64,000 nt of DNA from Methanobrevibacter sp. (lineage in GTDB: Archaea > Methanobacteriota > Methanobacteria > Methanobacteriales > Methanobacteriaceae): the NCBI RefSeq assembly GCF_017427765.1, contig NZ_JAFRSC010000028.1, positions 1-64,000 on the forward strand. Reading direction: 5' to 3'. The notes beneath the pieces are model-generated. The model was not told the origin of the DNA. It searched no databases and worked only from the letters and a program-made list of their open reading frames with translations. Below, piece after piece: positions 1 to 64,000 of this stretch. Both the position numbers and the translations under genes were made by a program. The stretch's first letter is position 1, and every line of letters starts with the position of its first letter.

Positions 1-535
1 AACCATCTGCCATTTTCTTTTAAAAGTGTTGCTTCTTTGATTTTACCATCAATATCCCGTTTATATTTGACTTCAAGATATCCGAGTTTGTTTAACCTTA
101 ATCGATTATCCTCCCACCTGATGGTACCTTTAATACCATCTTTGGTTGAGTATTCGTTGTTTCTAAGTGTGATGGATCGTACTGGATTTTTTTTAAGTGA
201 TTTGAACTTGGGAAATCCGGTTCTTCCATCGTTGTATCCGTCATGTGCTTTTATTAAATGGTCTGTAGATGCTTGAAGGCATGTGGAATCTGCTTTTTTC
301 AAAAAAGGTTTGCGTTTTATTAGATGTTTAATGATTTTTTGGTGTAACTGCGATTTACTTTAAATTGGTTGCCAATATTGAATTCTTTGACTAGGTTTTC
401 ACGGTAAATACTGTATTCCAATGTTTTATTGAATACATAACCTGTGGCACGCAAATTGAAATTCAATGCCCTTTCTAAATCCTTATCAGGAACAAATTCA
501 ATTTTATCAGTCAAAATAAAACTCTTATCAACCAT
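1..535 (-). pseudogene. tnpB: IS200/IS605-type TnpB (OrfB) transposase-associated protein, N-terminal part, frameshifted
   Basis: The minus strand starts at an ATG at 535 and encodes a TnpB-like N terminus (VDKSFILTDKIEF, then a region with NLRATGYVFNKTLEYS). Around 335-343 the similarity jumps to another frame, which continues with KPFLKKADSTCLQASTDHLI and GRTGFPKFKS to the left edge. One missing base in a run beside a string of As explains the jump. TnpB is an RNA-guided nuclease of IS200/IS605 and IS607 elements. The C-terminal catalytic part lies outside the window. The frameshift suggests a dead copy; programmed frameshifting is less likely because this family is normally one frame. A TTG further upstream (556) is an alternative start. 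Confidence 0.8.
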
Positions 536-713
536 AAAACTCAAAAATCCACACAAATTAATTTTTTAGACAAAGAAAGAACAATCATCATATCCCCCCC
601 TAAAATACATTTAGGATCCCATAATAAGAACCTGCATTTTTACCCTGAAGAACTAAAATAACTGTTCTTTTCTATAACTATAAGTATATACACTTATAAT
701 AAAAAGAGATTAT

Positions 714-737
714 CCAAGAGAGCATTTGAAAAGTAAT
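714..737. repeat. 24-bp intergenic repeat, copy 1
   Basis: The 24 bases starting CCAAGAGAGCATTTGA and ending AAGTAAT recur at 27680-27703 with a single mismatch (A/G at the 18th base). Both copies lie in gene-free, AT-rich DNA. A CTTATAATA TATA-like box lies about 20 bases upstream of this copy. Function unknown. Confidence 0.6.
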
Positions 738-780
738 AATTTTTTTAATGAAAAAAAATTCTAATACTCATTAAAAGTGC

Positions 781-816
781 AATTCATCTCGGCTTTAAGA
801 AGCCGGAGAATTCTTG
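781..816. repeat. Palindromic hairpin, probable IS200/IS605-family element end
   Basis: CTCGGCTT (788-795) pairs with AAGCC-G-GAG (800-808), with one bulged G, and outer AATTC (781-785) can pair with GAATT (808-812). Compact imperfect palindromes of this type lie at the ends of IS200/IS605 elements, where Y1 transposases bind, and at the 3' ends of TnpB guide RNAs. It lies 250 bases upstream of the broken tnpB, so it may be that element's left end or the remnant of another copy. Confidence 0.45.
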
Positions 817-882
817 GACAAAAATGTTAAAAACATTAAGTTACATAATATATAATACTATAAACTTTAAAGGGATAATAAA

Positions 883-1647
883 ATGGCAGAAAATATACTT
901 TATAGATTATATGAATGGTATATCTCAAGAGATTTGGTTCCAGAAAAGATGCCAAAACATGTGGCAATAATTATGGACGGAAACAGAAGATATTCCAAAC
1001 TTCAAGGCAATGTCGATGTATTAAAAGGCCATGAAATGGGAGTTGACACTTTAGAAAACGTTCTGGACTGGAGTGTCGAACTTGGAATAGAAATAGTAAC
1101 TGCCTATGCTTTTTCAACAGAAAACTTCAACAGATCAAAACACGAAGTCGACGGACTGATGAGACTGTTTGTAATTAACTTCAAACGATTGGTTGACCAT
1201 GAAAAAATTCATAAAAACGAAGTAAGAGTGAAAGTTGTAGGTAGAACAGAATTATTACCTGATGACGTGAGAGAAGCTATAAGAGAAGCGGAAGAAGCAA
1301 CCGCACACTACAACAAAAGATTATTCAATCTTGCAATAGGATATGACGGCCGGCTGGAAATCATTGATTCATTTAAAAAGATTATAGAAGACGTTCAGGC
1401 AGGCAAAATCACAATAGATGATGTTGATGAAGACCTTGTAAGCAAAAACCTCTATACTGAAGGATTAGATGATCCAAACCTCATTATCAGAACCAGCGGT
1501 GAGGAACGTTTAAGCGGATTTTTACTTTGGCAGTCTTCATACTCCGAGTTGTATTTTTGTGAAACATTATGGCCAGAACTTAGAAAAGTTGATTTTATAA
1601 GAGCAATCAGGTCTTATCAGGCAAGGGACAGAAGATTTGGAGTATAA
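883..1647 (+). CDS. uppS: Polyprenyl diphosphate synthase, cis-type (UppS family)
   Basis: This enzyme chains isopentenyl diphosphate units onto an allylic primer with cis double bonds, making the long lipid carrier used for cell-wall and N-glycan sugars. The family signature [11 protein letters not shown] lies at residues 26-36, with Asp32 as the Mg/diphosphate-binding residue. [10 protein letters not shown] follows near residue 85 and [16 protein letters not shown] near 205. The 254 aa length is normal. The ATG at 883 follows a purine-rich GGGAT. It is followed after 3 bases by tatD, so the two are probably co-transcribed. In methanobacteria the product should feed pseudomurein synthesis (inference). 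Confidence 0.95.
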
Positions 1648-1650
1648 AAT

Positions 1651-2412
1651 ATGATAGATACTCATTGCCACATTGATTTTGAAGATTTTGACAGCGACCG
1701 TGAAGATGTAATCGCAAGAGCAAAAGACAAACTTGACTGCATTATTGCATCAGGTTTCAGTAAAGACAGTAATCAGGATGTTTTAAAACTTTCAAAAGAA
1801 TATGAAGGTTTTATTTATCCTACTTTTGGTTTTCATCCAGTAAGCTCACAGAACTGCACATCTGAAGAATTGGATGATGCGCATAATCATTTGATTGAAA
1901 ATTTAGACAACATTGTTGCTGTTGGGGAAGTCGGGATGGATTACTATTACGTTACAGACAAGGCTCTGCGTGAAAGGCAAAAAGAAATCTTCACCAGTTT
2001 TTTAGATATTGCAAATGAGTATAAAGTTCCTATTGTAATGCATGTTAGGGACTGTGAGAAAAAAGCTGTAAACATTATCCAGGATTATGATAATATCCCT
2101 TATTTTGTTTTCCATTGCTATGGAGGCAGTTTCAAAACTGCAAAAAGAATAATGGATATGGATAATGCATATATGAGTTTTTCTACAATGCTTTGTTATT
2201 CAAAACAGCACCAGGATTTAATTGAAAAGATAGACCTGGATTATATTTTAACTGAAACCGACAGCCCATATCTTGCTATGACTAAAGATGAGAGAAACGA
2301 ACCGGTTAATGTCGTTAATGCAGTTTATAAAATAGCTGAAATAAAAAAAGTTGATGTCAGTGCTGTTGATGAAGTGACCACCAGCAATGCACGTAACATA
2401 TTTAAAATTTAG
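1651..2412 (+). CDS. tatD: TatD-family metal-dependent hydrolase (DNase)
   Basis: A TIM-barrel metallohydrolase of the TatD family, whose members are 3'-5' DNases or deoxyribonucleases of uncertain physiological role. Metal ligands are visible: DTHCHIDF at residues 3-10 (Asp3, His5, His7), GEVGMDYYY near 93-101, HVRD near 131, HCYGG near 156 and TETDSPYL near 203. The length of 253 aa is typical. It starts 3 bases after uppS and ends with a 4-base tail-to-tail overlap with the minus-strand gene at 2409. Confidence 0.93.
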   Translation: MIDTHCHIDFEDFDSDREDVIARAKDKLDCIIASGFSKDSNQDVLKLSKEYEGFIYPTFGFHPVSSQNCTSEELDDAHNHLIENLDNIVAVGEVGMDYYYVTDKALRERQKEIFTSFLDIANEYKVPIVMHVRDCEKKAVNIIQDYDNIPYFVFHCYGGSFKTAKRIMDMDNAYMSFSTMLCYSKQHQDLIEKIDLDYILTETDSPYLAMTKDERNEPVNVVNAVYKIAEIKKVDVSAVDEVTTSNARNIFKI

Positions 2413-2777
2413 AAATGAAGAGTGAAATTCAAATTAATCAGGACATCCCTATTTTCTTTAACAGCTTCAATTTCCAGTTCAAAATCTGTAAGATCCTGCA
2501 TCACCAAATTGACTAAATGCCAATCAAGAAGCGAATCATTCAGAAATATTGTAAACTGATTTTGGTTAATGACAACACCTTTTCTGCAGAACAGTTTAAA
2601 TGCATAGAAATACAGTTCCAATCTAAAAATCAAATCCTCTTTATCACCGTTTCCATTGATGAAATATTCCTTTAAATCTTCCTGTAGAATTTTACCTTCA
2701 TCACCTACATCAGCTTTGAAAGTCTCCATTTCCTTTAAATCTTCCATCAGTTGCTTTTTTTCTTCATCACTATACAT
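2409..2777 (-). CDS. Conserved hypothetical protein, 122 aa
   Basis: I do not recognise this family. The protein is acidic and mostly helical by composition, with a charged N terminus (SDEEKKQLMEDLKEME), a central YFYAFKLFC segment and no signal peptide or membrane helix. Its start abuts the stop of the gene at 2778, so it is the last gene of an operon that begins with two prepilin-like genes. A link to pilus or surface-structure function rests only on this context. Confidence 0.6.
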   Translation of the reverse strand: MYSDEEKKQLMEDLKEMETFKADVGDEGKILQEDLKEYFINGNGDKEDLIFRLELYFYAFKLFCRKGVVINQNQFTIFLNDSLLDWHLVNLVMQDLTDFELEIEAVKENRDVLINLNFTLHF

Positions 2778-3101
2778 CTAATCACTTAACCTAAATTTCA
2801 ATTTCAAAATGTTGTATGGGTTAGACATGAAAGTTATCTGGAATTTATCAAAAGTTTCATCCAATTTTTTTAGAAGTGAAAATTCCAAATCATCCGGAAT
2901 AACATATAATATGAATGAGTCATCGTCAATTTCTACACCCAAATCCTCCTGAAGAGGTACCTTCAACTCACTTATGAATACATATTTGTACACAATTAAT
3001 TCATAATCGTTTACCTGCTTATTAGTTCTTATAATGTCTGCCAGTTGTTCCTGTAATTTCAAAGCTATTGTGTCAAATGTTTTCTCAGTAATTCTAATCA
3101 C
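2778..3101 (-). CDS. Conserved hypothetical protein, 107 aa
   Basis: I do not recognise this family. The protein is soluble and acidic, with alternating hydrophobic stretches (ELIVYKYVFISEL, DDSFILYVIP) that suggest an alpha/beta fold; there is no membrane segment or metal motif. It overlaps the preceding carboxymuconolactone-decarboxylase-like gene by 8 bases and abuts the following hypothetical gene, so translational coupling in the same operon is likely. Confidence 0.6.
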   Translation of the reverse strand: MIRITEKTFDTIALKLQEQLADIIRTNKQVNDYELIVYKYVFISELKVPLQEDLGVEIDDDSFILYVIPDDLEFSLLKKLDETFDKFQITFMSNPYNILKLKFRLSD

Positions 3102-3480
3102 CGGTTAATGGAAGTAAGTCTTTTTCTTCAAACACCTCTTTTGCGCCAACCATCGCATTAATTGCTTTTGGAAAACCGCAATAAGCACTCATCTGCATGA
3201 TTATCTCAACAATTTCGGTTGGAGTATTTCCAACATTTAAAGCTGCAGAGATATGGTCTTTAAGCTGAGGTATTGTTCCTAAAACTGTCAGAGCCGCAAC
3301 AGTACATAACTCACGAGTTTTTAAATCGACTTCAGGGCGAGTATATATTTCAGAATATGGGAATTCCAAAACAAATCTTGACAAATCCGGAGCAACATCT
3401 TCCAAATCTTTAAAAATTTCTTCAACAGTTCTATTTTGAATACCTTCCAAAACTTCTTTTCCTTTTTCATATCTAGACAT
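3094..3480 (-). CDS. Carboxymuconolactone decarboxylase / AhpD-like family protein
   Basis: A 128 aa all-helical protein of the carboxymuconolactone decarboxylase (AhpD-like) superfamily. KTRELCTVAALTVLG with a Cys, followed by HISAALNVGNTPTEIVEIIMQMSAYCGFPKAINA, is the family core. In most such families a CxxC plus His acts in peroxide or thiol chemistry; here I see only the single Cys of RELC, so it resembles the gamma-CMD branch and the activity is unclear. I chose the ATG at 3480 because the longer reading to 3597 overlaps the upstream pilin gene and adds unconserved residues. Confidence 0.85.
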   Translation of the reverse strand: MSRYEKGKEVLEGIQNRTVEEIFKDLEDVAPDLSRFVLEFPYSEIYTRPEVDLKTRELCTVAALTVLGTIPQLKDHISAALNVGNTPTEIVEIIMQMSAYCGFPKAINAMVGAKEVFEEKDLLPLTGD

Positions 3481-3496
3481 ACTATAATCTATATCC

Positions 3497-3994
3497 CTAA
3501 ACCCATTTAACATTAGCTGTTGTGAAAACATAATGTGGAGAAAAAACCGGATTGTATAATTTGTTCGTTGCAGAGGTTGTATTAAAACTGACTGCAAGAG
3601 CTTTTCTTAAATTATAGTTAATTCTATCACCAATCGAAACCTGCTGCTTTTTGGAAAACTCCTTTGTAGAGGTAACATAAACCTTAAACTGAATCTCCTT
3701 TTTTCCGTAATTGTTATCATAACCCAATTCATAATAAGTTACATTAACTATTTCAACCGAATATGGTATTAACAAATCTGATTTTGATGTTTCATAATCG
3801 TTGAATGTCTGTTTGGGATAAATTGCAACTGAAGACGTTCCAATACCTTCATTAGCACCGTTTCTTGCAGCAGCCATTGCTGTATTCAATTCACTTTCAT
3901 CTGCAATAAATACTGCTGAAATCATTAGAATCAATATTAAAACACCTGCAAGCAGCAAATATTCCCCGCTAACCTGTCCGGAATTGCCGATCAT
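3497..3994 (-). CDS. Class III signal peptide (type IV pilin-like) protein, 165 aa
   Basis: The N terminus has a short polar leader ending in Gly-Gln, then VSGEYLLLAGVLILIL, the archaeal class III signal (Q-x-S-x-E-Y-L) cleaved by EppA-type prepilin peptidases before the Gln. The hydrophobic segment (about residues 12-29) would form the filament core or a membrane anchor, and the rest is an extracytoplasmic beta-rich domain. It overlaps the upstream pilin-like gene by 4 bases. The eppA gene is elsewhere in this window (45934-46800). A minor pilin or surface adhesin is likely; the exact filament is unknown. Confidence 0.8.
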   Translation of the reverse strand: MIGNSGQVSGEYLLLAGVLILILMISAVFIADESELNTAMAAARNGANEGIGTSSVAIYPKQTFNDYETSKSDLLIPYSVEIVNVTYYELGYDNNYGKKEIQFKVYVTSTKEFSKKQQVSIGDRINYNLRKALAVSFNTTSATNKLYNPVFSPHYVFTTANVKWV

Positions 3995-4386
3995 GTTATC
4001 ACAATTTTTCCTTCACCATTTTTGGTGACTGTATAACTTTTTCCGCTGTGTAATTTATATTTTGAATCGAAATTTGAAAGCGGAAGCAAAATTTCTCCCT
4101 TTTTACCATCATAATCTATAGTTATCTTACCGTTTTCAGCAGTAATTTCATAATATCCCTTATCGGAAGGCAGATAAATTATTTTGGAGTATCCTTCGCC
4201 ATTGGAATTGACCTGACTTATTGAGTTTGAAACATCATCCAGAATAAGTCTATGTGAAACACTATCTTCAATATTGAAACTTGATTCTATTGTTGATTGA
4301 ATAAAAAATAACAATGAAACAGATATTATTAAAATAACAAAGATTGTAAACAAATATTCTATTGAAATAAAACCTTTATTGTCCAT
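3991..4386 (-). CDS. Type IV pilin-like protein, 131 aa
   Basis: The start MDNKGFISIEYLFTIFVI has a short charged leader followed by S-x-E-Y and a hydrophobic helix to about residue 28. This is the prepilin pattern, but the Gln typical of class III signals is replaced (GFISIEYL), so processing may differ. The remainder (about 100 aa) is a polar exported domain ending in beta-strand-like VTKNGEGKIVIT. It is the first gene of a five-gene minus-strand operon, divergent from cbiF. A minor pilin is the best guess. Confidence 0.7.
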   Translation of the reverse strand: MDNKGFISIEYLFTIFVILIISVSLLFFIQSTIESSFNIEDSVSHRLILDDVSNSISQVNSNGEGYSKIIYLPSDKGYYEITAENGKITIDYDGKKGEILLPLSNFDSKYKLHSGKSYTVTKNGEGKIVIT

Positions 4387-4481
4387 GTTTTTTAGTTATT
4401 TTAATTATTAATAAAGTTTATATGATTAAAAATCAATTTTGACACATAATTATTAATAGAACTTGAAATAAAAATTTAATC

Positions 4482-5234
4482 ATGAAAGGAAAAGTTATTT
4501 TCATTGGTGCAGGTCCGGGAGATCCTGATTTAATAACAGTTAAAGGAAGAAGAGTAATTGAAAAAGCTGATGTAATTATTTATGCAGGTTCACTAGTAAA
4601 TAAAGATGTTTTAAGCCCTGCAAAAGAGGATTGTGAAATTCACAACAGTGCTTATTTAAATTTGGAAGAAACTGACGGGATAATTACTGAAGCCGTTAAC
4701 GAAGGAAAATTAGTTGCACGTGTCCATACAGGGGACCCTTCAATTTACGGTGCTATAGGCGAACAGATTCGTGAACTAAAAAAACATGACATTGAATATG
4801 AAATTATTCCAGGAGTAAGTTCATTGTTTGGAACAGCAAGTGTTTTGGAAGCTGAATTGACACTTCCTGAAATTTCACAAAGTGTAATTATTACTCGTCC
4901 TGAAGGTAGAACTCCAAAGCCTGCTGGAGAAAGCCTGGCTAGCTTTTCAAAACATCATGCAACAATGTGTATCTTTTTGGGAATAGGTATGATTGATAAA
5001 GTTGTAGATGAATTGCTTGAAGGTTACGAAGAAACCACTCCAGTTGCAGTTGTCAAAAAGGCAACCTGGCCAGACCAACAAATAATTAGAGGAACCCTCA
5101 AGGATATTGCACAAAAAGTAAAAGATGCCAATATTACAAAGACTGCAATGATTGTAGTGGGAGATGTGTTAGACCCTGGTGATTTTAATGCATCCAAGCT
5201 ATATGACAAAAACTTTAAACATGAATATCGATAG
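4482..5234 (+). CDS. cbiF: Cobalt-precorrin-4 C11-methyltransferase
   Basis: A SAM-dependent tetrapyrrole methylase that methylates C11 of cobalt-precorrin-4 in the anaerobic cobamide pathway, needed for the corrinoids of methanogenesis. The N-terminal GAGPGDPDLITVKGRR (residues 9-24), YAGSLVNKDVL near 36 and HTGDPSIYGAIGEQ near 87 are CbiF/CobM signatures. The length of 250 aa is normal. It stands alone here, without other cbi genes, and is followed by an intrinsic-type terminator at 5233-5261. Confidence 0.95.
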   Translation: MKGKVIFIGAGPGDPDLITVKGRRVIEKADVIIYAGSLVNKDVLSPAKEDCEIHNSAYLNLEETDGIITEAVNEGKLVARVHTGDPSIYGAIGEQIRELKKHDIEYEIIPGVSSLFGTASVLEAELTLPEISQSVIITRPEGRTPKPAGESLASFSKHHATMCIFLGIGMIDKVVDELLEGYEETTPVAVVKKATWPDQQIIRGTLKDIAQKVKDANITKTAMIVVGDVLDPGDFNASKLYDKNFKHEYR

Positions 5235-5261
5235 GGAATTATTTTTCCCTTAACTTTTTTT
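5233..5261 (+). terminator. Stem-loop plus T-run after cbiF
   Basis: AGGGAA (5233-5238) pairs with TTCCCT (5245-5250) around a six-base loop, followed by a run of seven Ts at 5255-5261. The stem begins inside the cbiF stop codon. It sits between convergent genes, so it may also stop leftward transcription. Confidence 0.6.
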
Positions 5262-5799
5262 AAACTATGCCAAGAACTTTAACATCACCAAAAGCATCAT
5301 AATTTGAAACATATATCATACATACCTCATCTTTCAGGCCAAAAACAAAAGAATAGCTATTTTCGTCATGCTTTTGATAATATCCTGAATATCCAAACAT
5401 TTTTGTTGGGGTTCCGCCTATACTGGCTGCAACCTCGTTACTGTTTATACCCGAACCTGGCATTCTGGTAACACCTATTTCAATGTAATTTTTATCATTG
5501 CTCCATCCCATAGCAGACGATTTGACACCCTCATCAACACTTACTTCAGTTCTGGATGGTTCATTAACGTAATCAGATGGAATTTCAAATTCCACATTGT
5601 CAACTTTAACAGTTTGGGTTTGGCTAGTAATAATCATAGCAGACAAAACAATAGTGCCAAAAATTAAAATAATTACAATAATAATAAGATATTTGTTAAA
5701 AAAAGGTTTGTTTTTGCCTGGAACCTTTTCACCGCAGTTCTGGCAAAATTGAGCATTTTCTTTTAATTTTTCGCCACATTTTCGACAGTGTTCATCCAT
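5260..5799 (-). CDS. Zinc-ribbon membrane-anchored protein
   Basis: The N terminus carries a zinc ribbon, CRKCGEKL then CQNCGEKV (Cys at about residues 5, 8, 19, 22), followed by one transmembrane helix (YLIIIVIILIFGTIVLSAMII, about 37-57, written here only as its class) and an exported domain of about 120 aa. Such ribbon-anchor-domain proteins are common in Methanobrevibacter. The exported part starts with VKVDNVEFEIP, resembling small PsbP-like or DUF-type domains, but I cannot name it. Function unknown. Confidence 0.7.
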   Translation of the reverse strand: MDEHCRKCGEKLKENAQFCQNCGEKVPGKNKPFFNKYLIIIVIILIFGTIVLSAMIITSQTQTVKVDNVEFEIPSDYVNEPSRTEVSVDEGVKSSAMGWSNDKNYIEIGVTRMPGSGINSNEVAASIGGTPTKMFGYSGYYQKHDENSYSFVFGLKDEVCMIYVSNYDAFGDVKVLGIV

Positions 5800-5816
5800 G
5801 GCAAACCCTCAAAAGA

Positions 5817-6761
5817 TTAACTGTATTTATCTTTGATTTCATTCATCAATTTTAATTTTTCAAAAGCAACATTTTTTGGAGCCCTTCTAAGTCCGCAATC
5901 AGGATCAAGAAGCAGATTATCTTTTCCAACTATTTCAATAGCTTTTGTGACTAACTCTTCAATGTCATTAATGTCATCGACTTCATTTACTGATGAGTCA
6001 ACACATCCAAATCCTAATTTTTTATCAGCAATCAATGAGGCATTTTTTTCTAAAACACCTAAATTAACGTTATTTCCTGCAAATTCAAAGTCAAGAATGT
6101 CCACGTTGAATTTTGAAATATCCTTAAATGCATCTTTCAAGATACCACAAACATGCATTCCCAAAGGCACTTCAAGACCATCCTTAATAATTCCAATGGC
6201 TTCACGTGCTGTTTTCATATCTACCATACCTGTAGATAAAAACGGCTCATCCACCTGAATATAAATAGGGTCTACTTTTTTGGCAATGGCATCCACTTCA
6301 AATTTTAGGCTGTGTGCCAAATCGATGATTGCATCTTCCTTGGTTTTATAAAAAGACTGTATTCTTGATGAGTGGACAATGGTATTTGGACCTGTAATAA
6401 TTCCCTTTATTCCTTTACCTTCAGGAATTTTACCACCATAATACTCCTTCATTACCTTTTTGGCATATTGCATATCTTTAATTGAGATTTCCTGAGTTGG
6501 ATTCCTGATTTTTGAAACTATTACTGTATTTCCATCCTCAATTTTCATTCCAGGAATATATTTTGTAAAAATAGAAACCATATCCCCTCTAACCTGACCG
6601 TCAGAGATTATATCTACTCCAGCGTCAAGTTGAGCTATTACACTACTTTTAATAGCTTCTTTAAAAGGATCATATGAACCTAAACTATTAAGCAATTTAT
6701 CTTTAAAACTAGAAGGAGTACTTTCACTAGCCGGAAAGCTACCTACAACAGTTGATTTCAT
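5817..6761 (-). CDS. mesA: Core-MetE methionine synthase (MesA type)
   Basis: A short, 314 aa methionine synthase that contains only the catalytic barrel of MetE. The Methanothermobacter homologue uses methylcobalamin in vitro, so the physiological donor is probably a corrinoid protein rather than folate. Zinc ligands are visible as HVCG near 203-206 and the Cys of DPDCGLRR near 289; QVDEPFLSTG near 170 binds homocysteine in the family. Its start overlaps the end of the DUF1894 gene by 4 bases, placing it last in a DUF1890-DUF1894-mesA operon. Confidence 0.9.
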   Translation of the reverse strand: MKSTVVGSFPASESTPSSFKDKLLNSLGSYDPFKEAIKSSVIAQLDAGVDIISDGQVRGDMVSIFTKYIPGMKIEDGNTVIVSKIRNPTQEISIKDMQYAKKVMKEYYGGKIPEGKGIKGIITGPNTIVHSSRIQSFYKTKEDAIIDLAHSLKFEVDAIAKKVDPIYIQVDEPFLSTGMVDMKTAREAIGIIKDGLEVPLGMHVCGILKDAFKDISKFNVDILDFEFAGNNVNLGVLEKNASLIADKKLGFGCVDSSVNEVDDINDIEELVTKAIEIVGKDNLLLDPDCGLRRAPKNVAFEKLKLMNEIKDKYS

Positions 6762-7072
6762 TTTTTATTACCAGTGTCTAATTTTCTGATATTTTCAACT
6801 TCTTCTTCATCAATTGGTAACTCAACAACAGATGTTCCATGACAAGGTTTTGTGTATGGCAACAATACTGTTCCTTTTTCATGGTCAAATCCAATTGGGA
6901 TTGGAGGTATTCCAATTACTCTAACACCTAAAACCTGATCTCCAGGTTTAATATAAACTATATCCTCAGCTTTAAATCTGATAATCATAGCACAATCTTT
7001 GAAACCTGCTTTTGAAGCATGGATTTCATAGTTATCAGATTGCTGAAGGTAAGTATCTAAACAGAATGACAT
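6758..7072 (-). CDS. DUF1894-family methanogen protein
   Basis: A 104 aa soluble protein matching my memory of the methanogen-restricted DUF1894 family; the pattern LDTYLQQSDNYEIHASKAGF then PCHGTSVVELP is characteristic. Its biochemical role is not established. It sits directly between DUF1890 (abutting) and mesA (4-base overlap), an order I recall from other methanogens, which suggests a role in supplying or gating the methyl group for methionine. The conserved Cys-His pair (PCHG, about residue 80) is a candidate functional site (inference). Confidence 0.8.
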   Translation of the reverse strand: MSFCLDTYLQQSDNYEIHASKAGFKDCAMIIRFKAEDIVYIKPGDQVLGVRVIGIPPIPIGFDHEKGTVLLPYTKPCHGTSVVELPIDEEEVENIRKLDTGNKK

Positions 7073-7531
7073 TTATTCAAACTCCTTAATTGCTTTGTCA
7101 AATTTAACTTTGATTGGTGAAGGATTGTGGAATGCTCTAACAGGTACGATTTTAGCATTGCTTTGGCTTTCTTCAATCATATTTACAAATTCTTCCACTT
7201 CATCGGCATCCCTTGAAAATACTAATGCGAGTGACTTGCACTGCAGTATCTGTTCAAATGTTACGAAAAATGATGCTGCTGCATCTTTGTGAACAAAACC
7301 AACTAGTAAATCGTAATCACCTTCGTTGATTTCACCTAAAGTTCTCTCCAAATCAACGAGATTTAAATTGTAATGACCTTCAGGGTCGGAAATTTTAACT
7401 AATTTTGAAGCTGCAGGATTTGCAGCAATTGTGGTATCATAACCCATTTTTGTTAATCTGTTAAATACATAAACTGCCATAGGAGTCTGTGATGGAGTTT
7501 CAGGACATCCCAGTAAAACTAAAGCTTTCAT
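7073..7531 (-). CDS. DUF1890-family methanogen protein
   Basis: A 152 aa alpha/beta protein of the DUF1890 family, known structurally from Methanothermobacter but without an assigned reaction. The N-terminal KALVLLGCPETPSQTPMAVYVFNRL resembles a nucleotide- or cofactor-binding Rossmann-like start with a conserved Cys at residue 9. It is the first gene of the DUF1890-DUF1894-mesA set, preceded by a GAGGTAA ribosome binding site. A role in methyl or corrinoid handling for methionine synthesis is inferred from context only. Confidence 0.82.
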   Translation of the reverse strand: MKALVLLGCPETPSQTPMAVYVFNRLTKMGYDTTIAANPAASKLVKISDPEGHYNLNLVDLERTLGEINEGDYDLLVGFVHKDAAASFFVTFEQILQCKSLALVFSRDADEVEEFVNMIEESQSNAKIVPVRAFHNPSPIKVKFDKAIKEFE

Positions 7532-7543
7532 AAAATTACCTCA

Positions 7544-8626
7544 TCATGATCTTGTTTTAAGTGTGACCGCATTAGCCAGAATCAATGCTCCTATAAATAT
7601 GAATGTTAAAAGTGCCATACCATTAATTGTTCTGTTAAATACAAACATACCAATTAAAGCCTGTGCAGAAAATGCAGATAATGCTCCCATCAACAATACT
7701 TCTCTTCCCAGATATTTCTTGTTGTTTTTCTCTCTTCTTTCTCTGTAAATGGTAAGTATTTTAAATCCGACAAGGAGTGTACCGAGAACAAATACCATCA
7801 ATCCGATAAGACCTAAATATCCGAAGTCAAATCCATATCCGAAAATACCCGGTAGCATATAATCGATTGTATCTTTTTGGTTAACCAATATACCGAAAAA
7901 CATCGGGAAAGGCAGACCAAAGAATAAAACCAGTTGCATCGGCAATGTAATATATCCTTCTGCAAATGCCGTTCCTTCAGCGCCCCAATACGAAGCATTA
8001 GCACTATGCCCAATCAGCTGAATGTTATTCAATACCGTTTTAATACTTGACAAAGAGTACTGTTCAATCCTACCTAATCTTAAAAGTGGAGAGAAAATTG
8101 TCATTCCAGATACTCTTGCAATTACTTCCAATAAAACAAATCCGACACCGGCAGCACCTAAAAACATTAAGATTCTTTTACCGGTTAAAATGGATTTTTC
8201 TCTAAATGATTTGGAAATAATCATGTATCCTATGAATAAACCTAAAATCCATAAAATTAAAAAGGACCTGTGCATTAATCCACCGAATACTGTAATACCT
8301 GCAATAAATAGAATTACAAATCTTCTAAGTGGCCGTATGTCAACACCCGATTCCTTCATCACTTTCAGCGACGCTAAAGCAGTTACAGCACCTAGAAGCG
8401 CAATTGGCCCGAACGGGTGAGTGAATTCCGCTTGACTTGACGATATAATCAAAAGAACAATATCTGCTCCAAAAATAAATGTGAAACCACCTATAATAAA
8501 TAATGATAAAAAGGTAACAACACTTAAAGATAGTGGAATCAAGTTAAGGCAGAATACCATTGTAACAAATAACATTAAGCCTACTTCTACAATTAATTGT
8601 AAATGATTCTGAGCAATTAATAACAT
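7544..8626 (-). CDS. Polytopic membrane protein, about 10 transmembrane helices
   Basis: A 360 aa hydrophobic protein with roughly ten membrane segments and a large extracytoplasmic loop around residues 190-235 (SSIKTVLNNIQLIGHSANASYWG). The layout resembles oligosaccharide polymerases or ligases and uncharacterised methanobacterial membrane proteins, but no diagnostic motif is visible and I do not assign a reaction. It ends 12 bases before the DUF1890 gene, so it may be co-transcribed with that operon. Confidence 0.7.
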   Translation of the reverse strand: MLLIAQNHLQLIVEVGLMLFVTMVFCLNLIPLSLSVVTFLSLFIIGGFTFIFGADIVLLIISSSQAEFTHPFGPIALLGAVTALASLKVMKESGVDIRPLRRFVILFIAGITVFGGLMHRSFLILWILGLFIGYMIISKSFREKSILTGKRILMFLGAAGVGFVLLEVIARVSGMTIFSPLLRLGRIEQYSLSSIKTVLNNIQLIGHSANASYWGAEGTAFAEGYITLPMQLVLFFGLPFPMFFGILVNQKDTIDYMLPGIFGYGFDFGYLGLIGLMVFVLGTLLVGFKILTIYRERREKNNKKYLGREVLLMGALSAFSAQALIGMFVFNRTINGMALLTFIFIGALILANAVTLKTRS

Positions 8627-8664
8627 ATTATAATCACAATTCTATTTAATTTTAAAATTTAAAG

Positions 8665-8737
<73 letters not shown>

Positions 8738-8788
8738 AAAAAATAATTATATCAAATACATTATAATATTTGATATTAGTAATATAAA

Positions 8789-9820
8789 CTATTTACCATT
8801 TTTGGCCAAATCATATAAATTATCAATGATGACTTGGAACAAATCATCTGTTTTCAAATCAATTTTTTCATGGGGATTTACAATAAAGTCAAGAGCTTTA
8901 TCGATTACCTCATTAGTATCGATTGACCTGTACATCAAACCATGATTAATGTAGAATTGGTCAACAGATAATGTTTCTCCAGGATAACATGAGATTACAG
9001 GAGTCTGCAGTAAGGCAGCTTCCCTATTCATAGTTCCGCCAGCACCAATAACCAAATCACATTTTTTAATTAAACTGGATGTATCGACAGGGGGCTTTAG
9101 GATTGAAACATTATCAATTCCTTCAAATATTTCAGCCTGTTCTCTGAATCTTGGTAAAATTAAAATATTTGCGACATTCTTTAACTCATCAACAATCGGA
9201 GAGAGAACTGATTTTCTACAGTCTGCATCAAGATATGATGCTAAAGAAGGTTCCGGCCTCATCAATATTGTTTTTTGATGTTTTAAATCCAAATCCAATT
9301 CATTGAAAACATTATCATTATATTCAAAGCTTTTAAAGTGCATTATTTCTGAAGTTCCATTATATGAAATAATTGTATTCGGGTCAGCTCCGAATTTCAT
9401 CAATTTCCACATGTCGATTATTTTTGGAGTAATAATCCTGTCACATAATGGAAGTGTCAATTTGTTAGCTGCAAGAGCATGTTCGTTGTCTAAAACGTAC
9501 AAACTTGGGATCCCTAGACCAAATGATATTCTAGGAAGCTCAATAGAATGCTTGCTAAGGGCAACATCCACCTTTTCATCATGTATAATATCAACAAGAT
9601 TATAAACTCTTGATGTACTTTCTCTTAGCTTATCATATAAACTGACACCATGCTTTCCAACGGAAATAAAATCGATGTCATACATTTCCATCAATTTATG
9701 GATATCACCAAATTGTCTTGCGGTAACAATTACATCTTCACCTTCGGCTTCCAAATACTTTATTACATCTTTAAAAAACCTTACGTGAGGTGCATTTGAT
9801 ATATCAATCCATACTTTCAT
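8789..9820 (-). CDS. DUF354-family protein (glycosyltransferase-like fold)
   Basis: A 343 aa protein of the archaeal DUF354 family, which shares the GT-B fold of lipid-A-disaccharide synthase and UDP-GlcNAc epimerases. The family start MKVWIDISNAPHVRFF is clear, as are HEALAANKLTLP (about 117) and GAGGTMNREAALLQTPVIS (about 264), a nucleotide-sugar-binding type segment. I chose the ATG at 9820, preceded by AAGGTGG, rather than the TTG one codon upstream. The substrate is unknown; sugar transfer for surface polymers is an inference. Confidence 0.85.
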   Translation of the reverse strand: MKVWIDISNAPHVRFFKDVIKYLEAEGEDVIVTARQFGDIHKLMEMYDIDFISVGKHGVSLYDKLRESTSRVYNLVDIIHDEKVDVALSKHSIELPRISFGLGIPSLYVLDNEHALAANKLTLPLCDRIITPKIIDMWKLMKFGADPNTIISYNGTSEIMHFKSFEYNDNVFNELDLDLKHQKTILMRPEPSLASYLDADCRKSVLSPIVDELKNVANILILPRFREQAEIFEGIDNVSILKPPVDTSSLIKKCDLVIGAGGTMNREAALLQTPVISCYPGETLSVDQFYINHGLMYRSIDTNEVIDKALDFIVNPHEKIDLKTDDLFQVIIDNLYDLAKNGK

Positions 9821-9839
9821 CAAACCACCTTATAAACAT

Positions 9840-10496
9840 TTATAAACTTTCTTTTTTATCTTTAATAACCTGAATAATCTCATCCAATCCAGTTCCTTCT
9901 TTTAAATTGGAAGTAATGATTTTAACATTTGGATTTAATTTTTTAGCATCAGCCACCATCTTATCTACATCAGCGCCTACTGCATCGGCCAAATCTATTT
10001 TGTTAATAATAATAACATCGGAAGTCTGGAAGATAATTGGATGTTTTTCTACAGTGTCGTCACCTTCGGTAACGCTTATTACAACCATTCTCATGTGTGA
10101 GCCTAACTCAAAGTCGACAGGACAGATTAAATTACCAACATTTTCAATAATAACCATGTCCAAATCATCCAACGGCAAGTCTCCAAGTCCATGACCTACC
10201 AAATGTGCATCCAAATGACATTCTTTTCCAGTATTTAAACCTGCAACTGGAACATTGTGAGACTTGATACGTTCAGCATCAAATTTTGAGATGACATCTC
10301 CTGCAATAACACCTATATTATAATCAGTATTGTCAATAATTTCTTCAATTAAAGTTGTTTTACCAGAGCCTATAGCTCCTACAAAATCAACACAAAAAAT
10401 TCCTTTTTCTTCTAAGTTTTTCAAGTTTTTTTCTGCTAATTTTTTATTAGCGTCCATAATATTTTTTTCCACTTCCACATCAGCTATCATATGCAT
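9840..10496 (-). CDS. hypB: Hydrogenase nickel incorporation GTPase HypB
   Basis: A SIMIBI-class GTPase that delivers nickel to [NiFe] hydrogenases together with HypA. The P-loop GAIGSGKTT lies near residues 41-49, the metal-binding GKECHLDAHLV near 95-105 (Cys and His ligands of the G-domain metal site), and NKIDLADAVGAD near 165. There is no His-rich N-terminal nickel store. Start ATG at 10496 follows GGAG by eight bases. It lies 16 bases downstream of hypA. Confidence 0.96.
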   Translation of the reverse strand: MHMIADVEVEKNIMDANKKLAEKNLKNLEEKGIFCVDFVGAIGSGKTTLIEEIIDNTDYNIGVIAGDVISKFDAERIKSHNVPVAGLNTGKECHLDAHLVGHGLGDLPLDDLDMVIIENVGNLICPVDFELGSHMRMVVISVTEGDDTVEKHPIIFQTSDVIIINKIDLADAVGADVDKMVADAKKLNPNVKIITSNLKEGTGLDEIIQVIKDKKESL

Positions 10497-10512
10497 ATTT
10501 TAGTCTCCTAAT

Positions 10513-10890
10513 TTATGTATCATCAGGTTTTTCGATTACAATGTTTTTAACAACAATATCTTTACCATTTAAAATTTCTACTTTTAAACTGTCGCATTTA
10601 GGACATTTAACAAGCGGTGCATAATGGTCACTATCATCAAGAATAGCTACGCCCTTAAAATCACAATCCCCACAATCAATTTCTGCAGGAATATCTTCAA
10701 TATTGATTTTTGCATCTTCCATAATGGTGTTTTCAACCAAGACACCTAACATAAATTGCAATTGTTCAGGATTTATCATAGCCAATCTACCAATTTCAAT
10801 AGTAACTTCAGTAACTTCAGTTGCATTATTACTTTCAGCAGTCTCTAAAACTGCATTAATAATACCTTGAGCCATAGATAATTCGTGCAT
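10513..10890 (-). CDS. hypA: Hydrogenase maturation nickel metallochaperone HypA
   Basis: HypA binds nickel through the N-terminal Met-His (MHELSMAQ) and holds a structural zinc with two CxxC motifs, here CGDC near 73-76 and CPKC near 98-101. It hands nickel to the hydrogenase large subunit with HypB, whose gene follows. The length of 125 aa is normal. The upstream region is shared with a divergent aldo/keto reductase and contains repeated AGTATTA boxes (10973-11056). Confidence 0.96.
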   Translation of the reverse strand: MHELSMAQGIINAVLETAESNNATEVTEVTIEIGRLAMINPEQLQFMLGVLVENTIMEDAKINIEDIPAEIDCGDCDFKGVAILDDSDHYAPLVKCPKCDSLKVEILNGKDIVVKNIVIEKPDDT

Positions 10891-10972
10891 TTTACAACTC
10901 CTAAATAAAACTTAATATTATAAATTTAGTTTTATTTATTAATAAAGCTATTTAATATTTGAAATATATTAG

Positions 10973-11056
10973 AGTAATACTGAATATTAAAAAAAATTAA
11001 CTGTATGTTGCAATCAACAACATTTAAATAATTTAGCAGTATTAAATAGTATTACT
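10973..11056. promoter_or_regulatory. Repeated AGTATTA boxes between divergent hypA and aldo/keto reductase genes
   Basis: AGTAATACT at 10973-10981 is the exact reverse complement of AGTATTACT at 11048-11056. A further AGTATTA lies at 11038-11044, giving two direct copies ten bases apart and one inverted copy. A second small dyad, TGTTG-CAAT-CAACA, lies at 11006-11019. The arrangement suits binding of a dimeric regulator that controls both divergent promoters; no regulator can be named. Confidence 0.35.
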
Positions 11057-11077
11057 TATTACATTTGGAGATACATT

Positions 11078-12226
11078 ATGACTTACAAATCTAAATTCGG
11101 TTTTGGATGCATGAGACTTCCACAAACCGATGAAAATGACCCAACAACTATCGACCAGGAATTATTTACTGAGATGGTCGACATTTACATGGAAAAAGGA
11201 TACAACTATTTCGATACTTCCTATGCATATCACAATGGCGCTAGCGAAGTAGCAATCAGAAAGGCAGTAGTTGAAAGATATCCCAGAGAATCATTTAAAA
11301 TTTGTGATAAGATGCCGACCTGGGCATTGACATCCGAGCAGGACAATGACAAATTCGTCAATGAGATGCTTGAAAGACTTGGAATTGATTATTTTGACGT
11401 GTTTTTCATCCACAATATTAATGTTCCATGGCTGGAAAATGCAAAGAATGCCAAAACTTTCGAATACGTTAAAAAAATGAAGGAAGACGGAAAAGCAAAA
11501 CAGATTGGTATAAGCTTTCATGACAATTCCAAATTATTAAAAGAAGTTTTGGACGAATACGGAGACATTTTAGATATCGTCCAGCTGGAGCTTAACTATC
11601 TTGACTGGGAAGATCCGGCAATCGAAGCACATAAATGCTATGACTTATGTGTTGAACATGGACTTGACGTTTATGTAATGGAACCATTGAAAGGCGGAGT
11701 TATTGTAAACACAAATGATGAAATTAAAAATGAATTTAATGAATTTAATCCGGATAAGTCAATAGCCAGCTTTGCAATAAGATTCTGCGCTTCCCTTGAA
11801 CATGTAAAAATCGTTTTAAGCGGCATGAGCAAAATGGAAGATTTGCTTGACAACTGCGACACATATGACAATTTTGAGGTATTAAGCGATGAGGAATCTG
11901 CATTTTTAGAAAAAATGGCACTGAAACTCAAAGAAAATGTTGCAGTACCTTGCAGTGAATGTGGATACTGCATAGATGCATGTCCTGAGATGATTCCAAT
12001 TCCAGAATATTTCAACTTATACAATACAAGCAAAAACCAGCCTGAATCAGACATCTACAGATTATACTACGATAAATTAGGCGATGAAAAAGTGCCTGCA
12101 GACGATTGCACTTATTGCGGAACCTGTCTTGACCATTGTACTCAAAAAATAGACATTCCAGATAAACTTGAAGAAGTTTGCAGTCATTTTGAAAATGGAT
12201 TCAGTCCTTATGCTGATTTCCCTTAA
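11078..12226 (+). CDS. Aldo/keto reductase with C-terminal ferredoxin domain
   Basis: A 382 aa fusion. The N-terminal TIM barrel has aldo/keto reductase features: GFGCMRLPQTD at residues 6-16, DTSYAYHNG near 48 (catalytic Asp and Tyr) and QLELNYLDWE near 170. The C-terminal 90 residues carry two Cys clusters, CSECGYCIDACP and CTYCGTCLDHCT, for [4Fe-4S] binding. Such fusions are common in anaerobes and probably use ferredoxin or flavin partners; the substrate is unknown. A good GGAG site precedes the ATG. It converges on the helicase gene with a 4-base overlap. Confidence 0.92.
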   Translation: MTYKSKFGFGCMRLPQTDENDPTTIDQELFTEMVDIYMEKGYNYFDTSYAYHNGASEVAIRKAVVERYPRESFKICDKMPTWALTSEQDNDKFVNEMLERLGIDYFDVFFIHNINVPWLENAKNAKTFEYVKKMKEDGKAKQIGISFHDNSKLLKEVLDEYGDILDIVQLELNYLDWEDPAIEAHKCYDLCVEHGLDVYVMEPLKGGVIVNTNDEIKNEFNEFNPDKSIASFAIRFCASLEHVKIVLSGMSKMEDLLDNCDTYDNFEVLSDEESAFLEKMALKLKENVAVPCSECGYCIDACPEMIPIPEYFNLYNTSKNQPESDIYRLYYDKLGDEKVPADDCTYCGTCLDHCTQKIDIPDKLEEVCSHFENGFSPYADFP

Positions 12227-15099
12227 GAAACTCTCATTTTTAATTCCTTAACCATTTCACCATTTTTATTTATTTTTGATGCTTTTCTATAGTATTCAAC
12301 TGCTTTTGGAAATATTCCCGAATGATAATATATCAATCCCATCAATGCAAGTGCATCGGCATTTCTATCATCAAAATTAAGCAGTTTTTCCAGTATTTCT
12401 GCAGAGGTATCCAAATCCCCCTGCACATACAAATCGTATGCCTCTTCATACATTACATCAATATCATCTAAAGAATCTATTTCAACATCTTCTTTTGCTT
12501 CTTTTTGATTATTTGAAAGAAGTACATCCAATTCATTTGCCATTTCATTAGTTCTGTCAATAGCCAGAGCTTTTTTTACAAAATAAAGAGCAATGTCATT
12601 CTGCTGTTGGTCATACAATATTTGACCCATCAGGGCAAGTGATTTAACATGTTTTTTATCTATGGCTAGAATGCTGTTTAGAATATCTTTGGAAGCAGAG
12701 TAATCCTTATTATTAAACAACTCCAAAGCCTCATCAAACAGTCCTTCAACATCATCATCTTCATCTTTCTTGACAACTTCCTCAACGATTTCCTTTTCGC
12801 CAACACTCTTTTTAGAAATTAGCTGAGTCATGTAGTTGAGAATATATTTTGTTGCATTTTTGTGAAGGGGCTTGTTATCATTTCCGCATTTTGGTGAGTA
12901 TATACAGGCAGGACACCCGCTTGTACAATTACAGTTTTCAAGCAAATCAACTGTAGATTTTAACAGATCAACAAATACGTCCACTGCCTTTTCACATATT
13001 CCTATTCCGCCTTCATAACCATCATAAATAAAAATGGTTGCTTCCTGAGTGTCTTCATGATAATTTGTTGAAAGTCCACCTATATCAAATCTGTCACACA
13101 TCGTATGAAGCGGAAACAGTCCAATCAATGCATGTTCAGCGCCGTGAAGACCTCCTGCAAAGACTTCCTCTTCTGCAAACATGTCTTCCAAAGTATCCTT
13201 AACCTGTTTTGGAATTGTAAACCACAATCCTTTAGTTTTAAATTTTAAAGGAGGCAAATCCAAAGGATATGTTCCGATTGATTTGGAAAACTGCATTTTT
13301 TTATATTTATAATAATCTTCACGTACTGTAAGCTCTCCAAAATGAATTGTCAAATTCCCATATTTTGTTCGAGACAGTTTCTTTTCTATGTTGATTTCAG
13401 TTTTATTTAAAACCATAGTGTGATAATCTACGGTTTTTTGGACTACATTAACAAATCCTGACTTCAGATTAACGCTGTTTACAACATAAGTGTCTCCTTT
13501 GTTAATCAAAATCGCACCTTCGTGAGCTTCCCTATAAACCTGAGAGCGCTCCATTGTCTCAAGAAGTCTGCCATTGTTCATAACTTTAAATTCCTGACCT
13601 GAAATCTGGTCAAGTGAATGGTCCAAAGCGGGATTATCATCATAAGGATACATATAATCTCCACGGATGTTTTTATGCAGGTCCTTTTTGGAAACTAACA
13701 CATCCAATATCTTGTCATCAACACCAAAGTATCTTGAAACTTCACCTTTTTTAATTGGCAATTCCTTGGCTGCACAAAGTATATGTGCTTCCTGCAATAT
13801 CGGATTGGTTAAATCAATTATTGCATTTTCATGAGGCTTATCAAAGAAAAATGATGGATTGTTCATAAAATATTGATCAAGCTGGTTTTCAAAAGCAATT
13901 AGAACAGCCAAAGATTTCTGATTGCTTCTTCCAGCCCTTCCTGATTGCTGCCATGTTGATATCATGGTTCCGGGATAACCTGAAATGATTACAGCATCAA
14001 GAGAACCTATATTGATGCCCAATTCAAGCGCATTTGTACATGTTACGCCCAGATATTTTCCACTTTTAAGGCCGTCTTCAATTTCCCTTCTCTCTTCAGG
14101 CCTGTAACCTGCCCTATAAGCAGCAATTCTATGAGCCAATTTTCCCTTAATTTGTGTCATGTCCTTTTTAGCCCACATAGCAATTAATTCTGTGGTTTTT
14201 CTTGAAACAGTGAAACATAATGTCTGAATTCCTTTAAGCATCATGTAAATAAAAATATTTTCAGTTTCCATATGAACTGAAGGTGCATTTTGCATATTAA
14301 CCTTGTTTCTTCTGTAATTTTTAAAAGGATTATACATTATAAAATCCTTCTCGCCACTTGGAGAAGCATCCTCATCAACCAGACTGAACTCCTCACCAGT
14401 CAATCTGTTTGCAAGTTCCAAAGGATTTGCCAAAGTTGCTGATGACAATATAAACTGAGGATTGGAACCGTAAAAATTAGCTATTCTTTTCAATCTTTTA
14501 ATTAAAAATGCAACATTTGACCCGAATACACCTTTATAGTAATGTGATTCGTCTATTACAATATATTTTAAATTTTTATAAAATCTGGTCCACTGATGGT
14601 GCCATGATAAAATCAGATGAAGCTGATATGGATTTGTCAGTACAATCCGAGATTTGTCCCTGATTCCTTTTTTGTCTTCTCGGGGAGTGTCTCCATCATA
14701 GGTTCTTGGTTTAATATCAATTTCAAGCTCCTTTTCAAGGTTTTCCAAAACATGCAACTGATCATTTGAGAGAGCTTTTGCAGGATAAATGTAAATAGCT
14801 GTTGCTTCCATATCATCAATCATGGTTTCCATAATTGGTAAATTAAAAGCCAGGGTTTTACCGGAAGCTGTTGGAGTGGTAATAATAACATTTTCATTAT
14901 TTTTAATTGCCTCATAGGTTTCTGCCTGGTGTTTATATAACTTGACACCCCTTGAATCCAAATACCCTATAATTTTTTCATTTAAATTGTCAACTTTTTT
15001 AAAACTGGCTTTTTTTGCTGGTATTGTCTCAACATGAGCAATATTATCCCTATATCGGACATCATTTTTAAACATATCAATATTGTTGGGCTCAGACAT
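12223..15099 (-). CDS. DUF1998 DEAD/DEAH-box helicase (MrfA-like) fused to C-terminal TPR repeats
   Basis: A 958 aa superfamily 2 helicase. Motif I is TPTASGKTLAF (near 76-86), motif II DESH near 180, and motif VI QSGRAGRSN near 395. After the helicase core comes a DUF1998 region with a Cys-rich metal site, NCNCTSGCPACIYSPKCGN (near 735), as in MrfA/YprA and Hrq1-type helicases. From about residue 785 an acidic linker leads to two blocks of TPR repeats to the end. MrfA acts in mitomycin-type lesion repair in Bacillus with the nuclease MrfB, whose TPRs are instead on the nuclease. A YprB-like nuclease is at 40892. It is transcribed away from the uvrD-like gene. Confidence 0.9.
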   Translation of the reverse strand: MSEPNNIDMFKNDVRYRDNIAHVETIPAKKASFKKVDNLNEKIIGYLDSRGVKLYKHQAETYEAIKNNENVIITTPTASGKTLAFNLPIMETMIDDMEATAIYIYPAKALSNDQLHVLENLEKELEIDIKPRTYDGDTPREDKKGIRDKSRIVLTNPYQLHLILSWHHQWTRFYKNLKYIVIDESHYYKGVFGSNVAFLIKRLKRIANFYGSNPQFILSSATLANPLELANRLTGEEFSLVDEDASPSGEKDFIMYNPFKNYRRNKVNMQNAPSVHMETENIFIYMMLKGIQTLCFTVSRKTTELIAMWAKKDMTQIKGKLAHRIAAYRAGYRPEERREIEDGLKSGKYLGVTCTNALELGINIGSLDAVIISGYPGTMISTWQQSGRAGRSNQKSLAVLIAFENQLDQYFMNNPSFFFDKPHENAIIDLTNPILQEAHILCAAKELPIKKGEVSRYFGVDDKILDVLVSKKDLHKNIRGDYMYPYDDNPALDHSLDQISGQEFKVMNNGRLLETMERSQVYREAHEGAILINKGDTYVVNSVNLKSGFVNVVQKTVDYHTMVLNKTEINIEKKLSRTKYGNLTIHFGELTVREDYYKYKKMQFSKSIGTYPLDLPPLKFKTKGLWFTIPKQVKDTLEDMFAEEEVFAGGLHGAEHALIGLFPLHTMCDRFDIGGLSTNYHEDTQEATIFIYDGYEGGIGICEKAVDVFVDLLKSTVDLLENCNCTSGCPACIYSPKCGNDNKPLHKNATKYILNYMTQLISKKSVGEKEIVEEVVKKDEDDDVEGLFDEALELFNNKDYSASKDILNSILAIDKKHVKSLALMGQILYDQQQNDIALYFVKKALAIDRTNEMANELDVLLSNNQKEAKEDVEIDSLDDIDVMYEEAYDLYVQGDLDTSAEILEKLLNFDDRNADALALMGLIYYHSGIFPKAVEYYRKASKINKNGEMVKELKMRVS

Positions 15100-15425
15100 A
15101 ATATCAGCTTAATTAAATTAACATTTATATTTTAAATGACTATAATATTTAAAATATTCGTTATTTTCAAAATTAATATTATTAGAAAAATAGGATTATG
15201 ATAAAAGTTAGGAATATTTCATTCCCAACTTATTAATACATATTATGGAAGAATTTTACCCCCATAGATATATATTTGAATTTTTATAATTTATAATGTT
15301 TATTCATGTATAAATTGAAATAAAATCAATCAAGCTTTATAAATATTACTTTTCACACGCTCTCTCATTTATTTTATAAATGGGGAAAACAAATAAATTA
15401 ATTATTATACACCAAGAGGGAAAAA
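15100..15425. other. Divergent intergenic region between two helicase genes
   Basis: No gene is visible here. Two TATA-like TTTATAAAT boxes at 15336-15344 and 15373-15381 are well placed for rightward transcription of the uvrD-like gene, and AGAGGG at 15415-15420 is its ribosome binding site. A stem-loop GTT-A-GGAAT/ATTCC-C-AAC lies at 15207-15229, a possible operator or RNA hairpin. Confidence 0.45.
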
Positions 15426-17900
15426 ATGATTTCATATGAAAAATTTGAAGACATAGTAGTAAATACACTTAAGAGAGATATTTCTTCAAATCAGGACCAA
15501 AAAAAGGCCATACTATCAAATAGCGATGAATCCCTTTTTATTGTAGCCGGACCAGGATCAGGTAAAACAACCGTAATGGTTTTAAAAATATTAAAATATA
15601 TTTTTGTTGACGGAATAGACCCAAGCGAGATACTGGCTACAACATTTACAAGAAAGGCAGCTGATGAGTTATACTCAAGAATTTTAGGATGGGGGGATGA
15701 AATCAAAAATCATCTAACCGGTGAACTGGATGAAGATAACTTTGATGATATTGCAAAAATACTTGAAATCGAAAGAATTGACTTTAACCAAATCAACATT
15801 GGAACAACAGATAGTGTAGCTGAAGAACTATTAAGGGAATATAAAAATCCCGGAGAAACACAGCCTGCTGTTATTGAAGACTTTGTTGCAAACTCAGCAA
15901 TGATAAAAATCCTAATAAAAGACGAAAGATATCTCAATAAGAATCTTGTGGAATATCTTAAGGAATTAAGTGGAAGAGGCAAACTCGAAGAACCATCACG
16001 AATGAGTGAAATCCTACTTGAAATTAAAAACAGAATATATTATGACCAGGTAGACTTTGAGGAGTTATACAATAATGCAGAAAAAGAAAGCGGCATCAGA
16101 CTGGCGCTTGACTGTATTAAAGAATATGAAACTACTCTCAAAGAGAGACATACCATTGACTTTACAATGCTTGAGTCAACATTTCTTAATAAATTAAAAA
16201 ATGGCGACTTGGATTTATTTTTAGAAGATATCCAAATTGTTTTGATTGATGAATATCAGGACACCAATCTGATTCAGGAGGACATTTATTTTACAATTGC
16301 AAAATCTGCCTTAGAAAACAACGGCAACATCACTGTTGTAGGTGATGATGACCAATCACTTTATCGCTTTAGAGGCGCTACAGTTGACTTATTTACAAAC
16401 TACAAACAGCGTGTAAAAGACAAATTGGGAATTGATGTTGAAGAAATCAATTTGAGAACAAATTACAGGTCAACTGAAAATATAATCAACCATTGCAACA
16501 GATTCGTTGAACTGGATTCTGACTATCAGTTTGCAAGGGTGGAAAATAAACCGAAAATCATTGCCCCCGACTTTGAAAAAGACAAAATGCCAATTTTGGG
16601 AATGTTTAGAAACAATCCTGAAATGTTGGCCAATGATTTATCACTGCTTCTTAACAACCTTATTAACAAAGGAGAGGCTGAAATAAAAGTTCTGCAAGTT
16701 CTGGATGAAGATTTTTACAAAAGCATGAATAATGAAATAAGCATAGCCAGATTGCAAGAAATGAAAAGAGAAAAAATACAAAAAGGCAAAAAGATTGATA
16801 AAATCAGACTTAAACTGGATAGCGAATATGGTTCGGCATCGGATTTGGCTGTCCTTTCATATTCTCCAAAAGAAATTTATTATGGAAACAGAACGTTTCT
16901 CTATTATTTAAGAAAAAACTTAAGACGCCTAAGACAGCCTATCGACATGTTCAATCCTAGAGGACTTGACCTGCAGGAAATTGACAATGTAGCTATTTTT
17001 TGCGGTTTGATTTTGGAATGCATTGATCCGGAAGGAAGCATCCAGAAAACAGATAAAAGCATTCCTAATCTTGCAAAAAGAAACATGCTAAGATGGAGAC
17101 TTAAAGCAAAGGAATATATTAAATTAAATCCAGAACCCACACAACCAATGTCACTTAATTCATTTGTTACACGTTGGCAGCTTAGAAGACCATATCCTGA
17201 AGTTGATGAAAAAGGAAGGGAAGTTAAATGGCCTAAAACAGCCAGTTTAATGGAACTGGCATACAAACTAACAACATGGATTGAAGATTTGCAGGCAGAT
17301 GTGGAAGGAGTAGTCTACTTGGAAGCCATTACCAAATCAATTACACAAACCGGATTTTTCAATGAATATCACTCAAATATCTCTTTTGAAAGTCCGCAAT
17401 CAGAGCTGGAATCTGTTCTGGAAGCAATATGGAATATATTTATACCTATATCCACAGGAGGAGTTAAAATTGACGAGTCCCTTCTTGAAACATTACCCGA
17501 CAATAGAGTGAATGTTTTATCAATCCACCAGTCAAAAGGACTAGAATTCCCAATGGTTATTGTTGATGTGGGATCAAAATTCAAAACAAATGACATTAAA
17601 ACACAAAGATTAAGATTTCCTAAAAAATTAAAAGATAAAACATCTATTGAAGATAGTATTAGGCAGCATTCAACCCTAGGTCAAAGCGATAGAAGCGAAA
17701 AGGACAGGTCATTTGATGATTTGACAAGACTTTATTTTGTAGCATTTTCAAGAGCGGAAAGCGTTTTACTATTGGTTGGACTTAATTCAGCTATTGAAGG
17801 ATATAACAAGAAAAATCAGCATTTCAACATACCAAACATTGCTCTTGGATGGAGTCGTGATGAAAATTATATAGGATTTGAAGAGATTTATTTAATTTAA
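15426..17900 (+). CDS. UvrD/Rep-like superfamily 1A DNA helicase
   Basis: An 824 aa SF1A helicase with all main motifs: Walker A GPGSGKTT (about 42-49), TFTRKAADEL near 63, Walker B region LIDEYQDTN near 273, VGDDDQSLYRFRGA near 304, NLRTNYRST near 343, SIHQSKGLEFP near 698 and LYFVAFSRAE near 770. The long insertion between about 430 and 690 corresponds to subdomain 2B. It lies 11 bases upstream of an Fe-S RecB-type nuclease gene, so the two products probably form an AddAB-like helicase-nuclease unit for end processing or defence (inference). Confidence 0.92.
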   Translation: MISYEKFEDIVVNTLKRDISSNQDQKKAILSNSDESLFIVAGPGSGKTTVMVLKILKYIFVDGIDPSEILATTFTRKAADELYSRILGWGDEIKNHLTGELDEDNFDDIAKILEIERIDFNQINIGTTDSVAEELLREYKNPGETQPAVIEDFVANSAMIKILIKDERYLNKNLVEYLKELSGRGKLEEPSRMSEILLEIKNRIYYDQVDFEELYNNAEKESGIRLALDCIKEYETTLKERHTIDFTMLESTFLNKLKNGDLDLFLEDIQIVLIDEYQDTNLIQEDIYFTIAKSALENNGNITVVGDDDQSLYRFRGATVDLFTNYKQRVKDKLGIDVEEINLRTNYRSTENIINHCNRFVELDSDYQFARVENKPKIIAPDFEKDKMPILGMFRNNPEMLANDLSLLLNNLINKGEAEIKVLQVLDEDFYKSMNNEISIARLQEMKREKIQKGKKIDKIRLKLDSEYGSASDLAVLSYSPKEIYYGNRTFLYYLRKNLRRLRQPIDMFNPRGLDLQEIDNVAIFCGLILECIDPEGSIQKTDKSIPNLAKRNMLRWRLKAKEYIKLNPEPTQPMSLNSFVTRWQLRRPYPEVDEKGREVKWPKTASLMELAYKLTTWIEDLQADVEGVVYLEAITKSITQTGFFNEYHSNISFESPQSELESVLEAIWNIFIPISTGGVKIDESLLETLPDNRVNVLSIHQSKGLEFPMVIVDVGSKFKTNDIKTQRLRFPKKLKDKTSIEDSIRQHSTLGQSDRSEKDRSFDDLTRLYFVAFSRAESVLLLVGLNSAIEGYNKKNQHFNIPNIALGWSRDENYIGFEEIYLI

Positions 17901-17911
17901 GGAGATTTATT

Positions 17912-19129
17912 ATGAAATTACCATCAAGATCAAAATCATATATGATACCCGAATACAGTCTTACTGGAGACTTATTATCATTCATCACATGTGGCCTTCA
18001 ATACAGATACCAGAATAAAGGAACCCTTCCCCCTTCAAAACCCGTGCAGAGATGGTTTGGTGAATTTATCCATGGCGTGATGGAAGAGGCATATCTCGAC
18101 TGGAAATACCAGCAGAAAAAATTCCCATGGGATTGGAAAACAGACATAAGACCAATAGAGGATGAAATCGATTTGAGATTACAGGTAAGGGGCCTTTATC
18201 CCCATGATGAAGATTTGTTCTTCAGTATCAACAGACCCGGAAACACATTGACTCTAGATGATTTAAATGAACATGACCATAAAAAGTTGGCCAGTGCCCG
18301 AGCCGAAAATGCCATAAACATCTGGGGAAAAGATTTGTTTCCATTAATTGATGCATCCGAACTTTTAATAAAAGGAATTCGGCAAATGCCAAATTATAAT
18401 AAGAACATCAGCAGATCCAATTATTACGGAATAAACGGCGTTGTTGACGTGTTGACTTCAACAAAAATAAATAATACACATGAACAAAGCACTTTATACA
18501 ATTTCGACAACAATATTGTTAATTTCATTAAGAAAAACCTTGATGAAAGTGACATTGAAGATTATGAAATAATCATCGACTACAAAGGAATGAAAAGACC
18601 TCCGATTAAAGTTTCAAAACCTAATGCTGAAGACAAATGGGAACATCACAAACAGCAAATATTAACTTATTCATGGCTCAGGTCCAAACAGGAAGACTCT
18701 AAAACAATTTCTGCCGGAATAATTCTTTATTTGAATGAACTTGTACCTTCAAAAGAGGATTTAGTTTTAATTAAGGAAGAGATTAAAAATGATTTAACAG
18801 ATATTCCTCAGGAAAACGAATTTGAAGATGATGTGCAGTTAATTATGGAGTGGGAAGAGGATGATAAGGCTCCAAATTTAAGTGATGAATTTAAAAGAGC
18901 AAGGTCAATTAGATTTATTGAAATCAATGAAAAAGAACGTGAAAAAGCTCTTAAAAAGTTTGATGATGTAGTCTGCAATATTGAAAATTCATTAATTCAG
19001 GAGATGAAAGGCTGTAAAATTCAGGATGCATGGAAAGCTGAAGCCGATGAGAGAACCTGTTCGGCATGCGATTTCAGGACATTTTGTAAAAATAACACTG
19101 ACATAACAAAAGACTTTAAAATTCCATAA
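17912..19129 (+). CDS. PD-(D/E)XK nuclease, Fe-S RecB/Cas4-like
   Basis: A 405 aa nuclease. One Cys near the N terminus (Cys27, ITCGLQYRY) and three near the C terminus (Cys383, Cys386, Cys392, TCSACDFRTFC) form the clamp-type [4Fe-4S] site of AddB and Cas4. Catalytic motifs are GVVDV (Asp near 179), IIIDYKG (Asp and Lys near 222-224) and QQILTYSW (Gln and Tyr near 246-251). HGVMEEAY near 49 matches motif I. It follows the UvrD-like helicase by 11 bases with a GGAG site. The pair resembles AddAB but the helicase lacks its own nuclease domain. Role in repair or phage defence is undecided. Confidence 0.88.
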   Translation: MKLPSRSKSYMIPEYSLTGDLLSFITCGLQYRYQNKGTLPPSKPVQRWFGEFIHGVMEEAYLDWKYQQKKFPWDWKTDIRPIEDEIDLRLQVRGLYPHDEDLFFSINRPGNTLTLDDLNEHDHKKLASARAENAINIWGKDLFPLIDASELLIKGIRQMPNYNKNISRSNYYGINGVVDVLTSTKINNTHEQSTLYNFDNNIVNFIKKNLDESDIEDYEIIIDYKGMKRPPIKVSKPNAEDKWEHHKQQILTYSWLRSKQEDSKTISAGIILYLNELVPSKEDLVLIKEEIKNDLTDIPQENEFEDDVQLIMEWEEDDKAPNLSDEFKRARSIRFIEINEKEREKALKKFDDVVCNIENSLIQEMKGCKIQDAWKAEADERTCSACDFRTFCKNNTDITKDFKIP

Positions 19130-19154
19130 TACTAATATTAATTAAGGCGATACT

Positions 19155-19829
19155 ATGACAAATTTAGAGACAAACAAAAAATACTGCGAAGTCATCGAAA
19201 GTAAAATCAAACTTGATGCAAAACCGGTTGCTATGAAGCTAATCAAAACACAGGAAGAGCTTCCTGAAGGCTATGATTTAATTGATGAAAAAATCAGACA
19301 TTGTGAAATGGTTAGAAAAGCATCTTTAGGCAATAAGTTTTACTCCACAATCGATGAACAAATGTGTTTAGGCGGAGCCGGAGCAATTGGACTTAGAGAT
19401 ATGCCTGAAAAATTGGCCAATGGTGAAAAATACTTCTCACTTGGAAGATTTAAGGACTTGGAAACTGCAAAAAATCTCACAGCAAAACTTTCCATTATCA
19501 AAGATATATCATGGGGAATAATTTATGCTCCTTTAGATGAAGCTGACTTTGAAGCTGACGTTATTCAAGTCATCACAGAACCAGTTGGTGGAATGCTGCT
19601 TGCACAAAGTATTGTTTACAAAACCGGTGAAAAAATCGAACCTTCATTTGCAGGCATCCAGTCATTATGCGGAGATGCATTTGCAAACCCGTATCTTTCA
19701 AAGGGTGTTAATTTCACATTAGGTTGTGACGGTTCTAGAAAAGCGGCAGACATTAAAGATAATGAAATGACTGTTGGAATTAGTTCTGATATGATTGAAG
19801 AAGTAATTTCCGGTTTAGAATCAATCTAG
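19155..19829 (+). CDS. DUF169-family protein
   Basis: A 224 aa protein of the DUF169 family, found mostly in methanogens and anaerobes. Family features are KPVAMKLIKTQEELPEG near 22, HCEMVRKAS near 50, a CLGGAGAIGL segment near 73 and VNFTLGCDGSRKAAD near 190. Several conserved Cys residues suggest a metal or cofactor site, but the function is not established. It starts 25 bases after the nuclease gene with an AAGGCGAT site, so it may share the helicase-nuclease transcript. Its end overlaps the opposite gene by 9 bases. Confidence 0.85.
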   Translation: MTNLETNKKYCEVIESKIKLDAKPVAMKLIKTQEELPEGYDLIDEKIRHCEMVRKASLGNKFYSTIDEQMCLGGAGAIGLRDMPEKLANGEKYFSLGRFKDLETAKNLTAKLSIIKDISWGIIYAPLDEADFEADVIQVITEPVGGMLLAQSIVYKTGEKIEPSFAGIQSLCGDAFANPYLSKGVNFTLGCDGSRKAADIKDNEMTVGISSDMIEEVISGLESI

Positions 19830-20474
19830 GAGATTTAAATAATCTTCATAATGATTAATATTTAATAATTCTTTTTTATTTTTTTCTTTTATTCCGTAAA
19901 ACGTATAACCATCAGCAAAAATCTTTCTTAAAATTGGATTTAAATTATCATCTTCCTTTTCAAGATATTTCATGAGATTCACTCTGGGAGCAACAAAAGG
20001 CATTCCAAGTCCTTCTGCCGTATCCAAAAGCCCTGTTTTACGTCTTCTTAAAATGGATATAGTATGGAATGGATCTTCACTATTTTGGCTTACTTCAATC
20101 ATCTTGTTAAAAGTTTCAGTTGATACAGTTGGTTGGTCGGCTGTAATGCATAATGCAAAATCAGATTCAATATTTGATAGACCATTGTATAGAGATACTG
20201 ATAAACCTACATCAACAGGATTGTTTTCAATGAATTTAACTTTATCTTTATAATTATCATAGATAGCTTCTTTTATTTCACCGGAATAATGACCAAGTAC
20301 GACAATACATTCATCAATATTTGCTTTAAGGGCATTGTCAATTGTGGTCCCTATAACAGTTGAATCTTTAAAAGGTAAAATAAGTTTATTTTTTAAATCA
20401 ATGTTTAGGGCCAATTGATCTTTTCTCATTCTGGAATTTTTTCCAGCTGCAGTTATAATAGTTGAAATTGTCAT
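19821..20474 (-). CDS. MobA/MocA-like nucleotidyltransferase
   Basis: An NTP-transferase-fold protein of about 217 aa. The nucleotide-binding start MTISTIITAAGKNSRM and the metal-binding TADQPTVS (near 105) fit the MobA/MocA group, which attaches CMP or GMP to molybdopterin, though a sugar-nucleotide role cannot be excluded. I chose the ATG at 20474 since the family begins just before the first beta strand; an ATG at 20504 would add ten residues and overlap the upstream gene. It lies in the same direction as, and overlaps or abuts, the exported VanW-like gene. Confidence 0.75.
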   Translation of the reverse strand: MTISTIITAAGKNSRMRKDQLALNIDLKNKLILPFKDSTVIGTTIDNALKANIDECIVVLGHYSGEIKEAIYDNYKDKVKFIENNPVDVGLSVSLYNGLSNIESDFALCITADQPTVSTETFNKMIEVSQNSEDPFHTISILRRRKTGLLDTAEGLGMPFVAPRVNLMKYLEKEDDNLNPILRKIFADGYTFYGIKEKNKKELLNINHYEDYLNLLD

Positions 20475-20496
20475 AAAAAAGTAAAAAAGAATATAT

Positions 20497-21684
20497 TCAC
20501 TCATTTGGAATATATCTTGTTATTTTTGCATAAATACCCATTCCAGTACCTGAACCTTCAGTCCACATGGTAATTTTTACTGGGTAGTCATGATTATTTG
20601 TAACGGTAATATCACTTGCAGGATTATAACCGAATAATACTGCATTTTCAGAACCGTCCATACCAACAGGCAATCCAAATCCTTCAGCAAGTACTGCTGC
20701 TCTTAATGCTCTAGCTGATGGGCACACACCGTGTGCAGCACTTCCACCCGGAGCTTCTGAATCACTTGCTGATTCAAAGTAAACATAATCTTTACCGGAA
20801 CTGGTTGAATTAGGCGGTATAATAGTGCCGTTCCATGCTTCTACGAATTGTCTAGCATTAACTTCCCTGATTGAATCACCATATTCAGGGTGAGAACCTA
20901 AAGAAGTACCATAAACTTCACCATCTTCTGTAGTATAGTTACCAGAATACAGCAATATCGGCGAACCTGTAGGATACTCGGAGGCATAATCAGTTACCTC
21001 TTTTCCAAATATTTGTGGAACTAAATTGGAACCAATATCAGATCTGCCATCTGAAAATCCGACAATACCTTTTTCTAATGTAAATGTGGACCCAACATCC
21101 GCATCATAATTATACCAGCTTACGATAGTATCATTATTGTAATAATCACTAGTGAAATTTAAATTCTTAATCTGATCGGTAGGAACTGACTGAACAACTT
21201 TATCTCCTTCAATCACGTCAACTCCAGATTCTGTTTTACATAAGAGTTTATAAGGTGCACTGTACCCCCATACATAGGTATCAGGTCCTCTAACAGCCAA
21301 TTTGTCTCCTTCATATGTCAAATATCCCGGTCCTTCTATATCTTTTGCATTTCCATATGAATCTATACCTTCACTTGAAACTGAATTGAAATCAAACGGA
21401 ACAACACCGGTACTTAAAGTCATCAGAATCCCCTGAAGATCAAAAGCCATAATTTGATGAGCAATAAATCCAAAGTTATTCAACAGAGGAACTTCAATTG
21501 TTTTATTTATCCCCACTATTGATTGTCCTTCAAAGATTGATTGACCGACAGATATATTGTATTCATCAGCAACAGATTGTCCAGTGTATGAGGTACTGCT
21601 TACAAATGAAAAAGCAAATAAAAGAACACATGCTAAGAATAATGCTAAAAATATTGTAACTGATGTCCTTCTCCAACTTTTCAT
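20497..21684 (-). CDS. Exported/anchored protein with VanW-like C terminus
   Basis: A 395 aa protein with an N-terminal anchor (residues 8-30, FLALFLACVLLFAFSF) and a large outside domain. The C-terminal part reads GVCPSARALRAAVLAEG (near 318), then ENAVLFGYNP and ITVTNNHDYPVKITMW. This is spaced like the VanW family pattern GGVCQ-S-x-LY-AA-LAGL followed by a DxxxxN-x-x-D/N-x-P-x-x-I stretch. VanW roles are unknown but linked to cell-wall genes. It lies next to a Mur ligase, which supports an envelope role. The VanW match is my reading and is remote. Confidence 0.6.
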   Translation of the reverse strand: MKSWRRTSVTIFLALFLACVLLFAFSFVSSTSYTGQSVADEYNISVGQSIFEGQSIVGINKTIEVPLLNNFGFIAHQIMAFDLQGILMTLSTGVVPFDFNSVSSEGIDSYGNAKDIEGPGYLTYEGDKLAVRGPDTYVWGYSAPYKLLCKTESGVDVIEGDKVVQSVPTDQIKNLNFTSDYYNNDTIVSWYNYDADVGSTFTLEKGIVGFSDGRSDIGSNLVPQIFGKEVTDYASEYPTGSPILLYSGNYTTEDGEVYGTSLGSHPEYGDSIREVNARQFVEAWNGTIIPPNSTSSGKDYVYFESASDSEAPGGSAAHGVCPSARALRAAVLAEGFGLPVGMDGSENAVLFGYNPASDITVTNNHDYPVKITMWTEGSGTGMGIYAKITRYIPNE

Positions 21685-21749
21685 TTACTCCACCTATAAT
21701 TTATAACATTTGTTTATATATAGTTCATATTATAAAACATTTGTCATTA

Positions 21750-23033
21750 TTAGAACAATTTTTCTGAAATTAATTTGATTCTTTCCTGAATATCAATAAT
21801 GGTATCCTGACCATTTCCTCCAATCAGAATAGCATCTTCATGTGAGTATTCGGCCACCAGTTCAATAATCTGGTCTAAAGAATTGACAGTGATGATGTTT
21901 CCAGCATAACCAAGAGAATTAAGCCTATAAATTGCAATATCTAACGTATCATCCAAACCTGGGAACAATACAATTACTTCAGGATTATATTTGACTGCCA
22001 CATCAAGAATATCCAGTCTGTGTTCTTCATTATGGCGAGGAGTACCTATAAAAATAGCATAGAAATCCCTTTCAGATAAAATTGATGCCAAAGCATCTGA
22101 ATTATCTGTTTTTCCAACATAAACCGATGCATCATTTATTTTATATACGTCCAATCTTCCTTCGACTGCCTTAAACTCAGCCAAAGTTGATTTGATAGTA
22201 TCTTTAGGTATTTTTAATTCTGTTGCAATGGCTGTAGCCAAACCTGCATTAAGCAAATTGAATTTTCCAAACAACTGCAATTCATCCTGATATTCGAAGT
22301 ATGGAATAGTTTTACTTGCAGATTCCTTAAAGTCAGCGTTGAAATCCTGGTTAAAAGCAGTGAAAATAAGTTTATCTTCAAAAAATCTTACTAAAGAATT
22401 TTTATAGTTTGCAATGGTTTTATGAACATCCATATGATCATTACCAATATTGGTTAAGCCAATCATATCAAAATCAAAGCAGTATCTGCAGAAATCTAAA
22501 GTCATGTCACAGACTTCCACAAGCAGTATGTCATAATCATCTTCATTAGCTTCAAGAATCAAATCATAATAGCCTGAAAATCCTCCTCCACCATTTCCTC
22601 CAACGAGTACTTTTTTACCTGCATTTTCCAAAATGCTTTTTATCATATGGACAGTTGTTGTCTTTCCGTTTGTTCCTGTGATTCCGATTGTGAAAATATC
22701 CTTATGTTTATTTAAAACATCACTTAAAAGTTCCCCATCCATCAATAATCGTGTAGCGAAAGGCCCACCATACATACTGGGACTAATTGCTATTGCATCA
22801 CATTGCTCAATTGCATATGGATTAGTAAAACCCAAATCCAAAGTAATATTCTCGCCCACAATTGAAACAGTTGAATCACTGTCCATCATATTCATGGAAA
22901 GCATTGGCAAATCCAAACCATCCAAATCAACATTAATATTTAAATCAGTAGCATAAACTTCCCAACCATGTCTTAAAAGGGAATTGACTGCTTTTTTACC
23001 TTCTACTCCTAAACCTATAACCGCTGCCTTCAT
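21750..23033 (-). CDS. Mur ligase family protein, probably pseudomurein-related
   Basis: A 427 aa ATP-dependent peptide ligase. A Rossmann-type N terminus (KAAVIGLGVEGKKAVNSLLRHGW) is followed by the Mur ATP-binding loop GITGTNGKTTTVHMI near 117-131, a metal-site VEVCDMTLDFC near 180, GLTNIGNDHMDVH near 200, and a C-terminal domain with GRLDVYK and SDALASIL. Methanobacteriales carry several Mur homologues proposed to build the pseudomurein peptide; which amino acid this one adds cannot be told. It lies upstream of the VanW-like gene on the same strand and is divergent from the TIR-like gene. Confidence 0.88.
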   Translation of the reverse strand: MKAAVIGLGVEGKKAVNSLLRHGWEVYATDLNINVDLDGLDLPMLSMNMMDSDSTVSIVGENITLDLGFTNPYAIEQCDAIAISPSMYGGPFATRLLMDGELLSDVLNKHKDIFTIGITGTNGKTTTVHMIKSILENAGKKVLVGGNGGGGFSGYYDLILEANEDDYDILLVEVCDMTLDFCRYCFDFDMIGLTNIGNDHMDVHKTIANYKNSLVRFFEDKLIFTAFNQDFNADFKESASKTIPYFEYQDELQLFGKFNLLNAGLATAIATELKIPKDTIKSTLAEFKAVEGRLDVYKINDASVYVGKTDNSDALASILSERDFYAIFIGTPRHNEEHRLDILDVAVKYNPEVIVLFPGLDDTLDIAIYRLNSLGYAGNIITVNSLDQIIELVAEYSHEDAILIGGNGQDTIIDIQERIKLISEKLF

Positions 23034-23152
23034 AAAAAACTAATCCTTAAAAAAATATTTATATAAATAGTTATTATTTTAGAATTAATAAACATTTTGC
23101 AAAAAGAAATAGTTTTATATGATAATAAAAATAATTAAAGCAAGGTGATTAA

Positions 23153-23548
23153 ATGTTTGAAGATGAGCGCGATGATAAGATTTATAATTTAATAATTTCA
23201 AACGGCATTGATAAAAATAATGAATATGGCCAATTTAGCGAAAAATTATTTTCAAAAGTGGAATTCTTATGGAAAGAATTAATATCTGGAGATTACTCAT
23301 TAGCTGGTGAAAGCTTTTACAGCAAAGTCGACAGAATCATACTGCTCGCTGGTCTTTACAATGACAATAAAGAGTTATTTGAAACATTAATAGATGCTGG
23401 TAAAAAATATGACATTCCTATTGTGCTAGTTAGACCATTAGGCCTTGAAGAAGTTCCGGAAATCCTTGAAAAAAATGCTGCAACCATAGTTGGATGGAAT
23501 GCAAACTGCATTATCGATTCTGTTAAAGACGCTACAGAGCTTATGTAA
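23153..23548 (+). CDS. Small TIR-like (MTH538/DUF1863-type) protein
   Basis: A 131 aa protein whose core DRIILLAGLYNDNKELF, then KKYDIPIVLVRPLG, VPEILEKNAATIVGWNANCI and DSVKDA resembles the MTH538 TIR-like family, the fold shared with Thoeris ThsB. The N terminus begins at FEDERDDKIYNLI, corresponding to the region just after the first beta strand of the fold, so strand one seems absent. The ATG at 23153 has a good AGGTG site, so this looks like the true start. It is a lone gene between the Mur ligase and rad50. Catalytic Glu not identified. Confidence 0.6.
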   Translation: MFEDERDDKIYNLIISNGIDKNNEYGQFSEKLFSKVEFLWKELISGDYSLAGESFYSKVDRIILLAGLYNDNKELFETLIDAGKKYDIPIVLVRPLGLEEVPEILEKNAATIVGWNANCIIDSVKDATELM

Positions 23549-23574
23549 AAAAAAGAAAAATTGAAAAATGATAT

Positions 23575-26325
23575 TTAACTTACAACGTTTGAAATACCAT
23601 TTTCTTTTTCAACTTTGATTAGATTGTCAGCTGCATTTTCAAGCTGACTTTCATGAGTCACGATTATCATCTGCGGCAATACTGACATGTCCTTTAACAG
23701 ATTAATAAGTTCATGTCTCCTTGAACTGTCCAAATGAATTGTAGGCTCATCCAGTAAAATTGTATCCAAATCCCCTTTAGACATTGCTTTTGTAATACCA
23801 AGTCTTAAAGCAAGGGCAATAGCTATTTTTTCACCACCACTGACCATACTCATTGAGGATTCACCTTCAGGACCATACACAGTAACATCATATTCATCAT
23901 CGAGAGTCAAATCTGAATAATTGAAGTTGAATTCATTGAAAAATTCTTTAGTATACTTTTGGATTAACGGTTTTGAAATTCCCCTTAAATCCTTTTGAAT
24001 ACCGTTTTTATCAAATAATCCCCTGATATGTTTTAATGTTTCAATATACTCAGAAACATTATCATGCTCTTTTTGGAATTTATCGGCAGTTTTAATTTTT
24101 TCTCCCAATTCCTTAAGATGAACAATTGACTCACGGGCCTGACCTTTAAGCTCTGAGAGATTAGAATTGAAAGTGTTTAACTGTCTTTCATACATTTCAA
24201 AGCGGAACAAAATATTTTCATATTTCTCCTTGTCATAGGCTGATGCTTCAATCTTGTTTTTTATAATGTCTTTTTGGTTTATGCTGACACCAATTTCTTC
24301 TTTAATGGAATCATGCTGAGTCATTAAATTGTTTTTGTTTTTAACAAAACCAATCATCTGATTGTATTCCTCATTCTTCTGTTTTAAGTCAGTTATTCTG
24401 TCCTGAAGTTCACTGGCACTGATATCACCGCTTAAATGAGGATCTTGCTCTATGGCAAGCTTAATGTTTTTGACATGATTGTCTATTTCATTTTTAACCT
24501 GCTTTAATTTATATTGAGCATCAGTTTCATCACCTAAAACTTCAAGTGCACCTTTTGCCTGATTATAAGCATCATGGAACTCTTTATTTGATTCACGCTC
24601 AGTTCTTTTTTTAGCAATCACTAAAATAAGTTCACCAAGCTTATTGCTTATGAACTCTTTGGATTCAAGTTCACTGTCAATTTTATTTAATTTTACCAGC
24701 TGATTTTCCAAATGATTAAACTTATGTTTATATTCAATTATTCTTTTAGATAATTCATCAATTATTTGAAGTTTATCCTCATAACTTTCCTTATTTTTAG
24801 TAAGTAAACTAACATCCTCTTCATATTTAGAGATTAACTCATTATTCTCCTTAATACTAGATGTATACTGATTGATTAATTCTTCCTTTTTAGCATCATC
24901 AATATCTGACTGGCAAACTGGACATTTATTGTTGTCAACAGTTTCCAGCTCGTCCAATGGTTTTTGTGAAGACTGGACATTCTGTTTGAACACAACAATC
25001 TCTTCATTTTTAGATATTATATCATCAGATATGTCACTGATTTTTTTAGAGGTTTCAGTTAAAAAGTTATTAGTGGCCTCTTCCAAATTATTGAAATCAT
25101 CAACCTTAGCCAATTTATCCTGGGACAAACCACAATCATCCAATTTATCTTTGGCATTTGAGAAAAATTCTTCAATTTCGTTTCTCTCCTTTTCAATTGC
25201 TTTTAAAAGATCTTTTTTGTCCTGTTCCAATTTGGCCATAGCAGCCAAATCTTTTTCATATTTAATTTTTTGACTGTCAAGTTTTGCGATTTCCTCATCG
25301 GAAGCTAAAAATTTATCATAACCTTCCTTATTATCATCAAGAATAGTTTTCTGTTGACTTATGGAATCTAATTTGTCTGTGATTTGTTTTTCATCACCTT
25401 TAAGTTTTTGAATACTTACCACAGACTTTTCGAAATCAAGATAAACATCCAATTTGGAAACATATTTTTCCAAACGTGTAATCTGCTCTTCAGCTTCCCG
25501 GATTTTATCCAAATTCTCTTGAACTGAACGTTTATCAGCTTCCAATTTCGCTAAATTTTTCTCTTCAATTTCAAGGTTATTTACCTGATGATCATATATT
25601 TCCTTTTCTCTTTCCATATCCCGTTTACCTTCGGATATTTCGTTTAAAGACTCAGTAACATCTTTGATTTGACCTTCAAGTTCATAGCCTTTCCCTTTAA
25701 GTTCAGTTAATTCCTCTTTTTTCCTTTCATATTCCTCTTTTAATTCAACTGAATTGAACAGTTTACCTTCAAGTTCAGCAAGTTTCTTTTCATAGGAATT
25801 AATGAAAGGAAGCAGATTTTTCCATGCCTTTTCAAGAGAATCAATACCTAATAATTTAGCTATCAAATGTTTTTTCTCGGCAGGAGTCTTATCAACCAGC
25901 TCGGCAATTTCACCCTGCCTTATATAAATCGCATTAAGGAATAAATCTGAGTCCACATCTAAAATTTGTCTGATTTCTTCATTTACTTCCTTATCACCAG
26001 TGCATAAATGCATGAAACCACTATCGGAAGATGTTTTGGTGAAAAGTGATGATTTAAGTGAAGATTTCTTTTCACGGACTATCTTATATTCTTTTCCATT
26101 TGAAACAAATTGTAATTCTATAGACATTGAATTTGCATTATTTCTAACCAAATCATCAATTCTTTTAGCGGTGTGTTGTTTGAATAAAGCAAAACTGATA
26201 GCTTCCAGGATTGTTGATTTACCAGCACCATTTTCACCAACAATAACACTTATCCCTTTATTAAAATCAATTGTTGTGTTTTTGTGTGATTTGAAATTAT
26301 TTAATTTTAATCTTGTGAAAATCAT
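23575..26325 (-). CDS. rad50: DNA double-strand break repair ATPase Rad50
   Basis: An SMC-like ATPase of 916 aa. Walker A GENGAGKST lies at about residues 31-39, long charged coiled coils run from about 170 to 740, and the zinc hook CPVCQSDID sits in the middle near 470. The signature MVSGGEKIAIALALRLG (near 823) and Walker B ILLDEPTIHLD (near 850) close the ATPase head. With Mre11 it tethers and processes broken DNA ends. Its start overlaps the mre11 stop by 4 bases. Confidence 0.97.
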   Translation of the reverse strand: MIFTRLKLNNFKSHKNTTIDFNKGISVIVGENGAGKSTILEAISFALFKQHTAKRIDDLVRNNANSMSIELQFVSNGKEYKIVREKKSSLKSSLFTKTSSDSGFMHLCTGDKEVNEEIRQILDVDSDLFLNAIYIRQGEIAELVDKTPAEKKHLIAKLLGIDSLEKAWKNLLPFINSYEKKLAELEGKLFNSVELKEEYERKKEELTELKGKGYELEGQIKDVTESLNEISEGKRDMEREKEIYDHQVNNLEIEEKNLAKLEADKRSVQENLDKIREAEEQITRLEKYVSKLDVYLDFEKSVVSIQKLKGDEKQITDKLDSISQQKTILDDNKEGYDKFLASDEEIAKLDSQKIKYEKDLAAMAKLEQDKKDLLKAIEKERNEIEEFFSNAKDKLDDCGLSQDKLAKVDDFNNLEEATNNFLTETSKKISDISDDIISKNEEIVVFKQNVQSSQKPLDELETVDNNKCPVCQSDIDDAKKEELINQYTSSIKENNELISKYEEDVSLLTKNKESYEDKLQIIDELSKRIIEYKHKFNHLENQLVKLNKIDSELESKEFISNKLGELILVIAKKRTERESNKEFHDAYNQAKGALEVLGDETDAQYKLKQVKNEIDNHVKNIKLAIEQDPHLSGDISASELQDRITDLKQKNEEYNQMIGFVKNKNNLMTQHDSIKEEIGVSINQKDIIKNKIEASAYDKEKYENILFRFEMYERQLNTFNSNLSELKGQARESIVHLKELGEKIKTADKFQKEHDNVSEYIETLKHIRGLFDKNGIQKDLRGISKPLIQKYTKEFFNEFNFNYSDLTLDDEYDVTVYGPEGESSMSMVSGGEKIAIALALRLGITKAMSKGDLDTILLDEPTIHLDSSRRHELINLLKDMSVLPQMIIVTHESQLENAADNLIKVEKENGISNVVS

Positions 26326-27581
26326 TCTAATGCCCCCTTAAAGGTTACTTGAACATCTTTTTTCTCCTCTTCAGAGGTTTCTTCGCTAATTTCAACTTCT
26401 TCATCTTCAATTTCATCAAGCTTAATGTCTTCATTTTCATCAACAGCAGGATAATGTTCTATGAAATACTGATCAATCAGTTCTTCACAATCCTCTGTTT
26501 TGTCTTTTGACAGTAGACTATAGATATCTACAGCCAGCTTTTTAACATCATCATTTCCATATTCTTCTAATTTTTCATTGATTAACTGTTCAGGACCTAT
26601 CGGAGAATCTTCACGTTCAATAGTTATAATTTCCTCGTCAATCGGATGGAATTTAGGTCTAATCATTAAAGACAAATCTCCAAGCTCCCTATTGATAATG
26701 TCATAAATTACACTGGTATCTGAGTCAACATTATTTATATCCAAAATTAAAATCGGCTCTTTTTCAAAATCTTTTATGGTTTCTTTGATTCCTAAAATAC
26801 CGCTTTCCAAGTTATTATAATCTAGAGACCTTTTAATAAATTCACGAGGAATATCAACTTTAACTCTTTTAATGACTGGTTTTTGACCATCCAAATCAAC
26901 TACAACAAAACCTTTGCCGTTTTCACGACAATCATCCAACTCATCAGTTTTCCAAACTTCAGTAGACCCAGGATAAACTAATTTTCCATTACCAAAATCA
27001 GATACGGTATACTTGTGAATATGACCCAATGCATAATAAGTAAAATTATCCGGAATATCTCCGGTTTCCAATTCATATTGATAGTCAAAGTAATTGTCAA
27101 TACCCTGATGCAATACTAAAATTGATTTTTCATAATCGGCTGCTTTTTTGGACAATTCAGCTAATTTGGATTTTAAGACTTTGCTTTTTGATGCTGGAAA
27201 ATATGGAAGTCCTGCAATAAATATATCCCCTTGCATATAATTAGTATTTATTGGGCTAATTACCTTCAAACCCATCTTTTTAAATATTACTTGAGGAGGT
27301 ATTGAACCTTTACGAATTGCAGAGTCATGATTTCCTGCAATTGCATACATAGGAATTCCTGCTCCTTTTAGTTTCAGTAATCCTTTCTGAAATTCCAGAA
27401 GCGCTAACGGAGATGGTTTTGCGGTTTCGAATAAGTCTCCACTATGTATTACAAAGTCTACTTTTTCTTCTATTATTTTATCTATAACCTTTCCAAATAC
27501 TTCATAAAAGTCTTTTTCACGCTCAATTAAACCAAATTGGCGATAACCTAAATGAGTATCTGCTAAATGTGCAAATTTCAT
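26322..27581 (-). CDS. mre11: DNA double-strand break repair nuclease Mre11
   Basis: A manganese-dependent nuclease of about 419 aa. Phosphoesterase motifs are clear: HLADTHLGYRQ at the start, VIHSGDLFETAKP near 50, AGNHDSAIRKG near 88 and ALGHIHKY near 185. The C terminus is highly acidic (EDEEVEISEETSEEE), beyond the Rad50-binding region. I chose the ATG at 27581, which begins with MKFAHLADTH as in the family and has a GGT-type site upstream; an in-frame start at 27602 adds seven residues. It precedes rad50 in one operon. Confidence 0.96.
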   Translation of the reverse strand: MKFAHLADTHLGYRQFGLIEREKDFYEVFGKVIDKIIEEKVDFVIHSGDLFETAKPSPLALLEFQKGLLKLKGAGIPMYAIAGNHDSAIRKGSIPPQVIFKKMGLKVISPINTNYMQGDIFIAGLPYFPASKSKVLKSKLAELSKKAADYEKSILVLHQGIDNYFDYQYELETGDIPDNFTYYALGHIHKYTVSDFGNGKLVYPGSTEVWKTDELDDCRENGKGFVVVDLDGQKPVIKRVKVDIPREFIKRSLDYNNLESGILGIKETIKDFEKEPILILDINNVDSDTSVIYDIINRELGDLSLMIRPKFHPIDEEIITIEREDSPIGPEQLINEKLEEYGNDDVKKLAVDIYSLLSKDKTEDCEELIDQYFIEHYPAVDENEDIKLDEIEDEEVEISEETSEEEKKDVQVTFKGALE

Positions 27582-27602
27582 TATATTACCTTTTTTATTC
27601 AA

Positions 27603-27807
27603 TTGTATATAACCAATTTAAACACTATAACAGTATTTAATTGAATAATAATTTATTCAAATGTATATTTAACTGTTTGCCAAGAGAGCATTTGAGAAGT
27701 AATCAATATTGTTTTGAAAATAAAATAATAACACTTATTTGAAAATAAGAACAATTCTCAACGATAATATTTCTATAATCAAAAATGCTTTAAAAAAAAA
27801 ATTGGGA
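27603..27807. other. Intergenic region between herA and mre11 with a 24-bp repeat
   Basis: This 205-base gap holds the second copy of the 24-bp repeat (27680-27703) and AT-rich DNA with several T runs; the minus-strand T run at about 27791-27800 could terminate leftward transcription from herA. No gene is visible. The mre11-rad50 pair may therefore have its own promoter. Confidence 0.4.
27680..27703. repeat. 24-bp intergenic repeat, copy 2
   Basis: This copy reads CCAAGAGAGCATTTGAG then AAGTAAT and matches 714-737 at 23 of 24 bases. Unlike copy 1 it has no hairpin nearby. A TGTATATTTA box lies about ten bases upstream. Function unknown; see findings. Confidence 0.6.
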
Positions 27808-29310
27808 TTAATAATCATATCCCATATCCAAAGTTTCCTGCTTTTGATTTTCAAGTTCTTCAGCCTGCTTTTGTTTAATGTTTTTAAAATGAGAAACGAT
27901 ATCCATGTCATCACCATGGCGACGGCCCTTAAACTCATCTATTTTAACAAGAGTAGGTACCTTGCTCATTAAACCAAGCACAATAGCTTCACCAACATTT
28001 AATGAAGGCAGCTGATTAACCAGATCCTGAGACAAACTTTCACTTGCTGATTGAACATGCCTCTGGTCTTCAGGCTCAACAAGTCTTAAGATAATCATAT
28101 TGTTCATTTGAGATAATGCATCATGGTCAACTGTTTTAGGTGACTGGCTTACCAGACAAAGACCCAAACCAAATTTACGACCTTCCCTTGCAACTCTCTG
28201 AATCCATCTTTTAGAATCAGATTCACGTTTGTTTGGAGCCAATATATGAGCCTCTTCCAAGATGAAAAATACTGAATTATCCAATAATTCATCCTTGTTT
28301 CCACTATGGGCTGCATTTTTAGATCTCTGAAGTGAATTTCTCAAAATATGACTTACAAGAACGCTGGCTACAGACTCATCGACCTGGCTTAAATCCAGAA
28401 CATTAACATGACCTGGTTTGATATTTGATAATATGTTCGCAGCATTTTTGTCGAACAAATTGGAATATCTATCCATCGAATCGTCAATCTTATTCATCAC
28501 ATCAACGATTTGTCTATCTGAACCTTCCTCAAGAGATTTCTCATGCAAAACATCATACATAATCTGTAAAAAGTTATTGGAATTTGCCCTACCATCTTTA
28601 AGCATGGCTTTCGCAGTTCTGAAAGCTTTTCTGAAATGCCTTTCCTGAATGTATCCGTTTGTCGGAATATTGACCAATCTTCTAATTTCATGAAAAGCCA
28701 TATAATTAGGATTGATTTTAGGTCGGATAATATTTACATCACCGTTTGGAAATTCCGCATCCTTATACTCCCCGTGCATGTCAAAAACAAATACCGGAAC
28801 GGAATATGTCAATAACTGATCTATCAAAACAGAAACTGTATTGGATTTTCCAGCACCAGTCATAGCTAAAATCGCCAAATGCCTTGACAGTATTGGATTT
28901 GCATCAACATTAACATCAACATCAGCCTGATTAACAAGGCAACCTAATTTCAACGGGTTTTTGACTTTAAAAATTTCCTTTAAAATGTCCTTATCGGCAA
29001 GATGGATTTCTGTTCCTGGAAGTGCAGGTGTTCTCGGCAACTTCAGATTGTCATTGACATCACCCAGAATCTTTACTTTACCTCTAATGTAGTTGTCTTC
29101 AACGCCAATTTTTGAGATTTTTTGAATAGCTTTAAAATCGTTAATGTCAACATTTAAAGCATCGTTTCCACGAATGAGATTTTCAATCATTCCCAAAACA
29201 TTTTTGCCATCATATTCTATAGTGACATATTCACCAACCTTTGGCATTTTATCAGAAATAAATGTTACTTCATTTAGGGATGTTTCCCCTACACAGATTC
29301 CTACTACCAT
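27808..29310 (-). CDS. herA: HerA bipolar DNA helicase/translocase
   Basis: A 500 aa HerA-FtsK superfamily ATPase. The N-terminal HAS-barrel (to about 100) starts VVGICVGETSLNEVTF, Walker A is MTGAGKSNTVSVL near 150-162, Walker B FFILEEAHILAP near 347-358, and QSPKTVDHDALSQMNN with an arginine-finger-type segment follows near 395. HerA hexamers drive NurA to resect double-strand breaks with Mre11-Rad50. It overlaps nurA by 7 bases. Confidence 0.96.
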   Translation of the reverse strand: MVVGICVGETSLNEVTFISDKMPKVGEYVTIEYDGKNVLGMIENLIRGNDALNVDINDFKAIQKISKIGVEDNYIRGKVKILGDVNDNLKLPRTPALPGTEIHLADKDILKEIFKVKNPLKLGCLVNQADVDVNVDANPILSRHLAILAMTGAGKSNTVSVLIDQLLTYSVPVFVFDMHGEYKDAEFPNGDVNIIRPKINPNYMAFHEIRRLVNIPTNGYIQERHFRKAFRTAKAMLKDGRANSNNFLQIMYDVLHEKSLEEGSDRQIVDVMNKIDDSMDRYSNLFDKNAANILSNIKPGHVNVLDLSQVDESVASVLVSHILRNSLQRSKNAAHSGNKDELLDNSVFFILEEAHILAPNKRESDSKRWIQRVAREGRKFGLGLCLVSQSPKTVDHDALSQMNNMIILRLVEPEDQRHVQSASESLSQDLVNQLPSLNVGEAIVLGLMSKVPTLVKIDEFKGRRHGDDMDIVSHFKNIKQKQAEELENQKQETLDMGYDY

Positions 29311-30374
29311 GACATCACTTCCCTGTTAGTTGTTTCATAAATCTTAGCTATCTTTAATAATTCCTTCATGTTTCTATCAGTTATTACAACATCGTTATGT
29401 GCTTTGTTAAGCAAATATGGATAACCCTGAACTGATAGGACGTTAATCTTTTCTACTATATCCAGCACTTCCATTTCAGAAGCCTTATACGGCAATTCCA
29501 CCTTTAAAACATTTTTATTGTCCTGCAGCCTCACATAAAAAATTGTGAATTTTAACTGCTTGAAAAAATCATTGAAATATGGAAAAGCAGCATTTTTGAA
29601 TACTCTTCGATATTCAATTTTGGAAATGCCCTGCTTTTTTGTAAACTTATCCAGAAATGCAATATCCGGTATGTTCCATCCAAACAGATTATTGTCAGAT
29701 GAAGTTTTAGCAATTGAAATTATTTTAGTCTTATTTTCCAATAGTTTTTTAAGCAGAATTATCTTTTCTACAGAAGCCAAATGCAAATCAAAGTCTTCCC
29801 TGTTCTCATATTCCTTTTTAACACTTACATCAGCAAGTATCCTGTCTTTTATTTGGGGAAATACAAAACCGTATGGAGTTAATTTTAATCTTCTGTCAAA
29901 CTCATTTAAAAGACTTTCATCCAAATTATCTTTAATCTTTGATGGTAATTTTGCACCTTTCGGAAAAGCGTTTTCCAAATCTCCCAATATGGACCCGTCG
30001 AATAAGTAATAATCCACATCATATTCTTCAATTGATCTCAATGCACATTTCAGCTCATAGATTGACATGTAATTTCCCAGAAGTTCATCTAAAAATGAAA
30101 TATGGGATATTTCAAATATATCTGCATCATCAATCTTTTTTATTTCACCGTCATAGATTATTGACTCGGCACCGACAGCGCAGAAATTGGTTGTGAGAAA
30201 TTTCTTTTTGTTAAAGCTCCCGTCTCCGGCCGCTATTGAAAAGTCTTTAGTGCTTTCCTTAAATGGCCTTTCAAACCAGTTCCATTCAAGCTGAGAATCA
30301 ACATTATTTTCTGATTCGATATTTTGAATATTTCCTCTTTTAGCGATGGCTTTTTCATATAGTGAATTTAACAT
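29304..30374 (-). CDS. nurA: NurA 5'-3' nuclease
   Basis: A 356 aa NurA-domain nuclease, partner of HerA in end resection. The manganese-binding Asp of AAGDGSFNKKKF (near 48-59) and YYLFDGSILGDLENAF (near 121-136) are the family's two main acidic motifs; a C-terminal LNKAHNDVVITDR supplies the third (near 325). It is the first gene of nurA-herA, followed after a gap by mre11-rad50. The clustering of these four genes is a general archaeal arrangement. Confidence 0.93.
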   Translation of the reverse strand: MLNSLYEKAIAKRGNIQNIESENNVDSQLEWNWFERPFKESTKDFSIAAGDGSFNKKKFLTTNFCAVGAESIIYDGEIKKIDDADIFEISHISFLDELLGNYMSIYELKCALRSIEEYDVDYYLFDGSILGDLENAFPKGAKLPSKIKDNLDESLLNEFDRRLKLTPYGFVFPQIKDRILADVSVKKEYENREDFDLHLASVEKIILLKKLLENKTKIISIAKTSSDNNLFGWNIPDIAFLDKFTKKQGISKIEYRRVFKNAAFPYFNDFFKQLKFTIFYVRLQDNKNVLKVELPYKASEMEVLDIVEKINVLSVQGYPYLLNKAHNDVVITDRNMKELLKIAKIYETTNREVMSW

Positions 30375-30438
30375 AATATCTCCTGATTTATAATTATGTT
30401 AAAGTTAATAAAAAAAGTATGGTAAGAGCAGTTGATAA

Positions 30439-31191
30439 CTACTCCATTGAAGCTTTTTTAATAGCTCCAGTCAATTCTTGAATTTTAGATTGGACATTTT
30501 CAACTTCTTCAACGACAGTTCCGGTTACGATAATGTCCCCACCGGCTTTTGCTGCCATGTAAGCTGATTTGCCGTCACGAATACCTCCACCAACAACAAG
30601 TATGTTTTTAGGAGCGGCTTTTTTGGAATAAGCAATCATTTCTACTGGAATAGGTTCATCTACACCGGAACCCGCTTCAAGATAAAAGAATTTGATTCCG
30701 AACAGTTCAGCAGACATTGCATATACTGCAGGTATTTTAGGTTTGTTTCTAGGTACCAAGTTAGCGTCTCCAACCCATCCAACAGTTCCTCCAGGTGCAA
30801 CAACCATGTAATGCATGGATAAAATTTCCATTCCGGAAGCTTTAACTGCAGGTGCAGCTATTGCCTGAGCACCGTTAATCCAGTGAGGATTTCTTGAGTT
30901 TACATAACTCATATAAAAGATTGCATCAGCATATTTACTTACACTACTAGTATTTCCCGGGAAAATAATAATTGGTACTGCAATGTTTTCAGACAATATT
31001 TTACATGTATTGTCCACATCATCACCATTTACAGTAGATCCCCCAATCATGATTCCGTCAGTTCCGCCTTCAATAGCCTGAGTAGCTATTTCCAAAGCCT
31101 CTTCAGGAGTCTGTTCATCAGGGTCAATTAAAGTAAAATGAATTTTCCTTGTTTTCAATATATCTCTAATATAATTTTCTACGTCCTTCAT
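30439..31191 (-). CDS. Geranylgeranylglyceryl phosphate synthase
   Basis: The enzyme joins sn-glycerol-1-phosphate and geranylgeranyl diphosphate to start archaeal ether lipids. The TIM-barrel family signatures are HFTLIDPDEQTPEEA near 19, GTDGIMIGGSTVNGD near 43, FPGNTSSVSKYADAIFYMSYVNS near 79 (quoted in part), YLEAGSGVDEPIP near 171, and VVGGGIRDGKSA with IVTGTVVE toward the C terminus. The length of 250 aa is standard for the group I/II methanogen form. It ends a minus-strand stretch behind the L40e gene. Confidence 0.95.
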   Translation of the reverse strand: MKDVENYIRDILKTRKIHFTLIDPDEQTPEEALEIATQAIEGGTDGIMIGGSTVNGDDVDNTCKILSENIAVPIIIFPGNTSSVSKYADAIFYMSYVNSRNPHWINGAQAIAAPAVKASGMEILSMHYMVVAPGGTVGWVGDANLVPRNKPKIPAVYAMSAELFGIKFFYLEAGSGVDEPIPVEMIAYSKKAAPKNILVVGGGIRDGKSAYMAAKAGGDIIVTGTVVEEVENVQSKIQELTGAIKKASME

Positions 31192-31288
31192 AAAGATTAC
31201 CTAAAATAAGTTTTATAAAAAATGATATATTAAATTAATTGTTTAAAAATTAGAAAAAATAAAAAAATAGTGAAAAAAGAGAATATGT

Positions 31289-31435
31289 CTATCCTCTTGG
31301 TTCTTTAGCTTTGTATCTTAAACCTTTGTAACCACATTTTCTGCAAGTAGTTGCACCAGCAGGGTTACGAGCATTACATTTTAAGCAGATTTTTACATTG
31401 AACATTCTGTTTTCTGCTACTTCGAATCTTGCCAT
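31289..31435 (-). CDS. rpl40e: Ribosomal protein L40e (eL40)
   Basis: A 48 aa zinc-ribbon ribosomal protein, too short for usual ORF cut-offs. It begins [20 protein letters not shown], with zinc Cys at 17, 20, 31 and 34 (CLKC and CRKC), and ends KAKEPRG. An AGGAGGAG site precedes the ATG at 31435, one of the strongest in the window, fitting high expression. It lies about 100 bases upstream of the GGGP synthase gene on the same strand. Confidence 0.96.
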
Positions 31436-31694
31436 TAATAACTCCTCCTATAATCGTGAAAATTTAATAATAATAAAATTGTTATGAAATCAATCAAAAC
31501 ACAGTCTTCATAACTATTAATTAATTATTTTAACTTAATAGTATTTAAAGGTTTAGTTAAAATGAGTTAAAATAACAAAAAAAGTTTAGATGAAAAAATT
31601 AATTAATGAAAAAAGTTAATTTCAACTAGAATAATAATTGACTACTTCCCATTAATTTTCTTCACAAATTGCTTTAAATTCATATCTTCATATT

Positions 31695-32492
31695 CTATTT
31701 CGAAAATTTGTTTTTTCTATAATTCTTTAATTTACAAATTGCCTGAGTCATTGTACCCATAGGACAGTATACACACCAAGATCTAGGCTTGAAGAGCACC
31801 ATTGTCACCAAACCCAATATTGTTGATGTAAGCATTACGCTGTAGAAACCAAATGCATATTGTGAAATCCATGGAGCTATCACATTTCCATGATATGCCC
31901 ATGCCCAAGGGACATTGAATGCCCATAAAAGTGTAATAGCCTGTGTGAGGCCTTTTGTTCCGGCAAATACCAAATAAGTATTCCAAAGCATGACAAAAAA
32001 CATAGCAAAGAAGAATATTAAAAACCCATAACGGAATGCTTTTGAATACATCCATTTAGGAACATCACTTTTTCTTGAAAGACCTATGCGCCCCCCTAAT
32101 AATCCTAAAAGCTGACCCCTATCACAATATTTATTGCAGAATGCCTTGTTTCCTTTAAATATAGCAAACAGTAACGGTAAAAGAAAGCAAATCATACCTA
32201 GCCATGCGAATATTATGTTAAAGAATCCCAATGCGAAATAAGCAATTGAAAATATCCACAAATAATCGTACCATTTTTTGAAAGTAACCTTATTGTCCCT
32301 TTTAGGATTTTTCCCATCAATAATTGATGCAGGACATTCCAATACACATTTACCACATCCGATACAGGATTCCTGATTTATTACTGCACATATTCCATCT
32401 TTAACTTCAATGACATCATTTGGACAAACTTTAATGCAGCATCCGCAAGAAACACAAAGATTTTCATTAACTACTGATTTCAATTTTACCAT
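31695..32492 (-). CDS. Membrane polyferredoxin, NapH/CcoG-like 4Fe-4S protein
   Basis: A 265 aa protein with two N-terminal [4Fe-4S] ferredoxin motifs (CVSCGCCIKVCP near 14 and CIGCGKCVLECP near 43), then about four membrane helices. Two more Cys groups, CNKYCDRGQLLG near 118 and WCVYCPMGTMTQ near 243, face the same side of the membrane as in NapH and related electron-transfer proteins. It probably passes electrons between soluble ferredoxins and a membrane or outside acceptor; the partner is unknown as no reductase gene is adjacent. Confidence 0.85.
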   Translation of the reverse strand: MVKLKSVVNENLCVSCGCCIKVCPNDVIEVKDGICAVINQESCIGCGKCVLECPASIIDGKNPKRDNKVTFKKWYDYLWIFSIAYFALGFFNIIFAWLGMICFLLPLLFAIFKGNKAFCNKYCDRGQLLGLLGGRIGLSRKSDVPKWMYSKAFRYGFLIFFFAMFFVMLWNTYLVFAGTKGLTQAITLLWAFNVPWAWAYHGNVIAPWISQYAFGFYSVMLTSTILGLVTMVLFKPRSWCVYCPMGTMTQAICKLKNYRKNKFSK

Positions 32493-32632
32493 ATACTCAC
32501 CAAAAACAATGAAAACTCCTATTTTTAAATAAATATTTAATTTTTAAATTATTTAAATCATTTTCATCAATAACAATTGTTAAAATCCCAAAATAAAAAA
32601 AAAGAGTGTAAATTAAGAAAAAACAGCTGAAA

Positions 32633-33166
32633 TCAACTTTCTGAATTTATACCTTTTTCAGAAAGTATCTCATTTTGAACTTTAACAACTTCAGAACTTG
32701 TATCCACTTCACTGTAAGCTTCCAGAAGTTCATGATTTAACTCTAAAAATGTATGGCCCCATTTAAAACCATCCATAAGCTTACGAGCTTCATCCTTAAA
32801 ACGAGTAATATATAATGTGGCTGAAACAGCTTCAACAGTCGATAGTATACATGGTTTTCCATAATTTACAGGATTGGTGGCTACCAGAAAAGGCAATGAT
32901 CTGTGGTATTTTGATAAAGAAAAGAATTTTTTAGAGCTTGTCACTTCATTCCAAGAACAGTCAAGCCCTACAACACCTCTCCTTTGAACATATCTGTAGT
33001 CTTCATAGGAAACAGCTTTTTCAGCATATGGATTTAAAACGATTGCACCTGAAGGGATTTTGTTGATATTGTAGACTAATCTGCATTTGCCCTGTTTTTC
33101 CATTTTAATGGAAGTGCATTTTTTTCTGTCGCATTCATCCGCATGAAAAACTGTTATCCTAACCAT
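32633..33166 (-). CDS. tsr3: Tsr3-like rRNA aminocarboxypropyltransferase (DUF367)
   Basis: A 177 aa enzyme of the Tsr3 family, which moves the aminocarboxypropyl group of SAM onto a modified uridine of small-subunit rRNA. The N-terminal FHADECDRKKCTSIKM, the NPYAEKAVS segment near 46, GLDCSWNEV near 68, RSLPFLVATNPVNYGKP near 90 and LSTVEAVSATLYI near 110 are all family hallmarks. The start lies 2 bases after the stop of the upstream exported-protein gene. Confidence 0.92.
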   Translation of the reverse strand: MVRITVFHADECDRKKCTSIKMEKQGKCRLVYNINKIPSGAIVLNPYAEKAVSYEDYRYVQRRGVVGLDCSWNEVTSSKKFFSLSKYHRSLPFLVATNPVNYGKPCILSTVEAVSATLYITRFKDEARKLMDGFKWGHTFLELNHELLEAYSEVDTSSEVVKVQNEILSEKGINSES

Positions 33167-33168
33167 AT

Positions 33169-33825
33169 TTAACCTTCTAAAGCTGAAACATTACCTGCCT
33201 TATACTGATGGACGAGTTCCATCTGCTGAGCAAACTGCTCTTCTGTAAGGCCGAATTCATCATAAATAGCCGGAACATCACTGCTCTGTTTTAATGTGAT
33301 TGATTTGAGTAAAGGTTCGACGTATACTTTGTAGGTATCACCGAATACATTTCCGGTTGAGTTTACATCACTTTTTGCACCGAATATTGCATATATTAAA
33401 TATCCCTGTTTTTGGCCTTGTGATTCACATATGACGATATTCATTGTGTTATTTGCTGAAGAGCTTGCATTATCTCCAGGTACTGCCTGAGTGAAGTAAA
33501 TATTCCAGTCATTACCGTTGAAGTTTCTATGTTCAGGGTTTGTTACACCTTGAAGCTCATATATTTCCATCAATGCTGTAGAATTGTCAACAGTTGAAAT
33601 ATTATAAGTAATATCATGTTGCTTATCTTTATAAGAATGCATGAATTTCTGAGTGTCATTTTCTAAACTAACATTTCCAACAAAGTTACCTTCCATAAAA
33701 TCAGTTTTGAATGGAGATGTAACCTGACTTTGGTTATTCAATATTCCAGTAGCAAAAATAACACCGACAATCGCAATGATTACAACAATTGCTACTGCAA
33801 CAATAATTAAATTTTTATTTTCCAT
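33169..33825 (-). CDS. Hypothetical membrane-anchored exported protein
   Basis: A 218 aa protein with one N-terminal membrane helix (about residues 6-27, rich in Ile and Val) and an outside domain containing several potential N-glycosylation sequons (NVS, NDT, NIS, NNT). I do not recognise the domain; segments such as GYLIYAIFGAKSDV resemble PsbP-like small archaeal lipoprotein-type folds but not decisively. It is the first gene before tsr3, with only a 2-base gap, probably by chance of packing rather than function. Confidence 0.6.
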   Translation of the reverse strand: MENKNLIIVAVAIVVIIAIVGVIFATGILNNQSQVTSPFKTDFMEGNFVGNVSLENDTQKFMHSYKDKQHDITYNISTVDNSTALMEIYELQGVTNPEHRNFNGNDWNIYFTQAVPGDNASSSANNTMNIVICESQGQKQGYLIYAIFGAKSDVNSTGNVFGDTYKVYVEPLLKSITLKQSSDVPAIYDEFGLTEEQFAQQMELVHQYKAGNVSALEG

Positions 33826-33954
33826 TATGAAAACTCCATAAGTTAATCATTAATATTTAAGTTAAAAGTCTTTTATATACTTTAGTTTGATTAACAAACT
33901 ATTTTAAATATTAAAAACTAAAAAAACTATAATATAAAAAAATACGGTCAACTT

Positions 33955-34662
33955 ATGAATAAAAAACAACAATATCAAATATTAGTAGCGGTTCTGATAG
34001 TTATTGTGATATTCAATGTAGCAGTTATATTTACTTCAAACAGTCCCCATGATAACATTTATAATGTCACTACTGTTGGAAAAAATGCTAATGGTACAGT
34101 ATATAAAATTATAGCCGGAAATCCCTCTTCCAATGAGACAGTCGGCATAATTTTAGGCGTTCATCCAAGAGAACATGAAATGCACGAAGCTGTAAATAAT
34201 ACAATCCACAACATCACATCAGAAAACGGAGATAGAAATCTCACCAAGAAATATGTGATTTACTACGTTAAAGTTAAAGACAATTTAACTTCCCGTGATG
34301 ATACAAGAGCTGCAGGAGAGGCACTGGCACATAAATATATTGTTCCTAAAATTAAAAAGGACAATCCATTCATTGTTGTTGACGTTCATGAAATAGACCC
34401 GATCTATGAATATTCCAATTTCTTATTTAGTTTATCCAACAGAACCGAAAAAATAGACTCATACATTGATAAACTATCCAAGGATATTGGCGTGGTTGAC
34501 TTTAACTTTACTGAAGGAACCAGTCCAGAAAAAGTTACAATGCCAATAGCTGAGAAAGGAATTACTACAATATTGCTTGAAACATCAATTACTGATGATT
34601 ACGCACAAAAACAAGATGCAGCTAATAGATTAATTAGAAGTTTAGACAAACTAGAACCTTAA
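33955..34662 (+). CDS. Exported M14-like (zinc carboxypeptidase fold) peptidase
   Basis: A 235 aa protein with an N-terminal anchor (about 9-27) and an outside domain. GVHPREHEMHEAV near 68-80 gives the HxxE zinc pair of M14 peptidases, VVDVHEID near 144-151 the third zinc ligand, and ILLETSITDDY near 202 a Glu placed like the catalytic Glu. The family includes carboxypeptidases and aspartoacylase-like deacylases. The substrate could be cell-wall peptide, but nothing nearby proves it. It ends 9 bases before nadM. Confidence 0.65.
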   Translation: MNKKQQYQILVAVLIVIVIFNVAVIFTSNSPHDNIYNVTTVGKNANGTVYKIIAGNPSSNETVGIILGVHPREHEMHEAVNNTIHNITSENGDRNLTKKYVIYYVKVKDNLTSRDDTRAAGEALAHKYIVPKIKKDNPFIVVDVHEIDPIYEYSNFLFSLSNRTEKIDSYIDKLSKDIGVVDFNFTEGTSPEKVTMPIAEKGITTILLETSITDDYAQKQDAANRLIRSLDKLEP

Positions 34663-35205
<543 letters not shown>

Positions 35206-35255
35206 CAATAGTTATTTATACTGATTAAATCATATAAAAAAATGGAGATGAAACA

Positions 35256-35693
35256 ATGGTAGTAAGAGTTATTGAAGCTAAAGAAGATAAAGTTACCATG
35301 GCTGATTTAATAGCAGAATTGAAAAAAAGTACAAAAATTGATTATTCCGGGGCTATCTTTACTTTTGAAGGTATCGTGCGCGGTAAAGAAGAGAATATGA
35401 ATTTAAAAAAATTAATTTTATCTACACCAGATAAGCAAAAAACCATTTCAGACATCGAAAAGATAGTTGAAAATGCCAAAATCAAATATAATGTTTTTGA
35501 AATATCTGTCGTCCATTATATAGGTGAATTTTATACCGGCGACATGCTGTTTTTAGTTGCGGTTTTAGGAAATCACAGAGGCGAAACTCTTGATGCTTTA
35601 AAAGAAGTTATTGAAACTGTAAAATATGACGTTGAATTTAAAAAAGAAGAAATTTCTGAAGAAGGTACAAAGACCATTCTTGCAGGAGGTTAG
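35256..35693 (+). CDS. moaE: Molybdopterin synthase catalytic subunit MoaE
   Basis: MoaE inserts two sulfurs into precursor Z to make molybdopterin, for tungsten or molybdenum formylmethanofuran dehydrogenase. The family pattern GAIFTFEGIVRG near 32-43, VHYIGEFYTGDMLFLVAVLG near 87, and HRGETLDALKEVIETVK near 109-125 with the catalytic Lys region (YDVEFKKEE) is clear, though the N terminus is slightly extended. The GGAG site precedes the ATG. It is close to three molbindin genes on the opposite strand. Confidence 0.9.
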   Translation: MVVRVIEAKEDKVTMADLIAELKKSTKIDYSGAIFTFEGIVRGKEENMNLKKLILSTPDKQKTISDIEKIVENAKIKYNVFEISVVHYIGEFYTGDMLFLVAVLGNHRGETLDALKEVIETVKYDVEFKKEEISEEGTKTILAGG

Positions 35694-35696
35694 GCA

Positions 35697-35836
35697 ATGT
35701 TAATGGGAATTAACATCATCCGTTTAATAATTTTATTTGAATAATTTTTGCAGTATTAAAAAATTTAAAAACTCTTTTAAAAGCTGCAATAATAATATTC
35801 GTTATTTTAATGTTATTAGGACTAGCAGGATTCTAA
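35697..35836 (+). other. Possible broken or non-canonically started microprotein gene
   Basis: Just after moaE an ATG at 35697 opens a 15-codon frame (MLMGINIIRLIILFE). A one-base frame change near 35738-35744 would join it to a second frame, 35741-35836, which encodes a clear single membrane helix (LLKAAIIIFVILMLLGLAGF). The second frame has no canonical start of its own. It could be a frameshifted small membrane protein or chance AT-rich sequence. Confidence 0.2.
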
Positions 35837-35850
35837 TCCTACTGTCCCAC

Positions 35851-36057
35851 TTATTTTCCAATAATTACTTCAGTAGATTTGATTATTGCAGTTACATCAT
35901 CGCCTTCAGATAAACCTAAGTTTTCAGCTGACTCTTTTGTGATTACAGCAGTAATAACATTAGGTTCTGTAATTTCAATTTTGATGTTTGCCATTACAGC
36001 ACCAAGATCTACGTTTGTAACTTTTCCTTCTAATTGATTTCTTGCACTAAGTTTCAT
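35851..36057 (-). CDS. Molbindin (Mop/TOBE domain protein), third of tandem set
   Basis: A 68 aa single-TOBE-domain protein that binds molybdate or tungstate as an oligomer and buffers the oxyanion in the cytoplasm. It begins SARNQLEGKVTNVDLGAVMANI and has the ITKESAENLGLSEGD region common to molbindins. It is almost identical to the copy at 36313 (differences around DLG and DDVTAII), consistent with recent duplication. It is last of three copies in the same direction. Confidence 0.9.
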   Translation of the reverse strand: MKLSARNQLEGKVTNVDLGAVMANIKIEITEPNVITAVITKESAENLGLSEGDDVTAIIKSTEVIIGK

Positions 36058-36081
36058 TTTATAATCTCCATTAAAATTTAT

Positions 36082-36288
36082 CTATTTTCCAATAATAACT
36101 TCAGTAGATTTGATGAGAGCACAAACTTCATCGCCATCTTTTAAATCCAAGTTTTCAGCTGACTCTTTAGTAATTACAGCAGTAATAACACTAGGATCTT
36201 CCACTTCAATTTTAATATTTGCCATTACAGCACCTTTTTCAACACTAACAACTTTACCTTTTAACTGATTTCTTGCACTAATATCCAT
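36082..36288 (-). CDS. Molbindin (Mop/TOBE domain protein), second of tandem set
   Basis: A 68 aa molbindin, the most divergent of the three tandem copies (DISARNQLKGKVVSVEKG, EDPSVITAV, NLDLKDGDEV). I chose the ATG at 36288 because it has GGAG nine bases upstream and gives exactly the same length as the flanking copies; an in-frame ATG at 36303 overlaps that site. Divergence within the set suggests different affinity or hetero-oligomers (inference). Confidence 0.9.
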   Translation of the reverse strand: MDISARNQLKGKVVSVEKGAVMANIKIEVEDPSVITAVITKESAENLDLKDGDEVCALIKSTEVIIGK

Positions 36289-36312
36289 AATTAACAACTC
36301 CATATTTTATAT

Positions 36313-36519
36313 CTATTTTCCAATAATAACTTCAGTAGATTTGATGAGAGCACAAACTTCATCGCCTTCAGATAAACCTAAGTTTTCAGCAGACTCTTTA
36401 GTAATTACAGCAGTAATAACATTAGGTTCTGTAATTTCAATTTTGATGTTTGCCATTACAGCACCAAGTTCGACATTTGTAACTTTTCCTTCTAATTGAT
36501 TTCTTGCACTAAGTTTCAT
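36313..36519 (-). CDS. Molbindin (Mop/TOBE domain protein), first of tandem set
   Basis: A 68 aa molbindin with the same start and length as its two neighbours. It is promoter-proximal: an AAGGTGAT site precedes the ATG, and a TATA-like ATATAAAATG lies at about 36563-36573 on the minus strand. A perfect dyad just upstream (36583-36600) could bind a molybdate or tungstate regulator. It likely leads a three-gene transcript. Confidence 0.9.
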   Translation of the reverse strand: MKLSARNQLEGKVTNVELGAVMANIKIEITEPNVITAVITKESAENLGLSEGDEVCALIKSTEVIIGK

Positions 36520-36932
36520 TCATATCACCTTATTTTATATATAAATTATTTTATTCGAAATACATTTTATATTTTTTCAAAAGTTGATTTTCACATCAAC
36601 ACATGTTTTGTAATAATAAGTTGTATCGAATTGTATATAAATATTTCGGTTTTTTGGGTAAATAAGGATTTTGAAATCGATTACTTATTTTGCTTCATAT
36701 CGATATAAAAAATAAAAATTAATTATAAAATAATCATTAAAAATAATTAATTTTTTATAATTCACTTTATTTTTATTTTATAATAAAAATAAAATAATAA
36801 TAAAGCAATATATTTAATTTAAAAATTTATAATTCTATTATATTAAATTTTATCGAAATTCAATAAAATATCTATTGAACTTTATAAATAAACTAGAAAA
36901 TTATATTAAAAAACAAATCGAAAAATAATAAT
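36520..36932. other. AT-rich divergent region upstream of molbindins and trmO
   Basis: No gene is visible in these 413 bases. It contains the molbindin promoter and dyad on the left and a CTTTATAAAT TATA-like box at about 36879-36888 for trmO on the right. TCGAA or ATCGAT sequences recur (about 36554, 36627, 36677, 36699, 36853, 36917), unusual in DNA this poor in CG; their meaning is unclear. Confidence 0.4.
36583..36600 (-). promoter_or_regulatory. Dyad upstream of the molbindin promoter, candidate operator
   Basis: GTTGAT (36583-36588) and ATCAAC (36595-36600) form a perfect inverted repeat around six bases. It lies just upstream of the probable TATA box of the molbindin operon, a position usual for an archaeal activator or repressor site. 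No regulator gene is adjacent. Confidence 0.4.
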
Positions 36933-37418
36933 ATGAAAGTCGAAATGGAATCTATCGGTACAATCCATACCGAATTTAAAGAAATTGAAGGAATGCCCAT
37001 ACAGCCAACAGGTGCAAAAGGAGTAAAAGGAACAATTGAAATTAAAGACAAATATGTTGATGGTCTTAAGGATTTAAATGATTTCTCACACATCCACATA
37101 ATTTATTTGCTGCACAAAGTAGAAGGATATATGCTTGAGGTGAAACCGTTCATGGACAATGACACCCATGGAGTATTTGCAACAAGATCACCTAAAAGGC
37201 CAAACCGCATCGGAATGAGTGTAGTCAAAGTCACAGATGTTAAAGATAATAAAGTCTGCGTTGAAAATATTGACGTTCTGGACGGAACACCGCTTTTAGA
37301 TATCAAACCATATGTACCTCAATTATACGAAGATACAATTGATGAGTTAAAAATAGGATGGTTTGAAACCAAACACAAAAAAGCAAAATCACAAAAATCA
37401 GATGATAGATTCAAATAA
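36933..37418 (+). CDS. trmO: TrmO-like tRNA (t6A37) N6-methyltransferase
   Basis: A 161 aa protein of the TrmO/YaeB (UPF0066) family, which methylates the N6 of threonylcarbamoyl-adenosine 37 in tRNA using SAM through an unusual beta-barrel. The signature GVFATRSPKRPNRIGMSVVK near 90-108 and the N-terminal ESIGTIHTEF, then FSHIHIIYLLH near 52 are characteristic. The charged C-terminal tail (HKKAKSQKSDDRFK) is extra. The archaeal target is inferred from bacteria. Confidence 0.9.
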   Translation: MKVEMESIGTIHTEFKEIEGMPIQPTGAKGVKGTIEIKDKYVDGLKDLNDFSHIHIIYLLHKVEGYMLEVKPFMDNDTHGVFATRSPKRPNRIGMSVVKVTDVKDNKVCVENIDVLDGTPLLDIKPYVPQLYEDTIDELKIGWFETKHKKAKSQKSDDRFK

Positions 37419-37452
37419 TCTATCACGACTATTTTTTAAAAAAAAATAATAG

Positions 37453-38481
37453 CTATAAGTTATTTATAGCTTCAGTAATCAACTGAATAGTTGATTCAAT
37501 ATCATCCATACTGCATACACTTACAGGAGTGTGTATGTAACGAGTAGGAACAGATAAAACACCTGTAGGAATACCTTCACGAGTTAGGTGAATTGCAGTC
37601 CCGTCAGTTGTACCTCCGTCACTTACTTCCAATTGGTATGGAATTTCATTTTCATCTCCTGCTTTTATGAGCATTTCTTTTACAGATTGCTGAGTTAAGA
37701 TACCTCTTCCGCTTGCATCTGCCAGAATAACAGCAGGACCTTTACCCATTACAACAGGTGCTTCTTCAGGTTTGATTCCTGGATGGTCACCTGATAGGGT
37801 TACATCAAGTGCAATAGCCAAATCAGGGTTCAATCTAAATGATGAAGTTTTTGCTCCTTTAAGTCCCACTTCTTCCTGAACGGTTCCTACACCATAAACA
37901 GTAGCTCGGGTTTTGACTCTTTTTAAAACTTCAATCATTACATAACAGCCTACACGATTGTCTAGTGCCTTACCCATAATTAAATTATTTGGATATTCTT
38001 CAAAGAGTGCATTGAATGTCATTTTGTCTCCAATTCTGACCATTTTTTCTGCATCTTCCTTATCTTTTGCACCGATATCGATAAACATATCGTCAGCTTT
38101 AACGACTTTGTTTCTTTCTTCAGGTTTGGTAACGTGAGGTGGTTTTGAACCTATTACACCTACAACCGGTTCTCCAATAGATGAGTGAATAGTTACTGTT
38201 TGATTCATCAGCATCTGATCGTTAATTCCACCAATATTTGAGAATTTGATAAATCCGTTATCATCAATGTATCTTACCATGAGCCCAATTTCATCCATGT
38301 GAGCTGCAAGCATTACAGTAGGAGCTTTTTTTTCACCTTTTTTGGTTGCAATCAAGTTTCCCATACTGTCTTTTTCGATTTTGTCAGCTACATCTTCTAA
38401 TTCACGTGTAATAATTTTAGCTATTTCTTCTTCTGAACCTGATACTCCAGGTGCTAAAGATAGCTCTCTCATTAATTCCAT
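37453..38481 (-). CDS. M42-family aminopeptidase
   Basis: A 342 aa dinuclear metallopeptidase of the M42 (TET/PepA-like) family that trims peptides in the cytoplasm as a large complex. Metal and catalytic residues lie in [11 protein letters not shown] near 59-69, [12 protein letters not shown] near 170, [13 protein letters not shown] near 203-215 (the catalytic Glu pair), [12 protein letters not shown] near 225 and a C-terminal [14 protein letters not shown] near 315. Members are often listed as endoglucanase M, a known misannotation. Confidence 0.94.
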
Positions 38482-38631
38482 CGTATCACCAATAATTTTT
38501 ATATATTTTAATAATATTAAATAGTTTCTAAAAATTCACAAAAAAGAAGTAGGTCAAATAACTTATTTTTGATAACAAATATTCGATATTTTTAAGATTA
38601 CAGATTAATATATAATTAATAAGGTGAGAGT

Positions 38632-39390
38632 ATGTCAAAAATCATGAAAATATATTTCAGTCCATCCGGAACAACCAAGCAGGTTGTTGAACAAGTTGCA
38701 AGCAATTTTGATAATCAAAGCGAAAATTACGATTTACTTAATTTCAGCGAAGCAAAAGAGTTTTCCGCACAAGACATTGCAATTGTTGGATTGCCTATTT
38801 TTGCAGGAAGACTTCCTAAAAGCGGCCGTGACAGATTGGCCAAACTGAAAGGTAATAATACAAAAGCAATAGCAATTACCAATTACGGAAATGCCCATGT
38901 TAGTGATGCATTGTTGGAATTAGTGGACCTGCTAAAAGAAAATAACTTTGATGTTGTTGCAGCTGCCACAACAGTAAGTCATCACTCAATATTTGACGGT
39001 GTTGCAGTTGGAAGACCAGATTCAGAAGACATAGAAAAAATTAATGAGTTTTCTAAAAAATGCGCAGATAAAATTGAATCCGGTGAAAGTTTAAAATCAG
39101 AAATTCCCGGAAACAGACCATATGTAGATTACAAGCAACTTCCATTTGAAATAAGCTGTGATGAAACAGTCTGTGCATTCTGCTATGACTGTGTATCAGT
39201 TTGTCCTGAAAAAGCGATTCCGGATGATGACCCTATAGATACTGACCTGGATATATGTTCCAGATGCAGCGCATGCATAAGTATTTGTCCTGAGGATGCC
39301 CGTAAATTTTCAGGAGAAGCATTTGAAACTAAAAAACCAGCTTTTGAAAGTGCAAATAGCGAAAGAAAAGAACCGGAGTTTTTCCTATAG
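38632..39390 (+). CDS. Flavodoxin-ferredoxin fusion (EFR1-like)
   Basis: A 252 aa redox protein. The N-terminal flavodoxin-like domain begins MKIYFSPSGTTKQVVEQVA with the phosphate loop and has IAIVGLPIFAGRLPKSGRD near 46. From about 175 two [4Fe-4S] motifs follow: CAFCYDCVSVCP and CSRCSACISICPEDA. Such EFR1-type proteins shuttle electrons between FMN and ferredoxin; the partner is unknown. An AAGGTGAGAG site precedes the ATG. It ends with a 6-base overlap with the opposite gene. Confidence 0.9.
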   Translation: MSKIMKIYFSPSGTTKQVVEQVASNFDNQSENYDLLNFSEAKEFSAQDIAIVGLPIFAGRLPKSGRDRLAKLKGNNTKAIAITNYGNAHVSDALLELVDLLKENNFDVVAAATTVSHHSIFDGVAVGRPDSEDIEKINEFSKKCADKIESGESLKSEIPGNRPYVDYKQLPFEISCDETVCAFCYDCVSVCPEKAIPDDDPIDTDLDICSRCSACISICPEDARKFSGEAFETKKPAFESANSERKEPEFFL

Positions 39391-40890
39391 GCTCATTCTT
39401 TTTTTAGCTACTGCTCTTACATATTCATTTTCATCAGAAATTGAAACTTCTTTTAGGACTTTTTTACTTACTATTTTTTTACAGGCGGCTTCACGAACTC
39501 TCCAGGAATCATCGTTTTTAACTATATCAGTCAAGTATTTCTGGTCCCTTATCAATGAAACAGCCCTGACAGATATATTTTCAGAAATACCCTGTTCATG
39601 AATTTTCATCAGACACTTTTCAACTTTAATTTTATTTAAGGCTTTAAGTGAAAATTCCTCATCCTTATTTGCAAGAACAATCTTAATCAATGTTTCAAGG
39701 TCTGTAATGTGGTCCAATGTTGATTTTCGGACGGTTTCCAATTTGGCATTTTTCAATATTTCAATGAAGTTTTTCTCTTCTTTAATGTGCTCCATAGCCT
39801 GTGTTGCAACATCATCATGTGTAGTATTGATTGCGATATATGTAAAATCTTCTTCATCAGCCAATGCTGGATTTGACAAAGCATGGTTTCTAACGAATTG
39901 GTCATCATCATTTAATGCAATATTAATCAGTTCTTTGGAATTGCTTAAGTTTTTAACTGCAATTTGTCTTACGAATGGATCTTTTTCGCCAGATATGATT
40001 TTCAGCAATGTGTCCTCGGAAGTTACTTTTTTAACGGCTTCAGCCCTTACAACACTATCAACATCATTTAAAGCAATCTGTGAAATTAAATCCTCATCAT
40101 CAACTTTATTTATGATATCCAAACGAACATCCGCCTTATCAGAATTTAAAGCAATATCCTTTAAAATACCGACATTTTGGATTTTTCCAAAAATAATCGA
40201 CCTGATTTTAGCATTTTCCTCATTTTTGGCAATATCTGCCAGAATATCTTCATTTTCAATCTTTTTGATGGCAGCTATCTTAACTGCCTCATCTCCATCT
40301 TGGACAGCTACTTTAAAAAGAACATCCTCATCAGTGAAATTATCTTTATTTACAGCAGATTTTCTAATTGAGGAATCCTTAGCTTTAAAAACCAGGTCAT
40401 ATAATATTTCTTCATCATTTATTTTTTCCAGAGACAATCTTCGGTAATTTCTGTCAATTGCATTTATAGCTATGTCTTCAAGAGTTTCCTCATCGACAAT
40501 CTTTTCAAAAATCTCATCGACATTCTTACTTTTTTTGGTGTTTTTGACAATTTCAGATATCGATTTGTTGTTTTCACCAAGCCTTTCATAGGCAAAACTT
40601 CTTACATCAAAAAATTTTGAATTTTCAGCAGCATCCCAAAGCAGCCTTTCGTCTTTAAGTTTATTTGCTGCAATCAATCTGATTGCACGGTCTTTAACAT
40701 TTTTTGCAATGTCAAGTGCTACAAACTGGTCTGTGATATTATCAGCTGCCACTGCCCTTTCGGTTCTGTCTTTACTGTTAATAGCTATTTCTTTTAAAAT
40801 AAGCTGATCCTCATCAATTTCAACATCATCCGGAACAGGTTTTTTTTCCTTTTTGTTGTCCTTACTTTTAAATCTGTCTAAAAATCCCAT
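39385..40890 (-). CDS. HEAT-like repeat protein, 501 aa
   Basis: After a Lys-rich N terminus (FLDRFKSKDNKKEKK) the protein consists of about 18-20 short repeats of 22-25 residues with the pattern L-x-x-I-A-x-N-x-x-D-x-x-V-R-x-x-A-x-x-K-I-x-x-E, as in ALNDVDSVVRAEAVKKV. This is a HEAT/armadillo-type alpha-solenoid used as a protein scaffold. It is followed immediately by, and starts 1 base after, the YprB-like nuclease gene, so the two are co-transcribed. A scaffold role for the nuclease is an inference. Confidence 0.85.
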   Translation of the reverse strand: MGFLDRFKSKDNKKEKKPVPDDVEIDEDQLILKEIAINSKDRTERAVAADNITDQFVALDIAKNVKDRAIRLIAANKLKDERLLWDAAENSKFFDVRSFAYERLGENNKSISEIVKNTKKSKNVDEIFEKIVDEETLEDIAINAIDRNYRRLSLEKINDEEILYDLVFKAKDSSIRKSAVNKDNFTDEDVLFKVAVQDGDEAVKIAAIKKIENEDILADIAKNEENAKIRSIIFGKIQNVGILKDIALNSDKADVRLDIINKVDDEDLISQIALNDVDSVVRAEAVKKVTSEDTLLKIISGEKDPFVRQIAVKNLSNSKELINIALNDDDQFVRNHALSNPALADEEDFTYIAINTTHDDVATQAMEHIKEEKNFIEILKNAKLETVRKSTLDHITDLETLIKIVLANKDEEFSLKALNKIKVEKCLMKIHEQGISENISVRAVSLIRDQKYLTDIVKNDDSWRVREAACKKIVSKKVLKEVSISDENEYVRAVAKKRMSL

Positions 40891-40891
40891 T

Positions 40892-41938
40892 TTAATTTAC
40901 TTCCTCATACATTTTCTCTAGAAAACTTGCTAATGAAATAATATCTTGACGATTATGTTCTATAATTGGAACGATTGGGCCTATATTTTTTTCGGCCAAA
41001 TAAGTATTATAGTAATCAGGAATATATTGGCCTGACACATCTCCATGACGTTCTATTCCAAAGAGTTCCTTTTCAATAGTTTGAAGCTGACAATTAGGAA
41101 GCTCATCTCTCCAGAGGTTTTTTGCAAAATACATCAAATCCAGATGAGGCAAATTCAAATCAACAGATAATCTATTGTACATACACCTGTTTTTGATATA
41201 TGGAACATCGAAGCTTTTTCCATTGAACGTGACATGTACTGAATCTTCATCCAAATGGGACAAATACGCTTCGATTACTGCAGGTTCCTCATAGATTTCC
41301 CTTAAAAAATATTGTGATGAAATTATTTTATTTCCTTTTATCTCAGCAACACCTATCAGTATTATCGGAACATTTGAAAGACCCAATGTTTCTATATCCA
41401 TAAATTTGAAGTTTTCCTTATCTGTCAAGCTGATTGATTTGAGAATATTGTCCCTGCATTTTTTGCTGTATCTGTTATTGTCGAGCAAATCAACAATTTC
41501 TGCAAATGATAGATTGTCCAGATTATCCATGAATTTGCATGCCACATCACAATACTTGTCATGATTTTTAAGAGAATCAATAGTGGAATATCCTTTATTT
41601 TTAAGATTCTGTTCTGTCTTAAGACCTATTTTAGGCAATAATTTAAGATTACTGTTCATCTGATTTTTAAAATCATTGTCATCAATTATGAAATTAATCT
41701 TTTGTTTTTCTGTAATTTTTAATGCATCCCCATAAGATGTAGAAATAACACGGGAGTTATCTATGTCAGATAATTTCTTGCCATCATAATCATTTAAAAG
41801 AGTTTCCTTATAATCCTGAAAATAGGAGTAATATAACTTTCGAGCTTCCTTTTTTGCTTTTTTGGATGGATTTTGAGAGCCTATTGAATTTGAAATGACC
41901 CTCTGCAGATACATTTCATGTTCATCATAGTTTGTCAT
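40892..41938 (-). CDS. YprB/MrfB-like RNase H-fold 3'-5' exonuclease
   Basis: A 348 aa protein with a helix-hairpin-helix-like segment (LLPKIGLKTEQNLKNKGY, near 99) and a C-terminal DnaQ-like RNase_H_2 domain. Acidic motifs are FMDIETLG near 178 (Asp and Glu), HVTFNGKSFDVPYI near 233 and EHNRQDIISLASF near 327 (His and Asp of a DEDDh site). LDLMYFAKNLW and LFGIERHGDVSGQYIPDYY match YprB. Bacillus MrfB has C-terminal TPRs that are absent here; the DUF1998 helicase at 12223 carries TPRs instead. A HEAT-repeat gene follows directly. Confidence 0.85.
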   Translation of the reverse strand: MTNYDEHEMYLQRVISNSIGSQNPSKKAKKEARKLYYSYFQDYKETLLNDYDGKKLSDIDNSRVISTSYGDALKITEKQKINFIIDDNDFKNQMNSNLKLLPKIGLKTEQNLKNKGYSTIDSLKNHDKYCDVACKFMDNLDNLSFAEIVDLLDNNRYSKKCRDNILKSISLTDKENFKFMDIETLGLSNVPIILIGVAEIKGNKIISSQYFLREIYEEPAVIEAYLSHLDEDSVHVTFNGKSFDVPYIKNRCMYNRLSVDLNLPHLDLMYFAKNLWRDELPNCQLQTIEKELFGIERHGDVSGQYIPDYYNTYLAEKNIGPIVPIIEHNRQDIISLASFLEKMYEEVN

Positions 41939-42045
41939 TCAAGTAAACTTTATATAATCAATCAATATATAGTTTTTTAATAAAGTATACTTGAATTTTT
42001 ATAAATTATAAATAACTTTATATACTATTAAAACAAAAATAATAA

Positions 42046-42182
42046 TTGGCTACTATGTAGCCAGAGAGATAGATTAAACAGCCAAATTTTAAAATTCATT
42101 TCTCTAAAAAGCTTGTAAAAGCAAGTTGTTAGGTAGTTAATTAAAATATTACCTACCTAACCATCCCAAAATACTCTTTTTT
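42046..42182 (+). ncRNA. Candidate structured RNA 1 (about 137 nt)
   Basis: A TATA box TTTATATA at 42017-42024 predicts a start near 42046. The RNA has a GGCTAC-TAT-GTAGCC hairpin (42048-42062), an 8-bp stem 42063-42070/42098-42105, a 6-bp stem 42110-42115/42122-42127 with a TAAAAG loop, and a perfect 9-bp GTTAGGTAG/CTACCTAAC stem (42128-42136/42153-42161), then a T run at 42177-42182. TTGGCT (42046-42051) can instead pair with AGCCAA (42080-42085), an alternative fold. No known family is recognised. It could be an independent RNA or a leader of the gene at 42250. Confidence 0.5.
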
Positions 42183-42249
42183 GAAATAATTAGAAAAACT
42201 TATTATATTTTCAAATCAATATAATAATATCATTAAACAAGGTTTGAAA

Positions 42250-42633
42250 ATGAAACTAAAGTTAGCAATTACATTTGGAATACTTATCTGGATTATAACT
42301 TACATTTTAACAGAAATATTCAATCCGATATTTACAAATAACTTACCCGGCATTAATATAACCGTTCCAATAATATTAATCATTACAACCGGATTTTTTG
42401 GAATATTATACATCAGGAATGTTGATGAAAATGAAGTTATTGAAGGATTGGCAGTCGGACTAGTATTTATAGCAATTGATATAATTCTGGATATAGTCTT
42501 TATCATATATCCTAATGTTAAAACATTAATGTTCAGCGATTATAATCTGCATTTATTCTCAATGATTGTTTTAACTATATTAATTACAACATTTTTAGGA
42601 TATTTAGCTCAAATGAATATTGATTTAAAATAA
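42250..42633 (+). CDS. Small membrane protein, four transmembrane helices
   Basis: A 127 aa very hydrophobic protein with four predicted membrane helices (about 5-25, 33-53, 66-92, 101-122) and short loops. I do not recognise the family. I chose the ATG at 42250, which has AAGGT seven bases upstream; a TTG two codons earlier is an alternative. It follows the candidate RNA 1, and precedes the CoA-synthesis pair by 12 bases. A pantothenate-related transport role is conceivable from context only. Confidence 0.65.
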   Translation: MKLKLAITFGILIWIITYILTEIFNPIFTNNLPGINITVPIILIITTGFFGILYIRNVDENEVIEGLAVGLVFIAIDIILDIVFIIYPNVKTLMFSDYNLHLFSMIVLTILITTFLGYLAQMNIDLK

Positions 42634-42645
42634 GGAGATTAATTA

Positions 42646-43383
42646 ATGATACCTAAATCCCATCCACGTTACGAATCTTTATTGTTAAGAGATAAGATTG
42701 TAAAAGCTTCTGAAAAAGGTTATTTGGCAGACTCTGCAATGATAGCTCATGGCAGAGGAGAAGCTTTCGACTATTTAATTGGAGAAAAAACAACATATCC
42801 CGCAAAAAGAGCAATGTATGTTGCAGTTGCGGCTTTACTTTTATCAAATAATCCTGTCATTTCAGTTAATGGAAATGCAACAGCACTGGCCATTGATGAA
42901 ATTATTGATTTTGCAAATGCCATTAATGCAAAAATTGAAATAAATCTGTTTTATAGAACCGATGAGCGAGTGCAAATCATCACAAAACTGTTCAAGGATC
43001 ATGGCTATAAAGATATTCTTGGATCATTGGATGATGAAATCGAATATTTAAACGACATCAAAAATAATAGAGCATCAGCAAGTAAGACAGGAATTTATTC
43101 TGCCGACACAATATTAATACCTCTCGAAGACGGTGACAGGGCAGAAATCCTTAAAAAAAGCGGTAAAAAAATCATTACAATCGATTTAAATCCGCTTTCA
43201 AGAACTTCAAAGATGTCTGACATTTCCATTATGGACAATATCGTAAGAGCCGTTCCATTCATGACAAAAATAGCTGAAGATTTGAAAACTCAGGACAAAA
43301 AAGTTTTGGTTGAAATGGTAAATGAATTTGATAATGAAGAAAATCTTAAAGAATCAATTGAACAGATAAAAATTAAACAATAG
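42646..43383 (+). CDS. 4-phosphopantoate--beta-alanine ligase (archaeal phosphopantothenate synthetase)
   Basis: A 245 aa enzyme of the archaeal DUF137 family that condenses 4-phosphopantoate with beta-alanine using ATP, the archaeal route to phosphopantothenate and CoA. The conserved start IPKSHPRYESLLLRDKIV, then GLI-type HGRGEAFDYLIGE near 36, SVNGNATALA near 74, NRASASKTGIY near 143 and DLNPLSRTS near 181 are family features. Its stop codon overlaps the GTG that opens the next frame, so coupling with the downstream kinase-like gene is likely. Confidence 0.93.
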   Translation: MIPKSHPRYESLLLRDKIVKASEKGYLADSAMIAHGRGEAFDYLIGEKTTYPAKRAMYVAVAALLLSNNPVISVNGNATALAIDEIIDFANAINAKIEINLFYRTDERVQIITKLFKDHGYKDILGSLDDEIEYLNDIKNNRASASKTGIYSADTILIPLEDGDRAEILKKSGKKIITIDLNPLSRTSKMSDISIMDNIVRAVPFMTKIAEDLKTQDKKVLVEMVNEFDNEENLKESIEQIKIKQ

Positions 43384-43394
43384 TGAGGAATAAA

Positions 43395-43934
43395 ATGCAA
43401 ATAATGGGAGTATCCGGACTACCTGGTTCCGGAAAAAGTTTTGTTTCAGATATGGCCATTGAAAGAGGAGCAATCATGGTCAGTATGGGAGACATCGTAA
43501 GAGAAGAAGCTAAAAAAAGAGGAGAACCTAGTAAAGAAACCGCTAAAAATTTAAGAAAAGAATTTGGAGAATATATTATTGCAGAACTGACAATTAAAAA
43601 AATCAAAAAATTGGAAGAAGACGGAAACACAAATCCCATTATTGTTGACGGCATCAGAAGCCTTCACGAAGTGGACATGTTTAAGGAAAACTTTGATAAT
43701 TTCATTGTTGTTTCAATATTTGCAAATCCTGAAATACGCTTTAACAGATTGCTTGAAAGAATGAGAGAAGATGATTCTAAAGACTATAAGGAATTTGAAA
43801 AAAGAGACAGAACAGAACTTGGTTTCGGAATAGGTAATGTCATTTCACTTTCAGATAAACTGATTATTAACGAAAGCGATTTGGAAAGCTATAAACAAGA
43901 AATAAATGAATTTTTAGAAGAACTTAATCTATAA
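43395..43934 (+). CDS. UPF0200-type P-loop kinase-like protein
   Basis: A 179 aa P-loop NTPase with GLPGSGKSFVS near 7-17 and VDGIRSLHEVDMF near 84, resembling small-molecule kinases such as dephospho-CoA or nucleoside monophosphate kinases. Archaeal members are called UPF0200. The position behind phosphopantothenate synthetase might suggest dephospho-CoA kinase, but another archaeal family (DUF359) has that role, so I leave it open. I chose the ATG at 43395, with GAGG six bases upstream, over a GTG at 43383. Confidence 0.85.
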   Translation: MQIMGVSGLPGSGKSFVSDMAIERGAIMVSMGDIVREEAKKRGEPSKETAKNLRKEFGEYIIAELTIKKIKKLEEDGNTNPIIVDGIRSLHEVDMFKENFDNFIVVSIFANPEIRFNRLLERMREDDSKDYKEFEKRDRTELGFGIGNVISLSDKLIINESDLESYKQEINEFLEELNL

Positions 43935-44615
43935 TTATTTTTCTTCTAAAACGGCATCTTCAATAATATAAACACCACTGTCACGGTGCCACTCTTTTTT
44001 ATCTTTTAAAATTTTTAATCTCTTTTTAAATATAGGTCCATCAACAGCCAATGTTTCTGCTTCGCCGCCTTCAAATGCCAAATCGACATAATATTTTTTA
44101 TTGATTTCAATAAGCTCATCAATCGTTTCATTATCTATTACTCGACCAAGCCATGATTCATCCAAACCCCATGCTGCAACGCCTGAAATGATAATTTTAA
44201 AACCAAGTGAAACTATTTCCCTCATATATTCCTCTTCATCAACATGCCAATATGGTGAAATAATTTCCAATCCCACTTCAGAGCCCAATTTTTCAATTCT
44301 TGATTTTTGATAAACTGAGTAAAGTGCACCTGTGTATATGCATTCCACACCCAAATCTTTTAGATTTTCAAAGCCAACCTTTAAATCTTGGAGTTCCTCT
44401 TCTTTAATTCCATCAGTTTCAATAGACATTATTGGAATATCAATGGCTTCTGCAAGCAAATCAGTTACATGAATATTTGGAACATGAAACATGTATGACT
44501 CATCATTACGGGATTTAATTGAAAGAAGATATTTAACATTGGCTCCATTACTTAAAGCATAATATAGAGCCATTGTACTATCTTTTCCGCCTGAAAATAA
44601 AACAGCAGCATTCAT
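43935..44615 (-). CDS. dph6: Diphthine--ammonia ligase
   Basis: A 226 aa ATP pyrophosphatase-type amide ligase that finishes diphthamide on elongation factor 2. The PP-loop SGGKDSTMALYYAL lies at 8-21, MFHVPNIHVTDLLAEA near 43, ECIYTGALYSVYQKSRIE near 90, and the C-terminal GEAETLAVDGP near 195 is diagnostic of the archaeal family. The length is normal for the domain without the fused RidA units of eukaryotes. It is downstream of a membrane protein gene on the same strand. Confidence 0.93.
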   Translation of the reverse strand: MNAAVLFSGGKDSTMALYYALSNGANVKYLLSIKSRNDESYMFHVPNIHVTDLLAEAIDIPIMSIETDGIKEEELQDLKVGFENLKDLGVECIYTGALYSVYQKSRIEKLGSEVGLEIISPYWHVDEEEYMREIVSLGFKIIISGVAAWGLDESWLGRVIDNETIDELIEINKKYYVDLAFEGGEAETLAVDGPIFKKRLKILKDKKEWHRDSGVYIIEDAVLEEK

Positions 44616-44621
44616 TAGAAA

Positions 44622-45428
44622 TTACCTTTTTCGTTTTTCTCTTACGAATTTTCTGAATTTTCTAGTAAATACACCAAATGATTCATAATAAATACCCAAT
44701 ACAGCAACAATAACACCCACAACACCTGTAGCTAGTACAAAATAGCTAGTAGGCAACATGGTGGAGTTTGTTTTATTATAACTATTATGAACTGGTCCCT
44801 CTTTACTGCTGGCCACAATTCCTTTATCAAGCAAATTATGTTCAAATGTATCTAAAGAAGATGATTCTATAACCAATTCAGCATGCACCTGAGCATATGA
44901 AAGAGAACCACCATAAACTAATTTATACCAATCAGAAAAAGATTTTAAAGCTTCATACGAAGAATAATTATCTTCGAGTTCAATTTGAAGTTTACCATCT
45001 TTAGTCACATTATAATGTTTGTAATGAGAGTCGATATTGCCTAAAATACGATTGAAATATTCATACTCCCTATCATTAAATTTCCACAGAGGAATTGTAA
45101 TTCCTGTTTCTTTAAAAGAAATAAAACCGTCTGTTGCTGTTAAATTCTCTTTTAAATCATTTATATTTATTGAAGAAGACAAATCCAAGTATAAAGTTTC
45201 TTCATTACCTGGTACGTTTTTTTCAACCATACTCATAACTGAAGGCAATTCTTCATATATGGGTTCCAGAAAGAATGCTCCTCCTATTGAACCAATTAAA
45301 AAAGCAACTACAATCACTAAAATGATTTCTTTTTTTGGCATGTAATTTCTAAGCATTCCAATTGAAAAAACGAATACCATCATAATTATAAATAAAATGA
45401 TATAGATTATTGCTATTATCATATCCAT
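44622..45428 (-). CDS. Hypothetical membrane protein with large outside domain
   Basis: A 268 aa protein with two N-terminal membrane helices (about 2-25 and 34-53), an outside domain of about 170 residues with several N-x-S/T sequons, and a C-terminal helix (about 228-250) followed by a strongly basic tail (RKFRKFVREKRKR). I do not recognise it. It sits between the pilin-eppA genes and dph6. A role in the pilus machinery is possible but only from context. Confidence 0.6.
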   Translation of the reverse strand: MDMIIAIIYIILFIIMMVFVFSIGMLRNYMPKKEIILVIVVAFLIGSIGGAFFLEPIYEELPSVMSMVEKNVPGNEETLYLDLSSSININDLKENLTATDGFISFKETGITIPLWKFNDREYEYFNRILGNIDSHYKHYNVTKDGKLQIELEDNYSSYEALKSFSDWYKLVYGGSLSYAQVHAELVIESSSLDTFEHNLLDKGIVASSKEGPVHNSYNKTNSTMLPTSYFVLATGVVGVIVAVLGIYYESFGVFTRKFRKFVREKRKR

Positions 45429-45505
45429 AAGTTCACACAGCCGTTTAACTATTAATTTTAATATTTATAAATTATACAGTTAAATAATTTTGTATGAAAC
45501 TTAAT

Positions 45506-45934
45506 CTATTTTTGATATATTATCATGTTTTCACTGTTCATTGGCCATTCGACTACAAATGTATAGTAGCCTTTTTTTAAATTAAACGAGTCTGTTTTTA
45601 AACTAGATTTAACATTAATCTTAATATTCTTATTATCGCCGCTTTTCAGTTTAATTTTAGATGAAGCATATTTATTGGATACAGTAATCTTGACCGGTTT
45701 GTCAACATCAAGCTTTACTGTTTGCTTTGATCCCTGGCCCTGACCGTAAACCTGTTTAATGGCCTGGACCATTTTAGACAAATCTGCCTTTGTTTTGATA
45801 CTGTCTGATACATCAAAAGTATTGTCCATGCTTTCATGCAGAAGAGGCATCGTGAAAACTACTAAAATTATTAAAGATATGGAAAATATCAATAAATATT
45901 CAAGAGAAATTTGACCGGTACTATCCTCAATCAT
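45506..45934 (-). CDS. Class III signal peptide (type IV pilin-like) protein, 142 aa
   Basis: The N terminus MIEDSTGQISLEYLLIFSISLIILV has a short acidic leader ending at Gly-Gln, with Q-I-S-L-E-Y-L, the EppA cleavage pattern, then a hydrophobic helix to about residue 30. The rest is a polar, beta-rich outside domain. I chose the ATG at 45934, which overlaps the eppA stop (TGATG); the TTG one codon upstream is less likely. Its position directly behind eppA links it to the peptidase. Confidence 0.85.
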   Translation of the reverse strand: MIEDSTGQISLEYLLIFSISLIILVVFTMPLLHESMDNTFDVSDSIKTKADLSKMVQAIKQVYGQGQGSKQTVKLDVDKPVKITVSNKYASSKIKLKSGDNKNIKINVKSSLKTDSFNLKKGYYTFVVEWPMNSENMIIYQK

Positions 45935-46800
45935 CAAACCACCAGCACCAGATGTTTTGTTATCAGCATCATCAAATCACCAAAGCTTAAAGCAATAATT
46001 AAACCAACTAGTATTGCCGGAGTAAATGGAAATGATATTTTTACAGACAGCGAATCTGAAATAAATTTTTGAGCGTACATGATTTTCAAAAGATACATGT
46101 CATTTTTTGTTATTCCTCCGGCACTTTGGGATTTGAAATAATACTTAAAGCCTTTATCCTTACTTTTATAAACCTTCAGGTTGCCGTTTAAATCAGTTAT
46201 AAGATTGCATATATGCTCATCGTTGAAGACATAATCATTAACTATCATTCCCTCCTTTAAATCATTAATGTGCACTGTTTTATTCAATGTGGAATTGATA
46301 ACAGCCTTTAAACTTTCATAATTTAATATATTCACCAGAAAATCCACATTATTTTTAAATATATTATTTTTTAAAATCAGATGCACCGTAAACAGAACCA
46401 AAAATGGAAAGGATACCAGAATACTATTGAAGATTACGCTGAATATGAATGGGTATACAGAAAGTTCGGGGAAAATATTTAAAAAATCAATATTGAGACC
46501 AAATGGTATAGCTGTAGCAATTGATGTAAATAATTTAACATCACCACCACCCCACATATTAAGTTGCCATAGCAAATAAGCTACATAATACGTTACAACC
46601 ATTAAAATAATTGACCCTAAAATGTATTTAACATTACTTGTAATTAATGATAAAATTAAATTCGATGTCAGTCCAAAAAGTATCAGCAAAAAATTTAACC
46701 TGTCGGGAACAATACCCTTTTTAACATCAAAAATTGATGCCAAAATAGCAAATAAAACTGTTACGATAATTTGAACTAAAAAAATCACACTAATATTCAT
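45934..46800 (-). CDS. eppA: Prepilin peptidase EppA (A24 family)
   Basis: A 288 aa membrane aspartic protease that cleaves class III signal peptides before pilin assembly. Catalytic Asp25 lies in FDVKKGIVPDRL (24-35) and Asp87 in WGGGDVKLF, the GxGD-type motif. About seven membrane helices are visible, with a soluble insert around residues 150-250 that holds NDYVFNDEHICNL. Its substrate genes in this window are 45506-45934 (adjacent) and 3497-3994, and probably 3991-4386. Confidence 0.9.
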   Translation of the reverse strand: MNISVIFLVQIIVTVLFAILASIFDVKKGIVPDRLNFLLILFGLTSNLILSLITSNVKYILGSIILMVVTYYVAYLLWQLNMWGGGDVKLFTSIATAIPFGLNIDFLNIFPELSVYPFIFSVIFNSILVSFPFLVLFTVHLILKNNIFKNNVDFLVNILNYESLKAVINSTLNKTVHINDLKEGMIVNDYVFNDEHICNLITDLNGNLKVYKSKDKGFKYYFKSQSAGGITKNDMYLLKIMYAQKFISDSLSVKISFPFTPAILVGLIIALSFGDLMMLITKHLVLVV

Positions 46801-46893
46801 AGTTAAAGATTAAACAAACTAGAATATTAATTATATAGAAATTCAACTTGTTAAATTGTTTTTAACTTGTAATATTGTATAAAAAAAGAAAAA

Positions 46894-48495
46894 TTAATTT
46901 TTAGAAAACTCATAAATAGCTTCTAAAAATGCTTTAAATAAAGGATGTGGTCTGTTTGGTCTTGATTTAAATTCCGGATGGAATTGACAACCAATTGCCC
47001 ATGGATGATTTGGGAATTCTACAATTTCGACTAAAAAATCATCAGGACTAGTTCCGGAAATTATTAAACCTTTATCTTGTAATTCCTGTCTGTAATCATT
47101 GTTGAACTCATATCTGTGTCTGTGACGTTCTTCAATATCGATTTCACCATAAGCTTCATAGGTTTTAGTACCTTCAATGATTTTACAGTCATAAGAACCT
47201 AAACGCATGGTTCCACCCATGTTTTTGATTTTCTTTTGCTCCTCCATCATGTCAATGACAGGATATTGCAAATTATCATCAAACTCAGAACTGTTTGCAT
47301 CCGCATAACCGTTTCTTCTTGCAAATTGGGTTACCATGGACTGCATTCCAAGACAGATTCCAAATAAAGGAACATTATTTTCAATTGCATAATCTACTGC
47401 ATCTAGTTTTCCTTCAAATCCTCTTTCACCGAATCCTCCAGGAATCAGAATACCGTCAAATTTAGATAATTCATCCTTGTCAAGCTCTTCAACATCAGAA
47501 CTTAAGTATCTGATATTAGCTTTAACACCAATGCTTGCAGCCGCATGAAGCAATGACTCCCTAATACTGATGTATGAATCTTCAAGCTCAACATACTTAC
47601 CTACAATACCAATAGTGACTTGAGGATCATTGATTCTTAGAGATTTTACGATTTCTCTCCATTCATCCAATTTAGATGAATCTGGTTCAATGTCTAATCC
47701 GATTCTGTTTACGATTAGCTCACCAATATTATTATCCTCCAAAACCAATGGCACTTCATATATTGTGCCTGCATCAGGAGTGTTTACTACTGCATTTACA
47801 TCAACATCACAGAAGTGAGCGACTTTTGCAAGTAGTGCATCATCAATGTGCTCCTGTGATCTGCATACAATAACGTCAGGATTTATACCTACACTTCTCA
47901 ATTCCTTAGTGGAGTGTTGGGTCGGTTTAGTTTTAAATTCTCCAGCTGCATTTAGGTAGGGAATAAATGTAACGTGGACAAACATGACGTTTTCGCGTCC
48001 TTCTTCATTTCTAAGTTGTCTTAAAGCTTCAAGGAAAGGCTGGCTTTCAATATCTCCAACAGTACCACCAAGTTCAATTAAAACCACATCATAATCATCG
48101 CCTTCGGAAGTGACCCTAATCATTTCTTTGATTCTGTTGGTAATGTGTGGAATGACCTGTACACATTCGCCCAAGTATCCGCCTTCCCTTTCTTTGGCAA
48201 TAACTGATTCATAAACTTTTCCAGTAGTAATGTTAGCTAAACCTTTTAGTTCAACATCCAAAAATCTTTCATAGTGGCCTAAATCCAAATCTGTCTCCAT
48301 ACCATCACTAGTGACAAAAACTTCACCGTGTTGATAAGGATTGAGTGTTCCAGAATCCCAGTTTAAATACGGGTCTATTTTAATAGCTGAAACTTTTAAA
48401 CCATAAGATCTTAAAATTCTGCCCATAGATGCGGAGGTAATACCTTTACCTATGGAACTAACTACCCCACCAGTTATTATAATATATTTTGTCAG
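46894..48495 (-). CDS. pyrG: CTP synthase, apparently started at CTG
   Basis: CTP synthase aminates UTP with glutamine. The synthase domain has [14 protein letters not shown] at the N terminus, [23 protein letters not shown] and [12 protein letters not shown] near 140; the glutaminase domain has GICLGMQ with the nucleophile Cys near 377 and the C-terminal HPEFKSRP. Conserved residues extend upstream of the first ATG (48426) to 48495, where CTG sits exactly at the family's first Met, preceded by AGGAGAGG at six bases. From CTG the length is 533 aa, normal for the family. No ATG, GTG or TTG is in frame there. Confidence 0.93.
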
Positions 48496-48596
48496 ATAAA
48501 TCCTCTCCTTAAAATTTAAAACTACATTTATAATTTTAGTATTTTATGATATATAAAAATTTAATTTCGCTTATAAATAACTGTGTAAAAAATAGT

Positions 48597-48998
48597 CTAC
48601 CTGCTGTTTTTCCAGTAATACAATTTATTTGAGATATGCCTTGCGGTTTCATTGAACTGGAACTGACCCTCATCGCCATAATTTGCAAAGTAATGTTCCT
48701 GGATGAAATCCATGCAGGAATCTCCGGGCCCCTCGGTAAAGTTGCCTCGCCTGCAGATCATCCCGTAAGCTGAACCATATGGACTTACACTCCAATAAGT
48801 GCAGTTAAGACATATTGCTTCACCATTATCAACTCTTGAATCAAAGTCTACATCCTCATCTTCAAAAGAATAATCATCTGAATCATCAAAAGTGGAGTAT
48901 TCACTATCATCATCCGTATCAGATTCGTCAAAAAACTTCATGCATTCGAAACAGAAATTGTCTTGATCCAATTGGTTACCGCATTGAGGGCATTTCAT
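48597..48998 (-). CDS. Small acidic zinc-ribbon protein
   Basis: A 133 aa protein. The N-terminal zinc ribbon MKCPQCGNQLDQDNFCFEC (Cys 3, 6, 16, 19) is followed by a very acidic linker of Asp, Ser and Glu (about 22-55) and a second Cys set (ICLNCTYWSVSP, MICRRGNF, CMDF). I do not recognise the family; two metal sites are likely. I chose the ATG at 48998 over an in-frame GTG at 49007, since TAGGTG lies six bases upstream. It abuts the esterase gene. Confidence 0.7.
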   Translation of the reverse strand: MKCPQCGNQLDQDNFCFECMKFFDESDTDDDSEYSTFDDSDDYSFEDEDVDFDSRVDNGEAICLNCTYWSVSPYGSAYGMICRRGNFTEGPGDSCMDFIQEHYFANYGDEGQFQFNETARHISNKLYYWKNSR

Positions 48999-49007
48999 TA
49001 AAAACAC

Positions 49008-49784
49008 CTAAATTAACGTTTTAATGAATTCTTTAATGTATTTATCGCAAAATTCCCAGGTATGCTCACCGGGAGCTTCAATGAATTCAGCTTCAATATT
49101 TTTGGATTTTAAGAATTCATGAAAATCAACATTTTTATCATATAAAAAGTCATCAACTCCACATGCCATGAAAATCTCAGGTAAATCTTTACAAGCATCA
49201 ATCAATGATTTTGGATCCATATCAGAACCTTTAAGATTATCCAAATTGCCAAAAACAGATTCATAAAATTGTCTTGAACGCAGCACATTATCGTCACTGG
49301 TATATGTGACAATATCATCAGTTATCAATGCTGCTGAAATCATTCCAATTTTTGAGAAGTTTTTATAGTATTTAAGCCCATTTCTAATAGCTCCATAACC
49401 TCCCATCGAAAAACCTGCAATGAAAGTATCTTCTCTCTTATCAGATAATGGGAAAATATTTCTAGTAATGTCTAAAAGTTCCTGACCGACATATTCACCA
49501 AAATAAGCATGGGCGTTGACATTATCAACATAAAAACTGTTTTCCCCACACGGAATTACAACAGCTATCCCATTGTCTTCAGCGAATTTCTGAATGGAAG
49601 TGTTGGCTAAAAATATATCATCACTTCCGTATAATCCGTGGAGCAGATACAGAGTTTTATAAGGCTTCGGAACTATTTCCTCCGTGTCCTGTAAAAAATG
49701 AATATTATCAGATGGAAGTATCACACTGATAGATGTTCTTCTCTGTAAGCTTTTACACTTGACATCCCCTCTAAATAATACCAT
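49008..49784 (-). CDS. Esterase D-like alpha/beta hydrolase
   Basis: A 258 aa hydrolase of the putative esterase (EstD/S-formylglutathione hydrolase-like) family. Nucleophile Ser lies in GFSMGGYGAIRNGLKYY near 124, a C-terminal His in PGEHTWEF near 247, and a CGVDDFLYDKN segment near 212 supplies the acid. LLHGLYGSDDIF near 48 is the oxyanion-hole region. Natural substrate unknown; feruloyl- or acyl-esterase activity is typical. Start ATG at 49784 follows GGTG. It lies in a run of small minus-strand genes. Confidence 0.9.
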   Translation of the reverse strand: MVLFRGDVKCKSLQRRTSISVILPSDNIHFLQDTEEIVPKPYKTLYLLHGLYGSDDIFLANTSIQKFAEDNGIAVVIPCGENSFYVDNVNAHAYFGEYVGQELLDITRNIFPLSDKREDTFIAGFSMGGYGAIRNGLKYYKNFSKIGMISAALITDDIVTYTSDDNVLRSRQFYESVFGNLDNLKGSDMDPKSLIDACKDLPEIFMACGVDDFLYDKNVDFHEFLKSKNIEAEFIEAPGEHTWEFCDKYIKEFIKTLI

Positions 49785-49792
49785 CAAAGCAC

Positions 49793-49960
49793 CTATTTTT
49801 GTAAATTATCCAGTTTTTCATTTATTTCAGTTATTTGTTTTGATAAAATTTCCTGATTTTTTAAAATTAAATTCTGATTATCGACAATAACTTTAAAATG
49901 TGCATCATTTAAATTTACCAAACCAACCAATTTATTAAAAATATCTTCATTATCAATCAT
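49793..49960 (-). CDS. Small coiled-coil protein, 55 aa
   Basis: A short frame missed by usual cut-offs: start MIDNEDIFNKLVGLVNL, then a heptad-like helix rich in Asn, Leu and Ile (about 20-52, ILKNQEILSKQITEINEKL). GAGGTG lies five bases upstream of the ATG at 49960 and it fits between the esterase and GNAT genes with 8- and 10-base gaps. The good ribosome site and packing support a real gene. Function unknown. Confidence 0.65.
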   Translation of the reverse strand: MIDNEDIFNKLVGLVNLNDAHFKVIVDNQNLILKNQEILSKQITEINEKLDNLQK

Positions 49961-49970
49961 ATTTACACCT

Positions 49971-50378
49971 CTAAGTCCACAGGTCAGTTATGAAAAGAGG
50001 ACTAGCGTCTTCAGCCTTTTCAAATCCACAGTTTTCATAAAAGCCGACTTCATCATCATATCCGACAACGACTATTCGAAGATAATCATTATACTTATCT
50101 TTAATTTTCTCTACTAAATGTTTTCCGATTCCTTTATCCTGATAATCCGGCCTTACCAAAAGATAATGCACATATGCTGTCATAATGCCGTCATCCATAG
50201 CACAAATCATACCCACCAATTTATCACCATCCCATGCAGAGAATACTGTTTCGAAGTTTCTCATTGCAATCTGGAGTTTTTCCGGAAAATGACCTGAAGA
50301 CCACTCTACAGACAAAAACAAATCCTGCAAATCTTTCTTTTTGAATTCGTGAATATCTTTGTATACAATTTCTGGCAT
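49971..50378 (-). CDS. GNAT-family N-acetyltransferase
   Basis: A 135 aa Gcn5-related acetyltransferase. The acetyl-CoA loop is in RPDYQDKGIGKHLVEKIKDKY near 77-97 (Q/R-x-x-G-x-G), preceded by the beta strand TAYVHYLLV and followed by VGFYENCGFEKAED near 112, the usual C-terminal hallmark. Substrate not determinable. Its start shares the last base of the MATE transporter gene, so it is co-transcribed with it. Confidence 0.88.
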   Translation of the reverse strand: MPEIVYKDIHEFKKKDLQDLFLSVEWSSGHFPEKLQIAMRNFETVFSAWDGDKLVGMICAMDDGIMTAYVHYLLVRPDYQDKGIGKHLVEKIKDKYNDYLRIVVVGYDDEVGFYENCGFEKAEDASPLFITDLWT

Positions 50379-51733
50379 TAAACCACCCTATATTCTGTCC
50401 ATTTATTTGAAAAATATCTGTAAATATAAATCGCCGCTCTTACATACCAGTCAATAAACATTGCAATCCATGTTCCAAACACTCCAATACCCATCCAGTC
50501 AGCTATTATGTAAGATAGACCTATTCTACATGCAAACATTACTGCCAAACTAATATACATTACTGATTTTGAATCACCGGCCCCTCTGAATGTTGCAGGA
50601 ATAGTAAATGACAAAGGCCATATAATTATTGCAAATATTCCATGCCAAATAACCATTTCAGTTGTCATTGCTGCTGTTTGAGCTGATAAATTGTAAATGC
50701 CCAAAATTAAAGGCAATAGTGCAAATATTGCAATGTTAATGACAATATGGGAAACGAATACTATAATAAGGCATTTCTTATTATAATATCTTGCCTGTTC
50801 ATAGTCATTTGCACCTACACAGTTTGAAATGACTGCAGTCAGACCCAAATTAATTGCAAAACCCGGAAGCACTGAAAATATTCCGATTGCATATCCGACG
50901 GAGTTAGCAGCTATTGCCATAGTTCCGAATGTCGAAACAATACTTAAAACCAATACTCTACCCAATTGGAATAATCCATTTTCAATTCCATATGGAATAC
51001 CTACATTTAGGACTTTTTTAAGAATATAAAAGTCAAATTTATGTTTTAAAGTCTTTTTAATGTGGAGTTTATAATTATCATCAACAGCGAAATACATTAT
51101 AACAAAAGCGGAAATTGCTCTGGAAATTACTGTTGGAATAGCCACACCGCGAACATCCCATCCCAAATAATAAATGCAAAATGCATTACCTATAACATTT
51201 AAAACATCACAAACAAGCATTATTTTCATTGGCAGACTTGCATTATTTGTTGTTCTGAAAATAGCTGCTCCAGCATTATATATTGCAATGAATGGAATCG
51301 ACAATGCAATGATATACAAATACATATCCGCATTTGCCCAAACGTCCGCTTCTATTTGACCAAAAAGCAATCCTATCAAAAATTGCCTTAAAATTATAAC
51401 TGCAATCATCAACACTGTAGACAGAATTGTTGAAAACCAAACAAGCTGTGTAGCAGAATCCTGCGCTTTATCCAATTGTTTATCGCCCAAATACTGTCCT
51501 GCGACTACAGCACCACCCGTTGCAAGAGCTGAAAAAGAAAAAATAAGAAGTTGAACTAGAAAGTCAACTAAAGAAACCCCTGAAATTGCAGCTTCACCTA
51601 AAGATGCAACCATTATGGAATCTGCAAAACCTACAAAAAATTCTAAAGCATATTCTACCAAAAGTGGAATAAACAGGTAGAGTAATGCCTTATTTGTATA
51701 CAAATAACCTTCAGGAGTTTTAAATATATTCAT
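50378..51733 (-). CDS. MATE-family multidrug/sodium exporter
   Basis: A 451 aa transporter with about twelve membrane helices in two halves. The pattern YALEFFVGFADSIMVASLGEAAISGVSLVD in the first helix pair (quoted in parts), ATGGAVVAGQYLGDKQ near 70 and IPYGIENGLFQLGRVLV near 240 is typical of MATE transporters that export cationic compounds in exchange for Na+ or H+. It lies between the flavoprotein and GNAT genes; acetyltransferase plus exporter suggests a detoxification unit (inference). Confidence 0.92.
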   Translation of the reverse strand: MNIFKTPEGYLYTNKALLYLFIPLLVEYALEFFVGFADSIMVASLGEAAISGVSLVDFLVQLLIFSFSALATGGAVVAGQYLGDKQLDKAQDSATQLVWFSTILSTVLMIAVIILRQFLIGLLFGQIEADVWANADMYLYIIALSIPFIAIYNAGAAIFRTTNNASLPMKIMLVCDVLNVIGNAFCIYYLGWDVRGVAIPTVISRAISAFVIMYFAVDDNYKLHIKKTLKHKFDFYILKKVLNVGIPYGIENGLFQLGRVLVLSIVSTFGTMAIAANSVGYAIGIFSVLPGFAINLGLTAVISNCVGANDYEQARYYNKKCLIIVFVSHIVINIAIFALLPLILGIYNLSAQTAAMTTEMVIWHGIFAIIIWPLSFTIPATFRGAGDSKSVMYISLAVMFACRIGLSYIIADWMGIGVFGTWIAMFIDWYVRAAIYIYRYFSNKWTEYRVV

Positions 51734-51736
51734 AAG

Positions 51737-52375
51737 TTATCTTATAAAGTTTGTACGTGGTTTAGCCTCAGACATGTCAGGTTCAAGGCCTTTTTCACGA
51801 CCAGCTTCAATACATTTTAAAAAGTATGCGAGATTTTTACCAATTTGTCTCATGGTAAACAATCCTTCTTCATCCTGCATTACTTCTTCAGGAGTATTTC
51901 CGTGTACTGCATTCCAGTAAACAGATGAAATGATTGGCATTTGTGTTATTGTCATATATTTGTTTAGCTGGTCAAAAGTTGCTGTAGTCCCTGATCTTCT
52001 TGCAGACACTATACCTGCAGCAGGTTTGAATCTGAAAGCGTCAGCGCCACTTCCATGACCGTTTGAGTAGAATGCACGGTCTAAAAATGCAGTTGTTGCA
52101 CCGGTAGCAGCGGCGTAGTGAACCGGACTTCCAAATACAAATCCGTCAGCATCACGTGCTTTTTCGACAAATTCATTAACTTTATCATCACCAAAAGTAC
52201 ATTTTCCAATCTCGCTGCATTTTCCGCAAGCCATACAGCTTAAAACAGGTTTTGTTCCAACCCAAAATATTTCAGTTTCAATTTCGTTTTCGTTTAAACT
52301 TTTTGTAATTTCTGTTAGGGCAGTGTAAGTGCATCCGTTTTTATGCGGACTTCCGTTGAATAATAAAACTTTCAT
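51737..52375 (-). CDS. NADPH-dependent FMN reductase / iron-sulfur flavoprotein
   Basis: A 212 aa flavodoxin-fold protein. The phosphate loop FNGSPHKNGCTYTAL (5-19) and GSPVHYAAATGATTAFLDR near 78-96 bind FMN. The Cys pattern CMACGKCSEIGKC near 47-59 is the compact [4Fe-4S] ligand set of iron-sulfur flavoproteins common in methanogens. It probably carries electrons for oxidant defence or side reductions. It starts directly before apgM's end. Confidence 0.9.
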   Translation of the reverse strand: MKVLLFNGSPHKNGCTYTALTEITKSLNENEIETEIFWVGTKPVLSCMACGKCSEIGKCTFGDDKVNEFVEKARDADGFVFGSPVHYAAATGATTAFLDRAFYSNGHGSGADAFRFKPAAGIVSARRSGTTATFDQLNKYMTITQMPIISSVYWNAVHGNTPEEVMQDEEGLFTMRQIGKNLAYFLKCIEAGREKGLEPDMSEAKPRTNFIR

Positions 52376-53587
52376 TTAATAATCTCCATCTATTAATCTT
52401 TGCATTAATTTGTAACCTTCTTTTTTAGCAATTGACCCTTTTAAGACACCCTGTTCATCAAATGACTCACATTCATCACCTGTTTTTTGTGAATCATATA
52501 TTACGATTGGCACGTCATCTCTTGTGTGTGTTCCAATATCAATCGGTGTTGGATGGTCAGGCAATATTGCAGCTTTAAAGTCTTCACCTTCCAAACTTTC
52601 AACAATAGGTCCGACAATAAACTCATCAATTCTCTCAATTGCCTTAATTTTCTCTTCAATGTTTTGAGCATGACCTGCTTCATCGGGAGCCTCTATATGA
52701 ATCAATAATACGTCATGATTTTTTAAGGCCTCAATTCCATATTCTCCTTTTTGTTTATAATCTGTGTCAAAGTACCCGGTAGCACCAGGAACATCAATAA
52801 TGTCCATTCCTGCAAAGTTTCCAATACCTTTAAGCAAATCCACACCTGTGATTACAGCTGCAGTTATACCGTAAGTCTCTTCGAAATTAGGCAAACTTGG
52901 AGTCACACCCTGACCCCATAACCAAATCATATTGGCAGGTATTTCCCTTTTTTGGTTAACTTCATGGTCTTTAAGGAATTGCCTTGATTCAAACATTATG
53001 TTTTGAATTTCTTCAGCAAGTTCACAATCGCCGAATAAATTATCTGTTAATTTTTCGCCTGAAATATCATGTGGAGGCATTGTTTTAATGCCGGATAAGA
53101 TTTCTGCATCTTCAAGGTTATCGCATGAGTAGATAAATAAGTGCCTGTAGCTAACTCCAGTGTAGAATTTTCCCTTAAAATCAGGATATTTTTCAGTGAA
53201 ATATTCATTTAAACCTTTCATCAGTTTGTCTGATTCTTCAGTGGAAATATGGCCTGCATTAAAGTCATCCATTGAATCTGTTTGGCTGAATACAGTATTG
53301 CATCTGAATATTACATCGCGCGGAGTTGTTGGAATACCTTCACTGCCCGCTTCAAGAGGTCCACGGCCGGTGTAGTAATCTGCCGGATTATATCCGAAAA
53401 TGCTCATATTAGCTACATCTGAACCTGGAGTGTATCCTTCAGGAACGTTGTTTGTCAGTCCACCGAAACCACCTTTAGCTAATTTATCAATATTTGGAGT
53501 TTTTGCAACCATTAAAGGAGTTTTACCATCTAATTCATCAATTGGAAGGTCGCTAGACCCATCTGGAATAAAAATTACATATTTCAT
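52376..53587 (-). CDS. apgM: Cofactor-independent phosphoglycerate mutase, archaeal ApgM
   Basis: A 403 aa metal-dependent mutase that interconverts 3- and 2-phosphoglycerate. The N-terminal VIFIPDGSSDLPIDELDGKTPL has the first metal Asp, GGFGGLTNNVPEGYTPGSDVANMSIFGY (in parts, near 40-65) contains the phosphoserine-forming Ser, and the C-terminal IHIEAPDEAGH near 296 and LPDHPTPID near 349 supply the remaining metal ligands. Together with hom, ACT, gatC and asnB it keeps an order I recall from Methanothermobacter. Confidence 0.95.
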   Translation of the reverse strand: MKYVIFIPDGSSDLPIDELDGKTPLMVAKTPNIDKLAKGGFGGLTNNVPEGYTPGSDVANMSIFGYNPADYYTGRGPLEAGSEGIPTTPRDVIFRCNTVFSQTDSMDDFNAGHISTEESDKLMKGLNEYFTEKYPDFKGKFYTGVSYRHLFIYSCDNLEDAEILSGIKTMPPHDISGEKLTDNLFGDCELAEEIQNIMFESRQFLKDHEVNQKREIPANMIWLWGQGVTPSLPNFEETYGITAAVITGVDLLKGIGNFAGMDIIDVPGATGYFDTDYKQKGEYGIEALKNHDVLLIHIEAPDEAGHAQNIEEKIKAIERIDEFIVGPIVESLEGEDFKAAILPDHPTPIDIGTHTRDDVPIVIYDSQKTGDECESFDEQGVLKGSIAKKEGYKLMQRLIDGDY

Positions 53588-53615
53588 GTTATCAAAAAAA
53601 GTAAAAGAAATTTAA

Positions 53616-54635
53616 TTAGTTTTTATTTTTTAAAATACTAATTAAATCAGTCAACATCGCAGAAGCAGTTTCAAGAGATCCTGCTCCAAGTCCCATTACA
53701 GTTATATCTCCGGCCAAATCAGTGTGGATTGTAGCCATGTTTAAAGTTCCGCCTACATCATAGGAACTTCCTTTTTTAACCAAACGTGGAGATACACGTA
53801 AATTTTCACGAGATACTTCAGCTATTAACTTAATCAAATAATCATCTTTTTTAGCAAGCTCAATTGCATCAGAGTTAATATTTGAAATACCTGAAACTAT
53901 CACATCACTGTAAGTAGCATCGATTCCTAAAAGTGAATTTGCCAAAATTACAGTTTTACATGCTGCATCTATACCTTCAACATCCTGAGTAGGATCAGTT
54001 TCAGCAATACCCAATTCCTGTGATTCTATTAAAGTAGCTTCGTAATCAGTACCTTCAGTTGTCATCCTTGATAAGATGTAATTTGTAGTACCGTTTAGGA
54101 TACCGATGATTGATTTGATTTCACAGGATGAAAGTGTTTCTTTTGTGAAATTAATTATCGGCATTGCTCCACCAACACTGGCTTCATATTTAAATTCAAC
54201 ACCTGCTTTTTCAGCTGCACCAACTACTTCTTTAAATTTGAGTGCCAAATGTCCTTTATTTGATGTCACTACATCTTTTCCCTGTTCGAAAGCTTTAAGA
54301 GTTAGTGAAAATGCAGGTTCCGCATCAACGATATTGGTAGGAGTTGCTTCGATAAGACAATCATAATCCACAGCATCCAATACTTCTTCACCGGATTTCT
54401 CACAACCGAACTGAGGATAAGCTGATAATTTTCCTTCATTATTTTTTGTTTCCACAAGCAGTTTTTCATCAAGACCATCAGCAGATATTGCAGAGGTTGA
54501 TGAATCAGCAGCAGCGACAACCTTTACTGCCACACCTGTTTTTTCTAAAATTAAATCCTTTTTCATGGAAATCGCATTGGCCACACCCTGACCTACTGCA
54601 CCGAATCCCATTATAATGACTTTACATTCATCCAT
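53616..54635 (-). CDS. hom: Homoserine dehydrogenase
   Basis: A 339 aa NAD(P)-dependent enzyme that reduces aspartate semialdehyde to homoserine for threonine and methionine. The nucleotide fold [14 protein letters not shown] lies near 9-22, TSNKGHLAL near 118, and the catalytic [13 protein letters not shown] near 154 and [14 protein letters not shown] near 183 are family motifs; [24 protein letters not shown] (in parts) closes the site. It lacks a C-terminal ACT domain; the gene just upstream encodes a separate ACT protein. Confidence 0.96.
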
Positions 54636-54643
54636 AATAATCC

Positions 54644-55129
54644 CTAAACTTCATTAATCATTACTAAATCTTTTTCTTCTGCAATTTCTTTGATTTTATC
54701 AAATACAAATTGTTTTTTACCGTAATCAGTTTCAACAGTAACAAGTGCAGTTGATTCCCTTTCACCATCTAATTTAATGTCGAATCCTGCAACGCAAACA
54801 CCCTTTAGTGCGTTGATTCTATCCATGGTGTCTCTTACATCCTTATCGACAATATGGCCGTATAAAATTGTACTGACCATTTCTTTTTTTACAACACCAT
54901 CCATTTCAACAATGGAAAATCCCAAATCATCGAATTTTTGGATTACATTGAAAAGATTTTCACGTTCTCCTTCGATTGTAAGGTGAACCGGAACCATACC
55001 CTGTTCATTTTTCAATTCCCTTTTGTGGATAACTGTAACCAAGTTTGCACCAAGACTGCCGATTGGCTCCAGTACAGAAACCAGTTGACCAGGAATATCC
55101 AAAAGTTCTAAAACTAAGTTCATTTTCAT
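54644..55129 (-). CDS. ACT-domain regulator, probable partner of homoserine dehydrogenase
   Basis: A 161 aa protein with an N-terminal ACT domain ([34 protein letters not shown] in parts, residues 4-38) and a second alpha/beta half ([21 protein letters not shown]). It sits 8 bases upstream of hom and probably supplies the amino-acid-sensing function that bacterial homoserine dehydrogenases carry in cis. This is an inference from adjacency, as I recall the same pairing in related methanogens. Confidence 0.85.
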
Positions 55130-55141
55130 TTAAATCCCTCT

Positions 55142-55357
55142 TTAGTTTGTCCAATGAGCTTTTTTAACAATTAAATTTCCTTCTTTATCAATGCGAGCAT
55201 TTCTTAATATTTTTTCCGGATTTTTCTCATGAGATACATCATCACGTGTTAAGTTTAAATTATCTGTAATGTACCATGTTTCATCTGAATCCGGAATGTC
55301 TTCCAATATTTTTGAAAATTTTTCTATAATGTCTTCTGCATCTTTTTCGATTGTCAT
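55142..55357 (-). CDS. gatC: Archaeal aspartyl/glutamyl-tRNA amidotransferase subunit C
   Basis: A 71 aa protein. The pattern DAEDIIEKFSKILEDIP, then TWYITDNLNLTRDD and PEKILRNARIDKEGNLIVKKA, matches methanobacterial GatC, which bridges GatA and GatB to form Asn-tRNA or Gln-tRNA from the mischarged forms. The gatA and gatB genes are not in the window. Short size and high charge are normal for the subunit. It lies 12 bases upstream of the ACT gene and about 118 bases downstream of asnB. Confidence 0.82.
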   Translation of the reverse strand: MTIEKDAEDIIEKFSKILEDIPDSDETWYITDNLNLTRDDVSHEKNPEKILRNARIDKEGNLIVKKAHWTN

Positions 55358-55445
55358 AAATTAAAAACTCCTATAATAATAAAATATATTAATAACTCTA
55401 TTTTTTTATATTAATAAAGTTAAAGATTTTAGGTAAAAAAAATCT

Positions 55446-55470
55446 AAAAAAAAGGCCTTAATAAAAAAAA
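55446..55470 (-). terminator. T-run terminator downstream of asnB
   Basis: On the minus strand, just beyond the asnB stop, two long T runs (eight Ts at 55470-55463 and nine at 55454-55446) flank the palindrome AAGGCCTT. T-rich tracts of this type terminate archaeal RNA polymerase. It would separate asnB from gatC. Confidence 0.5.
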
Positions 55471-55474
55471 ATAA

Positions 55475-56923
55475 TTATAAGTATTGTGAAATGTCAGTGT
55501 CTTTAACTATCTTTTTTCTCAATATCTTATCAATTCCAGTGCCGTATTGAGCTGCTTTTTTAGGTCTGTAAGCTATTTCATAGTTTAAACCACCCTCAAA
55601 AGCCAATTTCCTCAAAATGCTCTTTCTCATATCATCATGCATTGAAACAATTTTTTTGTTATCCGGAATGTTTAAAACCAATTCCACCAGTTTTTTATCT
55701 AAGAAAGGCAATCTCAACTCTACTGAATTAAGCATTGAGCAGGCATCATCACGCTCGAGATTAACATGATACATGTTGGACATGTCGACTCTCAAATCAT
55801 AATTTAAAGTCCCATCAACAAAGCTTTGAAGATATCTTTTATATCCTCCAAAAAGCTCATCGGCGCCCTGGCCTGAAATTGCTACTTTTAAACCGTCCTT
55901 GGCAACTAATTTTGTTGCAAAATAAGTTGTAAGACCAACACCCACCTTCATCAGATTATCATCACCGATAGCTTTAACAACCTGAGGCAAGGCTTGTCTT
56001 ACCATATCTTCAGTCACATTACAGATTTCCAAATCTAGATTTAAGAATTTTGATGCGTAAATAGCCGCTTCAACATCTTTTGAGCCTTCAGCACCTACTG
56101 CATATAATTTGATTTTAAGTGGAACATTGTCTGAAATTTCTTTTAAAAGCAAAGCCAGATAAGAGCTGTCAACTCCACCTGAAAATATAACTCCAACATC
56201 TGTTAGGCCTTCCACTCTTTTCAGGACACTTAATCTCAGCATCTTTTCTATTTTTGCAACGTCCCCTTCAAAGACTTTTTCATAAATTGGCTGAGCGGGA
56301 GCAATATCCTGCCAGTTAAATAAAATGTGTTCGGGTTTAAGAGTGTTAATATCTGTTAGGCCGACTTCTTTTAGGGATTGTCTTGAGGATGCAAAACCTT
56401 TTAGGTTATCATTTTGAGCGTAGAATAAAGGTTTGACTCCCAAAGGATCGCGTGCAATTGCCAGATTTTCACCATCGAAGACTGCAAATGCATAATCTCC
56501 ATCGATTAACCGGATAGCTGACTGTATGGCCTTAACCAAATCAAGTTTTTTTGCGTAAAAATCAATTAAATAAAGTAGGACTTCTGAATCAGATGTGATT
56601 TCTGCTTCAACGCCAACCTTTTTCAAGAAATTTCTCATAGTGTAGAAATTATATAATTCTCCATTGAAGACAACTGTAAGGTTTCCATTGGAAACCGGCT
56701 GCGGTTTTGAAACTCTATCATTTAAATCATAGATTGAAAGCAGATTATGTCCAAAACCAATGGAATATGTGTTTTCATCTTCAAATTCATCCAGAGCAAT
56801 ATTTTCATGAATATTATCTAACCAAACACCGGAAGAATCAGGACCTCTATTTCTAGAGGCTTTTAACATTTTTATTATATCGTTTCCCTTAAAATTACCT
56901 TGAAGACCTACTATAGAACACAT
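55475..56923 (-). CDS. asnB: Glutamine-hydrolysing asparagine synthetase
   Basis: A 482 aa two-domain enzyme. The N-terminal glutaminase begins MCSIVGLQG with catalytic Cys2 and has RNRGPDSSGVW near 26 and VVFNGELYN near 85. The synthetase domain has the pyrophosphatase loop IFSGGVDSSYLALLL near 248 and GQGADELFGGYKRY near 352. It is shorter than typical AsnB (about 500-550 aa) yet motif-complete. Its neighbour gatC offers a second, tRNA-dependent route to asparagine. Confidence 0.94.
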   Translation of the reverse strand: MCSIVGLQGNFKGNDIIKMLKASRNRGPDSSGVWLDNIHENIALDEFEDENTYSIGFGHNLLSIYDLNDRVSKPQPVSNGNLTVVFNGELYNFYTMRNFLKKVGVEAEITSDSEVLLYLIDFYAKKLDLVKAIQSAIRLIDGDYAFAVFDGENLAIARDPLGVKPLFYAQNDNLKGFASSRQSLKEVGLTDINTLKPEHILFNWQDIAPAQPIYEKVFEGDVAKIEKMLRLSVLKRVEGLTDVGVIFSGGVDSSYLALLLKEISDNVPLKIKLYAVGAEGSKDVEAAIYASKFLNLDLEICNVTEDMVRQALPQVVKAIGDDNLMKVGVGLTTYFATKLVAKDGLKVAISGQGADELFGGYKRYLQSFVDGTLNYDLRVDMSNMYHVNLERDDACSMLNSVELRLPFLDKKLVELVLNIPDNKKIVSMHDDMRKSILRKLAFEGGLNYEIAYRPKKAAQYGTGIDKILRKKIVKDTDISQYL

Positions 56924-56986
56924 AATATAATATTAAATCATAATAATACTTAAAATTAATTTAAAAAAAAAGAAAAGAAAAAAAGA

Positions 56987-57712
56987 TTATATTGCTACAT
57001 CTTTTTTTGTAAAGTAAATGTATGAAATGGCCAATCCGATTAAGAAAGTAGCTAAAATAACACCATAAGACACACCAATACCTGTAGTGTACTCAGCTAT
57101 TTCACCTGATGCAATCAGATATGGGCAAACCCAAGGAACAAACGGAGCCCAGTTTTGACCATAGACCATCAGATTCACCAATGATAATGCAGCACCTCCA
57201 ACCATTGCAGGAACCATGTTTGTTATAAACAGTGATAGGAATACAAATGGAGAGAATGTTAAAAACAACAGGACATTGGCATAGAGCAGTTGTGCAAAGC
57301 TATCTATAAACAGTTTTACTGTAAAACCTTCAAGGCCTGCCACAAAACCGAATATAAGTGCTGATATACTTGTAACTACTGTTAAAATCACAATCCATAC
57401 CAAAAACATAAGATACTTGCTGGCCAAGAATTTACCTCTTGATATTGGGATTGTCAGCATGGTTTTTAAAGTATGTTCATTATATTCTCTACCGAATAAG
57501 TAGGATATTATTATTGCAAATATAAGAACTGCAAACATTGCAGACATGTACATATTGACATTGGTAAACAATGCTTCAAAGGTTTGTCCTTCATCAAATG
57601 CAGTGACCGCTATAAACATTAACAATGGCGGGAGAATAGCTCCTAATAAACTCAACAAGAATATCTTTGATCTTTTCAGCTTTAAAAATTCCATTTCAAT
57701 GAAAGTCAACAT
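56987..57712 (-). CDS. ABC-2 type transporter permease
   Basis: A 241 aa protein with six membrane helices and the ABC-2 layout: N-terminal MEFLKLKRSKIFLLSLLGA, FGREYNEHTLKTMLTIPISRGKFLASK near 69 (quoted in part), the coupling-helix region typical of bacitracin- or lantibiotic-immunity permeases. It pairs with the ATPase encoded 9 bases upstream. It ends the six-gene operon that begins with the XRE regulator. Confidence 0.9.
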   Translation of the reverse strand: MLTFIEMEFLKLKRSKIFLLSLLGAILPPLLMFIAVTAFDEGQTFEALFTNVNMYMSAMFAVLIFAIIISYLFGREYNEHTLKTMLTIPISRGKFLASKYLMFLVWIVILTVVTSISALIFGFVAGLEGFTVKLFIDSFAQLLYANVLLFLTFSPFVFLSLFITNMVPAMVGGAALSLVNLMVYGQNWAPFVPWVCPYLIASGEIAEYTTGIGVSYGVILATFLIGLAISYIYFTKKDVAI

Positions 57713-57721
57713 AAAATCACC

Positions 57722-58639
57722 TTAATTATTTGATACAAAACGTGTGAAAAATTCTTCCAGGTTCTCTTCACACAGATTTACTTTTCTAACATCAATTCCT
57801 GCCTTAACAAACAGTTCATTGAACTTATCTCTTAATTCCAGATGAGTATACAAATTAATCGTATTTCCAGAGACTGTAAAATCATCATTTTCATTAAGTT
57901 CCAGTTCGTTAAATATGTTTACAGCCAAATCAGGATTTGATACTTCGAATTCAACAAATTTATCCAATCGGTTATATAACTCCTCTTTTGAAATCTCTTC
58001 AATCAAGACTCCCTCATCCATAAATCCTATGACATCAGCAATGTTTTCAATTTCGCTTAGGATATGGGATGAAATTAAAATGGTTATTCCGAACTCATGA
58101 GCCAGTCTTTTAAGCAGGTTTCTGATTTCTTTAATTCCGAAGGGATCAAGACCGTTGATAGGTTCATCCAATATTAATAATTCAGGACTGTGCATGATTG
58201 CTGCTGCTATTCCCAATCTCTGTTTCATTCCCAAAGAAAAATCTTTATACTTTTTAGATTTTGCATTTTCAAGATTTACCATTTCAAGAACAGCATTAAT
58301 ATTTGCCGGATTGAAATTCCCTCTTAACTTTGCAATGATTTTTAAGTTTTCATAAGCAGTCAGATTTTCGTAAAATCCAGGAGTTTCAATGATGGAGCCT
58401 ATTTTGGAATAAGTCCCATTAGAATCATTTTTAGGATTTTTTCCAAAAAGATATATTTCGCCGCTGCTTGGATATGTAAGATTTAAGAGCATGCACATAG
58501 TAGTGGTTTTCCCAGCTCCGTTTTTACCTAAAAGCCCATAGATTTTACCTCTTTCAACATGCATACTGACTGAATTAACAACCTTATTTTTGGAATATAT
58601 TTTTGACAAATTGTTTGTTTCGATGACGTAGTCTGACAT
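57722..58639 (-). CDS. ABC transporter ATP-binding protein
   Basis: A 305 aa ATPase with Walker A GKNGAGKTTTM near 37-47, signature FSLGMKQRLGIAAA near 138-151 and Walker B LLILDEPINGLDPFG near 158-172, followed by a C-terminal extension (about 220-305) usual for ABC-2 exporters of the CcmA/BcrA type. An AAGGAG site precedes the ATG. The pair resembles antimicrobial peptide or lipid exporters; substrate unknown. Confidence 0.93.
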   Translation of the reverse strand: MSDYVIETNNLSKIYSKNKVVNSVSMHVERGKIYGLLGKNGAGKTTTMCMLLNLTYPSSGEIYLFGKNPKNDSNGTYSKIGSIIETPGFYENLTAYENLKIIAKLRGNFNPANINAVLEMVNLENAKSKKYKDFSLGMKQRLGIAAAIMHSPELLILDEPINGLDPFGIKEIRNLLKRLAHEFGITILISSHILSEIENIADVIGFMDEGVLIEEISKEELYNRLDKFVEFEVSNPDLAVNIFNELELNENDDFTVSGNTINLYTHLELRDKFNELFVKAGIDVRKVNLCEENLEEFFTRFVSNN

Positions 58640-58687
58640 GATAAAATCTCCTTAAAAAAATTAAAAAAAAATAAATGAGAATAATAT

Positions 58688-59407
58688 TTAATTCTCATTA
58701 AAAGATGCTGTTTCAGCCATCTGTTTTAACAGTTCCAGATTATTTCCGGATAGGACAATAACTTTATTATTGTCCGGATTTTTCAAATAAATTGAATAAT
58801 CACAATTTGTTATGTTGGAGCTGATATTACTGGATACATTAACAGTCTCATTACTTGATTCATTACCTGAAACATGTACTCCATCAGATGTAATTGATAC
58901 ATTTTGACCGTTAACATCAGAAACTTCCAAACCGTTACTTGACAGTGAAACTGAATTTCCTCCATCAGAAATGCTTAAACCATCAGATGAAAATATGCTT
59001 CCAACAAAGTTAAAAATACTGTCAAAAGTATTTCCCATATCAAAATCAGGAACATTCTGATTATTTTTTAATACAATATACTTCTCTGTTTCTTCAACTT
59101 TAGATCCACTGTTTTCAAGACCTTTAATAAAACCTGATATTTGGTTTTTATCTGCTGTGGAATCTTTGAAGTACATTATTGAGTTTACATCATCGGAATT
59201 ACTTCCTGAATTTTCAAATATTACTAAATCCATGCCTTTAGAGGAAATGTTTACTGATTCGTTGAAATGAGTGTCTGAAACAACATCAATTCCGAATTCA
59301 TTATTGTTAAAATCGTTTGCTAAATTGACTGCACTTACAGCTGAAACCGCCACGCCAACAGCCAACAAAGCCAACAATACGCCTAAAATTTTTGAATTTA
59401 ATTTCAA
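58688..59407 (-). CDS. Exported protein with signal peptide, unknown
   Basis: A 239 aa protein with an N-terminal signal (SKILGVLLALLAVGVAVSAVSA, residues 5-26 in part) and a Ser/Asn-rich outside domain. Residues about 140-205 contain short beta-like repeats with SDG and SNG turns (SISDGGNSVSLSSNGLEVS, SITSDGVHVSG) and many N-x-S/T sequons. A start near 30-130 resembles a small alpha/beta domain seen in Methanobrevibacter lipoprotein-like proteins. It sits between DUF4013 genes and the ABC transporter in one operon. Confidence 0.65.
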   Translation of the reverse strand: MKLNSKILGVLLALLAVGVAVSAVSAVNLANDFNNNEFGIDVVSDTHFNESVNISSKGMDLVIFENSGSNSDDVNSIMYFKDSTADKNQISGFIKGLENSGSKVEETEKYIVLKNNQNVPDFDMGNTFDSIFNFVGSIFSSDGLSISDGGNSVSLSSNGLEVSDVNGQNVSITSDGVHVSGNESSNETVNVSSNISSNITNCDYSIYLKNPDNNKVIVLSGNNLELLKQMAETASFNEN

Positions 59408-59426
59408 ATTATCACCTTAAAATTAA

Positions 59427-60263
59427 CTATTTGATTGATTCTCTGTATACTGATCCGCAAACCCTGTTGTAGAATATTGCTCCGTAAGAGTCTATGAACA
59501 GTCCTTCAATTACTGCAACGAAAATTGATATGATTAAAGCCTGATTTGAAATGGCTGCTATAAACACTCCTGTTATCATACTTAATATAAAGCTTGCCGC
59601 TGCCATGATAATCATATACACAATTATTGTAAAAATGATTATTCCAACATATTTGCCCCATCCAAGATTGGAAATGTTTCCTGTAATTTCTTTTATGTCA
59701 AAGGCCTTTGTGATGCTGTCATGTGCAACCATATTGTTCAATGCCATAATGAGCAGGAAATATGATATAATGAACAGCAATACTGAAATCAGGATTATAA
59801 TCGCCAACGCTGATGAGTTACCTATCAATACTATTCCACATGCCATGATAATTATTGGAATTATATTATATGCTAAAACTACAATGAAATATTTGATTCC
59901 GTTAACCAGCATTCCAATTATATCATTGAATCCAGGAAGGTCTTCTTTTTTGTCTATTGAGAATTTCACAATATTATACTGATATCCGAATATGAACAAG
60001 GATATTATGAAGCTAACAATAGCTAAAGCCACAACCAAGTAAATGTCACCAGTTGGAAGCTGTGAAAATGGAATGTGTGATACATTGCCGTTGGTATTTT
60101 CAACCATATGTATGCCAAATCTGAAAATCTCAAAAGATTTCACACTCATAAACACTGATATTGCACTTATAAGCGCAAACAGTCCGCCCAATCCTAAAAG
60201 CTTTTTGATGTCATTGAAGGGGTATTTCAACCCCTCTTTAACATGATCAGTTATGCTTGCCAT
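59427..60263 (-). CDS. DUF4013 polytopic membrane protein
   Basis: A 278 aa protein with about six membrane helices and the DUF4013 hallmark DLPGFNDIIGMLVNGIKYFIV near 105 (in part) after an opening GLKYPFNDIKKLLGLGGL. It is a paralogue of the product of the next upstream gene, with low identity but the same helix order. I chose the second ATG (60263), five bases from GGTG; the first is at 60266. DUF4013 proteins have no known activity; membrane or envelope homeostasis is an inference. Confidence 0.82.
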   Translation of the reverse strand: MASITDHVKEGLKYPFNDIKKLLGLGGLFALISAISVFMSVKSFEIFRFGIHMVENTNGNVSHIPFSQLPTGDIYLVVALAIVSFIISLFIFGYQYNIVKFSIDKKEDLPGFNDIIGMLVNGIKYFIVVLAYNIIPIIIMACGIVLIGNSSALAIIILISVLLFIISYFLLIMALNNMVAHDSITKAFDIKEITGNISNLGWGKYVGIIIFTIIVYMIIMAAASFILSMITGVFIAAISNQALIISIFVAVIEGLFIDSYGAIFYNRVCGSVYRESIK

Positions 60264-60272
60264 CATATCACC

Positions 60273-61004
60273 TTAGATTTGCATAGTATATAACAGTCCA
60301 ATTGATCTTGCATTGAATATGCTTAAGTACGGTCCGACAATAAACATTGTGACAAGTGAATTGATTATTGCTCCTAAAATGAATATTCCGCCCGGATTAG
60401 CACCTAAAATAGCACCGGATATTCCGAATATGGTAAATATTGCATAAATAATTGCAGTGACAACAGCAGCTATGACCAAAGTTATTATAATTAATCCAAG
60501 ATATGTTGCAATGCAGTTGAACCATCCGATTTCATCAATCACTTCTCTGATTTCACTTATTGCAAACGCTTTTGAGAATGCGCCGTCATGATATGCCATG
60601 TGACATAATCCCATTTGCTGCATTAAACATGCAACTACAAAAAGGACAAATGTAATTAAACATCCCACAATCATCAATACGGATGATGCCATTCCATGCA
60701 ATTGGCCTGCACATGCTGCAAAAATTATGAAAACAATAGCAGGAACAAGCAAATAAGCTATTTGGACTATTACAACTTTAACACCATCAACAAACATATC
60801 GATTACATCATCAAAGCCAGGCAATGGGTCTCTACCATTGATTACTCCGTGAACGGCTGTGTTGATAACTCTATAATTATAACCTGTAAGCAAGAATGCC
60901 GGAAGCAATAAGAAACTAAATAAACAAATTACACCTAAAAGCACTAGTGTTTTCCAGTCTTTAGCGGAATATTCCAGTGCGTCTTTATAAATATCTAAAA
61001 TCAT
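60273..61004 (-). CDS. DUF4013 polytopic membrane protein
   Basis: A 243 aa protein with six membrane helices and the motif DPLPGFDDVIDMFVDGVKVV near 60-79 that defines DUF4013. The ATG at 61004 has GGAG nine bases upstream; a TTG at 61013 is in frame but lies inside that spacing. It lies 12 bases after the XRE regulator gene and 9 bases before the second DUF4013 gene, so all are co-transcribed. Confidence 0.82.
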   Translation of the reverse strand: MILDIYKDALEYSAKDWKTLVLLGVICLFSFLLLPAFLLTGYNYRVINTAVHGVINGRDPLPGFDDVIDMFVDGVKVVIVQIAYLLVPAIVFIIFAACAGQLHGMASSVLMIVGCLITFVLFVVACLMQQMGLCHMAYHDGAFSKAFAISEIREVIDEIGWFNCIATYLGLIIITLVIAAVVTAIIYAIFTIFGISGAILGANPGGIFILGAIINSLVTMFIVGPYLSIFNARSIGLLYTMQI

Positions 61005-61016
61005 TTTTTTCAACTC

Positions 61017-61253
61017 CTAATAGTAATCATCATCGAAAATGAAAATATCTTCCATGACGAAATATTGTTCTCGATCTCCTTTGAATAACATTTTATTAAA
61101 AACCTGGGTAATTTCATAGGCTAAAAATAAAGATGGATTATATCTGCCGTTTTCAAGGGCGTTAATCGTCTGGCGAGTAACTCCAACTTTATCCCCAAGT
61201 TCTTTTTGGCTCATTTTGAGCTCCTGTCTTAAATATTTAATCATGGTTTTCAT
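61017..61253 (-). CDS. XRE-type HTH transcriptional regulator
   Basis: A 78 aa regulator. The helix-turn-helix is LRQELKMSQKELGDKVGVTRQTINALENGRYNPSL (in parts, residues 7-42), followed by a short tail ending VMEDIFIFDDDYY, as in small stand-alone XRE proteins. I chose the ATG at 61253 because the longer frame to 61304 adds unconserved residues. It opens a six-gene operon and probably controls it; the long upstream gap suits autoregulation. Confidence 0.88.
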   Translation of the reverse strand: MKTMIKYLRQELKMSQKELGDKVGVTRQTINALENGRYNPSLFLAYEITQVFNKMLFKGDREQYFVMEDIFIFDDDYY

Positions 61254-61571
61254 AGTATTCCCACAAATTAATTCATTTTTGCAAAAAGTATTTAAGTACT
61301 CCAAGTAATTATGTTAAAATCTAATTACTTATGTTAATGTTACATTACATAGTATATAAACTTAACGGTTAATAATAAAACTAATTAAATTAATTTAAAT
61401 AGATAAAAAAAGACAAATAATTATTAATATATTTAAAATTAAATTTTAATAAATATTTTAATAATATAAACATTATAATAATCTTAAATTGAAATATAAA
61501 AAATATAAATATCTATTTTTAGTAAAAAATTAAAAACGAAACATTTATATATAAGGGAATACATCTTTAAC
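61254..61571. other. AT-rich upstream region of the XRE operon
   Basis: About 320 bases with no open frame of note and very few G or C bases. It should hold the leftward promoter of the XRE operon; TATA-like runs are so frequent that I cannot pick one. A rightward TATA box, TTTATATATAA with CGAAAC upstream, lies at 61544-61554 and serves the candidate RNA 2. Confidence 0.4.
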
Positions 61572-61813
61572 ATATGTAACATTTCATTAACACATTTAAT
61601 GTTACTGAAAACAGTCTCAAGCAGAAAATCAAACTTACCATATTATTGATCCATTTTCCTCTAAATATCTGCTTGGGGCTAAAAAACCTAATTTTAATTA
61701 AAAATTTCTAAAATATACAAAAAAAGAACTTTAAAGAAAATATAAAGTTAGAATCAAACTAACTCTATATTTAACCAACATTTAAAAAAAGGTAATGTTA
61801 AAATAACCTTTTT
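61572..61813 (+). ncRNA. Candidate structured RNA 2 (up to about 240 nt)
   Basis: A TTTATATATAA box at 61544-61554 predicts a start near 61572. An 8-bp stem GTAACATT/AATGTTAC (61576-61583/61598-61605) is followed by a 13-bp stem, 61613-61625 with 61668-61680 (core CAAGCAGA/TCTGCTTG, two G.U pairs), a 6-bp hairpin AGTTAG/CTAACT (61746-61764) and a terminator-like AAAAAGGT/ACCTTTTT stem (61786-61813). The high pairing within otherwise AT-only DNA stands out. No known RNA family is recognised. The true 3' end may be nearer 61690. Confidence 0.5.
61784..61813. terminator. Bidirectional stem-loop terminator between azlD and the RNA 2 candidate
   Basis: AAAAAGGT (61786-61793) pairs with ACCTTTTT (61806-61813) around a twelve-base loop. 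Read leftward it follows azlD and ends in a T run of seven; read rightward it ends in five Ts. It can therefore terminate from both sides. Confidence 0.5.
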
Positions 61814-61873
61814 GTACAATTTGATTTGACTTTAATATTATATAATAGTTTTGATATCATAAAATTAAAAAAA

Positions 61874-62191
61874 CTAAAAGAATGGAACAATTGAATACAC
61901 AGTAATCAAAACAACCACCGTTAAAATCACAATAGCTCCCAAAGGCACTTTTTTCCAGGCAAGACCTGCAGCAACAACCGCACCAATCAAACCTATATAC
62001 CACAGCTGACTGTCAACTGTCAACACTCCAGGACATATCAACGCCGCAAGTGCAGTGTAGGGAATCAAATTAAGGAATTTCTCCACTTTGGGTGAAAACT
62101 CAAGCTTATTTATAAAAAGTGCGGGAATCAGCCTTGGAATAAATGTCACAAGCGCACATCCAAGAATAACCAAATTTATGTAATCCATCAT
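61874..62191 (-). CDS. azlD: AzlD-family branched-chain amino acid exporter small subunit
   Basis: A 105 aa protein with four membrane helices. The pattern GCALVTFIPRLIPALFINKLEFSP (in parts, residues 11-34) and LNLIPYTALAALICPG near 42-57 is the AzlD signature. With AzlC it forms a branched-chain amino acid or small-molecule exporter. Its start overlaps the azlC stop by 4 bases. Confidence 0.92.
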   Translation of the reverse strand: MMDYINLVILGCALVTFIPRLIPALFINKLEFSPKVEKFLNLIPYTALAALICPGVLTVDSQLWYIGLIGAVVAAGLAWKKVPLGAIVILTVVVLITVYSIVPFF

Positions 62192-62880
62192 GCATCACCT
62201 GAAAGAAGATATTCATCATCAACGATATACATTCCAACAGCAGCCCCAACAAGAGTGGAGACGATTAATGACCAGTTTCCTAAAAAATTGCTTAAAACAA
62301 TGTTTAAAACTGCAGTTATCAAAACCAGAAGCGCGATCTGTCTGTTTTCCTTAACGGCCGGAGTCAGTATTGCAACAAACAGTGCATAGAGTGAAATATT
62401 GAAACTGTTGGTTACGATTACCGGAAGCAAATCAAGTAAAAATACTCCAACTGCTGCACCAAAACACCATGAAAGCCATGCAGTTATTGCAATTCCAAGA
62501 TATATCCAGATTGATGAATCCTGAGAAAGTGAAAACATTGCAAATGATTCATCAACAGTTACATGTGCCGCCAAGACATTCAGTGGAGTGTTTGACTCTT
62601 CAACCTGATTTAAAACACATGCAGACATTACAAAATATCTCAAATTTACAACAAAATTTGTCAGTATAATAGCTATTGCAGTTGCACCAGTAAGAGCCAT
62701 TGAAGCGGCGATGATTTGGCCCGCCCCTGCATAAACTAAAAATGACATTGAAATAGTCTGCAGAGGTGTAAAACCTGCTTTTATTGCAATTGCAGCATAA
62801 CCAATTCCCATTGGAATATATCCGAATGTAATAGGAATGCCCTTTTTAGCACCATCGATGAACTTGGATTTTCTAGAAAT
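62188..62880 (-). CDS. azlC: AzlC-family branched-chain amino acid exporter large subunit, apparently started at ATT
   Basis: A 230 aa membrane protein. The conserved AzlC start, SKFIDGAKKGIPITFGYIP, lies upstream of the first ATG (62811), which would remove the beginning of helix one. In the frame no ATG, GTG or TTG exists from 62811 up to the AAGGAG at 62889-62894; the codon eight bases after that site is ATT at 62880. Internal motifs SMSFLVYAGAGQIIAAS near 45-60 and VDESFAMFSLSQ near 108 are typical. It follows metX by 41 bases. Confidence 0.85.
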   Translation of the reverse strand: MSRKSKFIDGAKKGIPITFGYIPMGIGYAAIAIKAGFTPLQTISMSFLVYAGAGQIIAASMALTGATAIAIILTNFVVNLRYFVMSACVLNQVEESNTPLNVLAAHVTVDESFAMFSLSQDSSIWIYLGIAITAWLSWCFGAAVGVFLLDLLPVIVTNSFNISLYALFVAILTPAVKENRQIALLVLITAVLNIVLSNFLGNWSLIVSTLVGAAVGMYIVDDEYLLSGDA

Positions 62881-62921
62881 AGCAATGTCTCCTTGAGAAA
62901 TAAATAAAAAAAAGAAGTAAT

Positions 62922-64000
62922 TTAACTTAATAAATTACTAATATGATCTGTTGTAATAAGGCCCAATACTTTCATATCCTCATCAACGACCGGAAGACAT
63001 GAAATATCAAATTTACGCATTTTACGAGCAACTTCCTCTATGGAATCTCCTGCATTACAATATTTTACGGTAGTTGTCATGATATCCTTTAGCTTATTGG
63101 AATCAGTCGCTATTGATTTGGATAAATCCCAGCTTGTAACAATACCTATTAATTTATTGTCATCAGTTACAACAGGAATGTGAGTTACGTGGCGGTCCAG
63201 CATCAATTTAGCTGCCTGTACAACATCAGCATTCGCTTTGATTGTAGCTATTTTTTCCATCATCAAGTCTTCAACAACATTATCAGACAGGAAATTGGCA
63301 AATATATAGTTAAGCTGTCCTTTTTCAAGCAGGAATGCGTCATGACCATAGTTGGATTTTATTTCTGAAAATGCCACTTCAATATTATTTGCATTAAGCG
63401 CAGTTACAATTTCAGTACTTTGCTCTGTTGGATATAACCAATCAGAATCAACTGAAAGCACTTCAATTTTAGCTTTGACATCCTTTAACCCGTCAATCAA
63501 TGATCCGTTAACGGACAAATCAAACAAATCAACTGCCTTTGTGATGTATAGATAGCTGTTTGCATCAAAACGTTTTACAAAGGTTTCGCCCTGATGTTTA
63601 AGATAGCTTTCAACCTGGAAATCTACAGTAAAGTCATAGCTGATTTCGTCCTTATCCTGAAGGCCACGTCCGAATTTAATGTCCATTGATTCATCACTCA
63701 AATATGTAATGTGGGCAATCATACGGGCTAATGACAATCCGTTACGTGGAATCTCACCGGTTTCATAGTAGTTTCCGTTGTTCCAGTTAGGATCTGAAAA
63801 TATGGACTGGCGACCTACAGCATTGAATGCAATCTGCTGAGGAGATGACATTGCGGCTGTTGCAATCGGAATTGCCTTTTTCATCATGTCGGGATAGTCC
63901 ACAAGCCATTGGAGAACCTGCATTCCCCCCATTGATCCTCCTATAATTGCATATAACTGAGTAATTCCAAATGAGTCAACCAGTTTCTTTTGAACTGTAA
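62922..64000 (-). CDS. metX: Homoserine O-acetyltransferase with C-terminal CBS domains (partial)
   Basis: The minus-strand gene enters from the right edge, so its N terminus is missing. The visible alpha/beta hydrolase part has the nucleophile in [12 protein letters not shown] and the catalytic His in [10 protein letters not shown], near 240 residues on; [17 protein letters not shown] is typical of MetX. The last 120 residues form two CBS motifs ([20 protein letters not shown] and [21 protein letters not shown], in parts), which probably sense an adenosyl ligand. It acetylates homoserine for methionine; hom and mesA are also in the window. Confidence 0.93.

Follow-up and report, generated by a model that had tools for sequence, protein, structure and literature searches.

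The bacterial lesion-repair pair MrfAB consists of a helicase and an exonuclease. In the window, the stretch of 64,000 nucleotides analysed here, a helicase gene ends in TPRs and an exonuclease gene without TPRs lies 25.8 kb away. Do these two genes represent an archaeal MrfAB-like system, and where did the TPRs of the helicase come from?

The helicase belongs to the MrfA family and ends in a TPR tail

The preliminary description of this DNA reported a DUF1998 helicase with a Cys-rich metal site that ends in two TPR blocks. Domain searches, comparison with the solved MrfA structure 6znp and an AlphaFold2 model confirmed this. The features of the gene are as follows:

12223-15099, minus strand: gene for an MrfA/YprA-family SF2 helicase with a C-terminal TPR tail, 958 aa (open reading frame, domain matches, model)
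12895-15066, minus strand: residues 12-735, helicase core that matches B. subtilis MrfA (6znp, phmmer E 2e-142; motifs invariant)
12901-13140, minus strand: MZB/DUF1998 Zn-binding domain (PF09369, E 1e-23)
12904-12933, minus strand: four Zn cysteines, C723, C725, C729 and C732, inside the MZB/DUF1998 domain
12496-12750, minus strand: five-helix TPR block A, residues 784-868 (TPR matches, model, pN/pS)
12229-12471, minus strand: five-helix TPR block B, residues 877-957, the better conserved of the two (TPR matches, model, pN/pS)

The domain search placed the helicase DEAD domain at residues 56-225 (E 3e-32) and the MrfA Zn-binding domain (MZB) at residues 654-733 (E 1e-23), and it also found an HRQ1-type winged helix. 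B. subtilis MrfA/YprA (6znp, 6znq, 6zns) was the closest solved relative by phmmer, at 37% identity. It was also the top match in a PDB fold search using the helicase model, in which the leading entries were all of MrfA (6znp, E 3e-58). The two proteins share the domain order RecA1, RecA2, winged helix, OB/connector and Zn-binding MZB. All helicase motifs are conserved in the archaeal protein, and the Zn cysteine quartet was invariant across 35 archaeal helicases and the B. subtilis sequence. An SF2 core and a four-cysteine MZB/DUF1998 domain, colinear with 6znp, place the protein in the MrfA/YprA family. The model TIGR03817 (helicase/secretion neighbourhood DEAH-box helicase) matched residues 20-759 with 736.8 bits, below its curated cut-off of 874.1, a shortfall that concerns that subfamily and not the MrfA family as a whole.

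In contrast to B. subtilis MrfA, the archaeal helicase continues for ~230 aa after the Zn cluster into a tail with TPRs. A linker joins the core and MZB to the two TPR blocks. TPR matches were obtained in two stretches, 776-843 and 884-954 (TPR_2, E 2e-12), and in the AlphaFold2 model five helices span 784-868 and another five 877-957, mostly at pLDDT 75-94. Relative to three close congeners, pN/pS was 0.11-0.21 for block B, 0.32-0.39 for block A and 0.10-0.13 for the helicase core; these values are rough, as synonymous sites approach saturation and the two more distant comparisons gave higher ratios. Since the pN/pS of block B is similar to that of the helicase core, the tail is no chance extension, and it is maintained by purifying selection. 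Searching the same genome with the tail gave no second close copy and identified no donor TPR protein. Text searches of a partial literature collection returned no paper on a TPR tail of an archaeal MrfA, and we make no claim of priority.

The nuclease is an MrfB-like exonuclease without TPRs

The second gene had been described as encoding a YprB-like RNase H-fold exonuclease that lacks TPRs, and this description holds, based on the RNase_H_2 match (E 6e-36), the relationship to the solved MrfB 8un9 and the DEDDh residues. Its features are:

40892-41938, minus strand: gene for an MrfB-like DEDDh exonuclease without TPR, 348 aa (open reading frame, 8un9 match, active-site residues, model)
40910-41404, minus strand: RNase H-fold exonuclease domain, residues 179-343 (PF13482; best PDB fold match 8un9 MrfB)
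41426-41671, minus strand: N-terminal helical HhH-like domain, residues ~90-171 (weak Cdd1 match; model helices)
41828-41938, minus strand: N-terminal leader, residues 1-37, low-confidence helices (sequence comparison; pLDDT 55-59)

MrfB 8un9 was the top sequence match (E 2e-21) and the best PDB fold match of the nuclease model, which is confident (pLDDT 87). The DEDDh set (D181, E183, D244, H328, D332) was invariant in 18 nuclease relatives, and B. subtilis MrfB (YprB) has the same RNase H-fold domain and all of the DEDDh residues. Unlike B. subtilis MrfB, the archaeal protein lacks a C-terminal TPR domain and has an N-terminal HhH-like helical domain instead. No TPR was found in it or in any archaeal nuclease copy scanned. 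The protein is thus an MrfB-like homologue of the exonuclease core and not an MrfB of the Bacillus architecture. In B. subtilis, MrfB deleted of its TPRs still complements at the highest expression level (PMC11194089).

The HhH-like region consists mostly of confident helices in the model. Its sequence signal was weak in this copy (Cdd1, E 0.084), higher in an orthologue from family f2 (HHH_5, E 0.005) and higher again in haloarchaeal RNase H proteins (E 1e-8 to 1e-10). The leader has the pattern E.YL...LS.S(I/L).S.NPS, which is conserved in several genera and predicted to be flexible; its presence or absence across genera was judged by eye from the N-terminal sequences. A second PF13482 match in the genome was rejected as a second MrfB, as it resembles a family-B DNA polymerase (DFRSLYPS motif). 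A 501-aa HEAT-repeat protein (39385-40890, minus strand), which begins one base past the nuclease stop codon, is likely an operon partner of the nuclease; the two genes are together in most of the loci fetched from the window's genus, with G037 as an exception.

The two genes form an ancestral operon in Methanobacteriales

A phylogenetic profile of both genes, proposed as a check in the preliminary description, revealed that they co-occur in most Methanobacteriales genomes; the lack of co-occurrence that this description named as a refutation was not seen for the pair. The helicase was detected in 144 of 150 genomes of the order, and by hand count about 106 of the 150 have a strong match to the nuclease; extending the search to the whole phylum added only two genomes. 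In ten genera other than that of the window (g4, g5, g6, g9, g10, g11, g12, g16, g17 and g18), the helicase gene comes first and the nuclease gene is its neighbour on the same strand, at spacings from a 4-nt overlap (L088, L086) to ~1.5 kb. The helicase-core and nuclease trees give broadly similar groupings of the genera; both are quick trees with several weak forks, and g3 forms a long branch near the outgroup, possibly an artefact. Given the adjacency in ten genera and the agreement of the trees, the nuclease of the window is the orthologue of the operonic nuclease. The pair is ancestrally an operon in Methanobacteriales. The adjacency in ten genera fits the linked gene pair of the MrfAB system, and the co-occurrence and adjacency support the earlier proposal of an archaeal MrfAB-like system.

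That proposal also described the system as split over 26 kb, which is correct for this genome and its genus but not for the system as a whole. In 21/21 genomes checked from the genus (this one included, all having both strong matches on one contig), helicase and nuclease share a strand, with the nuclease 25-47 kb upstream. In the operonic relatives, the nuclease is downstream of the helicase, and this opposite order indicates a rearrangement rather than an insertion. The 26-kb split is therefore a derived state of the window's genus and perhaps also of the neighbouring g15.

Less regular arrangements were seen elsewhere. A nuclease match in G010 (C1:816382-816798) contains an in-frame TGA, and G039 (g7) has no helicase match and two nuclease matches (contigs C82 and C101), one with a TAG; both states possibly reflect decay of the pair. 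In four Bacillota loci (L164, L165, L169 and L173, from Lysinibacillus, Sporosarcina and Metasolibacillus), mrfB lies ~1 to 5 kb downstream of mrfA and is not adjacent to it, indicating that linkage loosens in Bacillota too.

TPRs are on the helicase in Methanobacteriales and on the nuclease in Bacillota

A helicase tail with TPR signal was present in 3/3 helicases examined from family f2, 4/4 from f3 and most genera of f1. No such tail was found in g3 (5/5 examined), g13 (6/6) or g8 (2/2), where the helicases end ~40-50 aa past the Zn cluster. As g13 is nested among tail-bearing genera in the tree, its tail was lost. Within the window's genus, the early branches have a single TPR block and the later ones have two.

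The TPR tail was absent from MrfA in 80/80 Bacillota loci. Across these loci MrfB, when complete nearby, is longer than the archaeal nuclease (about 395-560 aa). B. subtilis MrfB has been described with three TPRs (PMC11194089), and Pfam searches of the C-terminal region gave sub-threshold TPR signals in two of four Bacillota MrfB proteins and none in the other two. The domain is one of degenerate TPRs; our own TPR profile barely detects it, so that a lack of signal with that profile cannot be read as absence. The contrast between the two groups, with TPRs on the helicase in one and on the nuclease in the other, is therefore real.

Plasmid-borne copies of the helicase, four haloarchaeal and one actinomycete, had no TPRs. 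At three of the haloarchaeal loci (L187-L189), an MrfA-type helicase likewise lies beside or near an HhH and RNase H nuclease. These pairs differ from those of Methanobacteriales in having TPRs on neither partner, a variable gene order and a nuclease that has diverged beyond a phmmer match to the one in the window.

Candidate partners of the TPR tail

Judging by its fold, the tail most likely docks another protein and thereby brings it to the helicase. One possibility is that it docks the nuclease leader, which would hold the pair together even after separation of the genes. The leader is conserved and predicted to be flexible, most copies from g13, where the TPRs are lost, have only a degenerate leader or none at all, and g3 lacks both the TPRs and the nuclease. 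In addition, AlphaFold-Multimer modelling of B. subtilis MrfA with MrfB has the MrfB N-terminus wrapping MrfA, although it is placed around the winged helix and not at TPRs (PMC11194089). Phyletic support for the leader as a TPR ligand is mixed, however, since G046 (g8) retains the leader without TPRs, TPR-type tails occur without the leader in f2, g14 and g17, and the f3g19 tail persists without any nuclease.

More broadly, f3g19 has a tail without a nuclease, g8 and g13 have a nuclease without a tail, and g3 has neither. The nuclease was found in 14/15 tail-bearing genera versus 2/3 tail-less genera, which gives no significant association (Fisher p = 0.31). Tail or nuclease can thus be retained where its counterpart is missing, and the nuclease is a candidate partner but not an obligatory one. 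B. subtilis two-hybrid data map the contact with MrfA to the exonuclease core of MrfB (PMC11194089), and the TPRs are thus not the main MrfA contact in that organism either. Collectively, we consider leader docking doubtful. The fuller scheme, in which a helicase TPR cradle absent from Bacillota grips the flexible leader in Methanobacteriales and allowed the genes to separate without loss of the complex, is slightly more doubtful still.

Alternatively, the helicase may have drifted away from MrfAB repair, its TPRs serving another partner or an antiviral defence function. In the window, a UvrD/PcrA-type helicase gene (824 aa) followed by a PD-(D/E)XK nuclease gene (405 aa) is divergent from the MrfA-like gene (15426-19129, plus strand). 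Such a divergent pair could supply the other partner, as a uvrD-like gene divergently adjoins the helicase in g1, g2, g4, g5 and g8. The recurrence of this uvrD homologue shows that the repair-gene neighbourhood is older than the genus. Other branches of the YprA family are defence helicases (DISARM, Dpd, Druantia and ARMADA), which have the helicase core and DUF1998 domain in common with the helicase of the window (PMC12458937). PADLOC gave only partial matches, limited to the helicase domain, and none for the nuclease; neither a full-length match to a DISARM, Druantia or Dpd model nor an accompanying partner was found, and defence was rejected as an explanation of the helicase on the basis of these partial matches. 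Furthermore, nearly all genomes of the order have the gene, which largely tracks the phylogeny of the order, unlike defence islands, and its helicase core is colinear with MrfA over the whole length. According to a 2025 preprint, the YprA-only and MrfAB helicases belong to a DNA-repair branch that is separate from the defence branches (PMC12458937). Altogether, a role outside MrfAB repair appears unlikely.

The tail was most likely gained independently

Profile comparison by hhalign aligned the helicase tails with the MrfB C-termini over 68 columns, with a probability of 89% and an identity of 10%. A designed consensus TPR scored higher with either set: the probability was 99.3% (34% identity) for the helicase tails and 97.7% (19% identity) for the MrfB domain. 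Each TPR set thus resembles a generic TPR more than it resembles its counterpart, the pattern expected of two unrelated TPR arrays, although with such a generic repeat fold the comparison has low power to decide between independent gain and an old transfer with later divergence. The TPR tail was most likely gained independently of the MrfB domain, which is also the simpler explanation. Archaea outside Methanobacteriales were sampled through haloarchaeal plasmids only (four helicases, three with a nearby RNase H gene), and a TPR-free ancestral archaeal state is thinly supported.

The preliminary description had instead proposed that the TPR module physically moved from the nuclease to the helicase, where it would do in cis the job of the MrfB TPRs in Bacillus. 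This is very unlikely: the complementary distribution, with TPRs on MrfA only in Methanobacteriales and on MrfB only in Bacillota, and the 89% profile alignment are in its favour, but the greater closeness of both sets to the generic repeat, the lack of any sampled pair with TPRs on both partners (the haloarchaeal pairs having them on neither) and the position of the MrfB TPRs at the far C-terminus, from which a simple shift of the gene boundary could not move them, leave it unsupported.

Discussion

We favour an archaeal MrfA-MrfB pair that acts like the bacterial one and has an independently gained docking tail, and estimate the probability of this reading at about 0.7. Homology, operon partnership in relatives, and conserved helicase motifs and nuclease active site establish the MrfAB pair. 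By analogy with B. subtilis, MrfA would unwind DNA in the 3'-5' direction using its RecA domains and the Zn/OB canopy, the DEDDh nuclease would trim the exposed 3' end, and the pair would probably serve in the excision of bulky lesions. In this reading, the C-terminal TPR tail was already part of MrfA in the last shared ancestor of the three helicase-bearing families of Methanobacteriales. It came to have two blocks within the window's genus and was lost in g3, g8 and g13, with purifying selection retaining it elsewhere, most likely as a docking surface for a partner protein of the helicase. The locus is best read as a lineage-specific architectural variant of MrfAB.

These results add a major order of methanogens to the known range of a lesion-repair pair documented in bacteria. 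They also show that the architecture and linkage of MrfAB are labile: the TPRs belong to the nuclease in Bacillota, to the helicase in Methanobacteriales and to neither partner in the sampled haloarchaeal copies. Lineages that have the tail without the nuclease, or the nuclease without the tail, make the relationship between the TPRs and the nuclease testable by comparison.
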